DNA from: an uncultured Desulfobacterales bacterium
Lineage (GTDB): Bacteria > Desulfobacterota > Desulfobacteria > Desulfobacterales > JAHEIW01
Assembly (NCBI GenBank): GCA_947259495.1
Contig: CAMYLV010000002.1
Location: forward strand, 1-64,000
Length of the DNA stretch: 64,000 nt
Direction: 5' to 3'
Shown: piece after piece, positions 1-64,000 of the stretch
Layout: each line of letters opens with the position of its first letter
Numbering within the stretch: the first letter of the stretch is position 1
Translations under genes and position numbers: made by a program
The notes under the pieces: model-generated
The model's input: the letters and a program-made list of their open reading frames with translations, nothing else
Database searches by the model: none
Told to the model about the DNA's origin: nothing

Positions 1-7
1 GGCATAT

Positions 8-46
8 TTGAATCAAAAGGGGCTGCGGATATGTCCGCAACCCCTT
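8..46 (-). terminator. Rho-independent terminator after tRNA-Val
   Basis: A stem of AAGGGG.TGCGG pairs with CCGCA.CCCCTT around a six-base loop. On the minus strand it is followed by TTTTGATT. It lies just downstream of the minus-strand tRNA-Val, where a transcript end is expected. The T-run is short, so it may terminate only moderately well. Confidence 0.6.
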
Positions 47-54
47 GAATTTTC

Positions 55-130
55 TGGTAGGCGGTACTGGATTTGAACCAGTGACTTCTACCGTGTGAAG
101 GTAGCACTCTCCCGCTGAGTTAACCGCCCA
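55..130 (-). tRNA. tRNA-Val (anticodon CAC)
   Basis: Read on the minus strand, this folds as a 76-base cloverleaf with the 3' CCA encoded. The acceptor stem TGGGCGG pairs with CCGCCTA (one G-U pair). The anticodon stem CTACC/GGTAG encloses the loop TTCACAC, giving anticodon CAC, which reads the valine codon GUG. The T-arm carries GGTTCAAATCC. It is the last gene of the minus-strand scpA-scpB side and is followed by its own hairpin. Confidence 0.93.
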
Positions 131-132
131 TA

Positions 133-325
133 TTTTGCATGAAAATTAATGAGAAGTTGTTGTTTGAGACTTTCATCTGCTGCGTTATTAAGGTCGAGGC
201 ATAGTTCACTATAGCCTCGCCCTTAAATGTCCCGTTCCGTTGGATGACGCATCTGATTCTTTAACATTAAGGTGCGCCTCCTTGCATATGAAAGCCTCCG
301 ACTCGTGCAAGATCCAAAATCATTT
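133..325. repeat. Repeat family B, shortened copy B1
   Basis: This shares the left end (TTGCATGAAAATTAATG), a central hairpin and the right part (AGGTGCGCCTCCTTGCATATG) with the full copy at 38182-38484, but lacks much of the left-centre. The hairpin here is CGAGGC-ATAGT...ACTAT-GCCTCG, where other copies have CGAAGC/GCTTCG, so one base pair has changed on both sides. It fills the gap between tRNA-Val and scpB and has no reading frame. Confidence 0.8.
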
Positions 326-382
326 ATTCAATAAAGAATTGTTGGTACCCAAGTCAAGCGATTTTTGAAACATCCCTAAACA

Positions 383-1048
383 TTAGGATTCAGACGGCGA
401 CGGTTCTTTAGATACTGAATCCGTATCATCAGTGCTTTCCGGCTGCGGCTGGATTTGTTCCTGATCTTCACTATCTTCGGTCTCCAGTTGATCGTCTCCG
501 GCAGTTTCAGACATCTCCTCCGATAACGTGGTGCCGAATTCTTCAATTTCTTTTGGCGTCGGCAGGTCTTTGAGATTTTTAAGCCCAAATACCTCCAAAA
601 ACCGTTTGGTTGTGGCATAGATCAACGGTCGCCCGGGAATTTCTTTGCGGCCCAGCACCCGAATGAATTTTCGTTCTAAAAGCACTCGCAACACGCCACC
701 GCAATCAACACCACGCAGCTGCTCAATATCGCTGCGGATGACCGGTTGTTTGTAGGCGATGATAGCCAATGTCTCCAAAGCTGCTTTACTCAGGCGCTGC
801 GGCTTGGGCTGCAGCAGGCGCTTGATCCATTCCATGTACTCAGGGCGGGAGCGAATTTGATATCCGCCGGCAACCTGGTTCAGGTAAAAACCGCCCAGAC
901 GCGTTTCGTAATCTACAGTCAACTCTTCAAGGGCCGCCCGCAGCGCTTTGGCCTCCGCACCGGAAATGATCTGTTTCAAGCGCTCAATCGTTAAAGGCTC
1001 ATCGGCTACAAACAGTAAACTTTCAATAATATTTTTTAGATCGTCCAT
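383..1048 (-). CDS. scpB: Segregation and condensation protein B
   Basis: ScpB is the kleisin-binding partner in the Smc-ScpA-ScpB condensin that compacts and separates sister chromosomes. The 221-residue product has two winged-helix domains (about residues 1-75 and 80-165), with family-typical stretches such as LSKAALETLAIIAYKQP and IEQLRGVDCGGVL. The last 50 residues are a Glu/Asp/Ser-rich tail that is probably disordered and longer than the minimal family fold. The start codon overlaps the scpA stop in a TAATG arrangement, so the two are very likely translationally coupled. Identification is secure; the role of the acidic tail is unknown. Confidence 0.95.
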   Translation of the reverse strand: MDDLKNIIESLLFVADEPLTIERLKQIISGAEAKALRAALEELTVDYETRLGGFYLNQVAGGYQIRSRPEYMEWIKRLLQPKPQRLSKAALETLAIIAYKQPVIRSDIEQLRGVDCGGVLRVLLERKFIRVLGRKEIPGRPLIYATTKRFLEVFGLKNLKDLPTPKEIEEFGTTLSEEMSETAGDDQLETEDSEDQEQIQPQPESTDDTDSVSKEPSPSES

Positions 1049-1764
1049 TAGACATAAAAAAGGCGCATGACGCCGGTTTGTGTATGTTGAGCAAGGCGAA
1101 TCAATGCCAGTTTGACCATTTCCAAAATGGCCAGAAAAGTCACAATGACCTCACTTTTATCGGGTTGTTCCGAAAATAATTGATCGAAGGTTACCGAACC
1201 CTGGGCTTCCAGTATATCGGCAATCTGGGTTATCCTTTCTTTAACAGATATTTTATCGGGCGTAAATTCCATCTGATGATCGCCGGGGATTTTTGCCAGA
1301 ATTTTCTGAAAGGCGTCAATGAGTTCAAAAAGACCGACTTTGATATAGGCCTCTTGCTGCCCGGCTAAAAATTCCTGACGATCACTGCTGCGGACGAATG
1401 TTTCTTCACCCAGAAGATGTCTTTCAGATAGCTGCTCAGCGGCAGATTTCATCTGAAGGTATTCGATAAGCGGTTTGATGATTTCCTGGCGTGGATCGTC
1501 CTCTTCTTCCTGGTCAGCGGATGCTGGCAGCAACATCCGCGATTTAATCTGGGTTAAGGTGGACGCCATGACAATAAAATCTCCGGCGAAGTCAATATTC
1601 ATGATCTTCATCCACTCCAGGTATTGCAGATACTGCTCGGTGACCATGGCGATGGGGATGTCATAGATATCCAATTCATTTTTTTTGATCAAATGAACCA
1701 GAAGGTCCATCGGCCCTTCAAAAATATTTTCCAGCTGAACTTTGTAAATTTTTTCCTGCATCAA
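1048..1764 (-). CDS. scpA: Segregation and condensation protein A
   Basis: ScpA is the kleisin subunit that bridges the Smc heads and binds ScpB. The 238-residue protein has the N-terminal family signature FEGPMDLLVHLIKKNELDI at about residues 15-33, a charged middle (DQEEEDDP, near residue 85), and a C-terminal winged-helix region (about 180-238) of the kind that contacts the Smc head. Length is normal. It starts 9 bases after the trpS stop, which points to one transcript running trpS-scpA-scpB. The trpS-scpA-scpB order is a common arrangement in related bacteria. Confidence 0.95.
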   Translation of the reverse strand: MMQEKIYKVQLENIFEGPMDLLVHLIKKNELDIYDIPIAMVTEQYLQYLEWMKIMNIDFAGDFIVMASTLTQIKSRMLLPASADQEEEDDPRQEIIKPLIEYLQMKSAAEQLSERHLLGEETFVRSSDRQEFLAGQQEAYIKVGLFELIDAFQKILAKIPGDHQMEFTPDKISVKERITQIADILEAQGSVTFDQLFSEQPDKSEVIVTFLAILEMVKLALIRLAQHTQTGVMRLFYV

Positions 1765-1773
1765 GATACGCTT

Positions 1774-2760
1774 CTATATTTTTATTGCAGCCCTCACAGA
1801 TTCCATGGTGGACCGGGCTGTTTTTCTGGCTCTGCCACATCCGTCGGCCATAATCTCATCAACCTGATGCGGGTGTGCTTCATAATAGGCGCGTTTTTCG
1901 CGTATGGGTTCCAGAGCCTTGCTTAAGTTGAGCGCCATTTTCTTTTTACATTCCACACAGCCTATTTGCGCCGAGCGGCAATCTCGGTCAATCTCTTTGG
2001 CCTCAGCGGCCGGCGTGTACCATTTATGAAAATCAAAAACGTTGCATACATCCGGGTTGCCGGGGTCACTGCGCCGGGCGCGCTGAGGATCAGTGATCAT
2101 TTGGGAAACCTTGGTGCTGATTTGTTCGGGCGTATCTGACAAAAAAATGGCGTTGTCATAGCTTTTGCTCATTTTGCGTCGATCCATACCTAATATCTTT
2201 GGCGTTTCGGTTAAAATCACTTTGGGTTCCGGGAAGACGTCGCCGTACAAATAGTTAAACCGCCTGGCGATTTCACGGGTAATTTCAACATGGGGCGCCT
2301 GGTCGACGCCGACCGGCACGCCATACGGCTTGTACATGATAATATCAGCAGCTTGCAGGATCGGATATCCCAGAAAGCCGAAATTGGACAGATCCTTGTT
2401 GCTGATTTGGGCGATCTGCTCTTTATATGTTGGATTGCGTTCCAGCCAGGACACCGGAGTGATCATGCCCAGTATCAGATACAGCTCTGCGTGCTCTTTG
2501 ATTTCAGATTGCACAAAGAGGGTGCTTTTTTCCGGTGTCAAACCGGTGCTAAGCCAGTCGATCATGATTTCTTTTCGATAACGCTCAATCAAGGCCGTAT
2601 TTTCATAATCACTGGTTAACGCGTGCCAATCGGCGATAAAATAGAAACACTCGTATTCATCCTGCAACTTTACCCAGTTAGCCAGGGCGCCGAGTAAATT
2701 GCCCAAATGCAGGGGTCCGGTTGGGCGCATGCCGCTCAAAATTCGCTTCTTTCGGCTCAT
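1774..2760 (-). CDS. trpS: Tryptophanyl-tRNA synthetase
   Basis: This class I aminoacyl-tRNA synthetase charges tRNA-Trp with tryptophan using ATP in the cytoplasm. The 328-residue product has the HIGH-type motif as PLHLGN near residue 16 and the KMSKS loop as RRKMSKSYDN near residue 195, and ends in the usual helical tail. Length fits the bacterial family. It contains CECKKKMALNL-type cysteines near residue 265 (CVECKKK, plus an upstream Cys), suggesting a possible metal-binding cysteine cluster seen in some bacterial TrpS. It is followed closely by scpA and preceded by a palindromic element that separates it from the M50 protease gene. Confidence 0.96.
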   Translation of the reverse strand: MSRKKRILSGMRPTGPLHLGNLLGALANWVKLQDEYECFYFIADWHALTSDYENTALIERYRKEIMIDWLSTGLTPEKSTLFVQSEIKEHAELYLILGMITPVSWLERNPTYKEQIAQISNKDLSNFGFLGYPILQAADIIMYKPYGVPVGVDQAPHVEITREIARRFNYLYGDVFPEPKVILTETPKILGMDRRKMSKSYDNAIFLSDTPEQISTKVSQMITDPQRARRSDPGNPDVCNVFDFHKWYTPAAEAKEIDRDCRSAQIGCVECKKKMALNLSKALEPIREKRAYYEAHPHQVDEIMADGCGRARKTARSTMESVRAAIKI

Positions 2761-2792
2761 GTAATCCGTCCTTGCGAAAGATTAAGTCAATG

Positions 2793-2940
2793 TAGAAGCA
2801 ATTTCAAAAATCGTAGATCACGTCCAAGGGCAAGGCGAAAACCGATTTAAAAGTGGAGCATACACGTCAGTATTCGAGCATTTTGAATCGGTTTTTAACA
2901 CAGCCCTTGGGCGTTAGATGCAGTTTTGAAATTGCTTCTA
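2793..2940. repeat. Palindromic element D (long imperfect hairpin)
   Basis: The outer arms TAGAAGCAATTTCAAAA and TTTTGAAATTGCTTCTA are exact complements. Inside them lie a second helix (CCAAGGGC with GCCCTTGG) and a third (AAAACCGATT with AATCGGTTTT). The whole 148 bp can therefore fold into one long interrupted hairpin. It fills the gap between trpS and the M50 gene. Its right end supplies the TAG stop codon of the M50 gene. Confidence 0.85.
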
Positions 2941-3612
2941 AGGTCCCAGTAAAAAATCCAGCATCGGTTCCAATAAAAAGGCCATCAGCCGGCCCAGTGG
3001 TCCGGTGATCAGCAGCACAAATATGATAATCATGCCAAAGCGCTCCAGACGCGCATAGGGTATCCGCAGCGCTGCAGGCAACAGCATAGCCACGATACGG
3101 CTGCCGTCCAGCGGCGGTATGGGGATCAGGTTAAACAAGGCCAAAACACAGTTAATGATGACACTGTATGTGAGCAACTGTAAAAGAATAGCGGCCGGCA
3201 GCCCGAGCTGCGACTGCGCCCAGGTGGCCTCTGTAGCTGCTATCATCTGAAAGAGCGCTGCGGAGATGACCGCAAGGAGCATATTGGTCAACACACCGGC
3301 CGACGCTACCCATATCGTTCCTTTGCGTAATTCGCGCAAATTGGCGAAATTAACGGGCACCGGTTTGGCATAGCCGAAAATTATCGGCGATCCGGACATC
3401 TTCAAGATGACCGGCAAAAGAAACGATCCGAAAAGGTCAAGATGTTTAATCGGGTTTAACGTCAAACGACCGGCCAGACGGGCAGTCGGGTCGCCCATTC
3501 TATCGGCGACATATCCGTGCGCCACTTCGTGCAACACCACTGCCACGACCAATGGCAAAATCATCAAGATGAATTGAAGAACAGCAAAATTACCGATCAT
3601 AATTTCTGGCAA
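2938..3612 (-). CDS. Site-2-protease family (M50) membrane metalloprotease
   Basis: This is a small intramembrane zinc metalloprotease of the M50 family (YwhC/Rip type without a PDZ domain). The zinc motif HEVAH is at residues 28-32, within a hydrophobic segment, and the third ligand region appears as NLIPIPPLDGS near residue 161, matching the NPDG element. About five to six membrane segments are visible across 224 residues. Its substrate cannot be read from the sequence. Its 5' end overlaps the preceding nucleotidyltransferase gene by 23 bases, indicating coupled expression. The stop codon lies inside the end of palindromic element D, so the native C-terminus may have been altered. Confidence 0.9.
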   Translation of the reverse strand: MPEIMIGNFAVLQFILMILPLVVAVVLHEVAHGYVADRMGDPTARLAGRLTLNPIKHLDLFGSFLLPVILKMSGSPIIFGYAKPVPVNFANLRELRKGTIWVASAGVLTNMLLAVISAALFQMIAATEATWAQSQLGLPAAILLQLLTYSVIINCVLALFNLIPIPPLDGSRIVAMLLPAALRIPYARLERFGMIIIFVLLITGPLGRLMAFLLEPMLDFLLGP

Positions 3613-6262
3613 AATCCAGTTCGTCTCTTTTTGTTTTGAGCTTGCCGTTTAATTTGGCATCCAGGGCGGCCTGAAAAATTTCCCGATAAATCGGTCCGGG
3701 TTTCACGCCCATCTTGATCAGATCTTTGCCCCTGATCGATACCCGCACTTTTCGCAGGCCGGTATAATAGTGCGATATTGCTTTTTTAACTGCGTTTTGC
3801 TGGGTGATCGCCATCATGAACAATATCAACTCGGTCCGGAATTCGGAGAGCTTGCGGTAAAGCGCGTTATTGGGCAGCGGCAGATTCCGCACCAGCTCCA
3901 ATACGCATTTTTCGGCCGCAAATCGTTCTTTGCAAAATATTTTCCAATAGCGCGGTGCCAGCTCAAAACGGTTGCATATTTCGTCTGATCGCTGCGGATC
4001 GCAGGTGTGAATCAGGCCCAAAAAATAAACGACCCATTTCATATAGGATTCGTCTAAAAAAAGCAAATCATGCCAGGCCAGAGCCTGTTTGGCCGAATTT
4101 AAGACAGATATCAAGCGTTTGTCTAGTTCAATCGAAGGGTGTATAAACTTGAGCAGATCAAAGTCATTGAGCCGGATAATTGCGGGTACCGGATTGTCTT
4201 CCTGCAGGATTTGTTTCAATTCGGTTAGAACTCGGCGTCCGCTGAGCCCCCGAAAGAAGTTCATGTTGACTGCATTTTCGACAAGTCGTTTTGTCAATTT
4301 ACCGATAGTAAACCCAAAGCGCTGCTCGAACCGAATGGCTCGGAAAACCCGGGTGGGATCTTCCACGAAGCTCAAGTTGTGCAACACGCGAATGATTTTT
4401 TCTTTCAGATCTTTGCGTGCTGAGAAAAAATCGATCAGGGTACCGAATTTTTCACTGTTAAGCTGAATCGCCAGCGTGTTGATGGTGAAGTCCCGCCGGA
4501 ACAGATCCAGCTTTATGGAACTCATTTCTACAATCGGCAGCGCGGCTGGAAACTTATAGTACTCCAATCTGGCTGAAGCCACATCAATTTTAAATCCATC
4601 CTCAAAAATGATCACGGCGGTGCCAAATTTTTCATAGGTATGGATCCGCGCCTTCTGCAATTTAGCGTATGTTTTGGCAAAGGCGATACCATCTCCCTCG
4701 ATGACGATATCGACGTCTTCATCGGAGCGGTAAAGGAAAAGGTCGCGTACAAATCCGCCCACCACATATGCGCCGTATCCGCATTCATCTGCAACCTCAC
4801 CAATGGTCTTAAGGATGTTCAATAATCGCCGGCTAAGTCTTTCTGTCAGAAATTTGACAACGTTTCGTGTTTGGGCATGTGTGGGTTCTCGCAGCGGGTC
4901 CGGTAAACCGGTTGAATCTTTTTTAGACTGGCGGACCAGGATGTTCAGCAAGTCGGTTCGGGTGATGACGCCGGCAATTATGGAATTGTCGATTACGGGT
5001 AAGACGCGCTGTTTGTTTTCAATGATTTTTTCCTGAACTTCGTTCAGATCGGCATCTGGCTCAACGGTTGCCAGTTCAGTGGTCATGTATTCTTTTACCG
5101 GAACCGACTCCAGTTTGTGATACAATGCCTTTTCAATCACCTGTCGGGTGATATAGCCGCAAAGTTTATCCTGCCCGTTCCGGTTTTCAGTGACCAGAAG
5201 GGCATTGATGTTGTACCGGGTCAATAAATCATTGGCAGCCTTGCACGACACCTCATTTCCAACAGTGATGGCCGGTGATGACATTAGGTTTTTGGCCTGA
5301 CGCTGGGCTTTGACCTTGTTGTACAGAAGCTCTACGAGTTTGTTTTCAACCTGTGCCAGGGTATCGCCCTTTATCGATGCAGAGGCGGCATACGCGTGTC
5401 CGCCGCCACCCAAAGGGGATATAATGGTGCCCACATCGACATCATTAATTCGGCTGCGGGCGACAACATAAATTTTATCTTCCATCCGGCCAATGGCAAA
5501 GAGAGCGTCCAGATTTTCCATTTTTACCATTTTTTGGACCAAAAACGCGAAATCAGGCATGTATTTTTCGGTGGTCACCATCGTGACCACCACCTCGATG
5601 CCGTTGACATTATAACGCGTAGCGGATTGAATCATATCATTTAGTAAACTCACCTGCTCGGGGCTTAACTCTCTGGCAATCAGATCTGAAACCACATTCA
5701 GGTTTGCCCCTTTGGACAGTAGAAACGCCGCGGCTTTAAAATCCTGCTCGGTTGTGGACGGAAAGGTAAATGAACCTGTATCCTCATAGATCCCTAAGCA
5801 CATAATGGTGGCTTCATCGGCACTGATCTCAATGCCTTTTTGAGCAATAATTTCGACAAGCAACGTTACGTTAGCCCCGCTCAAGCGATGAACCTCGATA
5901 GCACCCTTGATATCCTTATCCGTAGCGGGATGATGGTCGTAGATGTGAATATCAAGGTCTTTGCGTTTTAAAAGCTTGATCAGTTTACCGATGCGTTTCG
6001 GCTGGCGGGTATCTACCAGCACGAGCCGTTTGACTTTGGCAAAGTCGATCTGCCCGATATCGGTCATGTTAAATAGATATGCCATTGAATTGATAAAGAA
6101 ATTTTTCAGATTTTTTTCCTGAGAGCCTGGAAATACCACCAGTGCTTCTGGATACAGCTTCTGCGCCGCCAGCATAGAAGCCAGTGCATCAAAATCAGCA
6201 TTCACATGGGTTGTAACGATAGTCAGGCCCTCGGCCCTTTGCTTTTGTTTCTTTGGTACCAT
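3590..6262 (-). CDS. DHH/CBS/tRNA nucleotidyltransferase (poly(A) polymerase family) fusion
   Basis: Three modules are seen in 890 residues. First is a DHH/DHHA1 phosphoesterase-like domain (about 10-310; THVNADFDAL near 18, DHHPA near 110, GGGGHAYAAS near 290). Second is a pair of CBS domains (about 320-440). Third is a class II nucleotidyltransferase of the tRNA CCA/poly(A) polymerase family (about 470-880; YVVGGFVRDL and DEDVDIVIEGDG near 500-525, RDFTINTLAI, PTRVFRAIRF). The same architecture is known for the A-adding tRNA nucleotidyltransferase of Aquifex, where CC addition is done by a separate enzyme. A-adding tRNA 3'-end maturation or repair is therefore the best guess. The CBS pair suggests adenine-nucleotide sensing. 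It heads the minus-strand cluster. Confidence 0.9.
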   Translation of the reverse strand: MVPKKQKQRAEGLTIVTTHVNADFDALASMLAAQKLYPEALVVFPGSQEKNLKNFFINSMAYLFNMTDIGQIDFAKVKRLVLVDTRQPKRIGKLIKLLKRKDLDIHIYDHHPATDKDIKGAIEVHRLSGANVTLLVEIIAQKGIEISADEATIMCLGIYEDTGSFTFPSTTEQDFKAAAFLLSKGANLNVVSDLIARELSPEQVSLLNDMIQSATRYNVNGIEVVVTMVTTEKYMPDFAFLVQKMVKMENLDALFAIGRMEDKIYVVARSRINDVDVGTIISPLGGGGHAYAASASIKGDTLAQVENKLVELLYNKVKAQRQAKNLMSSPAITVGNEVSCKAANDLLTRYNINALLVTENRNGQDKLCGYITRQVIEKALYHKLESVPVKEYMTTELATVEPDADLNEVQEKIIENKQRVLPVIDNSIIAGVITRTDLLNILVRQSKKDSTGLPDPLREPTHAQTRNVVKFLTERLSRRLLNILKTIGEVADECGYGAYVVGGFVRDLFLYRSDEDVDIVIEGDGIAFAKTYAKLQKARIHTYEKFGTAVIIFEDGFKIDVASARLEYYKFPAALPIVEMSSIKLDLFRRDFTINTLAIQLNSEKFGTLIDFFSARKDLKEKIIRVLHNLSFVEDPTRVFRAIRFEQRFGFTIGKLTKRLVENAVNMNFFRGLSGRRVLTELKQILQEDNPVPAIIRLNDFDLLKFIHPSIELDKRLISVLNSAKQALAWHDLLFLDESYMKWVVYFLGLIHTCDPQRSDEICNRFELAPRYWKIFCKERFAAEKCVLELVRNLPLPNNALYRKLSEFRTELILFMMAITQQNAVKKAISHYYTGLRKVRVSIRGKDLIKMGVKPGPIYREIFQAALDAKLNGKLKTKRDELDFARNYDR

Positions 6263-6777
6263 CCGTCAGTCGGTTTTGGATTTCTTTAAGATGTTGAAAA
6301 TAAATCAAATTTTTATTTTTTAGACGGTATCACAATAAGCCCCAGATTGCCAACGAGATTTCTCGGTTTGCCGGGAGGTTTATTGACAACTATTTGAAAT
6401 CGTTGTAATATTAACATGATGACGTTGACTCGAAAAATTCGGATAGCTCGGTGATGCGGCTCATTCAGTCTGCTGGTGCTGGCGAAAACGGTTGTATTTC
6501 GCACCGCGCCAATAAAAATCTTAAGTTTGCAACTTGATAAGCCGATATACATTCTGCAACTCAGTCTGTCCGTTATCCCGTTTACAAACTGTGCAATTCT
6601 AACGATTTGGCGGACTGAGCGCTGCTCTGTCCCAAGATATACAAAAATCAGATGTCAAATTATTGGTTCTGATTTGACAAATAGGATAATAAAACAACCA
6701 GAGACTTTTGCATCCTGACGACCTAGCAATGCCATTTGCTGGTCTGGAGCGTTTTAAACGAATATGGAGGCTCGATC
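6263..6777. other. Intergenic region between divergent fusion gene and pilC
   Basis: This 515-base stretch has no convincing gene. It holds one strong sigma-70-like promoter pointing toward pilC (listed separately), about 365 bases before the pilC start. The transcribed leader would therefore be long. No known riboswitch fold or small-RNA family was recognised in it. Confidence 0.5.
6383..6411 (+). promoter_or_regulatory. Sigma-70-type promoter upstream of pilC
   Basis: A perfect -35 box TTGACA (6383-6388) is followed by a 17-base spacer and the -10 box TAATAT (6406-6411, five of six consensus bases). Transcription would start near 6418 and run into pilC with a leader of about 360 bases. Another possibility is that it drives an unrecognised small RNA. 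Confidence 0.6.
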
Positions 6778-7986
6778 ATGCCAGTTTATCAATGGGTAGG
6801 TACCAATAAAAAGAAAGAAACCCGAAAAGGCGAAATGCAAGCTGCCAATGAAGCAGTGGTTCGTTCCAATCTGGTGCGGCTTCGAATTACGCCTACTAAA
6901 ATAAAAAAGAAGCCCAAAGACTTGTTTGAAAACGTTTCCTGGCTGCAACCAGCGGTCAGAGAAAAAGATATCATTCTTTTTGCCCGTCAATTCTCCACAA
7001 TGATCGATGCGGGGCTTCCCATTATCCAATGCCTGGAAATACTCCATAACCAGCAAAATAATAAGACCTTTAAACGCATGATCAAAGAGATTAAAGAAAA
7101 GGTCGAGGGCGGTGCGACGCTTGCCGAGGCGTTGAAGCGATTTCCAAAGCATTTTGATGATCTCTTTGTCAACATGATCGCAGCCGGTGAGGCCGGTGGT
7201 ATCTTAGATGCCATCTTAAGACGTCTGGCCGCCTATATGGAAAAAGCCGCCAAACTCAAATCCCAAGTCAAAGGCGCAATGACCTATCCCATCGTAACCT
7301 TGCTTATTGCCGTTGTCGTGCTGGCTGTTATTCTGGTCTTTGTTATCCCGGTTTTTGAAGAAATGTTCGCTGATTTTGGTGGTGAATTGCCCGTACCCAC
7401 CCAAATTGTGGTCACAGCCAGTGAGATCGTAAAGAGTAAGATTATATATATCATCATCGGGCTCGTCATTTTTGCGTTTGCTTTCCGAAAAGCGTATAAA
7501 ACCGAAAAAGGACAGGATATAGTCGATAATCTCGTATTGAAAATTCCCGTCTTCGGTGAACTGCTGCGCAAGGTAGCTGTTGCAAAATTTACCCGTACCA
7601 TGGGGACCATGCTTTCCAGTGGAGTAGCTATCCTGGAGGCACTTGATATTGTTGCCAAGACGGCCGGAAACCGGACGATCGAAAAAGCCGTGTATGATGT
7701 CCGATCCGGTATTGCTGAAGGCCGCACCATGGCCGATCCATTGCAGGAAGCCGGTGTTTTCCCGGCGATGGTGTGCCAGATGATTTCTGTGGGCGAATCC
7801 ACTGGAGCGTTGGACGCCATGTTGGAGAAAATCGCCGACTTTTATGATGAAGAAGTTGACCAGGCAGTTGAAAACATGACCGCGTTGATTGAACCGTTTA
7901 TGCTCGTATTTTTAGGGACAACGATTGGCGGGCTGGTGGTCGCCATGTATCTGCCGATTTTCAAGATGGCCGGCGCCATTCAATAA
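6778..7986 (+). CDS. pilC: Type IV pilus/type II secretion inner-membrane protein PilC (GspF family)
   Basis: PilC/GspF is the polytopic platform protein of the inner membrane that couples the assembly ATPase to pilin polymerisation. The product (402 residues) has two tandem GspF domains: about residues 65-190 (FARQFSTMIDAGLPIIQCL) and 270-395 (FTRTMGTMLSSGVAILEAL), each followed by hydrophobic segments. The ATG at 6778 was chosen over an in-frame one at 6736 because a GGAGG sits just upstream and the N-terminus MPVYQWVG matches the family. No other pilus genes are adjacent except the histidine kinase that follows. Confidence 0.93.
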   Translation: MPVYQWVGTNKKKETRKGEMQAANEAVVRSNLVRLRITPTKIKKKPKDLFENVSWLQPAVREKDIILFARQFSTMIDAGLPIIQCLEILHNQQNNKTFKRMIKEIKEKVEGGATLAEALKRFPKHFDDLFVNMIAAGEAGGILDAILRRLAAYMEKAAKLKSQVKGAMTYPIVTLLIAVVVLAVILVFVIPVFEEMFADFGGELPVPTQIVVTASEIVKSKIIYIIIGLVIFAFAFRKAYKTEKGQDIVDNLVLKIPVFGELLRKVAVAKFTRTMGTMLSSGVAILEALDIVAKTAGNRTIEKAVYDVRSGIAEGRTMADPLQEAGVFPAMVCQMISVGESTGALDAMLEKIADFYDEEVDQAVENMTALIEPFMLVFLGTTIGGLVVAMYLPIFKMAGAIQ

Positions 7987-8156
7987 TCTCGCTGATTTGT
8001 CCGAGCTTGGAGCGGACACATCTCTTTTTTGATATCGCTTGTTTGGCTAAAACCCTTCTTTTGTGATACAACTCATTTGGGAGCAGAGGCTGAACTGCGG
8101 CCCCATATCTTAAAACACCTTTCAGAGTATTCATTTGAAGAGCTGCCTGTTTACCC

Positions 8157-9440
8157 ATGCCTGAAAAAGATGACAAAACAAAACTTAAATTACTGATATT
8201 TATCCGTATCCTGTTTTCGTTGTTGTTGTTGGGCTCCGCTATTGTCTTGCAATTTCGAGAAACGGCCACCCCCGTGGATCAGCCTTTGGCGGTTCTTTAC
8301 GGTCTCATCGTTGCGATACTCGTGATATCCGTGATTTATTATTGGTTTCTCAAGCGTGTAAAAAGCAAAATCACATTTGCATTTATTCAAACCTGCATCG
8401 ATACCTTATTTGTTACCCTGATTGTTTTCTTGACCGGCGGTTTTGTGAGTGTTTTTTCGTTTCTTTATTTAGTGGTCATCATCTATTCAAGTATGTTGCT
8501 TCCCATGCGGGGGACGATGGTCATCGCAGCGCTGTGCAGTCTGCAGTTTGGCGCATTGGTTGAGCTAGAATATTTCGGCTTCCTCAATCCGGTAGGCCCC
8601 AATGGCAATCCACTTGCCATCGCCTACGATTGGAGTCAAATATTTTTTAAATTGACGATCACCATGACGGCCTGTTTTGCGGTGGCGTTCTTAAGCAGTT
8701 TGTTGTCTGAACAGACCCGCCAAACCAAAGAAGAACTGCGCACCATGGAGGGCCATGTCAAGCGCGTTGAAAAGATGGCTGCCATCGGTGAGATGGCCGC
8801 CGGTTTGGCCCACGAAATCAAAAATCCGCTGGCGGCTTTGACGGGTTCCATACAGCTGCTGCAAGAAGATATGCGCTACGACTCGGATCACGCGCGTTTG
8901 ATGCAAATTATTCTGCGTGAAGCCGATCGCTTAAGTTCCCTGGCCAGCAATTTTCTCTTTTACGCCCGACCTCCTGCGGGCAAGATTGAGCCAATTGATC
9001 TCAGCCGGGCATTGCTTGAAATTGCAGAACTTTTTGAAATCGATGGTTCCAACAATGGGCGCGTCAAAACGACCAAAAATGTGTCTTCTAATGTATGGAT
9101 TACTATAGACCCGGGTCATCTTCACCAAATTCTGTGGAATTTATTGTTGAATGCGGCCGAGGCCATTGATGGTGAAGGCAAAATCGGGATTGAAATGTTT
9201 TCGGCCAAAAACAAGTACGCCTGTGTTAAAATCACCGACAATGGATGCGGCATCTCCTCAGAGACGTTAAAGACGATTTTTGACCCATTTTTTACCACCA
9301 AACCAAACGGGACCGGCTTAGGTTTATCGATTGTCCACCGGATACTTGAGGCCAATGACGCCTGGTTAAACGTTGAAAGTCAACTCAATAAAGGCACCAC
9401 CATTACACTCCATTTCAAGCAAATTGCCCCACCGGGCTAA
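8157..9440 (+). CDS. Membrane-bound sensor histidine kinase (PilS/NtrB-like)
   Basis: The N-terminal 185 residues contain about six membrane helices and no clear periplasmic sensor domain. This is followed by a dimerisation/phosphoacceptor region with the His in AAGLAHEIKNPLAAL (about residue 222). The ATPase domain has the N box (ILWNLLLNAAEAI), G1 box (DNGCGIS), F box (FDPFFTT) and G2 box (GTGLGLSIV). This topology matches PilS, the sensor of the PilS-PilR system that controls pilin expression. Its position behind pilC agrees with that reading. No response-regulator gene follows, so the partner must lie elsewhere. The gene is 170 bases after pilC. Confidence 0.88.
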   Translation: MPEKDDKTKLKLLIFIRILFSLLLLGSAIVLQFRETATPVDQPLAVLYGLIVAILVISVIYYWFLKRVKSKITFAFIQTCIDTLFVTLIVFLTGGFVSVFSFLYLVVIIYSSMLLPMRGTMVIAALCSLQFGALVELEYFGFLNPVGPNGNPLAIAYDWSQIFFKLTITMTACFAVAFLSSLLSEQTRQTKEELRTMEGHVKRVEKMAAIGEMAAGLAHEIKNPLAALTGSIQLLQEDMRYDSDHARLMQIILREADRLSSLASNFLFYARPPAGKIEPIDLSRALLEIAELFEIDGSNNGRVKTTKNVSSNVWITIDPGHLHQILWNLLLNAAEAIDGEGKIGIEMFSAKNKYACVKITDNGCGISSETLKTIFDPFFTTKPNGTGLGLSIVHRILEANDAWLNVESQLNKGTTITLHFKQIAPPG

Positions 9441-9535
9441 CCCGTCGGACATCAACCAAACTCGCTCTTGACAGTTACCGGTAAAATAAGATAGCAAATT
9501 CAGTTTATATTGATAATTTGTACCGTTTGGCAGGT

Positions 9536-9762
9536 TATACCGCTTTTCATATTAATATTCCGGGTCACCGACCACCCGCACAGCGGGTGGATTGGATTTT
9601 TGGGCCATCAGCGGAAAAACCAAAGGCACGGTCGTGCCTTAATCGGTGCGGGTGTAACCGGATGCAAAGCACCCGGTTAAAAACACCCCATTGCGGAATT
9701 GGGGTATAATGGGTTGTAGAAAAAAACGTTGGCATAACGCAACGTTTTTTGACAACCACTAT
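9536..9762 (+). repeat. Repeat family A, copy A1, interrupted by repeat C1
   Basis: The left end (TATACCGCTTTTCATATTAA...ATTCCG, to 9562) and right end (from about 9690, ATTGCGGAATTGGGGTATAA, then the hairpin GGTTGT..AAAAACGTT/AACGTTTTTT.ACAACC and terminal CCACTATA) match the other family A copies. They are separated by about 127 bp of an unrelated multi-hairpin repeat. Joined together, the two halves would make a normal copy of about 100 bp. Confidence 0.85.
9563..9689 (-). repeat. Multi-hairpin repeat family C, copy C1 (nested in A1)
   Basis: It contains the hairpin ACCCGCACAGCGGGT, a degenerate middle hairpin, GGCACGGTCGTGCC, and the arm ACCGGATGCAAAGCACCCGGT. It aligns end to end with the reverse complement of copy C2 at 41526-41640. 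The last hairpin has one mismatch here, so this copy looks somewhat decayed. It lies exactly inside repeat A1. Confidence 0.8.
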
Positions 9763-9778
9763 AAGTGCATCGATTTGT

Positions 9779-9811
9779 AACCTGAATCTTGCATGAAAAT
9801 TAATGAGAAGC
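9779..9811 (+). repeat. Isolated end of repeat family B (B2)
   Basis: AACCTGAATCTTGCATGAAAATTAATGAGAAG matches the terminal region of family B copies B1 and B3. The rest of the element is absent. It sits between repeat A1 and the lysS start, showing that this short intergenic region has received pieces of three repeat families. Confidence 0.75.
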
Positions 9812-9842
9812 TCAAACGGCCTAACCCGTGACTGGATTAATT

Positions 9843-11321
9843 ATGGTAAAAACCAGCGAAATCATTCAAAAAAGAAAAGATAAGTTCGATACGCTCAAAC
9901 AAAGCAAGCTGCAGCTTTTCCCAAACGACTTCAGGGTATCCCACACCGTCAATGAAATTAAGGCGCTAGTTGAAAAATCGCCGGAAACGCTAAAAGCAGA
10001 TTCACCGTCTTTTGCTGTTGCCGGCCGCATGGTAGCCATTAACCGATTTGGAAAAACGGTGTTTATCCGCTTCCGGGATCGGACCGGACAGCTCCAGGCA
10101 TATATCCGCAAGGATCAAATTGGCGATGAGGCCTACCAGCTTTTCAAACAGCTGGATGTGGGAGATTTTGTCGGCCTTGGCGGAGAGATGTTTCAAACCA
10201 AAACCGGCGAATGGACTTTATTTGTAAAAGAATTGCAACTGCTCTGTAAGACCATCCGGCCCCTGCCAGAAAAATTTCACGGTCTCAAAGACCCGGAAAA
10301 GCGATATCGCCAGCGATATCTGGACCTGATAATGAACGCCGACGCGAGGAAGCTCTTCGTCCAGCGCAGTCGCATTATTCAGGAAATTAGAAATTTTTTT
10401 CTGCAGCATGATTTCTTAGAGGTCGAAACACCGATGATGCAACCCATCCCGGGCGGTGCAGAGGCAGAGCCATTCATTACCCATCACAACGCCCTGGGAA
10501 TGGATCTCTATTTGCGGATTGCACCTGAACTTTATTTAAAGCGCCTGGTGGTTGGCGGATTTGAAAGGGTTTTTGAAATCAACCGAAGTTTTAGAAACGA
10601 AGGTATTTCGACCCAGCATAATCCGGAATTTACCATGCTTGAATTTTATCAGGCCTATGCGACGTTTACCGATCTGATGGATTTAACCGAGCAGCTGTTT
10701 TCAACGGTGTCGCTGGCCGTAACCGGATCCACCAATATCTCATATCAGGATGATACCATTGATTTGGCAGGCCCCTGGCGTCGAATAACCCTGCAAAAAG
10801 CGCTGGTGGATATCGGTGGCATTGATGCCGCACTTTTAAAAGATAAAGATGCGCTTCTGAATTTTGCAGCTCAAAGCGGAATCCAAATGACCAAAACCGG
10901 CCGGTTAGGCAAGGTCATCACGAAATTGTTTGATGCCGTGGTTGAACCTAAATTAATCCAGCCCACCTATATTACCGGCTATCCGGTAGAAGTCTCGCCG
11001 CTGTCCCGTCGCAGTGATCATGAACCTGAAATCACCGACCGCTTTGAGCTATTTATAGGCGGCCGCGAGATTGCCAACGGATTTTCAGAACTCAATGACC
11101 CGGTCGACCAGCGAGAACGCTTCAGCCAACAGGTTGAAAGTCGCACAGCCGGAGATCAAAATGCGCACTTGATGGACCACGATTATATTGAAGCATTAGA
11201 ATATGGCATGCCGCCGACGGCAGGCGAGGGTATCGGTATCGATCGACTGGTGATGCTGCTCACCGATGCAGACTCAATTCGCGAGGTCATCCTTTTTCCG
11301 CACATGAAACCCAGGGACTAA
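9843..11321 (+). CDS. lysS: Lysyl-tRNA synthetase, class II
   Basis: It attaches lysine to tRNA-Lys; both tRNA-Lys isoacceptors found in this window (CTT and TTT) are substrates. An N-terminal OB-fold anticodon-binding domain (about residues 55-145) is followed by the class II catalytic domain. Motif 2 appears in FRNEGISTQHNPEFTMLEF (near 255) and motif 3 in GIGIDRLVMLL (near 470). The 492-residue length is normal. A GTG at 9828 would add five residues; the ATG at 9843 better fits the family N-terminus, though neither has a strong Shine-Dalgarno sequence. The upstream region is crowded with repeats. Confidence 0.95.
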   Translation: MVKTSEIIQKRKDKFDTLKQSKLQLFPNDFRVSHTVNEIKALVEKSPETLKADSPSFAVAGRMVAINRFGKTVFIRFRDRTGQLQAYIRKDQIGDEAYQLFKQLDVGDFVGLGGEMFQTKTGEWTLFVKELQLLCKTIRPLPEKFHGLKDPEKRYRQRYLDLIMNADARKLFVQRSRIIQEIRNFFLQHDFLEVETPMMQPIPGGAEAEPFITHHNALGMDLYLRIAPELYLKRLVVGGFERVFEINRSFRNEGISTQHNPEFTMLEFYQAYATFTDLMDLTEQLFSTVSLAVTGSTNISYQDDTIDLAGPWRRITLQKALVDIGGIDAALLKDKDALLNFAAQSGIQMTKTGRLGKVITKLFDAVVEPKLIQPTYITGYPVEVSPLSRRSDHEPEITDRFELFIGGREIANGFSELNDPVDQRERFSQQVESRTAGDQNAHLMDHDYIEALEYGMPPTAGEGIGIDRLVMLLTDADSIREVILFPHMKPRD

Positions 11322-11507
11322 AAGGCTGATCTGAGTTGCTAATGAAGATCTTATTTTTTATAGTGATTCAGCGATATTGAATTTGGCGCAATTGCAATGT
11401 AGACTTTAAACTGCAAAGCAGCGCCTATATAAAAAATAATGAAAGTCCGCCTATTGCCTGGGAGCCGTTAACCGATAACGCAAAAACTATACGCCCATTC
11501 CAAATCC

Positions 11508-12746
11508 ATGTCTTTTGAATTATATATCGGTCGCCGTTATCTAAGGGCCAAACAAAAACAAGCTTTCGTTTCGTTGATTACCATTCTTTCCATTGCCGGC
11601 GTAACAGTCGGGGTGATGGCCTTGATCGTCGTTATTGCTGTGATGACCGGCTTTGACGCCGATCTCAAAGCCCGCATCCTTGGAGGACAGTCCCAGGTGA
11701 TGCTGATGCGCCATGGCGGCGAGATTAAGGATTACCGCATGGCAATGGCCAAAGTTGAAAAAACCAAGGGCGTTGAAGCGGCAACCCCCTTTATTGCCAC
11801 CCAGGCCATGCTGCGGTCTAAATCCGGCGCTGCAGGCGTTGTGATTCGCGGAATCGATCCTGCGACCGCCGGGCGCGTGATGAAAACCCTCAAGCAGGTG
11901 ACCTTGCCGGATTTATCTTCGAAGGAGGCCAACCAGCAGGCTTTACCCCGGGAGCCTGGCATTGTGCTGGGCAAGGAATTGGCCCGCAACCTGGGGGTGA
12001 TTGAAGGTGACCGGATCTATCTCATATCGGCGCACGGCATGCTGTCGCCGATCGGACATCTCCCGGCGATGAAACAGTTCAGGGTGACCGGTTTTTTTCA
12101 ATCCGGCATGTATGAGTACGACCAGACCTTTGCGTTTATTCATATTAATGATGCTCAGAAAATGCTGCGGATGGGCGATTCGGTGACGGGTATCGATATT
12201 CGAGTCAGCGATATCTACGCGGCTCGGAATATTGCGGAAAAAATCATTTCCGAGCTTGGCTTTCCATACTGGGCGCGGGACTGGATGCAAATGAATCAAA
12301 ATTTATTTCGAGCGCTTAAAATGGAACGCTGGGTGATGGCCATCATTTTGATTCTGATCGTTTTGGTCGCCGCATTTAACATTGCCAGCAGTCTAATCAT
12401 GCTGGTTATGGGAAAAACGCGCGACATTGCCATTTTAAAGGCAATGGGCGCCACAAACAAAAGCATCCGCAAAATTTTTGTCTTTAACGGGATGGTCATT
12501 GGTGCCATCGGCACCTTTCTGGGGCTATGTCTGGGGCTTTTGCTTTGCACTTTACTCAAACATTACGATATTTATGAGTTAACCGGTGATATCTATTATT
12601 TTACGACCACACTTCCGGTAAAAGTAGAGATATTCTGGGTTCTTGGAATCGTATCGGCGGCCATGGCCATTTGCTTTCTGGCAACGCTTTATCCTGCACG
12701 GCAAGCGGCCAAACTGGACCCAGTGGAGGCCATTCGTTATGGATAA
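11508..12746 (+). CDS. lolE: Lipoprotein-releasing ABC transporter permease LolC/LolE family
   Basis: This is the inner-membrane subunit of the complex that extracts mature lipoproteins and hands them to LolA for transport to the outer membrane. The 412-residue protein has one N-terminal membrane helix (about 22-50), a large periplasmic domain, and three C-terminal helices (about 275-300, 320-350, 375-400) of the FtsX type. The cytoplasmic motif [20 protein letters not shown] is at the end. Only one permease gene is present, so a homodimer of a LolF-like or LolE-like protein probably replaces the LolC-LolE pair. It overlaps lolD by eight bases (ATGGATAA). Confidence 0.92.
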
Positions 12747-13488
12747 TTCAGAGGCTTTTGATAATTCAGAACGATCCGGCCAGACAGACCGTCAACGTAC
12801 GCAGAGTGGCGGCTGGGTTTGTGCCAGGGATCTGGTGAAGAGTTTTCGGAACGGAGGGGTCAGCATTGATGTTTTAAAAGGCGTCCAGTTGGATCTGGCC
12901 ATCGGAGAGTCGGTGGCAATTGTCGGCGCTTCGGGGATCGGCAAATCGACGTTGCTTCACATCCTCGGCACTCTTGACCGGCCGGACAGCGGTACCTTAC
13001 TGTTTAAGGGTGAGGACGTCTTTCAATATGATGATGTTACACTGGCACAATTTCGCAACCAAACTATCGGTTTTGTCTTCCAGTTTCATCACCTGCTACC
13101 TGAATTTAGCGCCCTGGAAAATGCGATGATGCCGGCCTTAATCAGTGGCCTAAACAAACCGGAGGCTGCTGCGGCTGCTGAAGAAATATTGGTTCGGGTT
13201 GGCTTGCAAGATCGGCTGCACCACCGGGTTGGCAAGCTTTCAGGCGGTGAGCAGCAGCGCGTGGCCCTGGCCCGGGCACTGGTTTTGAAGCCGGCTATTC
13301 TTCTGGCAGATGAACCCACCGGTAATCTGGATAACAGCAACAGTAATCAGGTGCATCGGTTGATAATGGAACTCAATCAGGAACTATCCATGACACTGGT
13401 TGTGGTGACCCACAATATGGAGCTGGCTTCCTACATGTCTCGCTGCGTCACCATAAGCGCAGGGCAACTGCAGCAGCAAGTCAAATAA
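12739..13488 (+). CDS. lolD: Lipoprotein-releasing ABC transporter ATPase
   Basis: This ATPase powers lipoprotein release with the upstream permease. The product (249 residues) carries Walker A (GASGIGKST, about residue 65), the Q-loop region [12 protein letters not shown] characteristic of LolD/MacB-type ATPases, signature motif LSGGEQQR, and Walker B ([12 protein letters not shown]). The ATG at 12739 overlaps the permease stop and is preferred to an in-frame ATG at 12643, which would lie deep inside the permease gene. The first 30 residues are polar and not part of the usual domain. Confidence 0.94.
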
Positions 13489-13583
13489 ATAGCAGGTGTG
13501 ATTGCTGGGACCGGTGTCTTTACGGTTTTTGAATGCAGCCGAAATCAGCTTTAAACGATTGGTTCTTTCGTAGATAAAAATAA

Positions 13584-16277
13584 ATGGTCAAACACGATTC
13601 AGCCGTTTTAAGGATGTGGCGTTCATGTAAGACGCAGGTGATCAATAAAATTTGTTTGATCATTATTGCCGCAATGGGAATATGCCAGCAAACAGCAAAC
13701 GCTCAGCAACCGCCGAGTGTTGTTATATTGCCTTTTGAAATATTTTCTGAAAAAGATCTGACCTATTTGCAAACTGAAATTCCTTTGGCATTAAAAAAAT
13801 CTCTCGAACAGGCAGGCGCAAGGGTTTTGTTACTCGATCCGCTTTCAGAGCCGGAATGGAAAACGCGGGTGGCCACTACAGAAGCGATCCGGGGCCTAAG
13901 TGTTCAGACCGGAGCTGATCATGTTATCTGGGGCAGCCTTACCTGGATCGGGCAACAGTTCAGCTTGGACTTAAAATTGTTTGAAACGCCTGCCGAAAGG
14001 CCGCGTCCTTTTACAGCTGAAGGCAAGGGGATCGAAAATTTGCCGACCGCGGTGGACAAACTTGCGCAAGAACTGGCCGTGAGGATATTTAAACGCAAAA
14101 AAATTCTGGTCATAAACGTAGTCGGCAACCAGCGGATTGAGGCTGATGCGATAAAAAGGGTTGTCAAGACGCAGCCCGGCGACCTATATAATCTGAAAAG
14201 TCTGTCAGATGATCTAAAGGCGATTTACGCCATGGGTTATTTTGATGATATTAAAATTGAAGCTGAAACTCAGCCCGATGGAATGATCGTAACCTTTAAT
14301 ATCAAGGAAAAACCCACTTTACGCAAAGTGCTTTTCAGCGGTATTCACTGGGCATTTGAAGATGAGGAAGTCGAGGAGGTCATTACAGCCAAAAGAGGTA
14401 CCATATTAAACATCAATGTTATCCAAAATGATATAGATCGAATTACAGAGCTGTACAAAGAAGACAATTACCACAACGTAAAAGTCGACTATAAAATTTA
14501 TGAGCATAAAGACAATCAGGCCGATATTGAGTATATTATTGAGGAGGGGGAAAAGTTTCAGATTGAAAAAATCAAATTTGAAGGTAACACGGCCTTTTCA
14601 GATAAGGAACTTAAGCGCCAGATGACGACTTCTGAAACAAACATCCTTTCCTGGTTCACCACCGCCGGAGATTTAAACGAAAATAATCTTGAACAAGATG
14701 TCGCCAGGCTAACTTCCTTTTATAAAAATAACGGGTATATGCAGGCCCGGGTGGGTGAGCCGGTGGTAAATTTCGTCGGCAAAGAGATTGAAATCACCAT
14801 AAAAATTGTCGAAGGGCCTCGCTTCAAGGTCGGCAAGGTCGCACTGACCGGGGATTTGATTCTATCACAAGAAGAATTGAGTGCGAGTCTAAAAATCAGC
14901 ACAGAGGAGTTTTATAATCGTGAAATATTGCGCAACGATGTTTTAAACCTCACCGACCTATATGCCGATCAAGGTTATGCTTACGCAGATGTCGCGCCGC
15001 AGGTCAAACAGGATCCTGAAAAATTGGTGGTTGATATAACCTTTGATGTCAAAAAAGGCCAGGAAGTCTATTTTGAAGAAATTATCATCTCTGGTAACAC
15101 CAAAACACGTGATAAAGTCATCCGGCGGCAACTGCGCGTTTACGAACAGGAGATTTTCAGCTCACGTCGGCTTAAACGCAGTATTCGCAATCTTTATCGC
15201 CTGGATTATTTCGAAGACGTTAAAGTGGATACCACAAAAGGCAGTGCCGATGACAAGATGATCCTAAAAATAGATGTTGCCGAAAAATCAACCGGCGCGT
15301 TCAGTTTTGGGGCCGGTTACGGAAATGCCGATCAGCTGTTTGGGACGATCTCCATTGCCGAACGCAACCTTTTTGGTCGGGGGCAGACGCTCGAGCTAAA
15401 AGGCACCCTGGGCAGTAAAACCCAAAATGTTAACCTCAGTTTTACCGAACCTTATATCTATGACATTCCCTTAAGCGGTACCATTAACTTCTACAACTGG
15501 CAATACAGTTATGATGAGTATGATAAGGACAGTTTTGGCGTTGGGCTCAGTTTTAGCTACCCCATTTTTAATTTTACCCGAGCACGGGCAGGCTATATTT
15601 TTGATTTGGCCAACATCAGCAATATTGACAGTTCAGCGCCCGGATCCATCCAGGAGCTTAAAGGCGAAAACGTAAAAAGCAGCATCACCCCGGGGCTGCG
15701 CTATGATTCTCGCGATAGCACCTTTGTCCCGACACGAGGCGCCACTCATGGATTTTCCTTTGAATTTGCCGGTCTCGGCGGCGACATTGGATTTATGAAA
15801 TACATTGGCGAAACCGCCTATTACATACCCTTGTTTTGGAAATTTGTGGCGGCACCCCATATAGAAGCCGGCTATGTCAATAAAACCAAAGATAAGAAAT
15901 TGCCCGACTATGAGAAGTTTTATTTGGGCGGAATCGGTTCACTGCGGGGATTTGAACGCGACGATTTGGCCCCGCGAGACGAGGATGGAAACTCCATCGG
16001 AGGCGACAAATACGTTCAGTTTAATTTTGATGTGACGTTTCCGCTGTTAAAAGATCAGGGGGTATACGGCGACGTTTTTTTTGATACCGGCAAAGTTTAT
16101 GGCGATAATGAGAAGATAGAATTGAACCCCGCTGATCTGCGGCAAAGCGCGGGGCTTGGCATCCGCTGGCTGTCACCGATGGGACCCGTCGTCTTTGCTT
16201 ACGGTTTTATTCTTGACCCAGAAAAAAGAGATAGCGGCCCGGGCAACTGGGAGTTTTCGATGGCGTCCGCCTTTTAA
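13584..16277 (+). CDS. bamA: Outer membrane protein assembly factor BamA
   Basis: BamA inserts beta-barrel proteins into the outer membrane. A signal peptide (hydrophobic core about residues 21-34, cleavage after TANA-Q near 41) is followed by an extra domain of about 120 residues (VVILPFEIFSEKDL...) that resembles the N-terminal alpha/beta domain found in TolB/FlgO-like proteins. Then come five POTRA repeats (about 175-570; for example VVGNQRIEADAIKR and ISGNTKTRDKVIRR) and a C-terminal barrel. The barrel has the conserved LGGIGSLRGFERDD segment (VRGF-type, with L) and ends in Phe, as expected for Bam substrates. At 897 residues it is longer than E. coli BamA because of the extra domain. ompH follows. 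Confidence 0.95.
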   Translation: MVKHDSAVLRMWRSCKTQVINKICLIIIAAMGICQQTANAQQPPSVVILPFEIFSEKDLTYLQTEIPLALKKSLEQAGARVLLLDPLSEPEWKTRVATTEAIRGLSVQTGADHVIWGSLTWIGQQFSLDLKLFETPAERPRPFTAEGKGIENLPTAVDKLAQELAVRIFKRKKILVINVVGNQRIEADAIKRVVKTQPGDLYNLKSLSDDLKAIYAMGYFDDIKIEAETQPDGMIVTFNIKEKPTLRKVLFSGIHWAFEDEEVEEVITAKRGTILNINVIQNDIDRITELYKEDNYHNVKVDYKIYEHKDNQADIEYIIEEGEKFQIEKIKFEGNTAFSDKELKRQMTTSETNILSWFTTAGDLNENNLEQDVARLTSFYKNNGYMQARVGEPVVNFVGKEIEITIKIVEGPRFKVGKVALTGDLILSQEELSASLKISTEEFYNREILRNDVLNLTDLYADQGYAYADVAPQVKQDPEKLVVDITFDVKKGQEVYFEEIIISGNTKTRDKVIRRQLRVYEQEIFSSRRLKRSIRNLYRLDYFEDVKVDTTKGSADDKMILKIDVAEKSTGAFSFGAGYGNADQLFGTISIAERNLFGRGQTLELKGTLGSKTQNVNLSFTEPYIYDIPLSGTINFYNWQYSYDEYDKDSFGVGLSFSYPIFNFTRARAGYIFDLANISNIDSSAPGSIQELKGENVKSSITPGLRYDSRDSTFVPTRGATHGFSFEFAGLGGDIGFMKYIGETAYYIPLFWKFVAAPHIEAGYVNKTKDKKLPDYEKFYLGGIGSLRGFERDDLAPRDEDGNSIGGDKYVQFNFDVTFPLLKDQGVYGDVFFDTGKVYGDNEKIELNPADLRQSAGLGIRWLSPMGPVVFAYGFILDPEKRDSGPGNWEFSMASAF

Positions 16278-16340
16278 AAAGGTTTGAAACCGTTTAAATT
16301 TCAACCTAAACCATCTTTTTAACTAATCAGGGGGAAAAGA

Positions 16341-16868
16341 ATGCGAACATCTAATATAACTAAAGCTATTGTCATCGGCTTTTTTTGTCTCACTTGGCTC
16401 GGTTCTGCGCATGCAGCGGATGTCGCCAAAATTGGCATTGTTGACATTCAACGAATCATGAGTGCATCCAACCAAGGAAAAGCGGCCAAGGCGCAGATAA
16501 AACAACAGAGTGATAAAATGACTGTGGCTTTAAGAGAAAAGGGCGACCAGATAGAAGAGCTTAAAAAGCAACTTGAACGTGAGTCAATGGTGATGAGCAA
16601 GGAGAAACGCGAGGACAAGGAAAGAGAATTCCGAATTAAACTCAACGACCTAAAATCACTTGAGAAGCGCTATCGGGGCGAATTGCAGGCGATCGAAAAA
16701 AAACTGGCGGGCGAGATGCGCAAGGCGGTATTCGCGCTGGTTGAGGAAATTGGAAAAAAAGGAGGCTATTTACTGATCATCAATAACTTTGACGTCTTGT
16801 ATTCACCGGGTTCAATCGACATTACCGATCAACTGATCAAAGAGCTTAATGCCCGCTATAAGAAGTGA
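16341..16868 (+). CDS. skp: Periplasmic chaperone OmpH/Skp
   Basis: Skp binds unfolded outer-membrane proteins in the periplasm and delivers them to the Bam complex. The 175-residue precursor has a signal peptide ending at AHA-A (about residue 26), the family start KIGIVDIQRIMSAS, and long charged helices (about 50-130) that form the coiled-coil tentacles. It ends in a short beta-type segment (YSPGSIDITDQLIKEL). A GGGGGAAAAGA Shine-Dalgarno region precedes the start. Placement between bamA and fabZ is a well-conserved order. Confidence 0.93.
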   Translation: MRTSNITKAIVIGFFCLTWLGSAHAADVAKIGIVDIQRIMSASNQGKAAKAQIKQQSDKMTVALREKGDQIEELKKQLERESMVMSKEKREDKEREFRIKLNDLKSLEKRYRGELQAIEKKLAGEMRKAVFALVEEIGKKGGYLLIINNFDVLYSPGSIDITDQLIKELNARYKK

Positions 16869-16940
16869 CCCGGGCATTAGCGCGTCGGGTACAAACCGGT
16901 TGTGTGCGGTTCATTCTTAGAGCACCCATCAGGAGGGAAA

Positions 16941-17378
16941 ATGGAAAAAACATATGATATTCAGGCCATAATGAAATTTTTGCCCCATCGGTATCCGTTT
17001 ATCCTGGTAGACCGAATCCTGGATCTTGTACCGGGTGAAATGATCACTGCCCTTAAAAATGTCACCATTAATGAACCCTTCTTTCAGGGGCATTTTCCGA
17101 CCTATCCGATTATGCCGGGGGTCTTGATTGTGGAGGCCATGGCTCAGGCAGCAGGCGTTCTTGCTCTTGAATCGATGCCCGCCGAAAAACAAGGCAGGCC
17201 GGTCTTTTTTATGGGACTGGATAGAGTTAAATTCAGAAAACCGGTTGTACCCGGTGATCAGCTTTTATTAAAAATCCAAATTTTAAAATCCCGATCAAAT
17301 ATCGTGAAAGCATCCGCCAAAGCGTTTGTAGAAGACGAGGTTGTCGCTGAAGCCGAAATTATGGCCACGCTCGGGTAA
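16941..17378 (+). CDS. fabZ: 3-hydroxyacyl-[acyl-carrier-protein] dehydratase FabZ
   Basis: FabZ removes water from (3R)-hydroxyacyl-ACP in fatty acid elongation. The hot-dog fold is recognisable from HRYPFILVDRIL near residue 16 and the active-site stretch FFQGHFPTYPIMPGVLIVEAM with His near 51 and Glu near 65. The ATG at 16941 has an AGGAGGG seven bases upstream, whereas an ATG at 16902 has none, so the 145-residue product is preferred. It often lies beside lpxA/lpxD genes; here lptF follows instead. Confidence 0.95.
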   Translation: MEKTYDIQAIMKFLPHRYPFILVDRILDLVPGEMITALKNVTINEPFFQGHFPTYPIMPGVLIVEAMAQAAGVLALESMPAEKQGRPVFFMGLDRVKFRKPVVPGDQLLLKIQILKSRSNIVKASAKAFVEDEVVAEAEIMATLG

Positions 17379-17507
17379 AATCCTAATCGGCCTTTTCAAG
17401 TTTGCTTCCATTATTGTGCGGTATCTAATCTCAGCCGGCCTCACCTTTTTTGGCGATACGTTCAGGTATGGCGCTCCCACCAGGCGGTATCGGTTTCGAA
17501 TAAGGAA

Positions 17508-18680
17508 ATGAAAACACCTTCTCTGATAAACAGATATATATTCAAAGAATTTGTTCCGCCGTTTGTGGTGAATGTATTGTTTTTTACATTTATATTCCTG
17601 ATGGCCGAACTCATTCAAATTACCAACTGGATCGTCAATTACAATATCAATCTGTCGACCATTTTACGGATGATTTTTTACCAGACGCCTTTTTTTTTAA
17701 TCTTTGTCATACCCCTATCTATCATGATTACCGTTTTATTGACCTTTTTAAAATTATCCAGTGGAAATGAGATTCTGGCAATAAAATCCAGTGGTATTAG
17801 CATTTATGGCCTGCTGGCCCCTGTATGTGCGTTTTGTCTAATCGGATTTGTTTTAACAATTTTCATGACCCTCTATGGCCAGGCATGGGGACGCTCTGCG
17901 CTCAGAGAGTTGACAGTTCAGGTGGTGTCTGAGAGCATCGATATCGGCCTAAAAGAGCGTACCTTTGATGACAGCTTCAGCGGCGTCACCATTTACGTTA
18001 ACGAGATCAATTTAAAAAATAAAAATTTGGTTGACGTTTTTATTGAAGACAATCGTCAGCCCGAAAAGGTCAATACGGTGATCGCACCGAGGGGCATCAT
18101 ATTTAACGACCCCGACACTGCCACTGCCCATTTGCGGCTTTTCAACGGCAGCATTCATCAAACCAACCTGAATGACAAAACCGCGCATGCCATTCATTTT
18201 GACACCTATGAAATCAGCCTTGATACGAGCCGGTCTGCAGCCCGGAAAGATGCAAAACCGAAGCGTCCAAAAGAAATGAGCATCGGCGAATTGCGCCGAT
18301 TTTTCCGAGACACCGACACTAAAGACAAACGCTATTTCAGTATACTGCTGGAACTGCATCGGCGATTGTCTATCCCGTTTGGTTGTTTTGCGCTCGGACT
18401 GATCGCCGTACCGTTAGGTGTGCAAGCCAGACCCGCCAAACGGTCGTTTGGCCTGGTTTTAGGGCTTCTCTTTTTCTTGTTTTATTACCTGCTTATGTCT
18501 ATGGGAAAAGTTTATGGAGAAACAGGGGCTTATCCGCCGCAGATCGGCATGTGGCTTCCCAATGCTGTTATCGGCGGGTTAGGGGCGTACTTTCTCATTC
18601 GCACGGCCAATGAACGCACACTAAAGCTCGACGCTGTTAATCATTGGCTGCAAAACTTACTATCAAGGTGGACTCGATAA
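17508..18680 (+). CDS. lptF: LPS export ABC transporter permease LptF (YjgP/YjgQ family)
   Basis: LptF forms with LptG and the ATPase LptB the inner-membrane machine that pulls lipopolysaccharide toward the outer membrane. The 390-residue protein shows the family pattern: three N-terminal helices (about 15-40, 55-80, 100-125), a periplasmic beta-jellyroll-like domain (about 140-260), and three C-terminal helices (about 285-370). NRYIFKEFVPPF at the start and GNEILAIKSSGIS near 85 are typical. Its partner lptG lies 383 bases downstream, separated by nested repeats, which is unusual because the two genes are normally adjacent. Confidence 0.92.
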   Translation: MKTPSLINRYIFKEFVPPFVVNVLFFTFIFLMAELIQITNWIVNYNINLSTILRMIFYQTPFFLIFVIPLSIMITVLLTFLKLSSGNEILAIKSSGISIYGLLAPVCAFCLIGFVLTIFMTLYGQAWGRSALRELTVQVVSESIDIGLKERTFDDSFSGVTIYVNEINLKNKNLVDVFIEDNRQPEKVNTVIAPRGIIFNDPDTATAHLRLFNGSIHQTNLNDKTAHAIHFDTYEISLDTSRSAARKDAKPKRPKEMSIGELRRFFRDTDTKDKRYFSILLELHRRLSIPFGCFALGLIAVPLGVQARPAKRSFGLVLGLLFFLFYYLLMSMGKVYGETGAYPPQIGMWLPNAVIGGLGAYFLIRTANERTLKLDAVNHWLQNLLSRWTR

Positions 18681-18701
18681 TTTAAGCTGTCGGAAACTCT
18701 T

Positions 18702-19055
18702 ACCTGAATCTTGCATGAAAATTAATGCAAAGCTAAGATATCATTTTCACCGCGTTCCATAATTATGTCCCGAATCACGGAATTGCGGTATAAGTGGTTG
18801 TAAAAAAAACGTTTGAATACCGGAACATTTTTTTTACAACCACTATAAAGGCAGCACGTTAAGCAAAGTATAGGAGTACAACACAATACCTGCTAGATAT
18901 AATGGATGAAAATAATTTTATCGCATTAATGTTCACCCGATGGGCGGGCCTGAGGCTTGCATCTGCTGCGTTATTAAGGACGAAGCATAGGTCACTATAG
19001 CTTCGCCCTAAAGTGCCTTGCATATGAAAGCCTCCGACCCGCGCAAAATTCAGGT
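18702..19055 (+). repeat. Repeat family B, copy B3, interrupted by repeat A2
   Basis: It begins ACCTGAATCTTGCATGAAAATTAATGC and ends CGCGCAAAATTCAGGT, which form terminal inverted repeats. The sequence GGCAGCACGTTAAGCAAA and the later GATGGGCGGGCC...CATCTGCTGCGTTATTA align with the reverse complement of copy B4. Relative to B4 it lacks about 50 bases (the part with CCGTTCCGTTGGATGACG) and carries repeat A2 within its left third. It occupies the whole lptF-lptG gap. The right end supplies the CAGGT just before lptG. Confidence 0.85.
18747..18847 (+). repeat. Repeat family A, copy A2 (nested in B3)
   Basis: This copy has the family layout: CCGCGTTCCATAATTATG at the left, ACGGAATTGCGGTATAAG in the middle, then the A/T-rich hairpin with GGTTGT and ACAACC at its base, and terminal CCACTATA. 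The left tip is degenerate (TTTC rather than TATA). The flanking sequence on both sides is repeat B, so A inserted into B here. Confidence 0.85.
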
Positions 19056-19063
19056 CTTTGCCC

Positions 19064-20140
19064 ATGACGATATTAGACCGCTATGTGGTAAAAGAGATTC
19101 TCAAATGCTTTGTCATCGTTTTGACCGTCGTCTTGGGATTGTATATCATTGTCGAATTTTTCAACAAGGCTGATAATTTCACGGAAGCCGGATTATCGAT
19201 TTCTCGGCTGATCCGCTATCTGCAATTAAAGCTACCCCAGATCATGGTCCAAATTACACCAATCGGCATTCTCCTGGCTGTTTTGGTTGCTTTTGGCTTG
19301 ATGAATAAGCACAATGAAATTCTTGCTTTAAAAAGCGGGGGGGTCAGTGTCTTATTTTTGATGAGAGCGGCTTTGGCCATCGCGGTTTTTCTCAGTATAA
19401 CCCTTTTTCTATTATCCGAAGTTGTCGTGCCGATAACCATCAGCAAGGCCAACAAAATTTGGTTTAGTGAAGTTAAAAAAAAACCGGTTTTAGCGACGCG
19501 CCAGAAAAATATCTGGATCAAGGGACATCGCGCCATATACTATATTAAATATTTTAACCCTCAGAATCAAAGCGTCTCCGGCGTCACTTTGAACTATTTT
19601 GATAGAGCCTTTAAACTGTCCAAAAGAATTGATGCCACCAGCGGCGTGTATCAGAAGGGCAAATGGGTTTTTTCTGACATTATGGAACAGGTGCTCGATA
19701 AAGAATCGGAAACCTATGTCGTTAGTATTTATCCCCAGCAAACAATAAAACTGGATGTTCTGCTGGAGGATTTAAAGCGTGTGTTTACAAAGTCTGAAGA
19801 GATGAATGTTGCCGAGCTTTTTTCCTATATCCGTGAAGTAGAATCGGAAGGCTATGATGCGACGACTTTTCGGGTAGACCTGCATGCCAGATTTGCCTTT
19901 CCCGTGCTAACGGTTATTGTATGCATTATCGGCATTGGGATTGCCGTTAAACGCAAAGGCCGAGAGGGGCTGTCGGTTAGCATTGCATATGGTGCTGTGA
20001 TGGTATTTCTATATTGGGTTCTTCACAGTTTTTGCCTATCACTCGGATATGGCGGATTGCTGCCGCCCATCGTCGCTGCCTGGATTTCAAATATTATTTT
20101 TTCATGTTATGCTGTTTTAAATCTGATTAACGCCGAATAA
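19064..20140 (+). CDS. lptG: LPS export ABC transporter permease LptG
   Basis: It is the second permease of the LptBFG lipopolysaccharide exporter. The product (358 residues from the ATG; a TTG at 19058 would add two) has the same three-plus-three helix layout as LptF, starting TILDRYVVKEILKCF, with HNEILALKSGGVSV near residue 82 and C-terminal helices at about 270-355. The closest Shine-Dalgarno-like sequence, CAGGT at 19051-19055, belongs to the end of repeat B3. A small Trm112-like gene follows 12 bases after the stop. Confidence 0.92.
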   Translation: MTILDRYVVKEILKCFVIVLTVVLGLYIIVEFFNKADNFTEAGLSISRLIRYLQLKLPQIMVQITPIGILLAVLVAFGLMNKHNEILALKSGGVSVLFLMRAALAIAVFLSITLFLLSEVVVPITISKANKIWFSEVKKKPVLATRQKNIWIKGHRAIYYIKYFNPQNQSVSGVTLNYFDRAFKLSKRIDATSGVYQKGKWVFSDIMEQVLDKESETYVVSIYPQQTIKLDVLLEDLKRVFTKSEEMNVAELFSYIREVESEGYDATTFRVDLHARFAFPVLTVIVCIIGIGIAVKRKGREGLSVSIAYGAVMVFLYWVLHSFCLSLGYGGLLPPIVAAWISNIIFSCYAVLNLINAE

Positions 20141-20152
20141 GGAGAGAACATT

Positions 20153-20326
20153 ATGGCCATTAGTCAGGAGTTATTGGAAATACTGGCATGTCCGAAATGC
20201 AAAGGTGACATTCACCTCAACGACAGCCAAGATGGACTGATCTGTGATCATTGCAAGCTCGTATACGAAATTAAAGATGACATCCCGATTATGCTGATCG
20301 ATGAGGCCAAACCGCTTGATGGTTAA
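20153..20326 (+). CDS. Small Trm112/YcaR-family zinc-binding-type protein
   Basis: This 57-residue protein belongs to the Trm112/UPF0434 family. It has the pattern LACPKCKGDI near residue 11 and LICDHCKLVYEIKDDIPIML near 29, that is two CxxC pairs expected to hold one zinc ion, followed by the typical IPIML strand. Trm112 proteins activate methyltransferases in eukaryotes; the bacterial versions are little characterised and often sit in lipid A or LPS gene clusters. Here it follows lptG with only 12 bases between them and has an AAGGAGAG Shine-Dalgarno sequence, so it is very likely co-transcribed with lptG. Confidence 0.85.
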   Translation: MAISQELLEILACPKCKGDIHLNDSQDGLICDHCKLVYEIKDDIPIMLIDEAKPLDG

Positions 20327-20390
20327 ACAGTTAATCGTTAATTGTTATCCGTTATGGGTGTTCGCCTTATTTGTTGAGGTCTGCCGATTA

Positions 20391-20425
20391 GAACAAATAA
20401 CAAATAACAAATAACCAATAACCCA
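20391..20425 (+). repeat. Short tandem repeat (7-bp unit ACAAATA)
   Basis: Four head-to-tail units of ACAAATA (the last degenerate, ACCAATA) lie between the Trm112-like gene and the DUF4416 gene. Upstream bases (TTATTTGTT, GTTATGGGT) are partly complementary, so the region could form a loose hairpin. No function is evident. Confidence 0.6.
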
Positions 20426-20438
20426 TCACGTTATACCT

Positions 20439-20969
20439 ATGAGTGTGTTGCAACCGCCCAAGCCAGCAAAACTGGTCATCGGTATTTTTACGGGCGAGAT
20501 TAAAATTATCGAAAACCTGGTGCCGGATTTCATTTCCCGATTCGGTCAAATCGATTTGGTGAGTCCTTGGATGGTATTTAACTATACTGCTTATTATGAA
20601 TCAGAGATGGGATCTCCTTTGCACAGGCGGTTGTATTCATTCAAGCCGCTGGTTGGTCAACAGGATCTGGCCAGTGTTAAAATTACTACTCATCAGATTG
20701 AGCAAGCCTATTCACAAAGTGGGCGACGCCGTGTTAATATTGATCCGGGCTATATGTTGCACGAGCGATTCGTGCTGGCATCCGGTAAAAATTTTACGCA
20801 TCGCATATGCATCGGTGCCGGTATTTATGCCGATTTGACACTGATTTATCAAAAAGGTAACTTTCAGCGATTACCGTGGACCTATCCCGATTATGCCGAT
20901 AACGGCATGCTCAATTTTTTGGAGCAGGTTCGCAGTAAGTACATCTGGGATGTCCGTTCAAAAGCCTGA
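20439..20969 (+). CDS. DUF4416 family protein
   Basis: This 176-residue cytoplasmic protein resembles the DUF4416 family found mainly in Desulfobacterota and relatives. Recognisable stretches are KLVIGIFTGEIKIIENLV at the start, a middle YYESEMGSPLHRRLYSF, and INIDPGYMLHERFVLASGKNF-type sequence (as VNIDPGYMLHERFVLASG) near residue 105. No catalytic motif of a known enzyme is apparent and there is no signal peptide or membrane segment. It precedes yicC by 145 bases on the same strand. Its function is unknown. Confidence 0.8.
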   Translation: MSVLQPPKPAKLVIGIFTGEIKIIENLVPDFISRFGQIDLVSPWMVFNYTAYYESEMGSPLHRRLYSFKPLVGQQDLASVKITTHQIEQAYSQSGRRRVNIDPGYMLHERFVLASGKNFTHRICIGAGIYADLTLIYQKGNFQRLPWTYPDYADNGMLNFLEQVRSKYIWDVRSKA

Positions 20970-21114
20970 TGTTTTAAACTCTGAGCATCCCGCAGGGAAC
21001 CCTGCCGAATCAATATGGTTATGGCTGGCTGTTAGTATGTGCCAATTACAAGCGCAGCAGAACCTTTAAAACCTGTGCTTTCTGAAGATGAATCAATGGA
21101 GATAAACGACAATT

Positions 21115-21996
21115 ATGATCAAAAGCATGACGGCCTATGCAACGGTTGAAAAGACAACTGACGATCTAACAGCAGCAGTTGAAATGCGATCCTATAACAG
21201 CCGACACATCGATATTTTTCTAAAGATCCCATCGCCGTATCAGTTCCTGGAAGATAAAATAAAAGAACTGATCAGCACACGAATTGCCCGGGGACGACTT
21301 GAGATACGGCTACAAATTGAGGATCACTCCAAGGAAGCCGCCGCCCTTGAGATTGACGATGCCCGGGCCAACGCTTTGATGACCATCTTTAAGAAATTAA
21401 AAAGCAAGTTTAGATTGAAACATGAATTAACGTTGGACATGTTGCTCAACGCCGGTGGTATAATCAAGCCTGCTGATAACCTGCAAAATGACGAAATTTT
21501 ATGGCCGGTGCTAAAAAATTGCATCGTTTTGGCGCTTGATGATCTTGAGGCCATGCGGCGCAAAGAAGGCGATTTTATTGCAGCGGATTTTAGGGGCCGT
21601 CTGGAATACATCAATGATTGTCTGAACCGCATAAGAAAAGGATCTGCGAATCTGATCACGCAATACCAGCAGCGGCTAAAAGAACGGATTGCGGCTTTAA
21701 CCCAAAACATTGTTGAACTTGACCCGGCGCGGATTGCCCAGGAAGCTGCCTTTTTAGCAGATCGAAGTGATATTTCCGAAGAGCTGACGCGGGCTTCAAG
21801 CCACCTGAACCAATTCGACCAGATCATGAAGGCCGCAGAACCTGCGGGTCGCAAGTTAAATTTTTTGTTACAGGAGCTGAATCGAGAATTTAACACCATG
21901 GGTTCTAAGATCGGCGATGCTGCCATCGCCCATTTAATCATTGATGTTAAATCCGAGCTCGAAAAAATAAGGGAGCAAATACAAAACGTAGAATAG
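21115..21996 (+). CDS. YicC family endoribonuclease
   Basis: YicC proteins are ring-shaped endoribonucleases shown in E. coli to act on small RNAs. The 293-residue product has the family N-terminus MIKSMTAYATVE and the C-terminal signature GRKLNFLLQELNREFNTMGSK (quoted in part: KLNFLLQELNREFNTMGSK) near residue 245, with the acidic REFNTMGSK end considered important for activity. It starts the conserved yicC-remA-gmk group, with remA 162 bases downstream. Confidence 0.92.
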   Translation: MIKSMTAYATVEKTTDDLTAAVEMRSYNSRHIDIFLKIPSPYQFLEDKIKELISTRIARGRLEIRLQIEDHSKEAAALEIDDARANALMTIFKKLKSKFRLKHELTLDMLLNAGGIIKPADNLQNDEILWPVLKNCIVLALDDLEAMRRKEGDFIAADFRGRLEYINDCLNRIRKGSANLITQYQQRLKERIAALTQNIVELDPARIAQEAAFLADRSDISEELTRASSHLNQFDQIMKAAEPAGRKLNFLLQELNREFNTMGSKIGDAAIAHLIIDVKSELEKIREQIQNVE

Positions 21997-22158
21997 AATC
22001 GTGCAAAGGGTGAAAGCCTTGGCCCGAAGTGATTGGTTCTGAATAACCGCTGAGTTCGCCCGCTACGCGATATAATCACTGGATTTTGAACAAGTCGGGG
22101 AATTTTAACATTCTCATTGATTTTCATGTAATATTCAGGAATTAAACCTGGAGGTAAA

Positions 22159-22401
22159 ATGGACCAGACATTACTAAATATTGGGTTTGGAAGTTCGGTA
22201 GTCGCAGATCGTGTCGTTGCGATCGTATCGCCCAATTCCGCTCCGATGAAACGCCTCAAAGACGAGGCCAAAGAAGAAAAGCGTCTCATTGATGCCACCC
22301 ATGGCCGCAGAACGCGTTCAATAATTGTTATGGACAGCAATCATATCGTCCTGTCAGCCATTCAGGCAGAGACGGTTTCACAACGTTACGCAACGCTCTA
22401 A
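22159..22401 (+). CDS. RemA/DUF370 family DNA-binding regulator
   Basis: This 80-residue protein matches RemA/YlzA (DUF370). RemA activates biofilm matrix genes in Bacillus subtilis; in proteobacterial relatives it is found beside gmk but its targets are not known. Seen here are the start [19 protein letters not shown], a central [14 protein letters not shown], and [18 protein letters not shown] near residue 45. A strong Shine-Dalgarno sequence (CTGGAGGTAAAATG) supports the start. It lies between yicC and gmk. Confidence 0.9.
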
Positions 22402-22562
22402 GAGCTCGCTTGATTTTTTACCAACAAAACTGGAATCGGTTCAGAAGAACAGATCTGACTGGACCATAAACCGCTAAATTTTAAATCACGAAGCACAGAA
22501 ACCTTGGGCAGGGCAATTTTATTTCGAACGCTCAATTTTACGGCCGGAGGCTATCCTCTCAC

Positions 22563-23129
22563 ATGCCGTCACGATTACCACATCTGTTTATTATCTCGGC
22601 CCCTTCCGGCGCCGGCAAGACAACCCTTTGCCGCCGAGTGCACGAGCAATTTCCAGATATGCTTTATTCGGTGTCGTACACGTCGCGCAACCCCCGTAAG
22701 AGCGAGCAGGAAGGCGTCGATTATCATTTCATTGATCGGAATGAATTTGAAAATCGTATCGATAATGGACGCTGGGCGGAATGGGCGCTGGTTTACGGCA
22801 ACTATTACGGCACATCCGCAGATTTTTTGGATGCGGGTCTTAGAGCCGGAAAGGATATACTCCTTGATTTGGATGTGCAGGGAACTCGCCAGCTGCTTGA
22901 GCGTTATGCCGAATGTGTGGCCATCTTTATCCGGCCGCCATCGCTGGAAGCGTTGCGGCAGCGCCTGGAAAAGAGGGGAACCGACAGTGCTGAAACCATC
23001 GCCGTACGATTGGAAAATGCTGAAAAAGAAATGGCCCAGCAAGACATATACCAGCATGTTATTGTGAACGATGAGCTCGCAGCTGCCCTGGTGCAATTGA
23101 TATCGATCATCGAGCAGTATCGCACCTAA
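22563..23129 (+). CDS. gmk: Guanylate kinase
   Basis: It phosphorylates GMP to GDP with ATP, an essential step in guanine nucleotide supply. The 188-residue enzyme has the P-loop SAPSGAGKTTL near residue 13, the GMP-binding segment SYTSRNPRKSEQEGVDYHFI near 39, and the LDVQGTRQL strand near 101. Length is slightly below the usual 200 or so, but nothing essential is missing. The AUG is preceded by GGAGGC about 13 bases upstream, a wide spacing. Confidence 0.95.
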   Translation: MPSRLPHLFIISAPSGAGKTTLCRRVHEQFPDMLYSVSYTSRNPRKSEQEGVDYHFIDRNEFENRIDNGRWAEWALVYGNYYGTSADFLDAGLRAGKDILLDLDVQGTRQLLERYAECVAIFIRPPSLEALRQRLEKRGTDSAETIAVRLENAEKEMAQQDIYQHVIVNDELAAALVQLISIIEQYRT

Positions 23130-23236
23130 AACCATCTCAAAAATACATCTACCCCGCCTGCGGCGGCCAGGCGCCCAAGGACCTTGTTGCCCCGCCTTCA
23201 AGCGGGGGACGTGAGCTACTATTGTTGAGATAGGTT
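23129..23236. repeat. Short element with imperfect terminal inverted repeats
   Basis: The ends AACCATCTCAAAAAT and ATTGTTGAGATAGGTT are imperfect inverted repeats. The interior holds GC-rich hairpins (CCGCCTGCGGCGG and CCCCGCCTTCAAGCGGGG). It starts at the gmk stop codon and fills the gap to rlmB. There is no second copy in this window, so it is supported only by its structure. Confidence 0.5.
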
Positions 23237-23285
23237 CAAGTATCGTGTCTTACGCGTAAATAACTATCAACAGGCAGCAAACGAC

Positions 23286-24038
23286 GTGAAGGCTGAAATA
23301 CTTTATGGTTTCCATCCGGTTCATGAGGCCTTGAGGGCGGACCGCCGGACCTTTTACAAGATCTATATTTCTAAACAAGAGCCGAACAAACGCATTGAAG
23401 GCATTCGGTTAACGGCAGACCGCAAAAAGCTGTCTATAAAAGAGCTTAGCCCTGCTAAACTTCAAGCCATCGCCGGTAATGCCTCTCATCAGGGCATTGC
23501 GGCCAGCGTAAACGCGTATCCGCTGGCCGATGTTGGTGATATCCTCAAATCCGTTTTATCAGACGGGCGCTCACCATTTTTGCTTTTACTGGATCATATC
23601 GTGGACCCGCATAATCTGGGCGCCATTATTCGGACCGCCCTTTGTGCTGGTGTTGACGGCGTGATTATCCCGAAAGACCGCTCTGCATATCCGTCGCCAG
23701 CCGTAAGCAAGATATCCAGCGGCGCCCTGGAACATATGTGCGTGGCACAGGTCAACAATATGGTGCGCTGTGTTAAATCCCTCAAAGAACGGGATGTGTG
23801 GATTGCGGGTCTGGACCCAAACGCCCGGCAACCGATTTATGGTGCCTCCCTGTCAGGGGCACTTGGTCTCGTTATCGGCGGAGAAGAAAAAGGGATACGG
23901 CCCCTGGTGAAAAAAACATGTGACTTTTTGATTTCCATCCCCCAGCACGCAACGCTCGGGTCGCTAAACGCCTCGGTGGCCGGGGCAATCGCAATGTACG
24001 AGTGTTATCGACAGCGATGGGCCGATGAAAATCTGTAA
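23286..24038 (+). CDS. rlmB: 23S rRNA (guanosine-2'-O-)-methyltransferase RlmB
   Basis: RlmB uses S-adenosylmethionine to methylate the ribose of a conserved guanosine in 23S rRNA. The 250-residue protein (GTG start) has the substrate-binding domain at the N-terminus (YGFHPVHEALRADRRTF) and the SpoU knot domain: LLDHIVDPHNLGAIIRTA near residue 101, GLVIGGEEKGIRPL near 195, and IPQHATLGSLNASVAGAIA near 218, which carry the three SpoU motifs. Identification within the SpoU group is firm; TrmH-like alternatives are less likely given the N-terminal domain. Confidence 0.92.
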   Translation: MKAEILYGFHPVHEALRADRRTFYKIYISKQEPNKRIEGIRLTADRKKLSIKELSPAKLQAIAGNASHQGIAASVNAYPLADVGDILKSVLSDGRSPFLLLLDHIVDPHNLGAIIRTALCAGVDGVIIPKDRSAYPSPAVSKISSGALEHMCVAQVNNMVRCVKSLKERDVWIAGLDPNARQPIYGASLSGALGLVIGGEEKGIRPLVKKTCDFLISIPQHATLGSLNASVAGAIAMYECYRQRWADENL

Positions 24039-24080
24039 TCATTTTCACCATCCGTTTGGCAGAATCTGCGGTTGTGCATC

Positions 24081-24182
24081 TATAGTGGTTGTCAAATAAA
24101 CGTTCCGTTATTCCGACGTTTTTTCTACAACCGCTTATACTCTAATTTCGTATGTCGGAATTTTAATATGGAAAGCGGTATA
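24081..24182 (-). repeat. Repeat family A, copy A3
   Basis: It is in reverse orientation: TATAGTGGTTGTCAAATAAACGTT, hairpin, CTACAACCGC, TCGGAATTTTAATATGGAAAGCGGTATA. It has the same ends and spacing as the other copies. The ATG at 24168, which is the best in-frame start of comF, lies inside its right end (AATATGGAAAGCGG). Confidence 0.85.
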
Positions 24183-25040
24183 AATCTCAGTGCTAAAATT
24201 ACAGCACCCAATGGGTTGAGATCCATTTGGAATAGTTTTCTGGACACTGTCTTTCCTCCCAAATGTCTGGTGTGTCGCCGTCTTTTTCAGCCCGCTTTTG
24301 CCAGCCCCGAAAGCGGCCAAACAGCGCATACGGTCACTGAGATTAGAGACCTGTTACCGCAAGCGCACCGGTTGCTGAACGTATTATGCTGCTGGGATTG
24401 TGTGAATGCGTTGATGGCCATTTCCGAACCATTATGCGCGTGTTGCGGGAAGATGTTCAAACAGCCGCAAGCAGACAATCATCTCTGCGGCGATTGCATT
24501 ATCCAACCCAAAAAATTCAGGATTGCCCGGGCGGCCATGGTATGTGACCAGCAGTCGATGGCTGTCATTCATCGATTCAAATACGCCGGCAAAACTCAGC
24601 TGGCAATGCCTTTTGGCGCTCTGATGCTCAACGCTTATTTGCGGTATTGGCATCCTGAAGCCATTGATTTAATCTTACCGGTGCCTTTGCACAACCAAAA
24701 ATTTAGGAGCCGTGGCTTTAATCAATCTTATTTGATGATTGACAGCTGGAAGGCGATTTGCTCGGTAAAGCCGGTGGCAGCATTCAATAAACGCCTAAGG
24801 ACGGATGTGCTCATCAGAAGCAAAGCTACTGTTTCCCAAACCGGACTTGGCCGGCGTCAGCGTTTGAAAAATATCAAGGGGGCCTTCAGCGTACGATTGC
24901 GAGAGGCGGTTAACGGCAGGAAGGTACTGGTGGTTGATGATGTTTATACCACCGGTGCGACCGTCGATGAATGTGCCCGCTCACTGTTGAAAGCCGGAGC
25001 TGCGCTGGTCGATGTTTTGACGCTGGCCCGCGCAATCTAA
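24168..25040 (+). CDS. comF: ComF family phosphoribosyltransferase-like protein
   Basis: ComF proteins help take up single-stranded DNA in natural transformation; the fold is a type I phosphoribosyltransferase with an N-terminal zinc finger. Here the finger cysteines occur as FPPKCLVCRR, CCWDCVNAL and LCACCGKMF...CGDC. The PRPP-binding loop VLVVDDVYTTGATVDECA lies near the C-terminus, preceded by RSRGFNQS and RLRTDVLIRSKATVSQTGL, both typical. The start is uncertain: the ATG used here (291 residues) lies in the end of repeat A3, and another ATG at 24072 lies upstream of that repeat. No other competence genes are nearby. Confidence 0.87.
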   Translation: MESGINLSAKITAPNGLRSIWNSFLDTVFPPKCLVCRRLFQPAFASPESGQTAHTVTEIRDLLPQAHRLLNVLCCWDCVNALMAISEPLCACCGKMFKQPQADNHLCGDCIIQPKKFRIARAAMVCDQQSMAVIHRFKYAGKTQLAMPFGALMLNAYLRYWHPEAIDLILPVPLHNQKFRSRGFNQSYLMIDSWKAICSVKPVAAFNKRLRTDVLIRSKATVSQTGLGRRQRLKNIKGAFSVRLREAVNGRKVLVVDDVYTTGATVDECARSLLKAGAALVDVLTLARAI

Positions 25041-25043
25041 AAC

Positions 25044-25068
25044 CCCAATTGATTTAAAATCAATTGGG
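25044..25068 (+). terminator. Hairpin terminator after comF
   Basis: A perfect ten-base stem CCCAATTGAT/ATCAATTGGG with a five-base loop starts four bases after the comF stop. The following sequence (AGTTATTTGG) is only partly T-rich, so termination strength is uncertain. Confidence 0.5.
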
Positions 25069-25082
25069 AGTTATTTGGCGTT

Positions 25083-25170
25083 AGATAACGAGGACGACGA
25101 CGAGTACGAAAGCGAAGGCCCGTTGCTTATCCTCGTACTCGTCCTCGTGCTGCTCCTCGTCCTCGATAAG
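25083..25170. repeat. GAGGAC-rich imperfect inverted repeat
   Basis: The left arm, AACGAGGACGACGACGAGTACGA, is roughly the reverse complement of the right arm, which contains TCGTACTCGTCCTCG followed by more CTCGTCCTCG units. The unit GAGGAC/GACGAG is repeated many times. A minus-strand open frame across it looks like low-complexity sequence, not a gene. It lies between comF and rfaE2. Confidence 0.65.
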
Positions 25171-25304
25171 GGTGTTTTTAAGATGCCTGCTCGTGAGTTG
25201 CCTGCTATGCAACTTGCAAAACGCAAATTGGTTTTATAGAATTCCTTTTTCAAATTTTGTAATTTATATGTAAGACATGGATAGAAAGGAACCCCGACCG
25301 TTTA

Positions 25305-25793
25305 ATGGATATCCAATTAAAAATAATGGACGCCCGCAGTCTGGCCAGCAGGCTCGCAGGACTTCGCAAGGCCGGCAAAAACGTGGTTTTTACCAACGGA
25401 TGTTTTGATCTTTTACATGTCGGCCATGTTCGGTATCTGTTTGCTGCAAGAAACGAAGGCGATATACTGGTGGTCGGTTTAAATTCAGATCAATCCATCA
25501 AATTGATCAAAGGAAGTCGGCGACCGATTGTGGCGCAGGATCAAAGAGCGGAAATTCTTGCCAGCTTGCAGGTTGTAGATTATGTCACCCTTTTTGATGA
25601 ATCTAATCCACTCAAATTAATTCAACTCTTAAAACCGACAATTCTCGTCAAGGGTTCGGACTGGAGTGAAGATAAAATAATCGGTGCTAATTATGTCAAA
25701 GCCAGAGGCGGTCGTGTGGTGCGGGTGCCGCTGGTGAAGGATGCGTCGACGAGCACGATCATTCAAGAAATTCTAGATAAATTTCAATCGTGA
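25305..25793 (+). CDS. rfaE2: D-glycero-beta-D-manno-heptose 1-phosphate adenylyltransferase
   Basis: It makes ADP-heptose precursor from heptose 1-phosphate and ATP for the LPS inner core. It corresponds to the C-terminal half of HldE as a stand-alone protein (162 residues). The nucleotidyltransferase signature is clear: FTNGCFDLLHVGHVRYL with HxGH near residue 40, followed by SDQSIKLIKGSRRPI and the late VPLVKDASTSTII. It overlaps the next gene by four bases (GTGA), so the pair is translationally coupled. The matching kinase (HldE N-terminal part) is not in the window. Confidence 0.93.
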   Translation: MDIQLKIMDARSLASRLAGLRKAGKNVVFTNGCFDLLHVGHVRYLFAARNEGDILVVGLNSDQSIKLIKGSRRPIVAQDQRAEILASLQVVDYVTLFDESNPLKLIQLLKPTILVKGSDWSEDKIIGANYVKARGGRVVRVPLVKDASTSTIIQEILDKFQS

Positions 25794-26578
25794 TTCTAAC
25801 TCACAAAAACGGGGTATCATTTTACAAATTTGAAAACCTGGCCCAATTTTCTGAGATCCGGCATGGCATCTTCACGCGCCACTTTGGAAACAGCTCAGCA
25901 CCTTTTGAAAGTTTAAATGTCAGTTTTGGTCTGGGTGATGCGGCTGCTCACGTAAAGCAGAACCGTCGGGTCATCGCCCGGGCCATTGGCGGCAATGATC
26001 TGATTGATGTGCAGCAGGTTCACGGTGATCAAGTGCTCATATTGAATCCAGAAAAATTCGTTTTCGATGCTGGCTGTGAGCGGGCTCTGGGAGCCGGTGA
26101 TGCCGTGGTTACGGCTGCCGCGGGAAAATTTTTAATGATCCAGCTGGCAGATTGCCAGTCCATTTTGCTATATGATGCGACCCGCCAGGTTGTGGCCAAC
26201 ATTCATTCCGGCTGGCGCGGCAGCATTCGCAACATTGCCGGGCGAACGGTGGCTGTGATGCAAAAACATTTTAAGACCGATCCGGCTCATCTCGTGGCGG
26301 GGATCGGGCCCTCGCTTGGGCCCTGCTGCGCCGAATTTATTCAATATCGTAAAGAAATACCCGAAATATTGTGGCCATACAAATCGGCCAATGATCATTT
26401 TGACTTCTGGGCCATCAGCCGCGACCAGTTAACTGATGCGGGAGTCCTCCCAGCAAATATTGAAGTCAGCAACATATGTACGCGCTGCAATACGGCGCTT
26501 TTTTTCTCTTATCGCGGCGAAGGGCAGACGGGCCGGTTTGCATCGGTCATCGGTATCACCAAACACCAAAAGGCCTGA
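25790..26578 (+). CDS. pgeF: Peptidoglycan editing factor PgeF / polyphenol oxidase family (YfiH)
   Basis: YfiH/PgeF proteins are copper- or zinc-binding enzymes implicated in correcting misincorporated amino acids in peptidoglycan and in purine nucleoside cleavage. The 262-residue product (GTG start) has the metal-binding motifs: DVQQVHGDQVL near residue 76, LADCQSILLYD near 123, NIHSGWRGSIRNIAG near 140 and GPSLGPCCAEF near 175, ending with FASVIGI. The start codon overlaps the rfaE2 stop, and its stop overlaps the pyrK start (ATGA), giving a tight three-gene operon. Confidence 0.92.
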   Translation: MILTHKNGVSFYKFENLAQFSEIRHGIFTRHFGNSSAPFESLNVSFGLGDAAAHVKQNRRVIARAIGGNDLIDVQQVHGDQVLILNPEKFVFDAGCERALGAGDAVVTAAAGKFLMIQLADCQSILLYDATRQVVANIHSGWRGSIRNIAGRTVAVMQKHFKTDPAHLVAGIGPSLGPCCAEFIQYRKEIPEILWPYKSANDHFDFWAISRDQLTDAGVLPANIEVSNICTRCNTALFFSYRGEGQTGRFASVIGITKHQKA

Positions 26579-27387
26579 TGATGACCCCAATTACATATCA
26601 AACCGTCGAAGTGTTATCGAACATTGCGCTGGGTAATGGAATCCATCGAATCCGGTTAAGCTGCCACCGGCGTTATGCGCAGGCCGTTCCCGGTCAATTT
26701 GTTATGGTTCATTCAGGAGAGCAGATCGATCCACTCCTGCCGCGTCCGTTTTCCATCCATCAATTGGTCAAAAAAGAGGGTTCGGTTGCCGGCCTGGAAT
26801 TGCTTTACAAGGTAGTCGGCAAAGGCACGCAGATGCTTTCGCTCCGGCAGCCCGGAGATATATTAAGTATGACTGGACCGCTGGGCAAAGGATTTGAAAT
26901 TCCGGCAAATGTTTTGAATGTCAAAATTGTGGCCGGAGGGATCGGTGTGGCCCCAATGGTATTTTTAGCCCAAACGCTCACCGAATCAAAGCGCAATTTA
27001 TCAACGGTTGAGGTTTTTATAGGCGGCAGGACCAAAGCGGATGTTTTATGTCTACAAGCTTTTTCAGCCATCGGTACGTCGGTCCATGTGACCACCGATG
27101 ACGGAAGCTCCGGAGATCAGTGCCTGGTCACAGATCCGCTGGACCTTGCGGTGGCCAAAAACCGGCCAGATATTATTTTTGCCTGCGGTCCTATGGAGAT
27201 GCTCGCCTGTGTTGCCGGAATTGCAGAAAAATACAATGTTTGCTGCCAGGTTTCGATTGAAACCATGATGGCCTGTGGCATGGGTGCATGTTTAGGATGT
27301 GCGGTTGCCGATCGGAAAGACACCAATCGATATTTGCATGCCTGTAAAGACGGACCGGTTTTTGATACGCGTGATCTTAGAATCTAA
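26578..27387 (+). CDS. pyrK: Dihydroorotate dehydrogenase electron transfer subunit PyrK
   Basis: PyrK passes electrons from dihydroorotate dehydrogenase (PyrD type 1B) to NAD through FAD and a [2Fe-2S] cluster. The 269-residue protein has an FAD-binding barrel (PRPFSIHQL near residue 60), an NAD-binding part (IVAGGIGVAPMVFLA near 118), and the cluster-binding cysteines in CGMGACLGCAV followed by YLHACKDGPVF. The start overlaps the pgeF stop in ATGA. No pyrD is adjacent here, which is less common. A sulfide-dehydrogenase-type flavoprotein subunit is a possible alternative. Confidence 0.87.
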   Translation: MMTPITYQTVEVLSNIALGNGIHRIRLSCHRRYAQAVPGQFVMVHSGEQIDPLLPRPFSIHQLVKKEGSVAGLELLYKVVGKGTQMLSLRQPGDILSMTGPLGKGFEIPANVLNVKIVAGGIGVAPMVFLAQTLTESKRNLSTVEVFIGGRTKADVLCLQAFSAIGTSVHVTTDDGSSGDQCLVTDPLDLAVAKNRPDIIFACGPMEMLACVAGIAEKYNVCCQVSIETMMACGMGACLGCAVADRKDTNRYLHACKDGPVFDTRDLRI

Positions 27388-27538
27388 AATTTGAAACTCG
27401 ACTCCTGATTTTCATCTGGTTTATCTCCAATTAGGGCAAAATTTAGCGTTGACTTGGGTGTGATCCTATGTTAGTTGCTCAATCTTCACATGAGTTTGGT
27501 TACCACCTTCCTGAAATGGTGGAAGGTGCTTGAATTCC

Positions 27539-27757
27539 ATGAAAAAAGAAACCAAACGGTCTTTGAGGGAACTGGCATATTACAGCAGTCTGGGGTTTTC
27601 AGTCGCCCTTTCCATATTTATCGGTCTGGCTGTGGGGATTTATTTGGATCGCCGATTTGCAACATCGCCGTGGTGCACCCTTATTTTTTTGGTCATTGGG
27701 ATCATCGCCGGTTTCCGAAACATTGCGATCGTCATCCGCAAAACCAGAAAGTTCTAA
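27539..27757 (+). CDS. atpZ: AtpZ/AtpI-like small membrane protein
   Basis: This small protein (about 72 residues) has two membrane helices (about 15-38 and 42-65) with the pattern GFSVALSIFIGLAVGIYLDRRF between charged ends, characteristic of the AtpZ/DUF2157-like first gene of ATP synthase operons. AtpZ-AtpI proteins are linked to magnesium/calcium uptake or F0 assembly. It heads the F0 operon, with atpI 33 bases downstream. An ATG nine bases earlier would add three residues. Confidence 0.8.
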   Translation: MKKETKRSLRELAYYSSLGFSVALSIFIGLAVGIYLDRRFATSPWCTLIFLVIGIIAGFRNIAIVIRKTRKF

Positions 27758-27790
27758 TCGGCCCCGAAACAACGAAACGGTAAAGACATA

Positions 27791-28177
27791 TTGGATATTC
27801 AGCAGCGCATCATTAAATTTGTCACCCGATCCAATTGGATATTGTTTGGTGCAGCAAGCATTGCAGGCTTTGCAATTTTTTCAAGAGGCATTGCCCTCGG
27901 TATTCTTTTTGGGGGAGTGCTGGTCACCGTCAATTTCCATCTGTTGGCCAAAACGTTAAAAAAAGCCCTGACCCCACCTCACCTGGCATCCCATAACCTG
28001 GTTCTGGCCAAATATTACCTTCGTTTTTTGATCAGCGGACTTATTATCTTCCTGCTGATTGCTGGCCGCATAGTTCATCCTGTCGGACTGATTATCGGCC
28101 TTTCCATTGTCGTTTTCAGTATTGTTTTGGCAACCATCTGCGAAGTTAAGAAACTTCTCTTTAAGGAGGCAGTCTAA
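27791..28177 (+). CDS. atpI: ATP synthase subunit I
   Basis: The 128-residue membrane protein has four helices (about 15-35, 37-53, 72-92, 96-116) and a charged loop in between, as expected for ATP synthase subunit I, which assists assembly of the c-ring. It begins with TTG. Its stop codon is two bases before the atpB ATG, with AAGGAGGC just upstream serving atpB. Sequence conservation in this family is weak, so the name depends largely on position. Confidence 0.8.
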   Translation: MDIQQRIIKFVTRSNWILFGAASIAGFAIFSRGIALGILFGGVLVTVNFHLLAKTLKKALTPPHLASHNLVLAKYYLRFLISGLIIFLLIAGRIVHPVGLIIGLSIVVFSIVLATICEVKKLLFKEAV

Positions 28178-28179
28178 GG

Positions 28180-28869
28180 ATGGAACATCCCTATCTATTC
28201 ATTGTGAAATTTTTTGAACTGATCGGATTTGGACATTTTGCCCATGCCTACCCCTGGGTGATTTACTCCTGGTTTGTGATGATTTTGCTGATTGTTTTGG
28301 CCTTCCTGGCTGTTCGTAAAATAGACATGATTCCGTCAAAAGCGCAAAATATTTTTGAAATCATTATTTCGGGCATCGAAGAATTTATGGTGGATATTAC
28401 GGGGGAAGCAGGCCGCCCGTTTTTTCCGCTCATCGCCACGGTATTTCTCTACGTAGCCACCTGCAATCTGCTGGGCTTGATCCCCGGGTTTTATCCGCCG
28501 ACCGCCAGTATTAATACGACCCTTTCCTGCGCGCTAACGGTGGTGGTGTTTACGCATGTGATCGGCATTAAATTTCACGGCGCCAAGTACGTCAAACACT
28601 TTCTGGGGCCCGTCTGGTGGCTGGCTCCGCTGATATTGATCATTGAACTGATTGGCCACTTCGCACGGATCCTGTCACTGTCCATTCGTCTGTTTGGCAA
28701 TATAACCGGTCATGAGCTGGTGCTGGGAATCTTGTTTTTACTGGCCGGTATGGCCTTCGCGCCGCTGCCCATTATGGCACTGGGCATTTTTGTCGCGCTT
28801 TTGCAGGCATTCGTATTTTTACTCTTATCGATCATTTATTTTGCGGGGGCCATGGAAGAAGCACACTAA
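28180..28869 (+). CDS. atpB: F0F1 ATP synthase subunit a
   Basis: Subunit a forms the ion half-channels next to the c-ring. The 229-residue protein has five to six helices. The essential arginine is in LSLSIRLFGNITGHELVLG (about residue 173), where SxRLxxNxxxxH is the family signature. Length is typical of the short bacterial form. It lies between atpI and atpE; no b, delta, alpha or other F1 subunit genes are nearby, consistent with split F0 and F1 operons in Desulfobacterota. Confidence 0.95.
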   Translation: MEHPYLFIVKFFELIGFGHFAHAYPWVIYSWFVMILLIVLAFLAVRKIDMIPSKAQNIFEIIISGIEEFMVDITGEAGRPFFPLIATVFLYVATCNLLGLIPGFYPPTASINTTLSCALTVVVFTHVIGIKFHGAKYVKHFLGPVWWLAPLILIIELIGHFARILSLSIRLFGNITGHELVLGILFLLAGMAFAPLPIMALGIFVALLQAFVFLLLSIIYFAGAMEEAH

Positions 28870-28938
28870 AAATATTGCTGTTAATGGGAAGATGAAAGAA
28901 GCCCAATAATATATCTAGCAAAGGAGGGAGTCTATAGT

Positions 28939-29232
28939 ATGGAAGGTATGACGATTCAAACACAAGCATTAGAGTTTTTTATCGCCTGCGTAACGGCTGC
29001 CGGTTTCGGAATTGCCATCGCGGCATTTGGCTGTGGTATTGCCCAGGGTATCGGATTGCGGTCCGCGGTTGAAGGTATCGCCCGAAATCCGGAGTCCTCG
29101 GGTAAAGTAACCGTTACCATGATCATTGGCCTGGCCCTGATCGAATCGCTGTGTATCTATGCGCTGGTTGTTGCATTGATTCTAATCTTTGCCCATCCGC
29201 AGGCAGCGTCGATAGCCGCATTATTTGCTTAA
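28939..29232 (+). CDS. atpE: F0F1 ATP synthase subunit c
   Basis: It forms the rotating membrane ring. The 97-residue hairpin protein has two helices (about 10-40 and 56-84), the polar loop ARNPESSG, and the ion-binding carboxylate in [18 protein letters not shown] (Glu near residue 72). The residues around the site are Gln in helix 1 (CGIAQG), Glu-Ser and Tyr in helix 2, which match most of the sodium-binding set known in Ilyobacter and Acetobacterium, although the Thr after Ser is Leu here. A strong AAAGGAGGG Shine-Dalgarno sequence precedes it. Confidence 0.95.
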
Positions 29233-29272
29233 GCTGGCTAGTTGATTTCTTTTTCCGTTTTTTTTTACCCCC

Positions 29273-29313
29273 AAACGGGGCGAACCGGGTTTTCGGCTAC
29301 GCCCCGTTTTTTT
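29273..29313 (+). terminator. Rho-independent terminator after atpE
   Basis: AAACGGGGC pairs with GCCCCGTTT, followed by TTTTTA, around a 19-base loop that is itself partly paired. It lies about 40 bases after the atpE stop and closes the F0 operon before the convergent uvrA gene. Confidence 0.8.
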
Positions 29314-29433
29314 ATGCGGGCAGTCCTACCGCCGCAAACACCGCAGGCACGGGCCATGGATTCCTTTAGGGCACCTGAATTGCTTTTAAAATTTCATCGC
29401 CGACACGTTTTTCCTGGAAACGGTCATATAGTG

Positions 29434-32247
29434 CTAAAGGACTGCCTTTAAATACTGACCGGTATACGAATTTTTAATTTCTGCAATTTCCTCCGGCGCA
29501 CCGCAGCCAACAATATACCCGCCCTCATCTCCGCCCTCCGGGCCTAAATCAACTACGTAATCTGCGGTCTTGATGATATCCATGTTATGTTCGATCACAA
29601 GGACCGTATTGCCCTGATCGACCAGCATGTTGAGCACCCTGAGCAGTTTTTGAATGTCATCAGCGTGCAAACCGGTGGTGGGTTCATCAAGAATGTAAAC
29701 GGTATTGCCGGTAGCTTTTTTACTGAGTTCTTTTGAAAGCTTTACGCGCTGCGCTTCACCGCCGGATAAGGTGGTCGCCGGCTGACCGATCTCGATGTAG
29801 CCCAGACCGACATCGGTCAGCGTTTGCAGGATGGTTTGTATTTTGCCAATTCGGCTAAAAAAATCCAGCGCCTGATTAACGGTCATGCCCAGGACCTCGG
29901 CTATCGTTTTGCCCTTGTAGCGGGCCTCAAGCGTTTCCCGGTTATAGCGTCGGCCCTGGCAGACATCACAGGTGACATAAACATCCGGCAAAAAATGCAT
30001 TTCAATTTTAATGATGCCATCCCCCTGGCACGCTTCACATCGACCCCCTTTGACATTAAAGCTAAAGCGTCCGGGCTTGTAGCCCCGCATCCGGGCCTCA
30101 GGCGTGCGTGAAAAAAGCTCGCGAATATGGGTAAAGGCGCCTGTATACGTGCCCGGATTTGAACGGGGTGTCCTGCCGATCGGACTTTGATCGATATGGA
30201 TAACGCGATCAATATGTTCCACACCGTTGATTTGCCGGTGGGCGCCGGCCGGCACCCGGGCTCGATAAAGTTTTTGCATCAGCGCCCGGTAAAGCGTTTC
30301 CAGCACGAGGGTTGATTTGCCGGAACCGGATACTCCGGTAATGCAAATGAAGCAGCCCATTGGAAATTTTACATCAATCGTCTTTAAATTGTTGGCCGCA
30401 GCCCCTTCAATGATCAAAAACGGGCCTTTATCTGAGCGCCTGGTTGAAGGGACCTCAATCTGTCTGCGGCCCGATAAATACTGGCCCGTCAGCGAAGCCT
30501 GATGGGCGATCAATTCAGACGGCGGTCCGGCAAAGATAATTTCACCCCCCGTTATTCCGGCTCCCGGACCGATGTCGATTACATAATCTGCCGCCCGAAT
30601 GGTTTCTTCATCGTGTTCAACCACCAGCACCGTATTTCCAAGATCGCGCATCTGTCGCAGGGTTTCGAGCAAACGCTTGTTATCCCGCCTGTGCAGGCCG
30701 ATACTAGGCTCATCCAATACGTAAAGTACCCCCGTTAATTTCGATCCGATCTGTGTGGCCAGGCGAATCCGCTGACTTTCGCCGCCAGAAAGTGATTGGG
30801 CGGAGCGGTTCAGCGTGAGGTAAGAAAGCCCGACATTTTCCAGAAAACCCAATCTTTCAACGATCTCCTTGAGGATGCGTCGGGCGATGATCTCTTTTTT
30901 GCCTGCCAGTCTCAAATCCAGAAAAAATGTGCGAATCTGGGCTATGGATAATGCGGTTAATTGCGAAACGGTGAGGCCGCCCACTTTGACGGATCGACTG
31001 GCGCGATTTAATTTTTGGCCTTTGCATTCAGGGCACGGTCGAAAATTCATATAACGCCCGATTTCTTCGCGCGACCAGCTTGAACCGGTTTCGCGGTAGC
31101 GGCGCTGCAGGTTCGGGATAATGCCCTCAAAGGGTTTTTGATAGCTGATGCGGCGATGACCATCCTCAAAATAAAAGGTAATCGGTGTCTCCCCCGAGCC
31201 ATAGAGTAACACCTGTTTGAATTTATCAGGCAGATCTTTGTAGGCCGTGTAAATATCAGTGCCGTATTGCCGTGTGAGGGCATCTAAAAACTCCGCAAAA
31301 TGGACACTATTCCGATTGGCCCAGGGGGCAATGACGCCTTCGCGCAATGTCAGCTCCGGATTTGGAATGATTAGCTCCGGATCAAACGCCGTCATAGAGC
31401 CCAGTCCATCACAATCGGAACAGGCACCCTGGGGTGAATTAAATGAAAAGCTGGCAGGTGTAAATTCCGGATAGCTGATACTGCATCGGGTGCAGGCAGC
31501 CTGTTCGTTAAAAAAGATGGAGCCATACTCCTGGGTATCAACATTAACGCGTCCATTTGATTGGGCCAGGGCCAGTTCCAGTGAGTCCGCCAAACGGTTC
31601 TTAACCGTTTCATTGATGATAAGACGATCCACAACGACATCCACGGAATGCCTTTTATTTTTATCCAGTTTAGCGACATTTTCGATATCGCTCATTTTCC
31701 CGTCTACCAGAACCCGGGCAAAACCCTCCTTTTTGAGTCGTTTGAGTAGTTTTTCATGGGTACCTTTTTGATCTGAAATGAGCGGAGATAAGACGATGAT
31801 TCGAGTTTTATCGCCCAATGACATCACGTGGTCGACGATCTGATCCAGCGTCTGGGAACGGATCTCCTGGCCGCATTTATAGCAATGCGGAGTCCCGACG
31901 CGCGCATACAGCAGGCGCAGGTAATCATAGATCTCGGTAACTGTGCCGACAGTTGACCGCGGGTTGTGTCCGGCGGATTTTTGTTGAATGGCGATAGCAG
32001 GCGAAAGGCCTTCGATCAATTCAACATCGGGTTTTTCCATGCGTTCTAAAAATTGACGGGCATAAGTAGACAGCGACTCAACATAGCGGCGCTGGCCCTC
32101 GGCATAGAGAGTATCGAATGCAAGCGTTGATTTCCCAGAACCCGATAGACCCGTGACAACCACCAGTTTTTCACGCGGCAGATCAACATCTATATTTTTC
32201 AAATTGTGCTCTCGAGCTCCCCGAATGATTATTTTATCTGAGATCAT
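29434..32247 (-). CDS. uvrA: Excinuclease ABC subunit A
   Basis: UvrA recognises bulky DNA lesions and loads UvrB in nucleotide excision repair. The 937-residue ATPase has two ABC modules: Walker [17 protein letters not shown] near residue 31 and [16 protein letters not shown] near 640, signature motifs [10 protein letters not shown] near 485 and [12 protein letters not shown] near 825, and zinc modules ([10 protein letters not shown] region and CEACQGDG...CDVCQG). The ATG at 32247 is used because it begins [16 protein letters not shown], the normal N-terminus; an ATG 105 bases upstream would add an unrelated leader. It diverges from dnaA. Confidence 0.96.
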
Positions 32248-32779
32248 GGCAATTTTTTCTGAGTGTTGTTTGTTTTGAGTGTAGCCGTCATAAAAAAAAA
32301 ACTCAAACAAATTTCGCGAAAGGATGTGAACCCCTGTTATTCCGTCGTTCAAGGTTATTTAAAAAAAGGCAGGAATTATTTTTTCGAAAATCAAGGATAA
32401 TTGAAGATAATTAAAGATTTTGGAAGTATACTTTTTTGTTCATAACTTGTTGCGGGATATGGATATACTTAAAATACTTAAATATACCCTTCATTTGAAA
32501 AAGGTCGCATTTAAAGATGCTTGTGGCGATCTATATATTTAGTCAAATGAAAACAAATAGATATAAATTGTTTAAAAAGGCCCCGGAATACGATCTAAAA
32601 CAGCTTTTATCAGGTTTGACTGAATCAGTGTCATGCCTTAAATAAGCACCTGTTTTTTGATTTTAAGATAATCAGAATTCAACCTTCCAAAGCGTTTAGC
32701 TTCGCAATTTTTTTCATTAAATTTCTTCTAAAATAGCGTCATCACTCAGTTTGCATTAATTGGGGTTATTTAAGAGCCG
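32248..32779. other. AT-rich region between divergent uvrA and dnaA
   Basis: This 532-base region is clearly richer in A and T than its surroundings and has no credible gene. It contains three end-to-end ten-base repeats at 32396-32425 (GATAATTGAA, GATAATTAAA, GATTTTGGAA) and a perfect tandem nine-mer at 32465-32482 (ATACTTAAA twice). No consensus DnaA box (TTATCCACA) was found by eye. Promoters of both flanking genes should lie here, but none is clear-cut. It could include an origin-like or dnaA-autoregulatory region. Confidence 0.5.
32396..32425 (+). repeat. Three phased 10-bp direct repeats upstream of dnaA
   Basis: GATAATTGAA, GATAATTAAA and GATTTTGGAA follow one another without a gap, so they recur once per helical turn. 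A second set, ATACTTAAA repeated twice, lies 40 bases further toward dnaA. Such phased AT-rich units are typical of protein-binding iterons or bent or easily melted DNA. Confidence 0.6.
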
Positions 32780-34123
32780 ATGGAAGTTGTCTGGAAAAAA
32801 GTTAAATCCGTCATCAAGGACCGGATCGCGAAACATAGTTTTCAAATGTGGATCGAACCGCTGGATTTGCGAAATGACGATCCCGATCACTGGATCGTGA
32901 CGTGTCCGAATTTCTTCTTCAAAAAGCGGGTAAATGATCTTTATGGAAAACTGCTTGCTGCAGAATTGAACAACGCGACCGGCAATCAGTGCCATCTGTC
33001 CTTTGAGGTTGGTTCTAAAAAATATGCAAATCCCCTCAACGAAAAACTGCCGAATCCTCAATTACCGCTTCCAAACGTCTCTATTCGTCCACACAGTGGC
33101 CGTTATTTAAGAAGGGAGTTCACCTTTGATCAATTCGTTGTGGGAGCCAACAACGATTTTGCCTTTTCAGCCTCTCTATCACTGGCTTCCCGCAGAGAGA
33201 ATCAGCAAAATGCGCTCTTTCTACTTTCCAAAACCGGCATGGGAAAGAGCCACCTTTCTCAGGCGATTGGACATCATGTCTTATCCGAATATCCCAAAGA
33301 GCGCGTTTATTACGTAACAGCAGAAGACTTCAGCAATGAAATGGTACAGGCATTTCGCCAAGATTCCATCAACACATTTAAGGGAAAATACAGAAATAAA
33401 TGTGATGTTTTGCTTTTAGAAGATATTCATTATTTAGGCGGCAAACAAAGGACCCAGGTAGAGCTGGCGTTAACCTTGGATTCGTTGTTTGAAGCCGGCA
33501 AGCGTATTATTTTCTCCAGTTGCTATTTGCCCGGTGACATTCCCAAATTACACGATAAATTAAGATCGCGGCTGTCCGGCAGCCTGATTTCCCAAATCGA
33601 TCCGCCTAATTTCAGAACGCGGGTCCGCATTTTAAGAAAAAAAGCGCTGATAAATAACTATCATGTGCCCGACCCGATTATCGAATATCTGGCCGGCGAA
33701 CTGACAGAGGACATCCGACAGCTTGAAAGCGGTTTAAATGGTGTTGCGGCCAAATCATCCCTTTTAGGCGCTCCGATTGATTTGAACTTGACAGAAAGTG
33801 TTGTCAAAAACATGGTCCGTCAACGCAAAAAAATCACCATTGATGTTATCAAAAAAATGGTGTGCAAATATTATAATTGCACACTTAAAGATATGGTTTC
33901 GTGCTCACGGAAACAGCATTTTGTCAGGCCCAGACAAATGGCAATCTATCTATCTCGCCGCTATACGGACGCACCTCTCCAGAGCATCGGTAAGGCCTTT
34001 AACCGATACCATGCCACGGCCCTTCATTCCATTCATTGTATTGAGCGGGGATTAAAAGAAAATAGTGCGATTCAAAAACAGGTTGCTTTTTTTAATCAGA
34101 AGCTCGAGTCAGGAAGATTTTAA
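32780..34123 (+). CDS. dnaA: DnaA-family replication initiator (divergent)
   Basis: All DnaA domains are present in 447 residues: N-terminal domain (about 1-85), AAA+ ATPase (about 110-330) and helix-turn-helix domain IV (about 350-445). Walker A is LLSKTGMGKSHL (canonical GxxGxGKT, here ending in Ser), Walker B is LLLEDIHYLGGKQRTQ, and the arginine-finger region is KLRSRLSG. In domain IV the usual GGRDHTTV DNA-recognition loop reads NRYHATAL and is one residue shorter. RPRQMAIYLSR is retained. This may be a second DnaA paralogue, because dnaN, recF and gyrB are not adjacent. It diverges from uvrA. Confidence 0.87.
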   Translation: MEVVWKKVKSVIKDRIAKHSFQMWIEPLDLRNDDPDHWIVTCPNFFFKKRVNDLYGKLLAAELNNATGNQCHLSFEVGSKKYANPLNEKLPNPQLPLPNVSIRPHSGRYLRREFTFDQFVVGANNDFAFSASLSLASRRENQQNALFLLSKTGMGKSHLSQAIGHHVLSEYPKERVYYVTAEDFSNEMVQAFRQDSINTFKGKYRNKCDVLLLEDIHYLGGKQRTQVELALTLDSLFEAGKRIIFSSCYLPGDIPKLHDKLRSRLSGSLISQIDPPNFRTRVRILRKKALINNYHVPDPIIEYLAGELTEDIRQLESGLNGVAAKSSLLGAPIDLNLTESVVKNMVRQRKKITIDVIKKMVCKYYNCTLKDMVSCSRKQHFVRPRQMAIYLSRRYTDAPLQSIGKAFNRYHATALHSIHCIERGLKENSAIQKQVAFFNQKLESGRF

Positions 34124-34208
34124 AACCCATCTTAAAAGCGCATCTAAGTGCCCATGGCGGCGCTGTGGAATGCGCCATGCTGATATTTTACCCCCATGGT
34201 ATAGTGTG

Positions 34209-34283
34209 GCCCGATATTTGGGGTGACAGGCATCTAAGTCTTTGAGTTTAACAACAGCGTGGGACTCATCCCAAATATCGGGC
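34209..34283. repeat. Perfect 14-bp inverted repeat with 47-base spacer
   Basis: GCCCGATATTTGGG (34209-34222) and CCCAAATATCGGGC (34270-34283) are exact complements. They lie between the convergent dnaA and inositol monophosphatase genes. The arms could pair in RNA from either strand, but there is no T-run, so this is not a standard terminator. It may be the remnant of a mobile element. Confidence 0.75.
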
Positions 34284-34366
34284 GACTGGTAATTTGATAA
34301 TCATAGCGCATGGAAGGAAATGACATGATCGGCCCAGGAGGAATGAATATTTTAAAAGACAGGACG

Positions 34367-35155
34367 CTAGTTCTTTAGCTCTAATAACGACAGCATCTCT
34401 TTATGAATCTTACCGTTGGTGACCAGGATTTCTTTTTGGTCTATTACGAAAGGCTGATTTGCAAAATCGGTAACCACCGCGCCGGCTTCTGCGGCAATCA
34501 CAGCTGCAGCAGCCTTATCCCAGGGTTTTAGGTTCTGTTCCCAGAATCCGTCAAATCTCCCGCAGGCCACGTAACAAATGTCAAGAGCGGCTGAACCCAA
34601 GCGTCGAACACCTTGTGATGTATTCTGACAAACGCTAAACCGCTTCATTACCGGCTCAATGATTTCGCTGAAATCATAAGAGAAGCCGGTTACCAGCAGG
34701 CTGTTGTGAACAGAAGTCGTTGAAGACACCCGGATGGACGAGTCATTTAACAGCGCGCCTTTGCCGGCTATGGCTGAGAAAAGCTCACCATCCATCGGAT
34801 TGAGGACCAATCCCAGAGCCATCTCATCATGCACAGCCAATGCTATCGCAATCGAGAAAAGCGGTAACTGGTGGGCATAGTTGGTTGTTCCATCAAGGGG
34901 GTCGATTATCCATCGATATTCCGCATTGCCATGGTTGACGCCGCTTTCTTCAGCCAAGATGGCGTGGTCGGGAAAAGCTTTACGAATGGTTTGAATGATT
35001 TTCTTTTCAGATGCGGTGTCTGCTTCGGTCACAAGGTCAAAAGCGCCCTTTTGACCGATTCGCGATATATGGCCAAAATGTTCTTGCAGTATCTTTGCTC
35101 CATTGTAAGCTGCTTCGATACCCACTTTTTTTGCATGTTCAAGATCCATAAGCAT
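34367..35155 (-). CDS. Inositol monophosphatase family protein (SuhB-like)
   Basis: This magnesium-dependent phosphatase family hydrolyses inositol or related sugar monophosphates; SuhB members also act in rRNA antitermination. The 262-residue protein has the metal-binding motifs: LAEESGVN near residue 68, WIIDPLDGTTNYAHQLP near 83 and WDKAAAAVIAAEAGAVVTD near 207. Length is usual. It overlaps hflX by 17 bases and is probably the last gene of the dnaB-hflX transcript. The exact substrate cannot be inferred. Confidence 0.92.
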   Translation of the reverse strand: MLMDLEHAKKVGIEAAYNGAKILQEHFGHISRIGQKGAFDLVTEADTASEKKIIQTIRKAFPDHAILAEESGVNHGNAEYRWIIDPLDGTTNYAHQLPLFSIAIALAVHDEMALGLVLNPMDGELFSAIAGKGALLNDSSIRVSSTTSVHNSLLVTGFSYDFSEIIEPVMKRFSVCQNTSQGVRRLGSAALDICYVACGRFDGFWEQNLKPWDKAAAAVIAAEAGAVVTDFANQPFVIDQKEILVTNGKIHKEMLSLLELKN

Positions 35156-36794
35156 TAGCCTTTAGCGTTGATTTTTCAAACAAGATCGCTTCCATCCGGT
35201 TGATGAGGGGCAGGAGCGTCGATTTTTGTTTGGCCGAGATCGCCATCCCACCGAGCCTATGCGTTAAATTTTGGATCTTATTGGGGTCGACCCGATCTAT
35301 TTTATTGAGTACCCGCAGCGTCGCGGTATGCTGCAATTTAAGATCACTAAGAATTTGTTCCACCGAATCGATTTGGGACAAAACCTGCGGACTGCTGATA
35401 TCGACGACGTGCAGCAGGAGGTCGGCACTTTCAAGCTCTTCAAGCGTTGCACGAAAAGCGACCAACAGGTCTTCCGGCAAGTCCTTAATAAAGCCAACCG
35501 TATCGGTGATAATAACCTCGGAATCTTTTGGAAATTTGAGCCGCCGGCTTGAAGGATCCAGGGTTGCAAACAGCCGGCTTTCCGCCAGGACATTACTTTT
35601 GGTCAGCGTATTGAGCAAGGTGGACTTGCCCGCATTGGTATAGCCGATAATCGAGATAATCGGCAGTCTCTTTTTTTGGCGCTGCGCCCTTTGTTGTTTG
35701 CGGTGTTTTCGTACGGCCAATAATTCTTGTTCGAGCCGCGCGATTCGGTCCCGTGCGCGCCGTCGATTGATCTCCAGTTTGGTTTCGCCTGGCCCGCGCC
35801 CACCGATTCCGCCCGTTAGGCGAGACATGGCGGTGTTTTTCAGGATTAAGCGCGGCAGTAAATATTTCAATTGTGCGAGCTCGACTTGTAATTTACCCTC
35901 ACGGGTCTTGGCCCGCTGCGCAAAAATATCTAATATCAGCTGCGTTCGGTCGATGACTTTCAGCTCGATCTGATCGGTAATGGAGCGTATCTGCGAAGGG
36001 TTTAATTCCTGATCAAATATGATAACAGTTGCTGCCTCCTGCAATGCCAGCATAGCGAGCTCTTGCAATTTCCCCGGGCCGATCAAACTCTGAGCCCTTT
36101 CGGATTTGCGCTGTTGAATAAGCGAGCCAACGATCTCGATACGGCTGGATTCTGCCAGTGCGCTCAACTCGGCAAGCGATTCCAGCGCTTTGTGCTTTGA
36201 TGTCGAAGACACACAGGCCAGCAATGCCCGCTCTTTATTCGTATCTGCGCTGTAGCCCCTGCTCGTGCGCGCAAGCTCGTCTTCCAACGCCAGGATCATT
36301 GCCAGACAGCCAATATCGAGTTGAGAAGGTGACAGCGGGGCTAAGATGCGATAAGGATTGTTGTCCACGTTTTTGGGAAGAATATGGGCGACGTGGATGT
36401 ACGGGCGTGATTCGGCTTCACCATTGGCAACAGCTGCCATCATGTCAAGTCTCAGCAGCGCCAGATCGGTAAGATCGTCATCGGATAACGGTTCGTTGGT
36501 CAAATGGGTGTGAACGCATCGCAGTCCCGTCAATCGACCGGGAGCCGCCCGGTATTCACTGATTGCAGGGATAACGATTTTTTTGTGGTCGCCGACAATA
36601 ACATACGCAACCTTACCCTGACGGTTGATCAACAGACCGATCTGGCGCCGTGTCTCATGGGACAGACGGTTCAAATCGCGTGTTAGCGCAGCGCTGATTA
36701 AGAATTGGGGTTGGACGCGGCGGCGGTAAAAGTTTTCAAGTCGTCGAATTTGGTTGGCTTTAAGACCGACGGTATTTCCAAAAATTCTTTTCAT
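35139..36794 (-). CDS. hflX: Ribosome-associated GTPase HflX
   Basis: HflX binds the 50S subunit and splits stalled ribosomes. The 551-residue protein is longer than E. coli HflX (426) because of an N-terminal extension of about 170 residues. It has the HflX domain (VGSLIQQRKSERAQSLIGPGK region near 235), a coiled linker with GGIGGRGPGETKLE near 335, then the G domain: G1 GYTNAGKSTLLNTL near 385, G3 DTVGFIKDLP near 430, and G4 NKID near 500. The extended N-terminus occurs in some archaeal and deltaproteobacterial relatives. It overlaps dnaB by one base (TAATG). Confidence 0.93.
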   Translation of the reverse strand: MKRIFGNTVGLKANQIRRLENFYRRRVQPQFLISAALTRDLNRLSHETRRQIGLLINRQGKVAYVIVGDHKKIVIPAISEYRAAPGRLTGLRCVHTHLTNEPLSDDDLTDLALLRLDMMAAVANGEAESRPYIHVAHILPKNVDNNPYRILAPLSPSQLDIGCLAMILALEDELARTSRGYSADTNKERALLACVSSTSKHKALESLAELSALAESSRIEIVGSLIQQRKSERAQSLIGPGKLQELAMLALQEAATVIIFDQELNPSQIRSITDQIELKVIDRTQLILDIFAQRAKTREGKLQVELAQLKYLLPRLILKNTAMSRLTGGIGGRGPGETKLEINRRRARDRIARLEQELLAVRKHRKQQRAQRQKKRLPIISIIGYTNAGKSTLLNTLTKSNVLAESRLFATLDPSSRRLKFPKDSEVIITDTVGFIKDLPEDLLVAFRATLEELESADLLLHVVDISSPQVLSQIDSVEQILSDLKLQHTATLRVLNKIDRVDPNKIQNLTHRLGGMAISAKQKSTLLPLINRMEAILFEKSTLKANAYGS

Positions 36795-38173
36795 TAAGGA
36801 TTGTCGACCATATCCTCAGGCGCCATGACTTCGAAACGGGTGTACGCGTCCAGGAAAGTGAGCTGGACTTTTCCGGTGGGCCCATTGCGTTGCTTGGCCA
36901 AAATGATCTCAGCCGTTCCTTTGAGGGGATTATTTTCGTCCTGATTATATATTTCATCTCTGTAAATAAAAGCGACGACATCGGCATCTTGCTCAAGCGC
37001 ACCAGATTCCCGTAAATCAGATAGCTTTGGGCGTTTATCAGTGCGCTGCTCAAGCATCCGGTTCAACTGCGAAAGTGCAAGAACCGGGATCTCAAGCTCT
37101 TTGGCCAGTGCTTTTAGCGATCGCGACATTTCTGATATTTCAAGATCTCTACGTTCTAAGCCGCGACGGGCCTGCATGAGTTGCAGGTAGTCGATAATGA
37201 CCAGTCCGATATTTTTATCCATTTTTAACCGGCGCGCTTTAGCCCGTATATCCATGGCCGTTAGGCTGGGAGAATCATCAATATAAATAGGGGATTCTGA
37301 TAAGATGCCGGCCGCATCGGTTAAGCGGCGCCAGTGATCCATGCTGAAAAATCCGCCCCGCATACGAGCCGAATCCAGACGGGCCTCCGCACATAACATT
37401 CTGAGGGACAATTGCTCTTTTGACATTTCCAATGAGAATATGGCCACCGGAAGGTTCGCATCAACAGATGCATTTCTGGCGATATTTAAGGCCAACGCAG
37501 TTTTGCCCATGCTCGGGCGGGCGGCCAGGATGATGAGGTCGGAATTCTGCAACCCTGAAGTCAGGTTATCCAACTGTCCAAAGCCCATTGGCACACCGGT
37601 GACCAGGCTCTTGTTGCCCTGTTTTTCTTCCAATGTTTCAATATTGCCAATGATAAGCCTACTGAGCGGATAAAATGCCTGACTTGTCTTTCTTTCTGAT
37701 ATCTCAAAGATCGAGGTCTCAGCAAAGTCAATAATATCGTCGACATCGCCACGATCCTCATAACAGCGCTTGGTGATGGCGTTGGCTTTTTCAATCAGAC
37801 GCCTCAGGGAGGCCTTATCGGCCACGATTTTAGCGTAATGCTGTGCATTGACGGCTACCGGTACCGCGTCGAGCAGTCCTGCCAGATAGCTTGCTCCCCC
37901 GACCGCATCCAGATGGCCCTTTTCTTTCAGATGGTTGGCCAATGTCACCAGATCAACGGGTTCACCCCGATCGAACAAATCCATGATGGCCGCAAATATT
38001 TTTTGATGGGCGCTTCGATAAAAATCAGCGGCTGAGAGAATTTCGACAACATCCAGCAGGGTATTATTATCGACCAAGATGGCACTAAGCAAGGATTCTT
38101 CCGCCTCAATGCTTTGCGGGGGCAGGTGGTAAAGAGATGGATCTTTTTGGCTCTGCAATTGTTGATTCGCCAT
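36794..38173 (-). CDS. dnaB: Replicative DNA helicase
   Basis: DnaB is the hexameric helicase that unwinds DNA at the replication fork. The 459-residue protein has the N-terminal primase-interacting domain (PPQSIEAEESLLSAI near residue 18) and the RecA-like domain with Walker A AARPSMGKTALALN near 216, Walker B VIIDYLQLM near 322 and the SRSLKALAKELEIPV segment. No intein is present. The Shine-Dalgarno-like AGGTT lies in the end of repeat B4, whose boundary is only 9 bases from the start codon. It belongs to the rpsF-rpsR-rplI-dnaB order. Confidence 0.96.
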   Translation of the reverse strand: MANQQLQSQKDPSLYHLPPQSIEAEESLLSAILVDNNTLLDVVEILSAADFYRSAHQKIFAAIMDLFDRGEPVDLVTLANHLKEKGHLDAVGGASYLAGLLDAVPVAVNAQHYAKIVADKASLRRLIEKANAITKRCYEDRGDVDDIIDFAETSIFEISERKTSQAFYPLSRLIIGNIETLEEKQGNKSLVTGVPMGFGQLDNLTSGLQNSDLIILAARPSMGKTALALNIARNASVDANLPVAIFSLEMSKEQLSLRMLCAEARLDSARMRGGFFSMDHWRRLTDAAGILSESPIYIDDSPSLTAMDIRAKARRLKMDKNIGLVIIDYLQLMQARRGLERRDLEISEMSRSLKALAKELEIPVLALSQLNRMLEQRTDKRPKLSDLRESGALEQDADVVAFIYRDEIYNQDENNPLKGTAEIILAKQRNGPTGKVQLTFLDAYTRFEVMAPEDMVDNP

Positions 38174-38181
38174 AGATTCTA

Positions 38182-38484
38182 ACCTGAATTTTGTACGAGT
38201 CGGAGGCTTTCATATGCAAGGAGGCGCACCTTAATATTAAAAAATCAGATGCGTCATCCAACGGAACGGGACATTCAAGGGCGAAGCGATAGTGAACTAT
38301 GCTTCGCCCATAATAACGCAGCAGATGGAAGCCTCCGACTCGCCCATCGGGTGAAAATTAATGTGATAAAATGATTTTCATCCATTATACTAACAGGAAT
38401 TTGGTTGTGCCTCCATAATTTGCTTAACGTGCTGCCTCTAAGTGCAGTCTCAACTCCGCATTAATTTTCATACAAGATTCAGGT
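38182..38484 (-). repeat. Repeat family B, full-length copy B4 (303 bp)
   Basis: The ends are inverted repeats: ACCTGAATTTTGTACGA at one side and CATACAAGATTCAGGT with ATTAATTTTCAT at the other. Inside is the strong hairpin GGGCGAAGC...GCTTCGCCC (38279-38309) and two copies, in opposite orientation, of the phrase GGAAGCCTCCGACTCG / CGAGTCGGAGGCTTTCATATG. There is no reading frame. It separates rplI from dnaB. This is the most complete copy in the window and serves as reference for B1, B2 and B3. Confidence 0.88.
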
Positions 38485-38599
38485 TTAATCAGTCATAACG
38501 GTTGAAGGGGGCACAACCCATTTTAAAGCCGCGCTGATGCGCGCTGATCGATTTACTGCCCCTTCAATACACGCTCTTGAATCAATTGTAAATTACAAA

Positions 38600-39043
38600 T
38601 TATTCCGGGACGATTTCAACGCTTATTTCGGGCTCAACCTCTTTGTATACCCGGATGGGAACCTTATACGAACCAATTGCTTTGATGGGTTCTTTTAGCA
38701 GTACCATTCGTTTTTCAAGGACGATATCCTGTTTGGCCAGCGCATCGATGATATCGCGCACAGAAACAGACCCGTAAAGTCGATCTTCTTCGCTAACTTT
38801 GGCGGCAATTGTAACGGCCACACTTGCGAGCCTTTGAGCCATTTCTTCTGCCACCTTTCTCTCCTTGGCGATTTGGACGTCGAATTTGGTGCGATCGCGC
38901 TCCAACAGCTTGCGATTTTGGGGCGTTGCTAAAACCGCTTTGTTCTGAGGCAAAAGATAGTTGCGGGCATGACCGTCTGCCACACGAACTTCGCTGCCGA
39001 TGATACCCAGGGAATCAATCGTTTCTTTTAATATGACCTTCAT
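38600..39043 (-). CDS. rplI: 50S ribosomal protein L9
   Basis: L9 binds 23S rRNA with its N-terminal domain and projects outward from the ribosome. The 147-residue protein has the N-domain signature DGHARNYLLPQNKAVLAT near residue 24 (GxxxxVxxGYxRNxLxPxxxA type), the long connecting helix (about 42-75) and the C-domain ending in PEISVEIVPE. It lies in the ribosomal operon with repeats A4 upstream and B4 downstream. Confidence 0.96.
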   Translation of the reverse strand: MKVILKETIDSLGIIGSEVRVADGHARNYLLPQNKAVLATPQNRKLLERDRTKFDVQIAKERKVAEEMAQRLASVAVTIAAKVSEEDRLYGSVSVRDIIDALAKQDIVLEKRMVLLKEPIKAIGSYKVPIRVYKEVEPEISVEIVPE

Positions 39044-39086
39044 ATCTTAACCTCCATGTCTGGCATTAAGCGGGGAGATTCCTATT

Positions 39087-39188
39087 TATACCGCTTTCCA
39101 TAATAATATTCCGCAATACGGAAGTGCGGCGTAAGGGTTGTAGAAAAAAACGTTTGAATACCGCAGCGTTTTTCTAACAACTACTATA
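39087..39188 (+). repeat. Repeat family A, copy A4
   Basis: A complete 102-bp copy: TATACCGCTTTCCATAATAA, a short inverted motif TTCCGCAATACGGAA, GTGCGGCGTAAG, then the hairpin with GGTTGT...ACAACT at its base, and terminal CTACTATA. It lies between rplI and the DUF2232 gene, inside what is otherwise an operon, and so would be part of the transcript. Confidence 0.88.
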
Positions 39189-39230
39189 AAATTAAGACGT
39201 TCAGCATCGGTGATTGATTGTTGCGTTCAA

Positions 39231-40154
39231 TCACGGTTTTGTTGTTGCTAATTTTCGGAAGTTTGCCCACACATCAATAAAACCGATCACAATGACCACC
39301 AGCAAAACCTCTTGTAAAACGAGCAAGGCATACAACATGACTTTCGCAAAGCGCGGAACCTTCATTTTTTCAAAAAAAAAGGAAACGATGGCAATGCCCT
39401 GGAAAAAATAAACCATCATCAATGTTATCAAGCCGTTTAGCCCGATCGTTTGTGAAAAGTCATCGGGAATGAGCATCAACAAACCACAGCCAATGATCCC
39501 CCAAACCAAATGGTCGGGCGCCTGCCATAAATTCAACCTGTCGTAAGCCGGATATCCCATGTGCCTGCTTTTCAGCAGCGATCTACCCAGCAATAGATTG
39601 ATCCATACGACAAAAAATGTTGTTGTGATGACCAGCGCCGGCAGAATTCTGATCACAATTTTTTGAATCTCATCTAGAAAACGCGTAAAATCCGGAATGC
39701 CTTCCGCAGGCAGGCCCATGCTTTGGTATAATTGCAATAGAAATTCTCGGTTATTGGCCACCGACTGGGAAAAGTCAGCAAGCAGGCTATGGCCGGTTGC
39801 GGCGCTGATTAAAATTAGACTGAACGCGCCGCCCAAGAAAACGAGACCGCAAGTCACCAGCACAGTTTTTTCGATTGAGAATTGAGATTCAAGCAACTCC
39901 CCCAAACTAAATCCGATGATGAGCAGCGCGGCAACGAACACAATATCAAATGGGAACGTGTTCATTACGATCACCAACATAACCAGTCCGATTATGGGGA
40001 TCAAGGCGCTGATGGTTCTGCCAAGTTTGATGCGATAGTAAAGGGTCGGCAAGGGGAGCAGCAGGCTGCAGAAAATTCCGACCATCGGGATCAACATAGA
40101 AGCAGCCAATATCAGGCAGGTGATCAAAACACCATTTGCGATATCCTTTAACAT
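39231..40154 (-). CDS. DUF2232 family multi-spanning membrane protein
   Basis: The 307-residue protein is almost entirely hydrophobic, with about eight membrane helices. It matches the DUF2232 family (YybS-like), whose members often sit between rpsR and rplI. Stretches such as GVLITCLILAASMLIPMVG at the start and the central loop FTRFLDEIQKIVIRILPAL are typical. The family may be energy-coupling or thiamine-type transporter-like, but no experimentally known function can be stated. It is co-directional with rpsF-rpsR and begins 58 bases after rpsR. Confidence 0.85.
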   Translation of the reverse strand: MLKDIANGVLITCLILAASMLIPMVGIFCSLLLPLPTLYYRIKLGRTISALIPIIGLVMLVIVMNTFPFDIVFVAALLIIGFSLGELLESQFSIEKTVLVTCGLVFLGGAFSLILISAATGHSLLADFSQSVANNREFLLQLYQSMGLPAEGIPDFTRFLDEIQKIVIRILPALVITTTFFVVWINLLLGRSLLKSRHMGYPAYDRLNLWQAPDHLVWGIIGCGLLMLIPDDFSQTIGLNGLITLMMVYFFQGIAIVSFFFEKMKVPRFAKVMLYALLVLQEVLLVVIVIGFIDVWANFRKLATTKP

Positions 40155-40212
40155 GTCTCTGGCACACCCCAGAAGTTTAAGGAATATCCTTCCCCTATCA
40201 AAAATGATCGTG

Positions 40213-40488
40213 TCAACGCAAGTCTAAGGATCCAACATAGGGCAGCAGCGCAATCGTTCGGGCGCGCTTTATGGCATGGGTCAACGATCGTTGATGCTTT
40301 GCACAAGAACCTGATATGCGCCTGGGAATAATTTTTCCACGTTCGGTGATAAAATGCTTTAGCGAATTCGGGTCTTTGTAATTTATGACCAGACTTTTAT
40401 CTGCACAAAAGCGGCATACTTTACGCCGGTGATAGATGCGCTTTTTTCTCTTTGGCCTTCGGCCGGTTCTGCTTGTGTTAGCAACCAT
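40213..40488 (-). CDS. rpsR: 30S ribosomal protein S18
   Basis: S18 binds the central domain of 16S rRNA as a dimer with S6. The 91-residue product has the typical core: [19 protein letters not shown] near residue 25, [20 protein letters not shown] near 42 and [13 protein letters not shown] near 68. The Cys pairs (CRFC) indicate the zinc-ribbon form found in many bacteria. An ATG further upstream would place the start inside rpsF; the ATG at 40488, one base after the rpsF stop, is correct. Confidence 0.96.
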
Positions 40489-40489
40489 T

Positions 40490-41041
40490 TTATTTGATCT
40501 CCTCTTTGGCTTCACTTGTGGCGGCTTCGCTTTCACCGGTCTCAGGTTCAAGCGACTGTGCGTTATCCGCTTGAACCGCTTCTTCAGGTGTCTGGTCTTT
40601 GGCCGACGTCAGTTGCGCTTCAGGTGCTTTTGATTCGGTCGTTTCAGTTGTTTCTTGCGGGATCTGAGTTTCGGCAGTCTGGCCTTTTTCTTTATGCGCC
40701 TCAACGGTTTTTTGGGTGCTGGCTATCTCTTCTTTAATTTTTTCAATATCGGCGGTTTTATCAAGCAAAACGGTCATATATTTCAGCACGCGGTCATCGA
40801 TGCGAAAAAATCGCTCCATTTCGTCTACCGCCAGCACGGTGCCGCAGAAGTCGAAACGGATGTAATAACCGCGTGCTTTCTTTTTTATTTCATAGGCAAG
40901 TTTTCGGGCACCCCATTCATCTGTAAACGCCAGATAGCCATTCTCCTGACTGATAACATCCTGAATCCTTTGTAAGATCGGTTCGCGCTGTTCGGCGGAC
41001 AGATCCGGATCCGTAATGATAATGGTTTCGTATCGTCGCAT
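40490..41041 (-). CDS. rpsF: 30S ribosomal protein S6 with long acidic tail
   Basis: S6 pairs with S18 on the platform of the 30S subunit. Residues 1-95 form the S6 fold ([42 protein letters not shown]). The remaining 85 residues are rich in Glu, Thr and Ala and are expected to be disordered; E. coli S6 also has a Glu-rich tail, but a much shorter one. The ATG at 41041 has an AGGAGGTTTT just upstream, so the upstream in-frame ATG is not used. It is the first gene of the operon. Confidence 0.96.
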
Positions 41042-41128
41042 AAAACCTCCTTGTGGCTGATAAAGCCCTGGTTTATTCCAGAGCAAGGAAAGTGACGCCG
41101 TTTTTCGGCAGTGAAATTGAAAACTAAA

Positions 41129-41158
41129 TTTCTAACATTAATAAAGATATGGTGTCAA
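41129..41158 (-). promoter_or_regulatory. Sigma-70-type promoter for the rpsF operon
   Basis: Read on the minus strand, a perfect TTGACA (41158 to 41153) is followed by an 18-base spacer and TAGAAA (41134 to 41129, four of six consensus bases). The start site would be about 80 bases before rpsF. The leader contains the hairpin GCCG-AAAAA-CGGC, which might take part in S6-S18 feedback, but this was not matched to the known RNA motif. Confidence 0.55.
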
Positions 41159-41276
41159 GGCGAATTTCAGCGAAAATTCATATTTTCCTCAACAGCGGAT
41201 TTAATGCTTGCTATTTGGCCGGTTTTTATAATATTTGGATGTCTAAGGCTATGCTTAACGTTAGGAAGTGAAACCC

Positions 41277-41495
41277 ATGGTCGATGAAGCGACCCTGCAA
41301 CATTTCATATTAGGTATGATGATGGCTTTGTCATACCCGACCTTTAAGCGCTTTAAATATCCTTATTTAGCTCTGATACTGATCCACCCGTTTGTTATTG
41401 AAGGGGTTCAGTTTTTCATGCCGGATCGGACGCCGGACGCAGCGGACGTGCTGGTGGGATTAGTAGGCACGCTATTGGGCTTCTGTCTGGTTTAA
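41277..41495 (+). CDS. Small VanZ-like membrane protein
   Basis: The 72-residue protein has two or three hydrophobic segments and the late sequence VIEGVQFFMPDRTPDAADVL, followed by a glycine-rich helix (LVGLVGTLLGF). This is the same layout as the C-terminal part of VanZ-like proteins (E..Q.....R..D..D...N..G...G). It may be a short VanZ-like family member or a truncated remnant. AGGAAGTG is properly spaced for the ATG at 41277. No functional statement beyond membrane location can be made. Confidence 0.55.
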   Translation: MVDEATLQHFILGMMMALSYPTFKRFKYPYLALILIHPFVIEGVQFFMPDRTPDAADVLVGLVGTLLGFCLV

Positions 41496-41656
41496 AAAAA
41501 GCTTTCAAGTTTGATTGGGTTTCCAAACCGGGTGCTTCGCACCCGGTTTAACCCGCAACGATTAGGGCACTTCGTGCCTCTGCCTTTTACCGCCTTTGGC
41601 GGTAAAATTCAAGCCACCCGCTGTGCGGGTGCTCGTTGACTCCTGAAAGCTTTTTT
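41494..41656. terminator. Terminator-like stem whose loop holds repeat C2
   Basis: AAAAAAAGCTTTCA (41494-41507) and TGAAAGCTTTTTT (41644-41656) are complementary and read as a bidirectional intrinsic terminator stem, with a T-run on each strand. The 136 bases between them are mostly repeat C2. It lies between the convergent VanZ-like gene and tRNA-Lys(CTT). The most economical reading is that a normal terminator was split in its loop by the repeat. Confidence 0.6.
41526..41640 (+). repeat. Multi-hairpin repeat family C, copy C2
   Basis: Four perfect hairpins follow in series: ACCGGGTGCTTCGCACCCGGT, GGGCACTTCGTGCC, TTTACCGCCTTTGGCGGTAAA and CACCCGCTGTGCGGGTG. Each has a tight loop of two to four bases. 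In reverse orientation it aligns over its whole length with copy C1 at 9563-9689. Confidence 0.85.
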
Positions 41657-41660
41657 ATTT

Positions 41661-41737
41661 TGGTGGGCCACATAGGAATCGAACCTATAACCTACTGATT
41701 AAGAGTCAGGTGCTCTGCCTAGTTGAGCTAGTGGCCC
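41661..41737 (-). tRNA. tRNA-Lys (anticodon CTT)
   Basis: Read on the minus strand this is a 77-base cloverleaf: acceptor GGGCCAC/GTGGCCC, discriminator A, encoded CCA. The anticodon loop CTCTTAA gives anticodon CTT, which reads lysine AAG. The T-arm is TATAGGTTCGATTCCTATG. The gene converges on the VanZ-like gene. Confidence 0.94.
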
Positions 41738-41864
41738 GCATTTGCTGTTTCCCGTGATCGGAGAATTTTGGTAACAAGTTCGCCGCCGGATGTCAATTTT
41801 TTTTTTAAAATATCGATGTGCGCCATAACAAGTAACGGACAACAAAAGGCCTCAAAGAGGCCTT

Positions 41865-42626
41865 TTACTTCTTCCAGGGCGGGCGCTCTCTTTTTCGTTT
41901 GTGTTTTTTGCGGCGCTCTTTTTTGCCTTTCCACCCCGGCTCCTTTTTTTGAGTTTTGGCCCTGGCACCCATCAGATTGCCGACCGTATCCAGACTGACC
42001 CAAAAACTGCCCCTCAACTCTGGCGTTGCGCCCTCAGAAGGTTGTTCCTGTTTTTGGGCACGGGGTTTTTCCTTTGGCAAAGGAGGGCCGTTAAAGCAGG
42101 TGGGTGGTATGGATGGCGCCAGAAAAAGCAATTCACCGAACTGCTGGAATAAAACGCCATTCTCAACCGCAGCCCGCACGTGAACCGTGAGCATTATCGG
42201 CTGCGAGTCGGCACGTTTTCCCATTCTTTCTGCCAGATCCCGTTTGGCGGATAAAACGACCTGTTGATTCCCGCTGGGGGAAATGCCCTTCTGCGCTAAA
42301 AATGGATACGCTCTCCTGCGGACACAGGTGTATAATAGCTTGGGCAGTTGCGGGGCCGCATCAGGCCGGGGTAAATGCTCACGTCGTTTTGCACGAATGC
42401 GGTTGTCCAAAATTTCAAAAGGGGGGTTGGGGATGCTGTACAGGATTTCATTTATATGAAATCGGCGCACATGCTTCCACCCCTTTTCTTCGTTGAGGGC
42501 CTTTATCAGTTCCTTGATTTTTATATAACCCTCCTTATCAAGGACCAACCCGAACTCATCGGGCCGGCGCTCAAGGATGTAAACAAGGAGTTTAGCGAGG
42601 CGCTGGCGTGCTTTGGATTTAACCAT
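41865..42626 (-). CDS. KptA/Tpt1-like RNA 2'-phosphotransferase homologue, catalytic residues not conserved, basic tail
   Basis: Residues 1-185 align with KptA/Tpt1 (for example RLAKLLVYILERRPDEFGLV near 9, KEGYIKIKELIKAL near 31, RIRAKRREH near 76, QVVLSAKRDLAERMG near 122). KptA removes a 2'-phosphate from RNA using NAD. The catalytic Arg-His pair of the RHKP motif is Glu-Arg here, the YHGT motif reads YTCV, and HVHLS reads QVVLS; one RNA-binding Arg (IRA) is kept. The final 40 residues are extremely Lys/Arg-rich. It is therefore probably an RNA-binding protein or an enzyme with altered chemistry. It lies alone between tRNA-Lys and hemL. Confidence 0.75.
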   Translation of the reverse strand: MVKSKARQRLAKLLVYILERRPDEFGLVLDKEGYIKIKELIKALNEEKGWKHVRRFHINEILYSIPNPPFEILDNRIRAKRREHLPRPDAAPQLPKLLYTCVRRRAYPFLAQKGISPSGNQQVVLSAKRDLAERMGKRADSQPIMLTVHVRAAVENGVLFQQFGELLFLAPSIPPTCFNGPPLPKEKPRAQKQEQPSEGATPELRGSFWVSLDTVGNLMGARAKTQKKEPGWKGKKERRKKHKRKRERPPWKK

Positions 42627-42838
42627 TTAGATTCCAATATGCATTCTTGACCTGTTACGTCCTATCTGATATTTTTCATAACCATCAGAAATGTCAACTT
42701 TTTTGTTGGTCTTCGCCCAATGCTTTCTTCGCCCGGGCAGTACGACAGGTATGTCTGTTTTGGTGCGACGATCTTAATCTGTCACAAGTGGGAAGCCCAA
42801 GCGCGGTGAGTTTCACCAACTGAAAGGATACCAATCGC

Positions 42839-44125
42839 ATGAATCTGTCCAACTCAAAAAAATTGTTTGATCGTGCCGTAAAGTTAATCCCAGGGGGGGT
42901 CAACAGCCCTGTGCGAGCATGTCAATCGGTGGGTGCTGAACCGCTTTTCATCGATCGGGCCGAGGGCTGTCTGATTTTTGATGCCGATGGCAATCGCTAC
43001 ATTGATTACATCGGTTCCTGGGGATCGCTGATCCTCGGGCACCGTTACCCGTCGGTGATTGAGGCCGTTACTGTGGTGTTGGAACGTGGAACCAGCTTTG
43101 GGGCACCGACTGACCTTGAAGTGCAGCTCGCGCAGATGGTGGTTGAAGCAGTTCCATCGGTTGAAATCGTGCGCATGGTTAATTCAGGTACCGAAGCGAC
43201 TATGAGCGCGGTGCGACTGGCACGGGGAGTCACCCAGCGGGAATTGATTATAAAATTTGATGGCTGCTATCATGGGCATGCCGATACGCTGCTTGTTGCT
43301 GCGGGCTCGGGCTTAGCTACTCTGGGTATTCCGGGCAGCCCGGGGGTTCCTGAATCTATCGCCCGGCACACCCTGTCACTTCCATATAATGACGTGGATT
43401 CTCTGAACAAGGTGATGACGGAAAAAGGCGAATTCGTTGCCGGCATCATTGTGGAACCGGTTGCGGGCAACATGGGGTTGGTGGCGCCGGGAAAAGGCTT
43501 TTTGGAGACACTCAGACAGCTGTGTGACCGATACGGATCACTCCTGATTTTTGATGAAGTTATGACCGGTTTTCGGGTGGCCTATGGGGGAGCTCAGGCC
43601 CTGTATGGCGTTTATCCGGATCTGACCTGCTTCGGGAAAATTATTGGTGGCGGACTGCCGGTGGGCGCTTATGGTGGCAAGCGCGAGTTGATGTCCCAGG
43701 TTGCTCCGCAGGGATCGATCTATCAGGCCGGAACTTTATCCGGCAATCCGGTGGCCATGGCAGCCGGAATTGCGACCCTTGAGCAGATTCAAAAAGACGG
43801 GTTTTATGAAGCCCTGGACCAGAAAGCAGAGCATCTCTTGTCTGGACTGCAACACGCTGCCCAAAAAGCGACCATACCGGTGCAGGCCCAGCGGGTTGGC
43901 TCCATGCTCGGTTTCTTTTTTAACGACCGGGCGGTCAAAAATTTTGATGATTCCAAAACCAGTGATTTAAAAAAATTTTCTGCATTTTACAATGGATTGC
44001 GCCAAGCGGGCATCTACATCGCACCTTCTCAGTTTGAAGCGTTGTTTATCTCCGCTGCGCATGAAACCGAACACATTGAAGCCACCCTCAAGGCGGCCGA
44101 GCGCGTCCTGGTTCAGCTCAAATGA
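42839..44125 (+). CDS. hemL: Glutamate-1-semialdehyde 2,1-aminomutase
   Basis: HemL converts glutamate-1-semialdehyde to 5-aminolevulinate, the first committed tetrapyrrole precursor in the C5 pathway. The 428-residue PLP enzyme has RAVKLIPGGVNSPVRA at the start, the substrate-gating NSGTEATMSAVRLARG region near 120, DEVMTGFRVAYGGAQ near 240 and the PLP lysine in CFGKIIGGGLPVGAYGG near 265. Length and motifs are normal. An AAAGGATACCAATCGC precedes the start. It is the upstream gene of a plus-strand run of signalling and cell-wall genes. Confidence 0.96.
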   Translation: MNLSNSKKLFDRAVKLIPGGVNSPVRACQSVGAEPLFIDRAEGCLIFDADGNRYIDYIGSWGSLILGHRYPSVIEAVTVVLERGTSFGAPTDLEVQLAQMVVEAVPSVEIVRMVNSGTEATMSAVRLARGVTQRELIIKFDGCYHGHADTLLVAAGSGLATLGIPGSPGVPESIARHTLSLPYNDVDSLNKVMTEKGEFVAGIIVEPVAGNMGLVAPGKGFLETLRQLCDRYGSLLIFDEVMTGFRVAYGGAQALYGVYPDLTCFGKIIGGGLPVGAYGGKRELMSQVAPQGSIYQAGTLSGNPVAMAAGIATLEQIQKDGFYEALDQKAEHLLSGLQHAAQKATIPVQAQRVGSMLGFFFNDRAVKNFDDSKTSDLKKFSAFYNGLRQAGIYIAPSQFEALFISAAHETEHIEATLKAAERVLVQLK

Positions 44126-44244
44126 TACCGGATACGTGGATATGAAAACCGCCGCCCCATTTGTTGCCAAAGTAACGACTCTTTCTTCCGAGACCGTTTC
44201 ATTAATTTTCGGAAAATGAATTGTCGATTAAGGAGAGCGCATAA

Positions 44245-45237
44245 ATGAAAGATTTCAGTTCTCAAGAAAAATTAATCGAGACCTATTTAAAGGACAATAA
44301 AAAAGAGCAGGCCGTTGAGTTGCTTTTTGATTTGATTGCCGAATACGCGCAAACCCATAATTTTGCTAAAGCAGAATCATTGCGAGAAAGACTTTTTGAA
44401 GTTGATTCTATGGCGCTAGATGAGATTGTGAAATCTGCTGAAATCATCGAGAATGCCAAAATTACTGCTATGGATCAGGCGCATATGAAAACTTGGTCTC
44501 ATCTGTATAAAAATTTGACAAAAGAAGAGTCGATAGCGCTCTACTACAGCATGCAAACTGCCGTCTATGAACCAGAGCAGATTGTTTTTCGGCAGGGTGA
44601 GATGATCGCAAATTTGTATTTCATAAATGCCGGCCAGTTAAAATTGTTTTATCATCAGGATAAACACACAATTCTGCTGAATACTTTAGGACCCGGCGAT
44701 CTTGCCGGCGAGGATACTTTTTTCACAAATTCAACCTGTACAATATCTGTGATGGCCCATTCAACGGTCAAATTAAATTATTTAGAAAAAGCAGTTCTGC
44801 AGAAATGGCAGGCTGAGGCGCCCAACCTTGCCAATAAACTGCAGGATTACTGTACAGGCCTGGAGCCCATTAAAGAGTTGCTTCAAAAAAAGGAACTCGA
44901 ACGGCGGGCACATCCGCGATGCGCCATAGCCGGCAGCGCTGCGATTCAAATTTTAGATAAACAAGGCAGTAAGGTTTTTAAAGGAGATCTTTCAGACATT
45001 TCCGCCAGCGGGGTGTCGTTTATTATGAACACTTCACCAACGGCGGCCGAAACATTGCTGGGTTGCCGTCTCAATTTAAAATTTACGCTGCGCGGTGCTT
45101 TTCCTGAAATTAGCATCGATCAGGAGGGCCGTATCGTTGGCGTTCATGGTCAGCTGTTTAATGAGTATCTTATCAATGTAAAATGGGAACAGCCACTTGA
45201 CGACGGTCTGATTGATAGAATCAAGACGGTCGCGTAG
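44245..45237 (+). CDS. Cyclic-nucleotide-binding and PilZ two-domain protein
   Basis: The 330-residue cytoplasmic protein has a helical N-terminus (about 1-90), a cNMP-binding beta-roll (about 100-205; QIVFRQGEMIANLYFINAGQL and LGPGDLAGEDTFFTN) and a C-terminal PilZ domain (about 218-325). PilZ domains bind cyclic di-GMP through RxxxR and (D/N)xSxxG; here they are RRAHPR and DISASG. The cNMP phosphate-binding segment lacks the usual RAA arginine (GEDTFFTNST), so ligand binding by that part is doubtful. There is no DNA-binding or enzyme domain. It could join two second messengers in one switch. It has an AAGGAG six bases before the start. Confidence 0.85.
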   Translation: MKDFSSQEKLIETYLKDNKKEQAVELLFDLIAEYAQTHNFAKAESLRERLFEVDSMALDEIVKSAEIIENAKITAMDQAHMKTWSHLYKNLTKEESIALYYSMQTAVYEPEQIVFRQGEMIANLYFINAGQLKLFYHQDKHTILLNTLGPGDLAGEDTFFTNSTCTISVMAHSTVKLNYLEKAVLQKWQAEAPNLANKLQDYCTGLEPIKELLQKKELERRAHPRCAIAGSAAIQILDKQGSKVFKGDLSDISASGVSFIMNTSPTAAETLLGCRLNLKFTLRGAFPEISIDQEGRIVGVHGQLFNEYLINVKWEQPLDDGLIDRIKTVA

Positions 45238-45250
45238 CGATTCAAATATA

Positions 45251-45279
45251 TTGATTTATATGCAAATATTTGCCATAAT
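45251..45279 (+). promoter_or_regulatory. Promoter with palindromic operator-like spacer upstream of hybrid kinase
   Basis: TTGATT (45251-45256) and CATAAT (45274-45279) are separated by 17 bases. Within that spacer is the perfect palindrome GCAAATATTTGC (45262-45273), a good place for a repressor or activator. Transcription would give a leader of about 170 bases before the kinase gene. The leader carries the hairpin GCGGGT-GCAA-ACCCGC (45316-45331). Confidence 0.5.
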
Positions 45280-45475
45280 ATGTTAATAGCGATCGGCCAA
45301 GAGGGGGGTTGATGAGCGGGTGCAAACCCGCACCACAGATAACGGTCTTTGCGCGTATTGTTCAGAGGTTAGGGCTGAAGGCATTGTCGGTCATTGTACA
45401 GTGGAATAGCTGAACTGTTTTGAACAGATTCAGGCCGGTCTAAAGCCAGGAGGAAGAAATGGAGCCGATGAACCT

Positions 45476-47392
45476 ATGGCCAAATTAACCCCTGGAGAAA
45501 AATCTGCACCCAAGCACCCGCATTACCTGCATGCCAATCCCAGTGCTTTGCCTTCATCCCTGATCGATCATTTTGACGGTTTCGCTATCACTACCGACCG
45601 CCACGGTCGGATCGTGTTCGCCAACCGGGCTGCAATACGGTTAAGCGGATTGAGCCAATCAGAAATAATGGGGCGTTCGCTTGACATTTTGTTTGATCTT
45701 ACGGCCGAGCAGCAAACATCGATCGGGCAATGTCTGGGTCAAAAAAAAACACTCATTTTCGAAACAACCGCCCGGAGCAAAACGAGCGCGACCCGGATGG
45801 TTCAACTCAACGTTTCAGCGCTCGATTCAGCGGCCGCCGATAGTGGGCTGGCTGTTTTTGCAGTTGATGTTTCCGGACTCAAACGCACTATTCAAGAACA
45901 GACCCAATTGGTTACCGCGGTTGAACATGCGGCAGAGTCCATTATCGTGACCGATCCCGCAGGCGTTATCGAATATGTCAATCCTGCTTTTGAAAAAATT
46001 ACTGGATATTCGCGCCATGAGGTTATCGGCGGTAACATCGAACTGCTGGACAGCGGGCAGCATTCGAAAGCATTTTTTAGCACGATCATCGATACGCTGC
46101 AGCGCGGAGAAATATGGCAGGGCCGAATGGTTAACAAGCGCAGGGATCATTCGTTATATGAAACCGAAGCCACTGTTTCTCCGATCAAAAACAAAACTGG
46201 ATCTATTACCAACTATGTCAGCGTCCAGCGGGATGTTTCGCACGAAGTCCGTCTGGAAAGGCAGCTGCGCCAGGCCCAGAAAATGGAAGCCATCGGCACT
46301 TTGGCCGGCGGTATCGCTCATGATTTTAATAATCTGCTCATGGGTATCCAGGGTAATATTTCGTTGTCCCTTTTGGATATCGAGCCCAACTCGTCGCTGG
46401 TAAAGAACCTAAAAAAAATTGAGCAGTACGTTCAGAATGGTGTGGATTTGACCAAACAGCTGTTGGGCTTTGCCAGGGGGGGCAAATATGAAATCAGTTT
46501 GCTCTATCTGAATGAACTGATCAAAGAGCAGAATCTCATGTTTAGTCGTACCAACAAGGATATCCTTTTTAAAAATGAAGCCAAACCAAATCTCTGGAGT
46601 GTCGAGGCGGATCGGGGTCAGATCGAACAGGTATTGTTGAACCTTTATTTGAATGCCTTGCAGGCAATGCCCGGCGGCGGAACACTGACAACCCGAACCG
46701 GAAATGTTACCATTGATAAGGACCAATACAGCCCTTATTATGTCAAGGCGGGTAGTTACATCAAAATAACCATCGCAGATACCGGCGTTGGAATGGATGA
46801 AGACATTCAGCAACGCATCTTCGATCCATTTTTTACGACCAAGGAAATGGGCCGCGGCACGGGGCTCGGATTGGCTTCTGTATACGGGATTGTTAAAAAT
46901 CATGAAGGCTTTATTAAAGTATTTAGTAAAAAGGGGCAGGGGACAAAATTTGAGATTTATTTGCCTGCTTCGGGCAAAGCCGTACCAACCCCTAAAAAGG
47001 CCAGCGAAAAATTTGTTGAGGGCCAGGAGACGGTCCTGCTGGTGGATGATGAGGACATGATCATTGATGTCGGTACGCGGATGCTTAGAAAACTGGGCTA
47101 TCAGGTTTTTACCGCCAGAGACGGCAAAGAAGCCATTACGATTTTTAAGAAGCACCAGGATAAAATTGATCTGATCGTTCTGGATATGATTATGCCCCAG
47201 ATGGGGGGTGGTGAAACCTTTGACCGCATCAAGAAAATCAAACCCGACGTGAAGGTGTTATTGTCCAGCGGATTTAGCATTAACGGTCAAGCTTCTGAAA
47301 TTTTAAATCGGGGGTGTAACAGTTTTATTCAAAAACCCTTTAATTTGCAAAAGCTGTCACAAAATATCAGGGCCATACTGGAAGCAGAATAG
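45476..47392 (+). CDS. PAS-PAS hybrid sensor histidine kinase with receiver domain
   Basis: There is no membrane segment in its 638 residues, so this is a soluble kinase. Two PAS domains are seen (about 28-140, ITTDRHGRIVFANRAAIRL; about 145-260, VTDPAGVIEYVNPAFEKITG). The phosphoacceptor is in the HDFNN form of the H-box (GGIAHDFNNLLMGI, His about residue 282), followed by an ATPase domain (LNLYLNALQAMPGGG, ADTGVGMD, FDPFFTTKEMGRGTGLGL). A C-terminal receiver has DDED near 524 and the phosphoacceptor Asp in DLIVLDMIMPQMGG. The output partner is unknown. A strong Shine-Dalgarno sequence serves a nine-codon mini-ORF overlapping the start. Confidence 0.88.
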   Translation: MAKLTPGEKSAPKHPHYLHANPSALPSSLIDHFDGFAITTDRHGRIVFANRAAIRLSGLSQSEIMGRSLDILFDLTAEQQTSIGQCLGQKKTLIFETTARSKTSATRMVQLNVSALDSAAADSGLAVFAVDVSGLKRTIQEQTQLVTAVEHAAESIIVTDPAGVIEYVNPAFEKITGYSRHEVIGGNIELLDSGQHSKAFFSTIIDTLQRGEIWQGRMVNKRRDHSLYETEATVSPIKNKTGSITNYVSVQRDVSHEVRLERQLRQAQKMEAIGTLAGGIAHDFNNLLMGIQGNISLSLLDIEPNSSLVKNLKKIEQYVQNGVDLTKQLLGFARGGKYEISLLYLNELIKEQNLMFSRTNKDILFKNEAKPNLWSVEADRGQIEQVLLNLYLNALQAMPGGGTLTTRTGNVTIDKDQYSPYYVKAGSYIKITIADTGVGMDEDIQQRIFDPFFTTKEMGRGTGLGLASVYGIVKNHEGFIKVFSKKGQGTKFEIYLPASGKAVPTPKKASEKFVEGQETVLLVDDEDMIIDVGTRMLRKLGYQVFTARDGKEAITIFKKHQDKIDLIVLDMIMPQMGGGETFDRIKKIKPDVKVLLSSGFSINGQASEILNRGCNSFIQKPFNLQKLSQNIRAILEAE

Positions 47393-47500
47393 GCCCTATT
47401 TGCGGTCACCGTTTGACCTGCCTTTTACATCGCGCCCTCCCGCCAAAATGAAAACCATCCTGGGACGATGTTTTATTTGCCATTGAGGGGGAGCTTTTCA

Positions 47501-48922
47501 ATGCCTGAAAGCCGAAATTGCATTCCTGAGCATGTTCAAAAAATTCACCTGATCGCCGTCTGCGGGACCGGAATGGGTGCTCTGGCATGTATGCTTAAAA
47601 GCCTGAATTTTGATATATCCGGGTCAGATCAAAAAGTCTACCCGCCGATGAGCGATTTTTTACGGGAACAGGGAATTCACATCATGGACGGCTTCGATGC
47701 CGCCAACATTTCTTACGGTCCGGACCTGGTGATTGTCGGCAACGCCGTCACCCGCGAAAATCCGGAAGTGAAGAAAATGAAGCAAATGGGGATCCCGTTT
47801 TGCTCCATGCCCCAGGCATTGAACCGGTTTTTCGCTAAAAATAAAAAACCGCTATTGGTCTCCGGTACTCACGGCAAAACGACCACCGCCGCCATTTTAG
47901 CCTGGATGCTCCATAAAGGCGGATTGGACCCGTCCTTTATGATCGGCGGTATTCTGCAGAACTTTGACAGCAACTACCGGCTGGGTGGTGGCGACCCCAT
48001 CATTATTGAAGGTGACGAATACGATACGGCATTTTTCGACAAAGGCCCCAAATTCATGCATTATCAGCCCGCCATAAGCGTGTTGACCAGTGTCGAATTT
48101 GACCATGCCGATATTTTTCGCGATCTCAATCATGTCCAACTGGTATTCAGCCGGTTTCTATCTCAGCTCAAGCGTTCGAGCCTGCTGCTCGTTTTTGATG
48201 CAGATGAAAATATACGCCAGATCATTTCCAAGGCGCATTGTCGGATCGAATACTATGGGAGTGATGATCATTCCAACTGGTGTCTGGGCGACATTCAGGT
48301 TGATGCGCCCTGGAGCATATTTGAGGTGCTGAAATTCGGGGAACCCTATGGTCGCTTTAAGACAAAAATGGTCGGCTTGCACAATTTGTACAATACGTTG
48401 GCGGTTATTGCCATCGCAGATCATCTGGGTTTATCGCGTGCAAAAATCGGCGCGGCACTGGCAACTTTTGAAGGGGTCAAGCGCCGTCAGCAAATCCGCG
48501 GCCTTAAAAATCAAATTACGGTAATGGATGACTTTGCTCATCATCCAACCGCAGTGCGGGAAACAGTTGCGGCGGTCAAATCATTTTATTCACCCAAACG
48601 TTTGATTGCCGTTTTCGAGCCCCGCACCAACTCGAGCATGCGTGATGTTTTTCAAAACGTATATCCGTTGGCGTTCGATTTTGCGGATTTGATCTGTATT
48701 CGCCAACCTCCGCTGTTAGAAAAGATTCCCGTCGCAGAAAGATTTTCATCTGAAAAGCTCGTTGCTGAGTTAAGGCGCCGCGGTAAGGATGCCCATTTTT
48801 TCGCAGATACTGCATCCATCGTTGAATTTCTTGTCCAGCATGCCGCCCCCGGCGACCTGGTGCTGGTGATGTCCAACGGCGGATTTGATAATATCCATGA
48901 AAAACTGCTTGACCGACTGTAA
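47501..48922 (+). CDS. mpl: UDP-N-acetylmuramate:L-alanyl-gamma-D-glutamyl-meso-diaminopimelate ligase
   Basis: Mpl attaches the recovered tripeptide L-Ala-D-Glu-mDAP to UDP-N-acetylmuramic acid in peptidoglycan recycling. The Mur ligase fold is clear over 473 residues: IHLIAVCGTGMGALACML at the start, ATP loop VSGTHGKTTTAAILAWML near 120, IIEGDEYDTAFFDKGPKF near 165 (the Mpl form of the substrate region), and MDDFAHHPTAVRETV near 345. The ATG at 47501 has GAGGGGGAG upstream; an ATG at 47468 does not. Peptidoglycan in this organism therefore probably contains meso-diaminopimelate. Confidence 0.93.
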   Translation: MPESRNCIPEHVQKIHLIAVCGTGMGALACMLKSLNFDISGSDQKVYPPMSDFLREQGIHIMDGFDAANISYGPDLVIVGNAVTRENPEVKKMKQMGIPFCSMPQALNRFFAKNKKPLLVSGTHGKTTTAAILAWMLHKGGLDPSFMIGGILQNFDSNYRLGGGDPIIIEGDEYDTAFFDKGPKFMHYQPAISVLTSVEFDHADIFRDLNHVQLVFSRFLSQLKRSSLLLVFDADENIRQIISKAHCRIEYYGSDDHSNWCLGDIQVDAPWSIFEVLKFGEPYGRFKTKMVGLHNLYNTLAVIAIADHLGLSRAKIGAALATFEGVKRRQQIRGLKNQITVMDDFAHHPTAVRETVAAVKSFYSPKRLIAVFEPRTNSSMRDVFQNVYPLAFDFADLICIRQPPLLEKIPVAERFSSEKLVAELRRRGKDAHFFADTASIVEFLVQHAAPGDLVLVMSNGGFDNIHEKLLDRL

Positions 48923-49094
48923 CCCCTCTGAAATATTCAATTGACACTTTCCCTCTGTTTCAAATACGGTGGCACATGTTTGATCATTGAGCGATGCAAG
49001 CGCTGATATTTGTTTTTGTGTGAAACAACATTTTGCGCTTTCGGGCAACGGTTATTCCGTCATAAATGTTCCCGGCAACCAGAATTAAATAAAA

Positions 49095-49916
49095 ATGGAT
49101 AATACTCAATTTCGGCAGATTATTGAAATCGAACAGGGATATCAAACTCCGGCTCAACGGCGTTTGCTGGCGCACCATATTCCGGGATGGCCGGCATCAA
49201 TTTTTTATGCCCGTATTGCGCTGGCTTTTCTCACCGCAGGTCTGGCAGGGCGCCGCGGAACGTTGCACAACGAAAGATGGCTGCGCGCATCCCTCAACTG
49301 CATTAAGGCTGTCGAAGCTGCCGGCGGCCGTCTGAGCGTCATGGGTCTTGAAGGCCTCAACACTCATAAAGGGCCACTGGTCTTCATTGCCAATCATATG
49401 AGCATTCTTGAAACCGTCATTCTGCCGTCATTTACCCTGCCTTTTAACGACGTCACGTTTATTATCAAAGACGAATTACGACACTATCCTGTCATCGGCT
49501 GGGTAATGAAAGCGCTTGATTTTATCGCTGTACACCGCAAAAATCCCCGTGAAGACTTAAGAATCGTTTTAAACGAAGGGCGACATCGTATTCAACAGGG
49601 TTGCTCGGTAGTTGTTTTCCCCCAGGCCACCCGCAGTACGGTCTTCGATGTCAATAATTTTAACACGCTTGGTGTAAAATTGGCCCGCAAATCAGGGGTG
49701 CCGGTAGTGCCGGTTGCGCTTAAAACAGACTTTCACGGCACCGGCCACTGGTTAAAAGATATTGGACCGATTTATCCTGACCGACTGATTTATTTTAAAT
49801 TCGGCAAGCCCATTGCAGTTGTCGGCAACGGGCAGGCTGCCCATCGCAGCGTGGTTGAATTTATTGCCCAAAATTTAAAATCCTGGGGCGTAGAAGTTCG
49901 CATCAATCCTGATTGA
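49095..49916 (+). CDS. PlsC-type 1-acyl-glycerol-3-phosphate acyltransferase family protein
   Basis: This 273-residue peripheral or membrane-linked protein has the acyltransferase core: IANHMSILETVILPSF near residue 93, where the H(x4)D box is NHMSILE (Glu in place of Asp), then FIAVHRKNPREDLR near 153 and the third block VVVFPQATRST, which replaces the usual PEGTRS by PQATRS. These changes occur together and suggest a subgroup with altered substrate use; a typical PlsC is still the closest relative. It stands alone between mpl and repeat A5. No lipid gene is adjacent. Confidence 0.82.
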   Translation: MDNTQFRQIIEIEQGYQTPAQRRLLAHHIPGWPASIFYARIALAFLTAGLAGRRGTLHNERWLRASLNCIKAVEAAGGRLSVMGLEGLNTHKGPLVFIANHMSILETVILPSFTLPFNDVTFIIKDELRHYPVIGWVMKALDFIAVHRKNPREDLRIVLNEGRHRIQQGCSVVVFPQATRSTVFDVNNFNTLGVKLARKSGVPVVPVALKTDFHGTGHWLKDIGPIYPDRLIYFKFGKPIAVVGNGQAAHRSVVEFIAQNLKSWGVEVRINPD

Positions 49917-49956
49917 CTGCTTCTGGTCCCTGGCTGCTGGCTTGTTGTCGTCAGTT

Positions 49957-50059
49957 TATAGTGGTTGTCAAAAAAACGTTTCGATATTCAAACGTTTGTT
50001 TCTACAACCCCTAATGCCGCAATTCCATGAATCGGAACACGATTATGGAAAGCGATATA
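49957..50059 (-). repeat. Repeat family A, copy A5
   Basis: Reverse orientation: TATAGTGGTTGTCAAAAAAACG, hairpin AAACGTTT, CTACAACCCC, ATGCCGCAATTCCATGAATC, then GGAAAGCGATATA. It lies between the acyltransferase gene and the birA promoter region. Confidence 0.88.
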
Positions 50060-50150
50060 ATTCAAAGTCCCCAGTCCTTTTTTTTTACTGACACCTGAAA
50101 CCCATTCCCATATCCAAGGTCTACATTCCGATTGACACGCCCGATAAATT

Positions 50151-50182
50151 TCGTTAACTTTTCTGATTGTAACAGTTAACGA
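50151..50182 (+). promoter_or_regulatory. Candidate BirA operator
   Basis: The perfect inverted repeat TCGTTAAC - 16 bases - GTTAACGA lies 18 bases before the birA start codon. Known BirA sites in many bacteria are two GTTAAC/GTTTAC-type half-sites spaced by about 14 to 16 bases, so half-site sequence, spacing and position all fit autoregulation of birA in response to biotin. Confidence 0.7.
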
Positions 50183-50199
50183 CAATCTGATTTTTAAAT

Positions 50200-51126
50200 A
50201 TGAAATCCTGGATTCTTAAAAATTTGAGAAAAAAAGAGGGCGTGGTTTCAGGCCAGGCTCTGAGTGCACAGCTGGGCATATCGCGGGTAGCGATCTGGAA
50301 GCATATTCAGCAACTTCAGGCTCTTGGATATGAAATTACATCATCTGCCAAGGGGTACCGCCTCGTAAATTCTCCGGATGTGCCTTATCCATGGGAATTT
50401 GCAGACCGAGAATCCAAAATCATCTACTATGCGGAATTGACCTCTACCATGGATGCGGCCAAGCATCTGGCACGTAAAGGTTGCCCGGATTTTACAACCG
50501 TCATCGCCGGACGTCAGAAGAATGGTCGCGGGCGCCTGAACCGGCAATGGCTTTCCGAAAAAGGCGGCCTGTATTTCACAATGGTTTTGCGGCCCGATCT
50601 GCCGCCCGTCTTAAGCTTTAGGGTTGGTTTACTAGCGTCGGTGACGCTTGCCCGAATATTGAATGAAATTTTTGGTATTGATGTCAGGGTCAAATGGCCC
50701 AATGACCTTCTGGTCGATGAGCGTAAGATATGCGGCATACTTTCTGAATTAGAAGCTGAGGTGGATCAGGTGGCTTTTATCAATATCGGCATCGGCCTGA
50801 ATGTCAACAATGATCCGTCACCGATTGAACCGGCGGCAACATCGCTGAAAAATATTTTGGGCCGCAAGGTTTCAATTAAAGAGATTTTAGTCCGCTACCT
50901 GGATTTATTTGAAGCGCAAATGCAAACCCCAGCGTATGATGAAGTGATTGAACAGTGGAAGCAATTTACAGTGACATTGAATCGTGATGTTCGGGTGGTG
51001 ACGACCCATGAAGTCTTAACCGGAAAGGCAATCGATATTGACGATACTGGCGCACTGGTTCTGAAATGTTCCGATGGGTCCCTTCAAACGATACGCTACG
51101 GAGATTGTTTCCATCAAACGCACTAG
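50200..51126 (+). CDS. birA: Bifunctional biotin operon repressor / biotin-[acetyl-CoA-carboxylase] ligase
   Basis: BirA joins biotin to carboxylases and, with biotinyl-AMP bound, represses biotin genes. The 308-residue protein has an N-terminal winged helix (about 1-65; ALSAQLGISRVAIWKHIQQL), showing it is the regulatory class. The catalytic domain follows, with GRGRLNRQW near residue 108 and KWPNDLLVDERKICGIL near 165, and a small C-terminal SH3-like domain. The candidate operator directly upstream and the biotin ECF transporter genes downstream fit this role. Confidence 0.94.
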   Translation: MKSWILKNLRKKEGVVSGQALSAQLGISRVAIWKHIQQLQALGYEITSSAKGYRLVNSPDVPYPWEFADRESKIIYYAELTSTMDAAKHLARKGCPDFTTVIAGRQKNGRGRLNRQWLSEKGGLYFTMVLRPDLPPVLSFRVGLLASVTLARILNEIFGIDVRVKWPNDLLVDERKICGILSELEAEVDQVAFINIGIGLNVNNDPSPIEPAATSLKNILGRKVSIKEILVRYLDLFEAQMQTPAYDEVIEQWKQFTVTLNRDVRVVTTHEVLTGKAIDIDDTGALVLKCSDGSLQTIRYGDCFHQTH

Positions 51127-51301
51127 GACGGTGATGGTTTGGGACATCGATTTCAAACTTTTTTATTTTGCCATGAAGGGCACGAAGTTCACAAAGATTT
51201 AGATAGAATATAATAATGTCATTCTTCGTGTTCTTCGTGATCTTTTCGATATAACTGAAGTTGAATTTCAGCCTGTCTGGTTAAGATTCAATCAGGAGTT
51301 A

Positions 51302-51859
51302 ATGAAGTTGGAATCGTCGAATCAATTAAGAATGATGGTCTATGCATCTTTATGTGCGGCTCTAACCGCGGTGGGCGCTTTTTTAGCGGTTCCCATCGGC
51401 CCGGTTCCCATCGTGTTGCAGAATATGTTTGTTTATCTAGCCGGCCTGCTGCTGGGTGGTCGTTGGGGGCTGGCCAGTGTTGGTGTCTATCTACTGACCG
51501 GCGCTTGCGGGTTACCGGTTTTTGCCGGCGGACTTGGTGGCATCGGCCGCTTCGTCGGGCCGACCGGCGGGTACCTGATCGGCTATCTGCCGACGGTTTT
51601 TTTAATCGGCAAAATTGCTCAAAGAGCCCATCCGCGGATGGTTACCGATGTGCTGGCGATGATTTGTGGCACCTTGGTGCTTTACGCCTGTGGCGTTTCA
51701 TGGTTGAAAATCGTCAGCGGCATGCCGCTGACAAAAGCACTGGCGCTGGGAATGGTTCCCTTTCTCATTGGCGATGCGATTAAAATAGCGGCAGCCGCCG
51801 CCATTGCCAAAGCCTTGCGGCCCGTACTGAGAATCGAGAAATTAAGACCTTGCACCTAA
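51302..51859 (+). CDS. bioY: Biotin ECF transporter substrate-binding component BioY
   Basis: BioY binds biotin in the membrane and works with an ECF energy module. The 185-residue protein has six helices and the family motifs: AVPIGPVPIVLQNMFVYLAG near residue 24, GVYLLTGACGLPVFAGG near 56, and GPTGGYLIGYLPTVFLIG near 82. The next two genes encode an ECF ATPase and EcfT protein, so a dedicated biotin importer is encoded as a set. Upstream (51170-51250) is an imperfect inverted repeat built of CTTCGTG units. Confidence 0.94.
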   Translation: MKLESSNQLRMMVYASLCAALTAVGAFLAVPIGPVPIVLQNMFVYLAGLLLGGRWGLASVGVYLLTGACGLPVFAGGLGGIGRFVGPTGGYLIGYLPTVFLIGKIAQRAHPRMVTDVLAMICGTLVLYACGVSWLKIVSGMPLTKALALGMVPFLIGDAIKIAAAAAIAKALRPVLRIEKLRPCT

Positions 51860-51905
51860 AAAATGAAAATTTGCTCTTTAGTATGAAATAACACGGGATG
51901 CAAAT

Positions 51906-52655
51906 ATGGACATCATCGAAATCGAAAATCTCAAACACCGTTTTTCGGACGGCACGTTGGGGCTCGACCATATTAACCTGAAGATTAAAGCCGGTGCCTT
52001 TGTGGTTGTAGCCGGGCCTAATGGCTCCGGTAAAACAACCCTCATTCGGCATTTAAACGGTCTGCTGCGGCCGACAATCGGAAGCGTTAAAGTGGCCGGG
52101 GTTTCGGTACAACAGGACCTGCTGCGTGCCAGGCGTCTGGTGGGAATGATGTTTCAGGACGCCGACAGCCAAATCGTCGGCGAGACGGTTTACGCGGATG
52201 TGGCTTTTGGGCCTGAAAATCTGCGATTTGATCACGATCAAATCCGTGAGCGCGTGGCCCTTGCGCTGGAGGTCGTCGGTTTGAAAGATTTTTCCGATCA
52301 GCGACCCCATTTGTTGTCCGGTGGCGAAAAACGCCGATTGGCGATTGCGGGTATTCTGGCGATGGAGCCCAAGGTGATTGTCTTCGACGAACCGTTTGCC
52401 AGTTTGGACTATCCGGGCGTCAAGCAGGTCCTCAAACAAATTCTCACCCTGCATCAGGCCGGCGACACGATTTTAGTCATTACCCACGATCTGGAAAAGG
52501 TGCTCGCCCATGCCGATCGTTTAATCATTATGCACAAAGGAAATATCGTGCGGGATGGCGTGCCCGCCGAAATTATCGGTGATATTGAAACTTTTGGCGT
52601 AAGAGCGCCCTGCGCATCTCAGCTGGGGATGGAGGTTCTTTCATGGCTGAACTGA
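51906..52655 (+). CDS. bioM: ECF transporter ATPase (CbiO/BioM family)
   Basis: This ATPase drives the ECF-type biotin importer. It is 249 residues, with Walker A GPNGSGKTTLIRHL near residue 39, Q-loop MMFQDADSQIVGETVY near 82 (the SQ-type extended Q-loop usual for ECF ATPases), signature LLSGGEKRRLAIAG near 138 and Walker B VIVFDEPFASLDYPG. One ATPase gene implies a homodimer. It overlaps the next gene by 13 bases. bioY-bioM-bioN order supports biotin as the substrate; cobalt or other vitamins are less likely. Confidence 0.9.
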   Translation: MDIIEIENLKHRFSDGTLGLDHINLKIKAGAFVVVAGPNGSGKTTLIRHLNGLLRPTIGSVKVAGVSVQQDLLRARRLVGMMFQDADSQIVGETVYADVAFGPENLRFDHDQIRERVALALEVVGLKDFSDQRPHLLSGGEKRRLAIAGILAMEPKVIVFDEPFASLDYPGVKQVLKQILTLHQAGDTILVITHDLEKVLAHADRLIIMHKGNIVRDGVPAEIIGDIETFGVRAPCASQLGMEVLSWLN

Positions 52656-53398
52656 CCTCCTTTAGCTTCCACCCCGGTTCCTCTTTGCTGCACAAATTGG
52701 ATGTTCGTTTTAAAATCTTTTTTTTGATTCTAATCAGCCTCATCAGTCTGGGGTGCGGTTTCACGGGACTTTGTATTCTTACCGGTCTATTGACTGCGCT
52801 GATTATGCATTCGCATTTACCGCTTAAATCCGGCTTCAAGGAGTTTCGGTTTTTTATAATTTTACTTTTGTTGATTCTGGTGGCGCGCATGCTCGCCACA
52901 CCCGGGACGGCCTTGTTCGAAATCAAATCCATTGCGATTACCCGGCCGGGGCTGATGTCCGGCATACGCATTTGCTGGCGGCTGGTTGTCATCGCATTGC
53001 TGGGATTCCTTTTTGTATTTACGACTCGATCGTCAGAGATCAAAGCGGCGGTGGAATGGTTTCTGAAACCGTTTAAGTTTATCCCCGCCAAACATATTGC
53101 CACCATGATGGGTTTGATTGTGCGATTTATTCCCGTTATTCTTAACCAGGCTAAAGAAACCGCCGAAGCCCAGCGGGCCCGCTGCCTGGAGAACAGGAAA
53201 AATCCATTCTATCGTCTGATACGGCTGGGGGTGCCGATCATCCGCAGAACCTTTGAGCAGGCCGACAGGCTGATTGTTGCCATGGAAGCCAGATGCTATT
53301 CTGAAAATCGTACCGATGCAATCCTGTCCGCGACGCGAATCGATTGGATAGCGCTTCTAATCATCTTTATCATATGCGGCGGGATCGTGAGTATCTGA
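52643..53398 (+). CDS. bioN: ECF transporter transmembrane component EcfT (CbiQ/BioN family)
   Basis: EcfT links the substrate-binding protein to the ATPases. The 251-residue protein has four to five helices and two coupling segments bearing the Ala-Arg-x motifs: EAQRARCLENRKNP near residue 172 and VAMEARCYSENRT near 215. The N-terminal LLHKLDVRFKIFFLILISL is characteristic of the family. It starts within the end of the ATPase gene, giving translational coupling. Confidence 0.9.
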   Translation: MAELTSFSFHPGSSLLHKLDVRFKIFFLILISLISLGCGFTGLCILTGLLTALIMHSHLPLKSGFKEFRFFIILLLLILVARMLATPGTALFEIKSIAITRPGLMSGIRICWRLVVIALLGFLFVFTTRSSEIKAAVEWFLKPFKFIPAKHIATMMGLIVRFIPVILNQAKETAEAQRARCLENRKNPFYRLIRLGVPIIRRTFEQADRLIVAMEARCYSENRTDAILSATRIDWIALLIIFIICGGIVSI

Positions 53399-53751
53399 AT
53401 TGCGGGATTGAATTTTATATTACGCCCCTGGAAACGGTGATATTTTTAACCCGGCCCTCCTTTATGCGCATTTTCTCGCCTACGATATTTATCAAACAGA
53501 ATAACCTATTGATATCATTGTTTTTTAAAATAAAGCACGGCTGGGTTCGGCAACATGTCACGCCGCTGCATGCAACCAGTGAGGGAGATAGAATAAGCAA
53601 CCAATTGACACATGCTGAACACTATAGTAAGGCCTAAACCGCTTTTGTTTTGACGATGTCACCATGAACATACTATTATACAAATACAGACCTGGGGTGC
53701 ACCAATGAACGCCCAATCCTATTCTTCATCCTTACTGACGGGGAGAATTTT
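53399..53751 (+). other. Intergenic region between bioN and trkA
   Basis: This 353-base gap has no established gene. It holds a sigma-70-like promoter (listed separately) and a possible 16-codon leader ORF (53705-53755) whose TGA stop overlaps the TTG start of trkA. The rest has nothing that I can recognise. Confidence 0.5.
53650..53679 (+). promoter_or_regulatory. Candidate promoter for trkA-trkH
   Basis: TTGACG (five of six) at 53650-53655, an 18-base spacer and TATTAT (five of six) at 53674-53679. The predicted start near 53686 lies about 20 bases before the ATG of the possible leader peptide and 66 bases before trkA. Confidence 0.5.
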
Positions 53752-55116
53752 TTGAAAGTTATTATTGTCGGAGCCGGGGAGGTCGGTTTCCACATTGCGA
53801 GCCATCTGGCGCTGGAAAACAAAGATGTGGTGGTCATCGACAAAAACCCGAATGCGATTCGACGGGTTTCCGATAATCTCGATGTTCAGGTTGTCACCGG
53901 TTCGGGGAGCAGCCCGATGGTCCTGGAAGAAGCCGGTATTCAAAACACTGAAATCATACTGGCGGTCACCAATAGTGACGAAACCAATCTGGTGGCCTGC
54001 CTGGTAGCCAATATCATTTCGCCATCGACCAAAAAACTGGCCCGCATCCGCAATGCTGATTTTGACACTTATCATGGAAACTTTCGGGAGATGGCACCGC
54101 ATATTGACACCATTATCAACCCGGACATTGAAGTGGTAAAGACCATCTACCGCATGATGAGCGTGCCGGGCGCTGTGGATATCGGTGAATTTGCCGATGG
54201 TCGTCTAAAATTTGTCGGGGTGAATTTAGAAGACGATTCACAACTGGCCGGCGCACGGCTTTCGGAGCTGCCGACCATTGTCGGCAAGGCCAGACCTCTG
54301 ATTGCGGCAGTGGTGCGCAAAGATGAGCTCATCATCCCCAGGGGAGACGATCGTCTCAAGTCTGGGGATCTGGTTTATTTTATCAGCGAAGAAGACAAAT
54401 TACTGGATACCCTTTCGCTGTTTAATAAATATGACCAGCCGCTGAAGCGAGCATTGATTATCGGCGGCGGACGCATTGGCTACCGAACGGCCAGTCTGCT
54501 GGAAGAGCACTCGATTTACTGCAAAATCATCGAACGCAATCCGGACCGCTGCACCTACCTGGCCGAACGCATGAACAAGTCGATTGTGCTTTGCGGGGAC
54601 GGTTCGGATCAAGAACTGCTCACAGAAGAAAATATCCAGGATATGGATATCGTCATTACGCTAACCCAGAATGAGGAAACCAATATTTTGGCCTCCCTCC
54701 TGGCCAAGCGCATGGGCGCGCGCCAGACCATCACCCGCATCAGCAAATTCAGTTATTTTCCGCTGACGGATGCCATTGGGATTGAACAGGTCGTCAGCCC
54801 GCGGCTGTCTGCCATCAACACCATCCTGCAGCACATCCGCAAGGGAAAAGTGCTATCAGCCATATCCATCAAAGGTGAGCAGGCCGAGGTTATCGAAGCG
54901 GTAGCTCTGGAAACATCGGACATCGTTGCAAAGCCCCTGCATGCCATTTCTTTTCCAAAAGGCGCCATGGTCGCAGGCATTATCCGCCAGGAATCGATTA
55001 TTATTCCGACGGGCGACAGCGTCATCCAGCCCAATGACCGGGTCATCATTTTTGCCCGGAAAGAAGCCATCTCTAAAATCGAGAAGATTCTATCCGTAAA
55101 GCTGGAGTATTTCTAG
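53752..55116 (+). CDS. trkA: Trk potassium transporter NAD-binding regulatory protein TrkA
   Basis: TrkA gates the TrkH potassium channel in response to nucleotides. The 454-residue protein is a tandem duplication: RCK_N (VIIVGAGEVGFHIASHLALE at the start), RCK_C (about 140-220), second RCK_N (ALIIGGGRIGYRTASLLEEH near 231) and second RCK_C (about 370-450). Both GxGxxG dinucleotide sites are intact. It begins with TTG after GGGGAGAAT. The stop codon immediately adjoins the trkH ATG, so the two subunits are made together. Confidence 0.94.
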   Translation: MKVIIVGAGEVGFHIASHLALENKDVVVIDKNPNAIRRVSDNLDVQVVTGSGSSPMVLEEAGIQNTEIILAVTNSDETNLVACLVANIISPSTKKLARIRNADFDTYHGNFREMAPHIDTIINPDIEVVKTIYRMMSVPGAVDIGEFADGRLKFVGVNLEDDSQLAGARLSELPTIVGKARPLIAAVVRKDELIIPRGDDRLKSGDLVYFISEEDKLLDTLSLFNKYDQPLKRALIIGGGRIGYRTASLLEEHSIYCKIIERNPDRCTYLAERMNKSIVLCGDGSDQELLTEENIQDMDIVITLTQNEETNILASLLAKRMGARQTITRISKFSYFPLTDAIGIEQVVSPRLSAINTILQHIRKGKVLSAISIKGEQAEVIEAVALETSDIVAKPLHAISFPKGAMVAGIIRQESIIIPTGDSVIQPNDRVIIFARKEAISKIEKILSVKLEYF

Positions 55117-56565
55117 ATGCGCTGGCGCTATATCCTTCACACAGTCGCGGTAATGTCTTTTTTCTTCGGGCTGACTATGATTGTTCCCCTTGTTGTTGGT
55201 CTGTATTATCGCGATCAGAGTGTTGCACCACTGTTAAATTCCATGGGGATAACTGTCGTCAGCGGTCTATTGTTTCACCTGATTTTCAGAAGTGGCAAAG
55301 CCGAGGTAATCAGCCAGCGGGAAGGCATGGCCATCGTTGCAATCGGGTGGACCGCCGTGGGCTTGTTTGGAGCGTTGCCGTTTTATCTATCCAGCGGTTT
55401 TGAGACCTTTGTCGATGCGGCTTTTGAATCAGTGTCCGGTTTTACCACCACGGGGGCATCGATTTTAACCAATATCGAAGCGGTTTCAAAAGGTCTTTTG
55501 TTCTGGCGCAGCTTTATCCAGTGGCTCGGCGGAATGGGCATCATTGTGCTGTCGGTGGCCATTCTCCCCTTTTTAGGCGTCGGTGGTATGCAGCTTTACA
55601 AAGCCGAAGTCCCCAGCCCGGTCCCGGACAAACTCAGACCCCGTATTCGGGACACGGCCATGATTCTCTGGAAAGTATATGCCCTGATTTCCCTGGTGCA
55701 GACTGTTTTACTTCTGTTGGGGGGCATGAGTTTATACGATGCCTTGTGCCACACCTTTACCACCATGCCCACTGGAGGATTTTCCACCCAAAATGCATCG
55801 ATAGCCCATTATGACAGCATCTATTTTGACTGCGTTTTTATATTTTTTATGCTGATGGCCGGCATTAACTTCTCTTTGCACTACCAATTTTTAAAGGGAA
55901 AGCCTTTGGTTTTCTGGCGGGACTCTGAGTGTCGTTTTTTTCTGGGAACGGTACTGCTCTTGATCATTGTGGTCACGATGAATCTTTACGGTTCGGTATA
56001 TACAACTTTAGGTACCGCGTTGCGCTTCGGCGCATTTCAGGTGGTATCCATCATCACCACCACCGGTTTTGCAACCGCCGACTATGAGCTTTGGCCGTCC
56101 ATGTCCCAGCTAATTTTATTATTGTGTATGTTTATCGGCGCATCAGCCGGATCCACCGGGGGCGGCATGAAGTGCCTGCGGATCATGCTGTGCTTTAAAT
56201 ATTGTTATCGGGAACTATTCAGCCTGATTCACCCGCGAGCGGTCTCCCCGATAAAAATCGGCGGCAAAACAGTGCCGGACGATGTCATGCGCAGCGTGGT
56301 CGGATTCCTGGCCTTGTACATGGGATTATTTGCCCTGAGCACTGTGGCATTGGCGGGACTGGGCGTGGATTTTAGAACTTCATTTGCCGCCATTGCTGCT
56401 AGTATCGGCAACATCGGGCCCGGTTTTGGTATGGTGGGCCCGGTGGACAACTATGCTCAGATCCCCGATTTAGGCAAATGGCTACTGATCTGGTGCATGT
56501 TGCTGGGACGGCTGGAAATTTTCACGGTGATTATTCTCGTAGTCCCCGAGTTCTGGCGAAAGTAA
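55117..56565 (+). CDS. trkH: Trk potassium transporter membrane subunit TrkH
   Basis: TrkH is the channel-like potassium uptake subunit in the inner membrane. The 482-residue protein has the fourfold M1-P-M2 layout. The selectivity-filter segments are SGFTTTGAS near residue 110, TMPTGGFSTQN near 220, STITTTGFATADY-type (here IITTTGFATADYELWP) near 310, and ASIGNIGPGFGMVG near 430. Asp/Glu-rich gating loops and IGGKTVPDDVMRSVVGF near 385 are typical. It is the last gene before the tRNA cluster. Confidence 0.95.
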   Translation: MRWRYILHTVAVMSFFFGLTMIVPLVVGLYYRDQSVAPLLNSMGITVVSGLLFHLIFRSGKAEVISQREGMAIVAIGWTAVGLFGALPFYLSSGFETFVDAAFESVSGFTTTGASILTNIEAVSKGLLFWRSFIQWLGGMGIIVLSVAILPFLGVGGMQLYKAEVPSPVPDKLRPRIRDTAMILWKVYALISLVQTVLLLLGGMSLYDALCHTFTTMPTGGFSTQNASIAHYDSIYFDCVFIFFMLMAGINFSLHYQFLKGKPLVFWRDSECRFFLGTVLLLIIVVTMNLYGSVYTTLGTALRFGAFQVVSIITTTGFATADYELWPSMSQLILLLCMFIGASAGSTGGGMKCLRIMLCFKYCYRELFSLIHPRAVSPIKIGGKTVPDDVMRSVVGFLALYMGLFALSTVALAGLGVDFRTSFAAIAASIGNIGPGFGMVGPVDNYAQIPDLGKWLLIWCMLLGRLEIFTVIILVVPEFWRK

Positions 56566-56616
56566 AAGCAGACTCAAAAATGCATCTCACGCCCAAAGGC
56601 TATCCATTTTTTTTTG

Positions 56617-56645
56617 TTGACAAATATAGACGATATAGTTAACTA
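56617..56645 (+). promoter_or_regulatory. Promoter of the tRNA-Lys/tRNA-Glu cluster
   Basis: A perfect TTGACA (56617-56622) lies 36 bases before the mature tRNA-Lys 5' end, the usual distance for a tRNA promoter. The -10 region is weak; TTAACT at 56639-56644 with a 16-base spacer is the best match (three of six). Confidence 0.45.
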
Positions 56646-56658
56646 ATTGCGTTTAACC

Positions 56659-56734
56659 GGGCCGTTAACTCAGTCGGTAGAGTATCTGCCTTTTAAGCAG
56701 AGAGTCGCTGGTTCGAGCCCAGCACGGCCCACCA
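56659..56734 (+). tRNA. tRNA-Lys (anticodon TTT)
   Basis: A 76-base cloverleaf with acceptor GGGCCGT/ACGGCCC, discriminator A and encoded CCA. The anticodon stem TCTGC/GCAGA encloses CTTTTAA, giving anticodon TTT for lysine AAA/AAG. It is first in the cluster of tRNA-type genes. Confidence 0.95.
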
Positions 56735-56765
56735 TATATAAAACCGTTTCACAGTTTTATCTTGC

Positions 56766-56846
56766 GTCCCCATCGTTTAGCCTGGTCCAGGACATCCCGC
56801 ATAACATGCGGGACAACGGGTTTCATAATCCGCTTAGGGACGCCGA
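56766..56846 (+). pseudogene. Degenerate tRNA-Glu duplicate (tRNA-like sequence)
   Basis: The first 30 bases (GTCCCCATCGTTTAGCCTGG and onward) are almost identical to the true tRNA-Glu just downstream. The anticodon arm is replaced by a different perfect hairpin, TCCCGCAT-AAC-ATGCGGGA; if folded as a normal five-base stem, the loop would be ATAACAT, with AAC in the anticodon position. The T-arm has one extra base (GGTTTCATAATCC), the acceptor has one C-A mismatch, and the 3' end reads CCG rather than CCA. It is probably not charged; a specialised tRNA-like role cannot be excluded. Confidence 0.6.
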
Positions 56847-56879
56847 CATACAGGAATCAGAGCGCTAAAAGTGAATTGC

Positions 56880-56957
56880 GTCCCCATCGTCTAGCCTGGT
56901 CCAGGACACCGGCCTTTCACGCCGGCAACAGGGGTTCAAATCCCCTTGGGGACGCCA
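56880..56957 (+). tRNA. tRNA-Glu (anticodon TTC)
   Basis: The acceptor GTCCCCA pairs with TGGGGAC, followed by discriminator G and encoded CCA. The anticodon stem CCGGC/GCCGG encloses CTTTCAC, giving anticodon TTC for glutamate. The T-arm is AGGGGTTCAAATCCCCT. Its 3' 18 bases are the beginning of a 99-bp sequence repeated exactly at 58491-58589. Confidence 0.95.
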
Positions 56958-57038
56958 TAATTTATTGCAGAGGGATATCGGCAACAGCCGTTAACATTAA
57001 TAGCTTTCCGAGGACATTTGCGATAGTGGATTCATATC
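56940..57038 (+). repeat. Left copy of 99-bp perfect direct repeat (tRNA-Glu 3' end)
   Basis: From ATCCCCTTGGGGACGCC to GATAGTGGATTCATATC this sequence recurs without difference at 58491-58589. It includes the last 18 bases of tRNA-Glu. On the minus strand the remaining part would encode the same C-terminal residues as the acyltransferase gene that ends in the right copy. This resembles the left attachment site of a small integrated segment. Confidence 0.9.
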
Positions 57039-57051
57039 GACGCCAATTTTT

Positions 57052-57084
57052 AAAGCGGTTATCAAACAGATGATAACCGCTTTT
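57052..57084. terminator. Bidirectional rho-independent terminator
   Basis: AAAGCGGTTATCA and TGATAACCGCTTT form a perfect 13-base stem with a six-base loop, followed by TTATTTATTTT on the plus strand. It ends transcription from the tRNA cluster. It lies inside the islet, 13 bases past the left direct repeat. Confidence 0.85.
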
Positions 57085-57196
57085 ATTTATTTTAATACAG
57101 CTTAGTATGATCTTTTGATCCTAACGAATATCAATGGCAAATATAGCGGGTGAATACATCAGGTAAGGCGATAGATTCTATATTAAGAAGAAGAAG

Positions 57197-57403
57197 TTAT
57201 GCAGTTTGTTGAGGCATTTCTTGAAAGGAAAATTCCCACAACTCCGCGTTGGCTTTCGCGTGTTCAATCGTCATGCCTACAAGATTGCCCTTTACATCTA
57301 TGTCAATATCAATATTTTCACTGATCTCTTTAGTTTCGAGAACGTTATTATCTTTGAATTCGACATGGGCTGTGTCTGTGTCCGGAAAATATTTGACTTT
57401 CAT
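57197..57403 (-). CDS. DUF2283 family protein
   Basis: The 68-residue protein matches DUF2283: KYFPDTDTAHVEFKDNNVLE at the start, then ENIDIDIDVKGNLVGMTIEHA. These small proteins are widespread, often horizontally acquired, and frequently next to a DUF4258 protein; no partner is present here. GGAGGGATAGAAATG provides a good start signal. It lies inside the 1.45-kb islet. Function unknown. Confidence 0.85.
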   Translation of the reverse strand: MKVKYFPDTDTAHVEFKDNNVLETKEISENIDIDIDVKGNLVGMTIEHAKANAELWEFSFQEMPQQTA

Positions 57404-57653
57404 TTCTATCCCTCCTTGTAAGATCGATCAAAGTCTGACAATTCTTATTTATTCAAGACATAGGACTACAAAAATTAAACTGAGTATTTTCACAGTAGAT
57501 TTTAAAATCATACCATCTGTCATGCTTCACTGTCCGCTTCATCTAACCTGGCCTTGAGCAGCACTTTATTCACTGAAAAACCTCTTCGGCAGAGAGCTTA
57601 TCCAGCTGACCGCCGATCAGGCCCGATAGTGCGCCGGAAGTCGCATATCCATA

Positions 57654-58352
57654 TTATGGAGTCCATTCATCAACCATATCCGGGCCTTCGTAACCGCACA
57701 CGCCCATACGAGGGGAATTGACCACATCAAGCATCATTTCCTCACCGCACTCGTGCGCATCTTGACATTGGTCACAAACAAAGCCCTCGCATTCAACACA
57801 CATGCTGGTAGCTTGTTTGCCGCAGTCCTCGCACACAGAGGCGTATGGGTTGTTGCGGGCCAATATGCGGATCTTATTTTTTCCCAAAAAGCCTTCACGC
57901 ACCGCCAGCACCTGGCCATCGAGATAGGTTGTGCTACCGAAATCATACTCATACGTAAATGTGTCCTTCAGATTCAAAACAGAGTAGAGGCGCTTGTTCA
58001 TCGACTGATTTGACATATCCGTGAAAGACAGCTCTTTTAGAAGTCTTTTATCATCGTATTTCGCTCCGCGGATGGTAAACGCACTCAGATGGCCACAACA
58101 CTCCAACCAGATGTCACGCAAAAAATCATCCAGATCGGAAAGCGTGGCGTTTCCCGGGATTTCAATGTGCAGCCAATACCATTTACCACCGGTAATTTTT
58201 AAGTGATAAATTTTATATTTTTTTTGTCTCTCTTTCAGATCCAACCCATTACTATCTTTACGAGTTTTGCATGTTAACAGATGTCGTCCCATTCCTGCGC
58301 CGGAAAATATTTTGAGGCAAAATCTGCAAAAGCCTTCACTTTTATGTTCCAT
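57654..58352 (-). CDS. pRiA4b ORF-3/IS1096-passenger-like protein with two zinc-binding modules
   Basis: The middle of this 232-residue protein (about 45-165) resembles the pRiA4b ORF-3-like family (PF07929) first noted on plasmids and near insertion sequences: YHLKITGGKWYWLHIEIPG, TLSDLDDFLRDIWLECCGHL and YEYDFGSTTYL. The N-terminus has a C2HC-type finger (CRFCLKIFSGAGMGRHLLTC), and the C-terminus a cysteine cluster (CEDCGKQATSMCVECEGFVC). The fold's function is unknown; the family context suggests mobile DNA. GGAGGCG precedes the start. It lies inside the islet bounded by the 99-bp repeats. Confidence 0.8.
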   Translation of the reverse strand: MEHKSEGFCRFCLKIFSGAGMGRHLLTCKTRKDSNGLDLKERQKKYKIYHLKITGGKWYWLHIEIPGNATLSDLDDFLRDIWLECCGHLSAFTIRGAKYDDKRLLKELSFTDMSNQSMNKRLYSVLNLKDTFTYEYDFGSTTYLDGQVLAVREGFLGKNKIRILARNNPYASVCEDCGKQATSMCVECEGFVCDQCQDAHECGEEMMLDVVNSPRMGVCGYEGPDMVDEWTP

Positions 58353-58490
58353 TTAACGCCTCCTTGCTCATCTTGTAACCAAACAATCACCAATTTTTGT
58401 CGAATAGAATAGGCCACACTTGAAATAATTGATCAAGATATCATTCCCAACTCAAATTGATCGTTTCTGATAAATAATGATACTTTACAG

Positions 58491-58589
58491 ATCCCCTTGG
58501 GGACGCCATAATTTATTGCAGAGGGATATCGGCAACAGCCGTTAACATTAATAGCTTTCCGAGGACATTTGCGATAGTGGATTCATATC
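58491..58589 (+). repeat. Right copy of 99-bp perfect direct repeat
   Basis: Identical to 56940-57038. Its first 17 bases are the tRNA-Glu 3' end without the rest of the tRNA, and the remainder codes (minus strand) for the C-terminus of the LpxL-like acyltransferase. The intact original site was therefore probably tRNA-Glu directly followed by the 3' end of that convergent gene. Confidence 0.9.
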
Positions 58590-59520
58590 TCTTTTCTTTT
58601 ATTCGCTTCAGGCGTTTTTCTGATTCCGGATAAAGATCCGGGTAAAAATCCTTCCAGCGCTTAAGCATCCAGTTCCATTGTTCCGGATAGTTGCGAATCG
58701 CGAGTTCCACGCGGTCGGTGATTAGCTGGGTATTGGCCTGTAAATCGTAGCGTAGGTCCTTGGTTCGCTGAATTTCGACAGGGGTCTCAATCTGCACAAT
58801 CAGTTCGCCTTTTGGATTGCGATGACAAAATCCCGGAATGATCGGGCTCTTGCAGCGAAGACCCAGCAGGGCAGCAGCCGGGGTGGCCGTCGCTCGACGT
58901 CCGAAGAAATTTACTTCCACTCCGTCAAATCTCCGGCTGATATCCATCAGAATAGCGAGCATCGCTCCCTGGCGCAGTGTTTGTGTCATTTCCGGAAGGG
59001 CGCCTTTTTTATAGATAACCTTATTGCCAAAGCGCGTGCGCAGGTTATGAATCAAGCGGTTTAGCCGGACGTTTCGCATTTTTTTTGCCACGGCCGCCAT
59101 TTGCAGTCCCAATAGACAGGGGATGGATTGCGCGGCCATTTCATAGTTACCCAGATGGGCCGTAATCAAAATAATACCTTTCTGCTTGGCCAGCGCTTCG
59201 ATTAAGATCTCTGCACCTTCGATGCGCACCTTTGAGACGAGCTCTTGTTGAGATAAGCAAGCCATTTGCAGAAGTTCTATGATGGTAACGCCAAAATGCT
59301 GAAAAATACGTTTGGCCTTACTTTGGATTTGCTGCGGCGATGATTCAACAAGGGAAAATTGTAAATTGCGATTAACAATGCGCCGCTGGGGCACCGCAAG
59401 GTAATACAGCAGATTGCCCAGTATTTTGCCGAAAAACAGCAGATGGGTTTTGGGTATTTGAGCAATAAAGGATTTCAACGGTATGCCCCCCGTCGATAGA
59501 GTTTCCAAAAGATCACGCAA
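58513..59520 (-). CDS. LpxL/HtrB-family lysophospholipid acyltransferase
   Basis: Family members add late acyl chains to lipid A or ornithine-type lipids. The 335-residue protein has an N-terminal hydrophobic region (about 20-45) and the catalytic box ILITAHLGNYEMAAQSIPCL near residue 116, with HLGNYE as the H(x4)D/E motif. Further blocks are LAILMDISRRFDGVEVNFFG near 192 and EQWNWMLKRWKD near 288. The final 26 residues lie inside the right copy of the 99-bp repeat. It overlaps the next upstream gene by 46 bases, forming one transcription unit with the nucleotidyltransferase and kinase genes. Confidence 0.88.
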   Translation of the reverse strand: MRDLLETLSTGGIPLKSFIAQIPKTHLLFFGKILGNLLYYLAVPQRRIVNRNLQFSLVESSPQQIQSKAKRIFQHFGVTIIELLQMACLSQQELVSKVRIEGAEILIEALAKQKGIILITAHLGNYEMAAQSIPCLLGLQMAAVAKKMRNVRLNRLIHNLRTRFGNKVIYKKGALPEMTQTLRQGAMLAILMDISRRFDGVEVNFFGRRATATPAAALLGLRCKSPIIPGFCHRNPKGELIVQIETPVEIQRTKDLRYDLQANTQLITDRVELAIRNYPEQWNWMLKRWKDFYPDLYPESEKRLKRIKEKRYESTIANVLGKLLMLTAVADIPLQ

Positions 59521-60425
59521 GTTGCCAGTAGCGGGTAGCGTTTTAGCCGCAATGGCACTTCGACTTTTACACCCGAATGACGTTCTATTTTCCAGAGAAT
59601 GTAGTCAACCCCGCCGCGAAAAGTCAGCAGGCCTTTGAGCAGTCTTAAAACAGAAAGCAATTTGCCCTGCCAGGACCTGACCATCCAGTCCAACTGACTT
59701 ATGCGACGAACACGGTCGGGAATCGATGTCATGTAGTGATACGTGCCATTTTTCTTTTGGATATCGATGGGATAATTTAGGCGGCCCAGCGCTGCACGGG
59801 TCATGTTTTCGTAATAACGCGGTGCAGCCTCAAATAAACCCACCAATTTCTCCGATCGCTCAGCTCGGAGTTCAGCGCGATAGCTGAGTTTCCATCCCAG
59901 TTGCCATAAGTCGCGAGCCGTAAAAGAAGCCGGCGCGCGGGGCAGCACCCGTGCAACGAAGCGCAATACAGCTTGTACCAATGCAGATTGAATGCACCCC
60001 ACAATCTGATCATTGCGGGCATAGATCAGACCCACCGGTTGGGCAAATCGTCCCCAGATATAAGAGTGAAACCAGCGGGATGCTCCCGCGGTAAAATCAT
60101 TCAACGAAAGCACTGCATACTTGGCGCGTACCACACGATCCTCAAAAGGCACTTCGATATAAAATACATTGGGTGGCAGCAGATTGTTCAGGGCGGCCAG
60201 GAGACTTCTGGGTTCAATTGTGCGGTAACGATCCACCAATACGTACAGGTCAACCAGCCCGCCACGATCTTCACCGGTTCGCAGACATGAGCCGTAAAAC
60301 AGAATTGCTTCAATCGCATCTCCATAATTTGCTAAAAGCCTATCGGTCAGGGCATGTACCGCCGGTGAAGCAGGCTGGGCCATCTGTCGGTAAATTTGAT
60401 CAATAAGTTTTGTTTTCGTAGGCAT
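59475..60425 (-). CDS. Tam41-like nucleotidyltransferase (candidate CDP-diacylglycerol synthase)
   Basis: The 316-residue protein has a nucleotidyltransferase signature ILFYGSCLRTGEDRGGLVDL near residue 41 (GS with D..D pattern, VDLYVLVD), and a middle part AKYAVLSLNDFTAGASRWF followed by YIWGRFAQPVGLIY (about 105-140). This arrangement resembles mitochondrial Tam41 (PF09139), which makes CDP-diacylglycerol from phosphatidic acid and CTP. Two late hydrophobic segments suggest membrane contact. It sits between an acyltransferase and a diacylglycerol-kinase-like gene, which fits a lipid role. The assignment is by motif resemblance; another nucleotidyltransferase function is possible. Confidence 0.65.
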   Translation of the reverse strand: MPTKTKLIDQIYRQMAQPASPAVHALTDRLLANYGDAIEAILFYGSCLRTGEDRGGLVDLYVLVDRYRTIEPRSLLAALNNLLPPNVFYIEVPFEDRVVRAKYAVLSLNDFTAGASRWFHSYIWGRFAQPVGLIYARNDQIVGCIQSALVQAVLRFVARVLPRAPASFTARDLWQLGWKLSYRAELRAERSEKLVGLFEAAPRYYENMTRAALGRLNYPIDIQKKNGTYHYMTSIPDRVRRISQLDWMVRSWQGKLLSVLRLLKGLLTFRGGVDYILWKIERHSGVKVEVPLRLKRYPLLATCVIFWKLYRRGAYR

Positions 60426-60427
60426 GA

Positions 60428-61462
60428 TTATAATTGGAGAAACGATGCCTGTCCGCCGGAACTGACCACGACAGGCCCAAGCTTCCTGTCAGGTTTATAT
60501 AATTCTCCATCGAGATTAAACCCACTGTCCAGGGTCAGCCGGGCCTCGTCGATATTGTGACTGACGTAGCCATTCGTTGGTTTAACGTGACGGCTTTGAT
60601 GACCGCGCATGGCTGACGGCAATACTTGCAGAAAATGCCGGGGATGGGCATCAATCGCTGTGTAATGCAGCGGTTTGGGTTGAGAACCCCAAAAAGGACG
60701 CAGGCCCAGGAACAACCGTTGCAGGGTCGTAATCAGAACTAGGAGATATTGTTGTTTTTGCGGTGCATTTTGATTCAAGCCGATGGTGATGGGCACCGAA
60801 GATACTACGTTGCGATCTTTCAAAAACACCGCCCATAAAAATCGGGCCATGGCGACGCCGGCGCCTATTTCGCCGCGGACGCCTTTTGTGTGAACCTTTT
60901 GAAGGCAAAAGTGCGTTGCCTGATAAATGGCGGCTGCTCCGAAAAACATTCCATAAATCGGTGTTTTTAGAGAAGGCATTTTCACCTTCAGGACCGGACG
61001 CTGTATCATAATGGCACGGTCGTTTTTTGTGCGCACCCAGCTGAAAAGTCTTTGAAGCGCACTTATACGAGATCCCTTTAATCCGACATCTCCGGCAATC
61101 ATACTGGTCGTGCCGGCTGAAGGCAGAACTGCCAGCGCGGGTTTTATTTCAAAAAGGCGGTGTTGAAAAATTGCAGTTAAAGCTGCCTGGACTGTCCCGT
61201 CTCCGCCGTTGACAACCAGAATATTGACCTCCTGACGGGCAAAATCCGCCAGTGTCTCAGACACATCTGATGGGGTTTGAACCTCACGCTGCAACACCGC
61301 GGGTTGCGATGCCGCTGCCGCCTCACGGATTTTTTTCAAACCGTTTCGGTTGCCGCCGCTCAGCGGATTGTGTAATATACCAATACGTAAGGTGGAATTG
61401 GATGCCATAAAGTGCAAAGGTGATCCCAACGGTGAGTTGGTTTTTAGAACCAGTCGGTTCAT
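60428..61462 (-). CDS. Diacylglycerol kinase-like lipid kinase (DAGK catalytic domain)
   Basis: Such enzymes phosphorylate diacylglycerol or related lipids with ATP. Family marks are GILHNPLSGGNRNGLKKI near residue 25 and VVNGGDGTVQAALTAIF near 83, that is the NPxSG and GGDGT nucleotide sites, and the late DGELYKPDRKL segment. The start is uncertain: ATGs occur at 61462 (used), 61408 and further upstream, where the frame would overlap the divergent phosphoesterase gene; 61408 (MASNSTLRIGI) is also plausible. It stops two bases before the Tam41-like gene. Confidence 0.85.
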   Translation of the reverse strand: MNRLVLKTNSPLGSPLHFMASNSTLRIGILHNPLSGGNRNGLKKIREAAAASQPAVLQREVQTPSDVSETLADFARQEVNILVVNGGDGTVQAALTAIFQHRLFEIKPALAVLPSAGTTSMIAGDVGLKGSRISALQRLFSWVRTKNDRAIMIQRPVLKVKMPSLKTPIYGMFFGAAAIYQATHFCLQKVHTKGVRGEIGAGVAMARFLWAVFLKDRNVVSSVPITIGLNQNAPQKQQYLLVLITTLQRLFLGLRPFWGSQPKPLHYTAIDAHPRHFLQVLPSAMRGHQSRHVKPTNGYVSHNIDEARLTLDSGFNLDGELYKPDRKLGPVVVSSGGQASFLQL

Positions 61463-61650
61463 ACGGGTTGTTTGGCGGGCAGTCCGCCTGTTTTCTTTCG
61501 ATATGAAAGTGGCGCTTATCAACCGGTGTGACCAGCCGACGCGAGACGCCATTGCAAAAAACAATTCGCTATTATATACGAGAAATGGTGTTTTTTGTAA
61601 AGTCATACGGGACCCAGACTGCTGAAACCTACAATTTTAAATCCAAACCG

Positions 61651-62583
61651 ATGAACCCTAACGATACGTTCACTTTGGCGCACCTTTCAGACCCGCACAT
61701 GGCATATCCTGGAGGCAGCCGATTTTCCGATTTTTTAAACAAACGTTTTTTCGGGTATCTTAAGTGGCGTTTGAGACGACAGTCCGAACATCATAGCGAC
61801 GTTCTTATCAGAATGATTCAGGATGTCCGTAACAGCCAACCCGATCATGTCGTTGTTACCGGGGATCTAACCCACCTGGGTCTGCCGGCTGAGTTTGCAA
61901 AAGCAAAAGAATTGTTGGAGGCTCTGGGGCCCGCATCTCAGGTGACCATAATTCCCGGAAACCATGACGCCTATGTTGACGGTGCCCTGGATTGCCGTCT
62001 GCTTGAATGGTTGGATTATATGGTTTCCGATGGAATAAAAGTTTGCGATGGAACGGATACCGCGGTTAGCGCGTTATTTCCAAGTTTGCGGGTGCGCGAT
62101 GGTGTGGCGCTCATCGGTGTTTCCACGGCACAGCCGTGTTCGACCTTTCTAGCAGTTGGCTGTGTTGGAAATGACCAGTTGCAGCGACTTCAGAAAATAC
62201 TCGTCGAGACGGGCCAAAAAGGCCTGTTTCGCATCGTTCTTATTCATCATCCACCGAAATCCGGTGTGGTCAGCTGGCGCAAAAGGCTCACCGATGCCGA
62301 AGCTTTGCAAAACGCGATGCAGGATTGTGGGGCTGAATTGATTCTGCATGGTCACTCGCATCACCCATCTCGCACCTACCTGGAGACATCCCACGGCCGC
62401 ATTCCGGTGATCGGCGTCCCATCAGCTTCAGCTGCCGGTGAGGATCCAAGGCGTCGCGCACGATACCATCTTTATCGTTTGTCGCGAAGATCAGATGGCT
62501 GGGATATACAGGTTAGCGTGCGGAGTTATGTCAATAAAGACAAGCGTTTCGATACAGAGGACGAATACCGTCTGACCGAATAA
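61651..62583 (+). CDS. Calcineurin-like metallophosphoesterase
   Basis: The 310-residue protein contains the full set of metal-binding motifs: LAHLSDPHMAYPGGS near residue 9 (DxH), VVTGDLTHLG near 68 (GDxx), IIPGNHDAYVDG near 101 (GNHD), VLIHHPPKSG near 200 and LILHGHSHHPSRTY near 230 (GHxH). It is closest to the CpdA/UDP-diacylglucosamine pyrophosphohydrolase-like group. The substrate is not clear; its neighbours suggest a phospholipid or nucleotide-lipid. It is transcribed away from the kinase gene, with about 190 bases between starts. The ATG at 61651 is preferred to one at 61528. Confidence 0.83.
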   Translation: MNPNDTFTLAHLSDPHMAYPGGSRFSDFLNKRFFGYLKWRLRRQSEHHSDVLIRMIQDVRNSQPDHVVVTGDLTHLGLPAEFAKAKELLEALGPASQVTIIPGNHDAYVDGALDCRLLEWLDYMVSDGIKVCDGTDTAVSALFPSLRVRDGVALIGVSTAQPCSTFLAVGCVGNDQLQRLQKILVETGQKGLFRIVLIHHPPKSGVVSWRKRLTDAEALQNAMQDCGAELILHGHSHHPSRTYLETSHGRIPVIGVPSASAAGEDPRRRARYHLYRLSRRSDGWDIQVSVRSYVNKDKRFDTEDEYRLTE

Positions 62584-62606
62584 ATCATTTACGCCGGATC
62601 AGATGG

Positions 62607-63413
62607 TCAAAAAGCCTGCTTTTTAGCCAAGCGTTGCACGAAATGCCAATCATCAACACTATCAACGTCTATGGCAGCTTGCGGAAAGGGAAGCAGCACA
62701 GCGCGCACGTTTACCTGCATTTTGTTTGAAAGCAGGTCCAAGCCGTCATTTAATGAAATTCTGCCCAGAAGATACCGCACCACCGTCCGCAGACCCAGAA
62801 TCCGCATCATTCGCAGCGGTTTCTTGCGTTGCCGTTCAATCTGGCGCCAAAATTGAGCTGCCCGATCAGAACGGGGATTCAGAAAACCAAACAGGTTACA
62901 GCCGCTATACGCGCCATCTTTGAATTTTATGGCCGTGCGTCGGGTGTCAGGAAATGCAGCCATAACACCTTCATATGCCGTCAGGCCGACGGCCACATCA
63001 CATCGCAGCCGGCTAGCTTCGTTGCAAAAATAATCAACTATCTGCGGGGTCAACAAGGCATGATCAGCTGTGGTGACCAGCACCGGTTTGTTGTCGGGGA
63101 AAGCTTGTAAGGCGTGGTAGGTGCTTAAGCTTGGTGTTGATTGGCTGGCAATCCATTGGACTTCCCGCGTTTCAAGACAGGCTTTAAGCCCGGGTTCATG
63201 CGCTATTAAGGATTGCGAGGGGCCGCATAAAACCCGCGGCCCGACCTGTCGTGCAGCCGCTAATGCATCTAAAACCCGTTGGACCATCGGCCGGCCGCCG
63301 ATCGGAGCAAATGACTTGCAGGCCACCCCGGCAGCTTCGGCCACCGGGTCCCTGTCCGGCCGTTTGCCTGCGAGAATTATCGCTGTAAAGGGCGTTGTCG
63401 TCTCAGCAGTCAT
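62607..63413 (-). CDS. MobA-like NTP transferase domain protein
   Basis: The 268-residue protein has a Rossmann-type nucleotidyltransferase fold: TAIILAGKRPDRDPVAEAAG at the start with the LAGxR signature, KSFAPIGGRPMVQRVLDAL near residue 33 (K in the P-loop-like region), and PVLVTTADHALLTP near 107 where TADHAL supplies the metal aspartate. MobA and related sugar- or inositol-phosphate cytidylyltransferases share this fold. Here it may activate a head-group for lipid synthesis, but the substrate is not known. It converges on the phosphoesterase gene with a 23-base gap. Confidence 0.8.
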   Translation of the reverse strand: MTAETTTPFTAIILAGKRPDRDPVAEAAGVACKSFAPIGGRPMVQRVLDALAAARQVGPRVLCGPSQSLIAHEPGLKACLETREVQWIASQSTPSLSTYHALQAFPDNKPVLVTTADHALLTPQIVDYFCNEASRLRCDVAVGLTAYEGVMAAFPDTRRTAIKFKDGAYSGCNLFGFLNPRSDRAAQFWRQIERQRKKPLRMMRILGLRTVVRYLLGRISLNDGLDLLSNKMQVNVRAVLLPFPQAAIDVDSVDDWHFVQRLAKKQAF

Positions 63414-63446
63414 CTGTTACCTGAATATTTTACCAGTGGTGTGCTT

Positions 63447-64000
63447 TTAAATCAGATCTTTGCCATAAATTCGATAGCGCTTGTAAACGATGCCCTTGAT
63501 CCCTTCAATGATACCACGCGTGCCTTTATTATCTTCCAATATCCATGACATATCCACCTCTTTTACGCCGTGCTTGACAGACGGTGAATATAAATCCTGG
63601 ATCATCATGAGCGCCATTGCCGCCCCCATCAGGCTATCCTGATATCGCTGTCTGACCCCCATAAAAGGAATGCGCGTTGTTTCGGGAAATCTGACTTTCA
63701 AACGCCAGAGCAACTTAAGCCAGCCGAACGGTAACAGTCGACCGTTTAAATCGCGAATGACTTCGTTGATATTGGGCACCATCACCATAAATGCTTCAGG
63801 CCTGTCGTCGATTTCAGCAATTTTAACCATTTCAAATTTCAACACCAGCTTAAATTCCCTGCCCAGCTGTTTAAACTCCATCGGGGTAAACGGGATAAAT
63901 CCCCAGTTTTGAGACCAGGCGTCGTTGAAAATGTCGCCAATGATCTTCAGGTCTTCGTCAAAATATGATTTTCGCAAAGAGCGTATTTTCACGCGTTTTT
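63447..64000 (-). CDS. GNAT-like acyltransferase family protein, C-terminal part (cut by window edge)
   Basis: The reading frame continues past position 64000, so this is an incomplete gene. The visible 180 or so residues resemble YghO-like GNAT family proteins: DIFNDAWSQNWGFIPFTP near the beginning, MVMVPNINEVIRDLNGRLLP in the middle and a late VDMSWILEDNKGTRGIIEG. A GTG at 63992 is in frame but is unlikely to be the true start because the family domain begins further upstream. Function unknown. Confidence 0.7.
   Translation of the reverse strand, partial: KRVKIRSLRKSYFDEDLKIIGDIFNDAWSQNWGFIPFTPMEFKQLGREFKLVLKFEMVKIAEIDDRPEAFMVMVPNINEVIRDLNGRLLPFGWLKLLWRLKVRFPETTRIPFMGVRQRYQDSLMGAAMALMMIQDLYSPSVKHGVKEVDMSWILEDNKGTRGIIEGIKGIVYKRYRIYGKDLI

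Follow-up and report, generated by a model that had tools for sequence, protein, structure and literature searches.

A perfect 99-bp direct repeat beside tRNA-Glu in a Desulfobacterales draft genome probably reflects an assembly join of two alleles of a small integrase-less islet

The analysis of a 64,000-nucleotide stretch of DNA from an uncultured Desulfobacterales bacterium (hereafter, the window) suggested that the perfect 99-bp direct repeat read beside its tRNA-Glu gene probably originated from the assembly, in which the empty and the occupied alleles of a single locus were laid in series. According to this model, the true repeat would measure 18 bp and would bound an integrase-less tRNA-Glu islet of about 1.45 kb that is polymorphic in the sampled population. 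We infer a mixed population, the serial join and a recombinase that either acted in trans or was lost later as steps of the process.

The tRNA-Glu gene (anticodon TTC), the target of the insertion, was located by ARAGORN on the forward strand at positions 56880-56957. The stretch 56940-57038 is identical to 58491-58589 over exactly 99 bp, or over 102 bp if one mismatch is allowed, and each copy thus opens with the last 18 nucleotides of the tRNA. These data bore out a preliminary description of this DNA, which had reported perfect 99-bp direct repeats with the left copy beginning inside tRNA-Glu. The 18 nucleotides, ATCCCCTTGGGGACGCCA, constitute the attachment core, whose left copy (56940-56957, forward strand) is the 3' end of the intact gene and whose right copy (58491-58508, forward strand) is a displaced tRNA-Glu fragment in the same orientation, so that the islet is bounded by the intact tRNA at one end and by the fragment at the other. 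An 18-bp tRNA fragment following unrelated islet sequence is what integration at a tRNA 3' end typically leaves behind (Islander, PMC4383910), and its presence requires no assembly trick. The interval between the two 99-bp copies spans 1452 bp (57039-58490) and opens with GACGCCA (57039-57045, forward strand), the same seven nucleotides that end tRNA-Glu, which would represent overlap left at the assembly join and would leave an islet proper of 1445 bp (57046-58490). A 99-bp match cannot be produced by chance, and its length is probably technical, since the contigs of the assembly overlap by the same 99 bp.

Exact repeats were surveyed over 2.07 of the 4.44 Mb of the assembly, covering all contig ends and further stretches and excluding 40-mers occurring more than six times. 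Within these 2.07 Mb, 24 maximal exact repeats of 99 bp were detected and none longer. As 23 of them touch a contig end (20 end-to-end and 3 end-to-internal), the contigs of this assembly share 99 bp where the graph forks, a value that fits k=99, or k=100 where the assembler's contigs share k-1; the islet pair is the sole 99-bp repeat internal on both sides. Parallel haplotypes occur in the same assembly, the start of contig C9 matching the end of contig C19 over 661 bp at 96.8%. Separately, positions 1-99 of contig C24 (G000:C24, L056) recur at 15214-15312, 15.2 kb inside the same contig, and this graph loop could point to a further element that is variable or bounded by repeats. Chen et al. 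described local errors in assemblies and scaffold joins that retain a duplicated overlap (PMC7111523). The locus resembles such errors of metagenome-assembled genomes in that a sequence of overlap length is doubled at a join, whereas the join between the left 99-bp copy and the islet carries no Ns and the doubled segment would reflect two alleles.

The locus was modelled as an empty allele, made up of tRNA, 81 bp and lpxL, and an occupied allele, made up of tRNA, islet, core ATCCCCTTGGGGACGCCA, 81 bp and lpxL. In a k=99 de Bruijn graph of both alleles, the merge vertex corresponded to the observed 99-mer, beginning at the point from which the islet path (CAG) and the tRNA path (CAA) become identical. 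The serial path through the empty arm, a 7-base jump keeping seven bases of the shared start of the occupied arm, the remainder of that arm and lpxL returned the contig base for base over 3600 bp; as the model was built to fit the contig and the size of the jump was freely chosen, this agreement establishes sufficiency only. For a random join, GACGCCA would be expected about once in 16,000. On the basis of this model and of the 99-bp overlap signature, the 81 bp that follow the tRNA in the left copy (56958-57038) would belong to the empty allele. The predicted junctions are tRNA CCA-ATTTTTAAAGCGG for the occupied allele and CCA-TAATTTATTG...CATATC-TCTTTT for the empty one, while the contig as deposited reads CATATC-GACGCCAATTT (CATATC-GACGCCAATTTTT), i.e. 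CATATC-GACGCCA. The right junction of the islet reads TTTACAG-ATCCCC...lpxL, and a circular form, joining the right end of the islet to its left end, would be expected to read TTTACAG-core-ATTTTTAAAG.

The alternative that the 99-bp repeat is real, either brought in by a circular islet whose 99 bp matched this chromosome after an earlier imprecise excision had taken host DNA along before reintegration, or arising from an insertion with local target duplication, appears unlikely. The contig does read so, without Ns, but the repeat is exactly as long as the assembly's overlap constant and the same 99-bp overlap meets a contig end at 23 other places. In a k=99 graph a true repeat of this length would likewise be reduced to a single vertex, which read pairs could have resolved, and two element ends in one relative (G279) share an exact run of 89 bp; nevertheless, a genuine repeat leaves the identity of the islet start with the tRNA end to the chance given above, and within its 81 bp lies a deletion scar of the lineage, unexpected in an incoming element. 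The reading of two alleles laid in series also bears on two expectations of the preliminary description. The empty site it had predicted, with a single 99-bp copy after tRNA-Glu, is probably represented, under the model, by the left half of the contig; a genome of the same genus (G001) does not carry the islet, but there trkA-trkH occupies the place after tRNA-Glu. As for the assembly duplication that the description had set against its own interpretation, the evidence favours two real alleles that were joined in assembly.

The scar concerns the 81 bp beyond the tRNA. The right copy had been described as entering the 3' end of the LpxL gene; beyond the tRNA bases it consists instead of sequence found downstream of the tRNA and of what is left of the 5' end of a deleted trkH. 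In G001 the gene order is tRNA-Glu, trkA, convergent trkH and lpxL (L023 2285-5339), and in the window the trkA-trkH pair is missing between tRNA-Glu and lpxL. Alignment to the 5' end of the G001 trkH gave a score of 62, shuffled sequences reaching at most 30, and placed the remnant at 58537-58589 on the reverse strand, where its peptide STIANVLGKLLMLT aligned with SSIANVLGKLLIVT. The lpxL-like lipid A acyltransferase gene (Pfam PF03279, reverse strand) covers 58590-59520 outside the repeat, with its open frame continuing to 58513 (ORF 58513-59520). The Pfam match stops at residue 290 of 335, and the LpxL proteins of G001 and G002 finish without the C-terminal tail found in the window. A functional extension of LpxL was thus ruled out, the tail being frameshifted trkH remnant. 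Judging from these alignments, the apparent extension of the repeat into LpxL is read-through of the trkH scar. The two oddities noted earlier, the 99-bp length and the reach into a convergent protein gene, found no support as biological features. Since the scar is present in both 99-bp copies, the deletion predates the duplication, and the right copy (58491-58589, forward strand) followed by lpxL is the native arrangement. A second trkA-trkH pair occurs in the window at 53752-56565, upstream of tRNA-Lys.

The interval 57039-58490 has a GC content of 41%, against a window mean of 47% and within about the lowest 1% of same-size windows, and thus looks foreign. Its left end carries a terminator-like hairpin with a 13-bp stem and a T-rich tail (57052-57083, forward strand), followed by two reverse-strand genes, one encoding a 68-residue DUF2283 protein (57197-57403; Pfam PF10049, E 3.3e-16) and the other a 232-residue PRiA4_ORF3-like protein (57654-58352; Pfam PF07929, E 3.9e-7). 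Both genes have open frames, and a Pfam search of the islet genes recognised no integrase; hairpin and Pfam data therefore agree with the terminator, DUF2283 gene and pRiA4b ORF-3-like gene, and with the missing integrase, initially reported for these 1452 bp. The genome contains four integrase-family (PF00589) hits, none of them near the islet; two seem to match Xer recombinases in size, a third is interrupted by a stop and the fourth is fragmentary. The islet was therefore filed as an integrase-less one, working like a tRNA-gene island and not as an autonomous island.

Neither of its two proteins gave a PADLOC or NCBIfam match, and a defence function was rejected. The PRiA4_ORF3-like protein has 173 relatives in GTDB, distributed over many phyla, and a tRNA was present in the scanned stretch at 2 of the 60 PRiA4 loci scanned (58 on genome contigs and 2 viral). 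A conserved two-gene cassette was discarded: among the fetched loci outside the genome itself, DUF2283 and PRiA4 occur together only in L193, about 2 kb apart. Given this single co-occurrence and the rarity of tRNAs near the scanned loci, the pair looks like incidental cargo. A phage origin was also rejected, as viral contigs hold two PRiA4-like relatives and no DUF2283 relative, and the corrected left junction was not found in viral contigs. A transposon target-site duplication was dismissed because the islet ends are tRNA sequence; we know of no transposon with a 99-bp target-site duplication.

The low GC content, together with the notion that assemblies can be chimeric (PMC7111523), might suggest that the islet derives from another organism or strain and was never inserted at tRNA-Glu. 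We consider such a chimera very improbable: the right junction leads from the islet through the tRNA 3' fragment into the trkH scar and lpxL of this same genome, the left islet end carries the tRNA end as well, so that both ends fit insertion at tRNA-Glu, and the genome yielded only one locus with the tRNA-Glu core.

The 18-bp core was found in 210 of the 291 genomes of the order, several of which carry more than one copy. Integrase genes adjoin core copies at the same tRNA end in G022, G234, G279 and G049, and in relatives with integrases the core copies lie 9-44 kb apart. The repeat runs end 0-6 bp past CCA in all measured pairs but one, the exception being a run between two element ends of G279 that reaches 45 bp past CCA and shows that long repeats can occur. 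These data indicate that elements throughout the order use tRNA-Glu for attachment. In the corrected structure the terminator directly follows the tRNA, and the element ends of relatives appear alike by eye. The original interpretation of an islet at a tRNA is supported by the foreign look, the tRNA-Glu 3' end, the lack of an integrase and the order-wide use of the site, and a biological origin of the 99-bp length found no support. What lies beneath the repeat is an ordinary tRNA insert, very small and devoid of an integrase, the 3' end of a tRNA being an ordinary landing site of mobile DNA.

A genome of the same family (G005) holds at tRNA-Glu an integrase-less islet of 766 bp (L025 2903-3669) with a displaced 3' tRNA fragment at its far end; its gene resembles an AbiEii/DUF6036-like nucleotidyltransferase, with a weak match below the cut-off. 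The displaced fragment shows the CCGG T-arm of the intact gene of G003, while the tRNA of G005 itself reads CCCC; an insert that supplied a new tRNA 3' end would be expected to leave this difference. Beyond this islet lies a gene pair for a BrnT-like toxin and a CopG-like antitoxin. Other tRNA-Glu-like sequences were observed. Between tRNA-Lys and tRNA-Glu of the window, positions 56762-56844 hold a tRNA-Glu-like sequence with an intact 5' half, a decayed 3' half and a palindromic anticodon arm, TCCCGC...GCGGGA, a pattern present in 6 of the 291 genomes of the order (G000, G005, G007, G021, G066 and G075), with a variant in G001. In G021 (L026 2786-3312), five truncated tandem tRNA-Glu-like copies, labelled tRNA-Ala(TGC) by ARAGORN, follow tRNA-Glu with a spacing of about 115 bp.

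The elements of relatives, with integrases and with core copies 9-44 kb apart, raise a further explanation, in which the islet would be the decayed and fixed remnant of a larger tRNA-Glu island whose integrase was deleted, the repeat being either real or an assembly error. The adjacent DNA did lose trkA-trkH by deletion, and no intact integrase lies close to the islet in this genome, where two of the four integrase-family hits are broken or fragmentary. However, no trace of an integrase was recognised in the islet, both its genes are open, the two-allele reading, if correct, means that the islet is not fixed, and the 766-bp islet of G005 at the same tRNA indicates that small islets recur. We regard such a remnant as a serious possibility, somewhat short of an even chance, and as an origin it is compatible with the two-allele reading.

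Under the two-allele reading, the islet of about 1.45 kb would have entered the 3' end of tRNA-Glu by tRNA-targeted site-specific recombination, most likely performed by a tyrosine recombinase that acted in trans or has been lost since then. The insertion would restore the tRNA end and push the 18-bp 3' fragment ATCCCCTTGGGGACGCCA to the far side. The sampled population would hold both occupied and empty chromosomes, the latter belonging to another strain or having lost the islet by excision. The assembler, with its overlap constant of 99, would leave this bubble unresolved and place the empty arm before the occupied arm, a serial layout that would turn the 18-bp core and the following 81 bp into an apparent 99-bp perfect repeat. 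The case shows that the overlap length of an assembler can appear in a draft genome as a long and odd-looking perfect repeat, and that two real alleles of an insert may nonetheless be preserved in a join of this kind.

Tyrosine-integrase islands at tRNA genes are catalogued in Islander (PMC4383910). The islet shares with them the tRNA 3' end as target, an intact tRNA on one side with a displaced 3' fragment of like orientation on the other, and a crossover region in the T-arm/acceptor part; unlike them, it has no integrase and is shorter than 2 kb, and would be rejected by both the integrase and the 2-kb length filters. It also resembles the hitchers, helper-dependent elements that include satellites and CALIN cassette arrays (PMC11389934), as it is small and recombinase-less and would need a recombinase in trans, but it differs from them in having no identified helper, packaging or transfer feature, its mobility being only putative. 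The islet of G005, a genome of the same family, shares the same tRNA, the lack of an integrase, a length below 2 kb and the displaced 3' tRNA fragment, whereas its crossover extends back to the anticodon loop and its cargo is AbiEii/DUF6036-like instead of DUF2283 and PRiA4_ORF3. We tentatively suggest, as a less probable generalisation, that the tRNA-Glu of this lineage might host a class of integrase-less islets below 2 kb (1.45 kb here and 766 bp in G005), integrated in trans by recombinases that belong to other elements using this tRNA, turning over within populations and invisible to finders that demand both an integrase and 2 kb, islets small enough to escape the current catalogues of tRNA islands.
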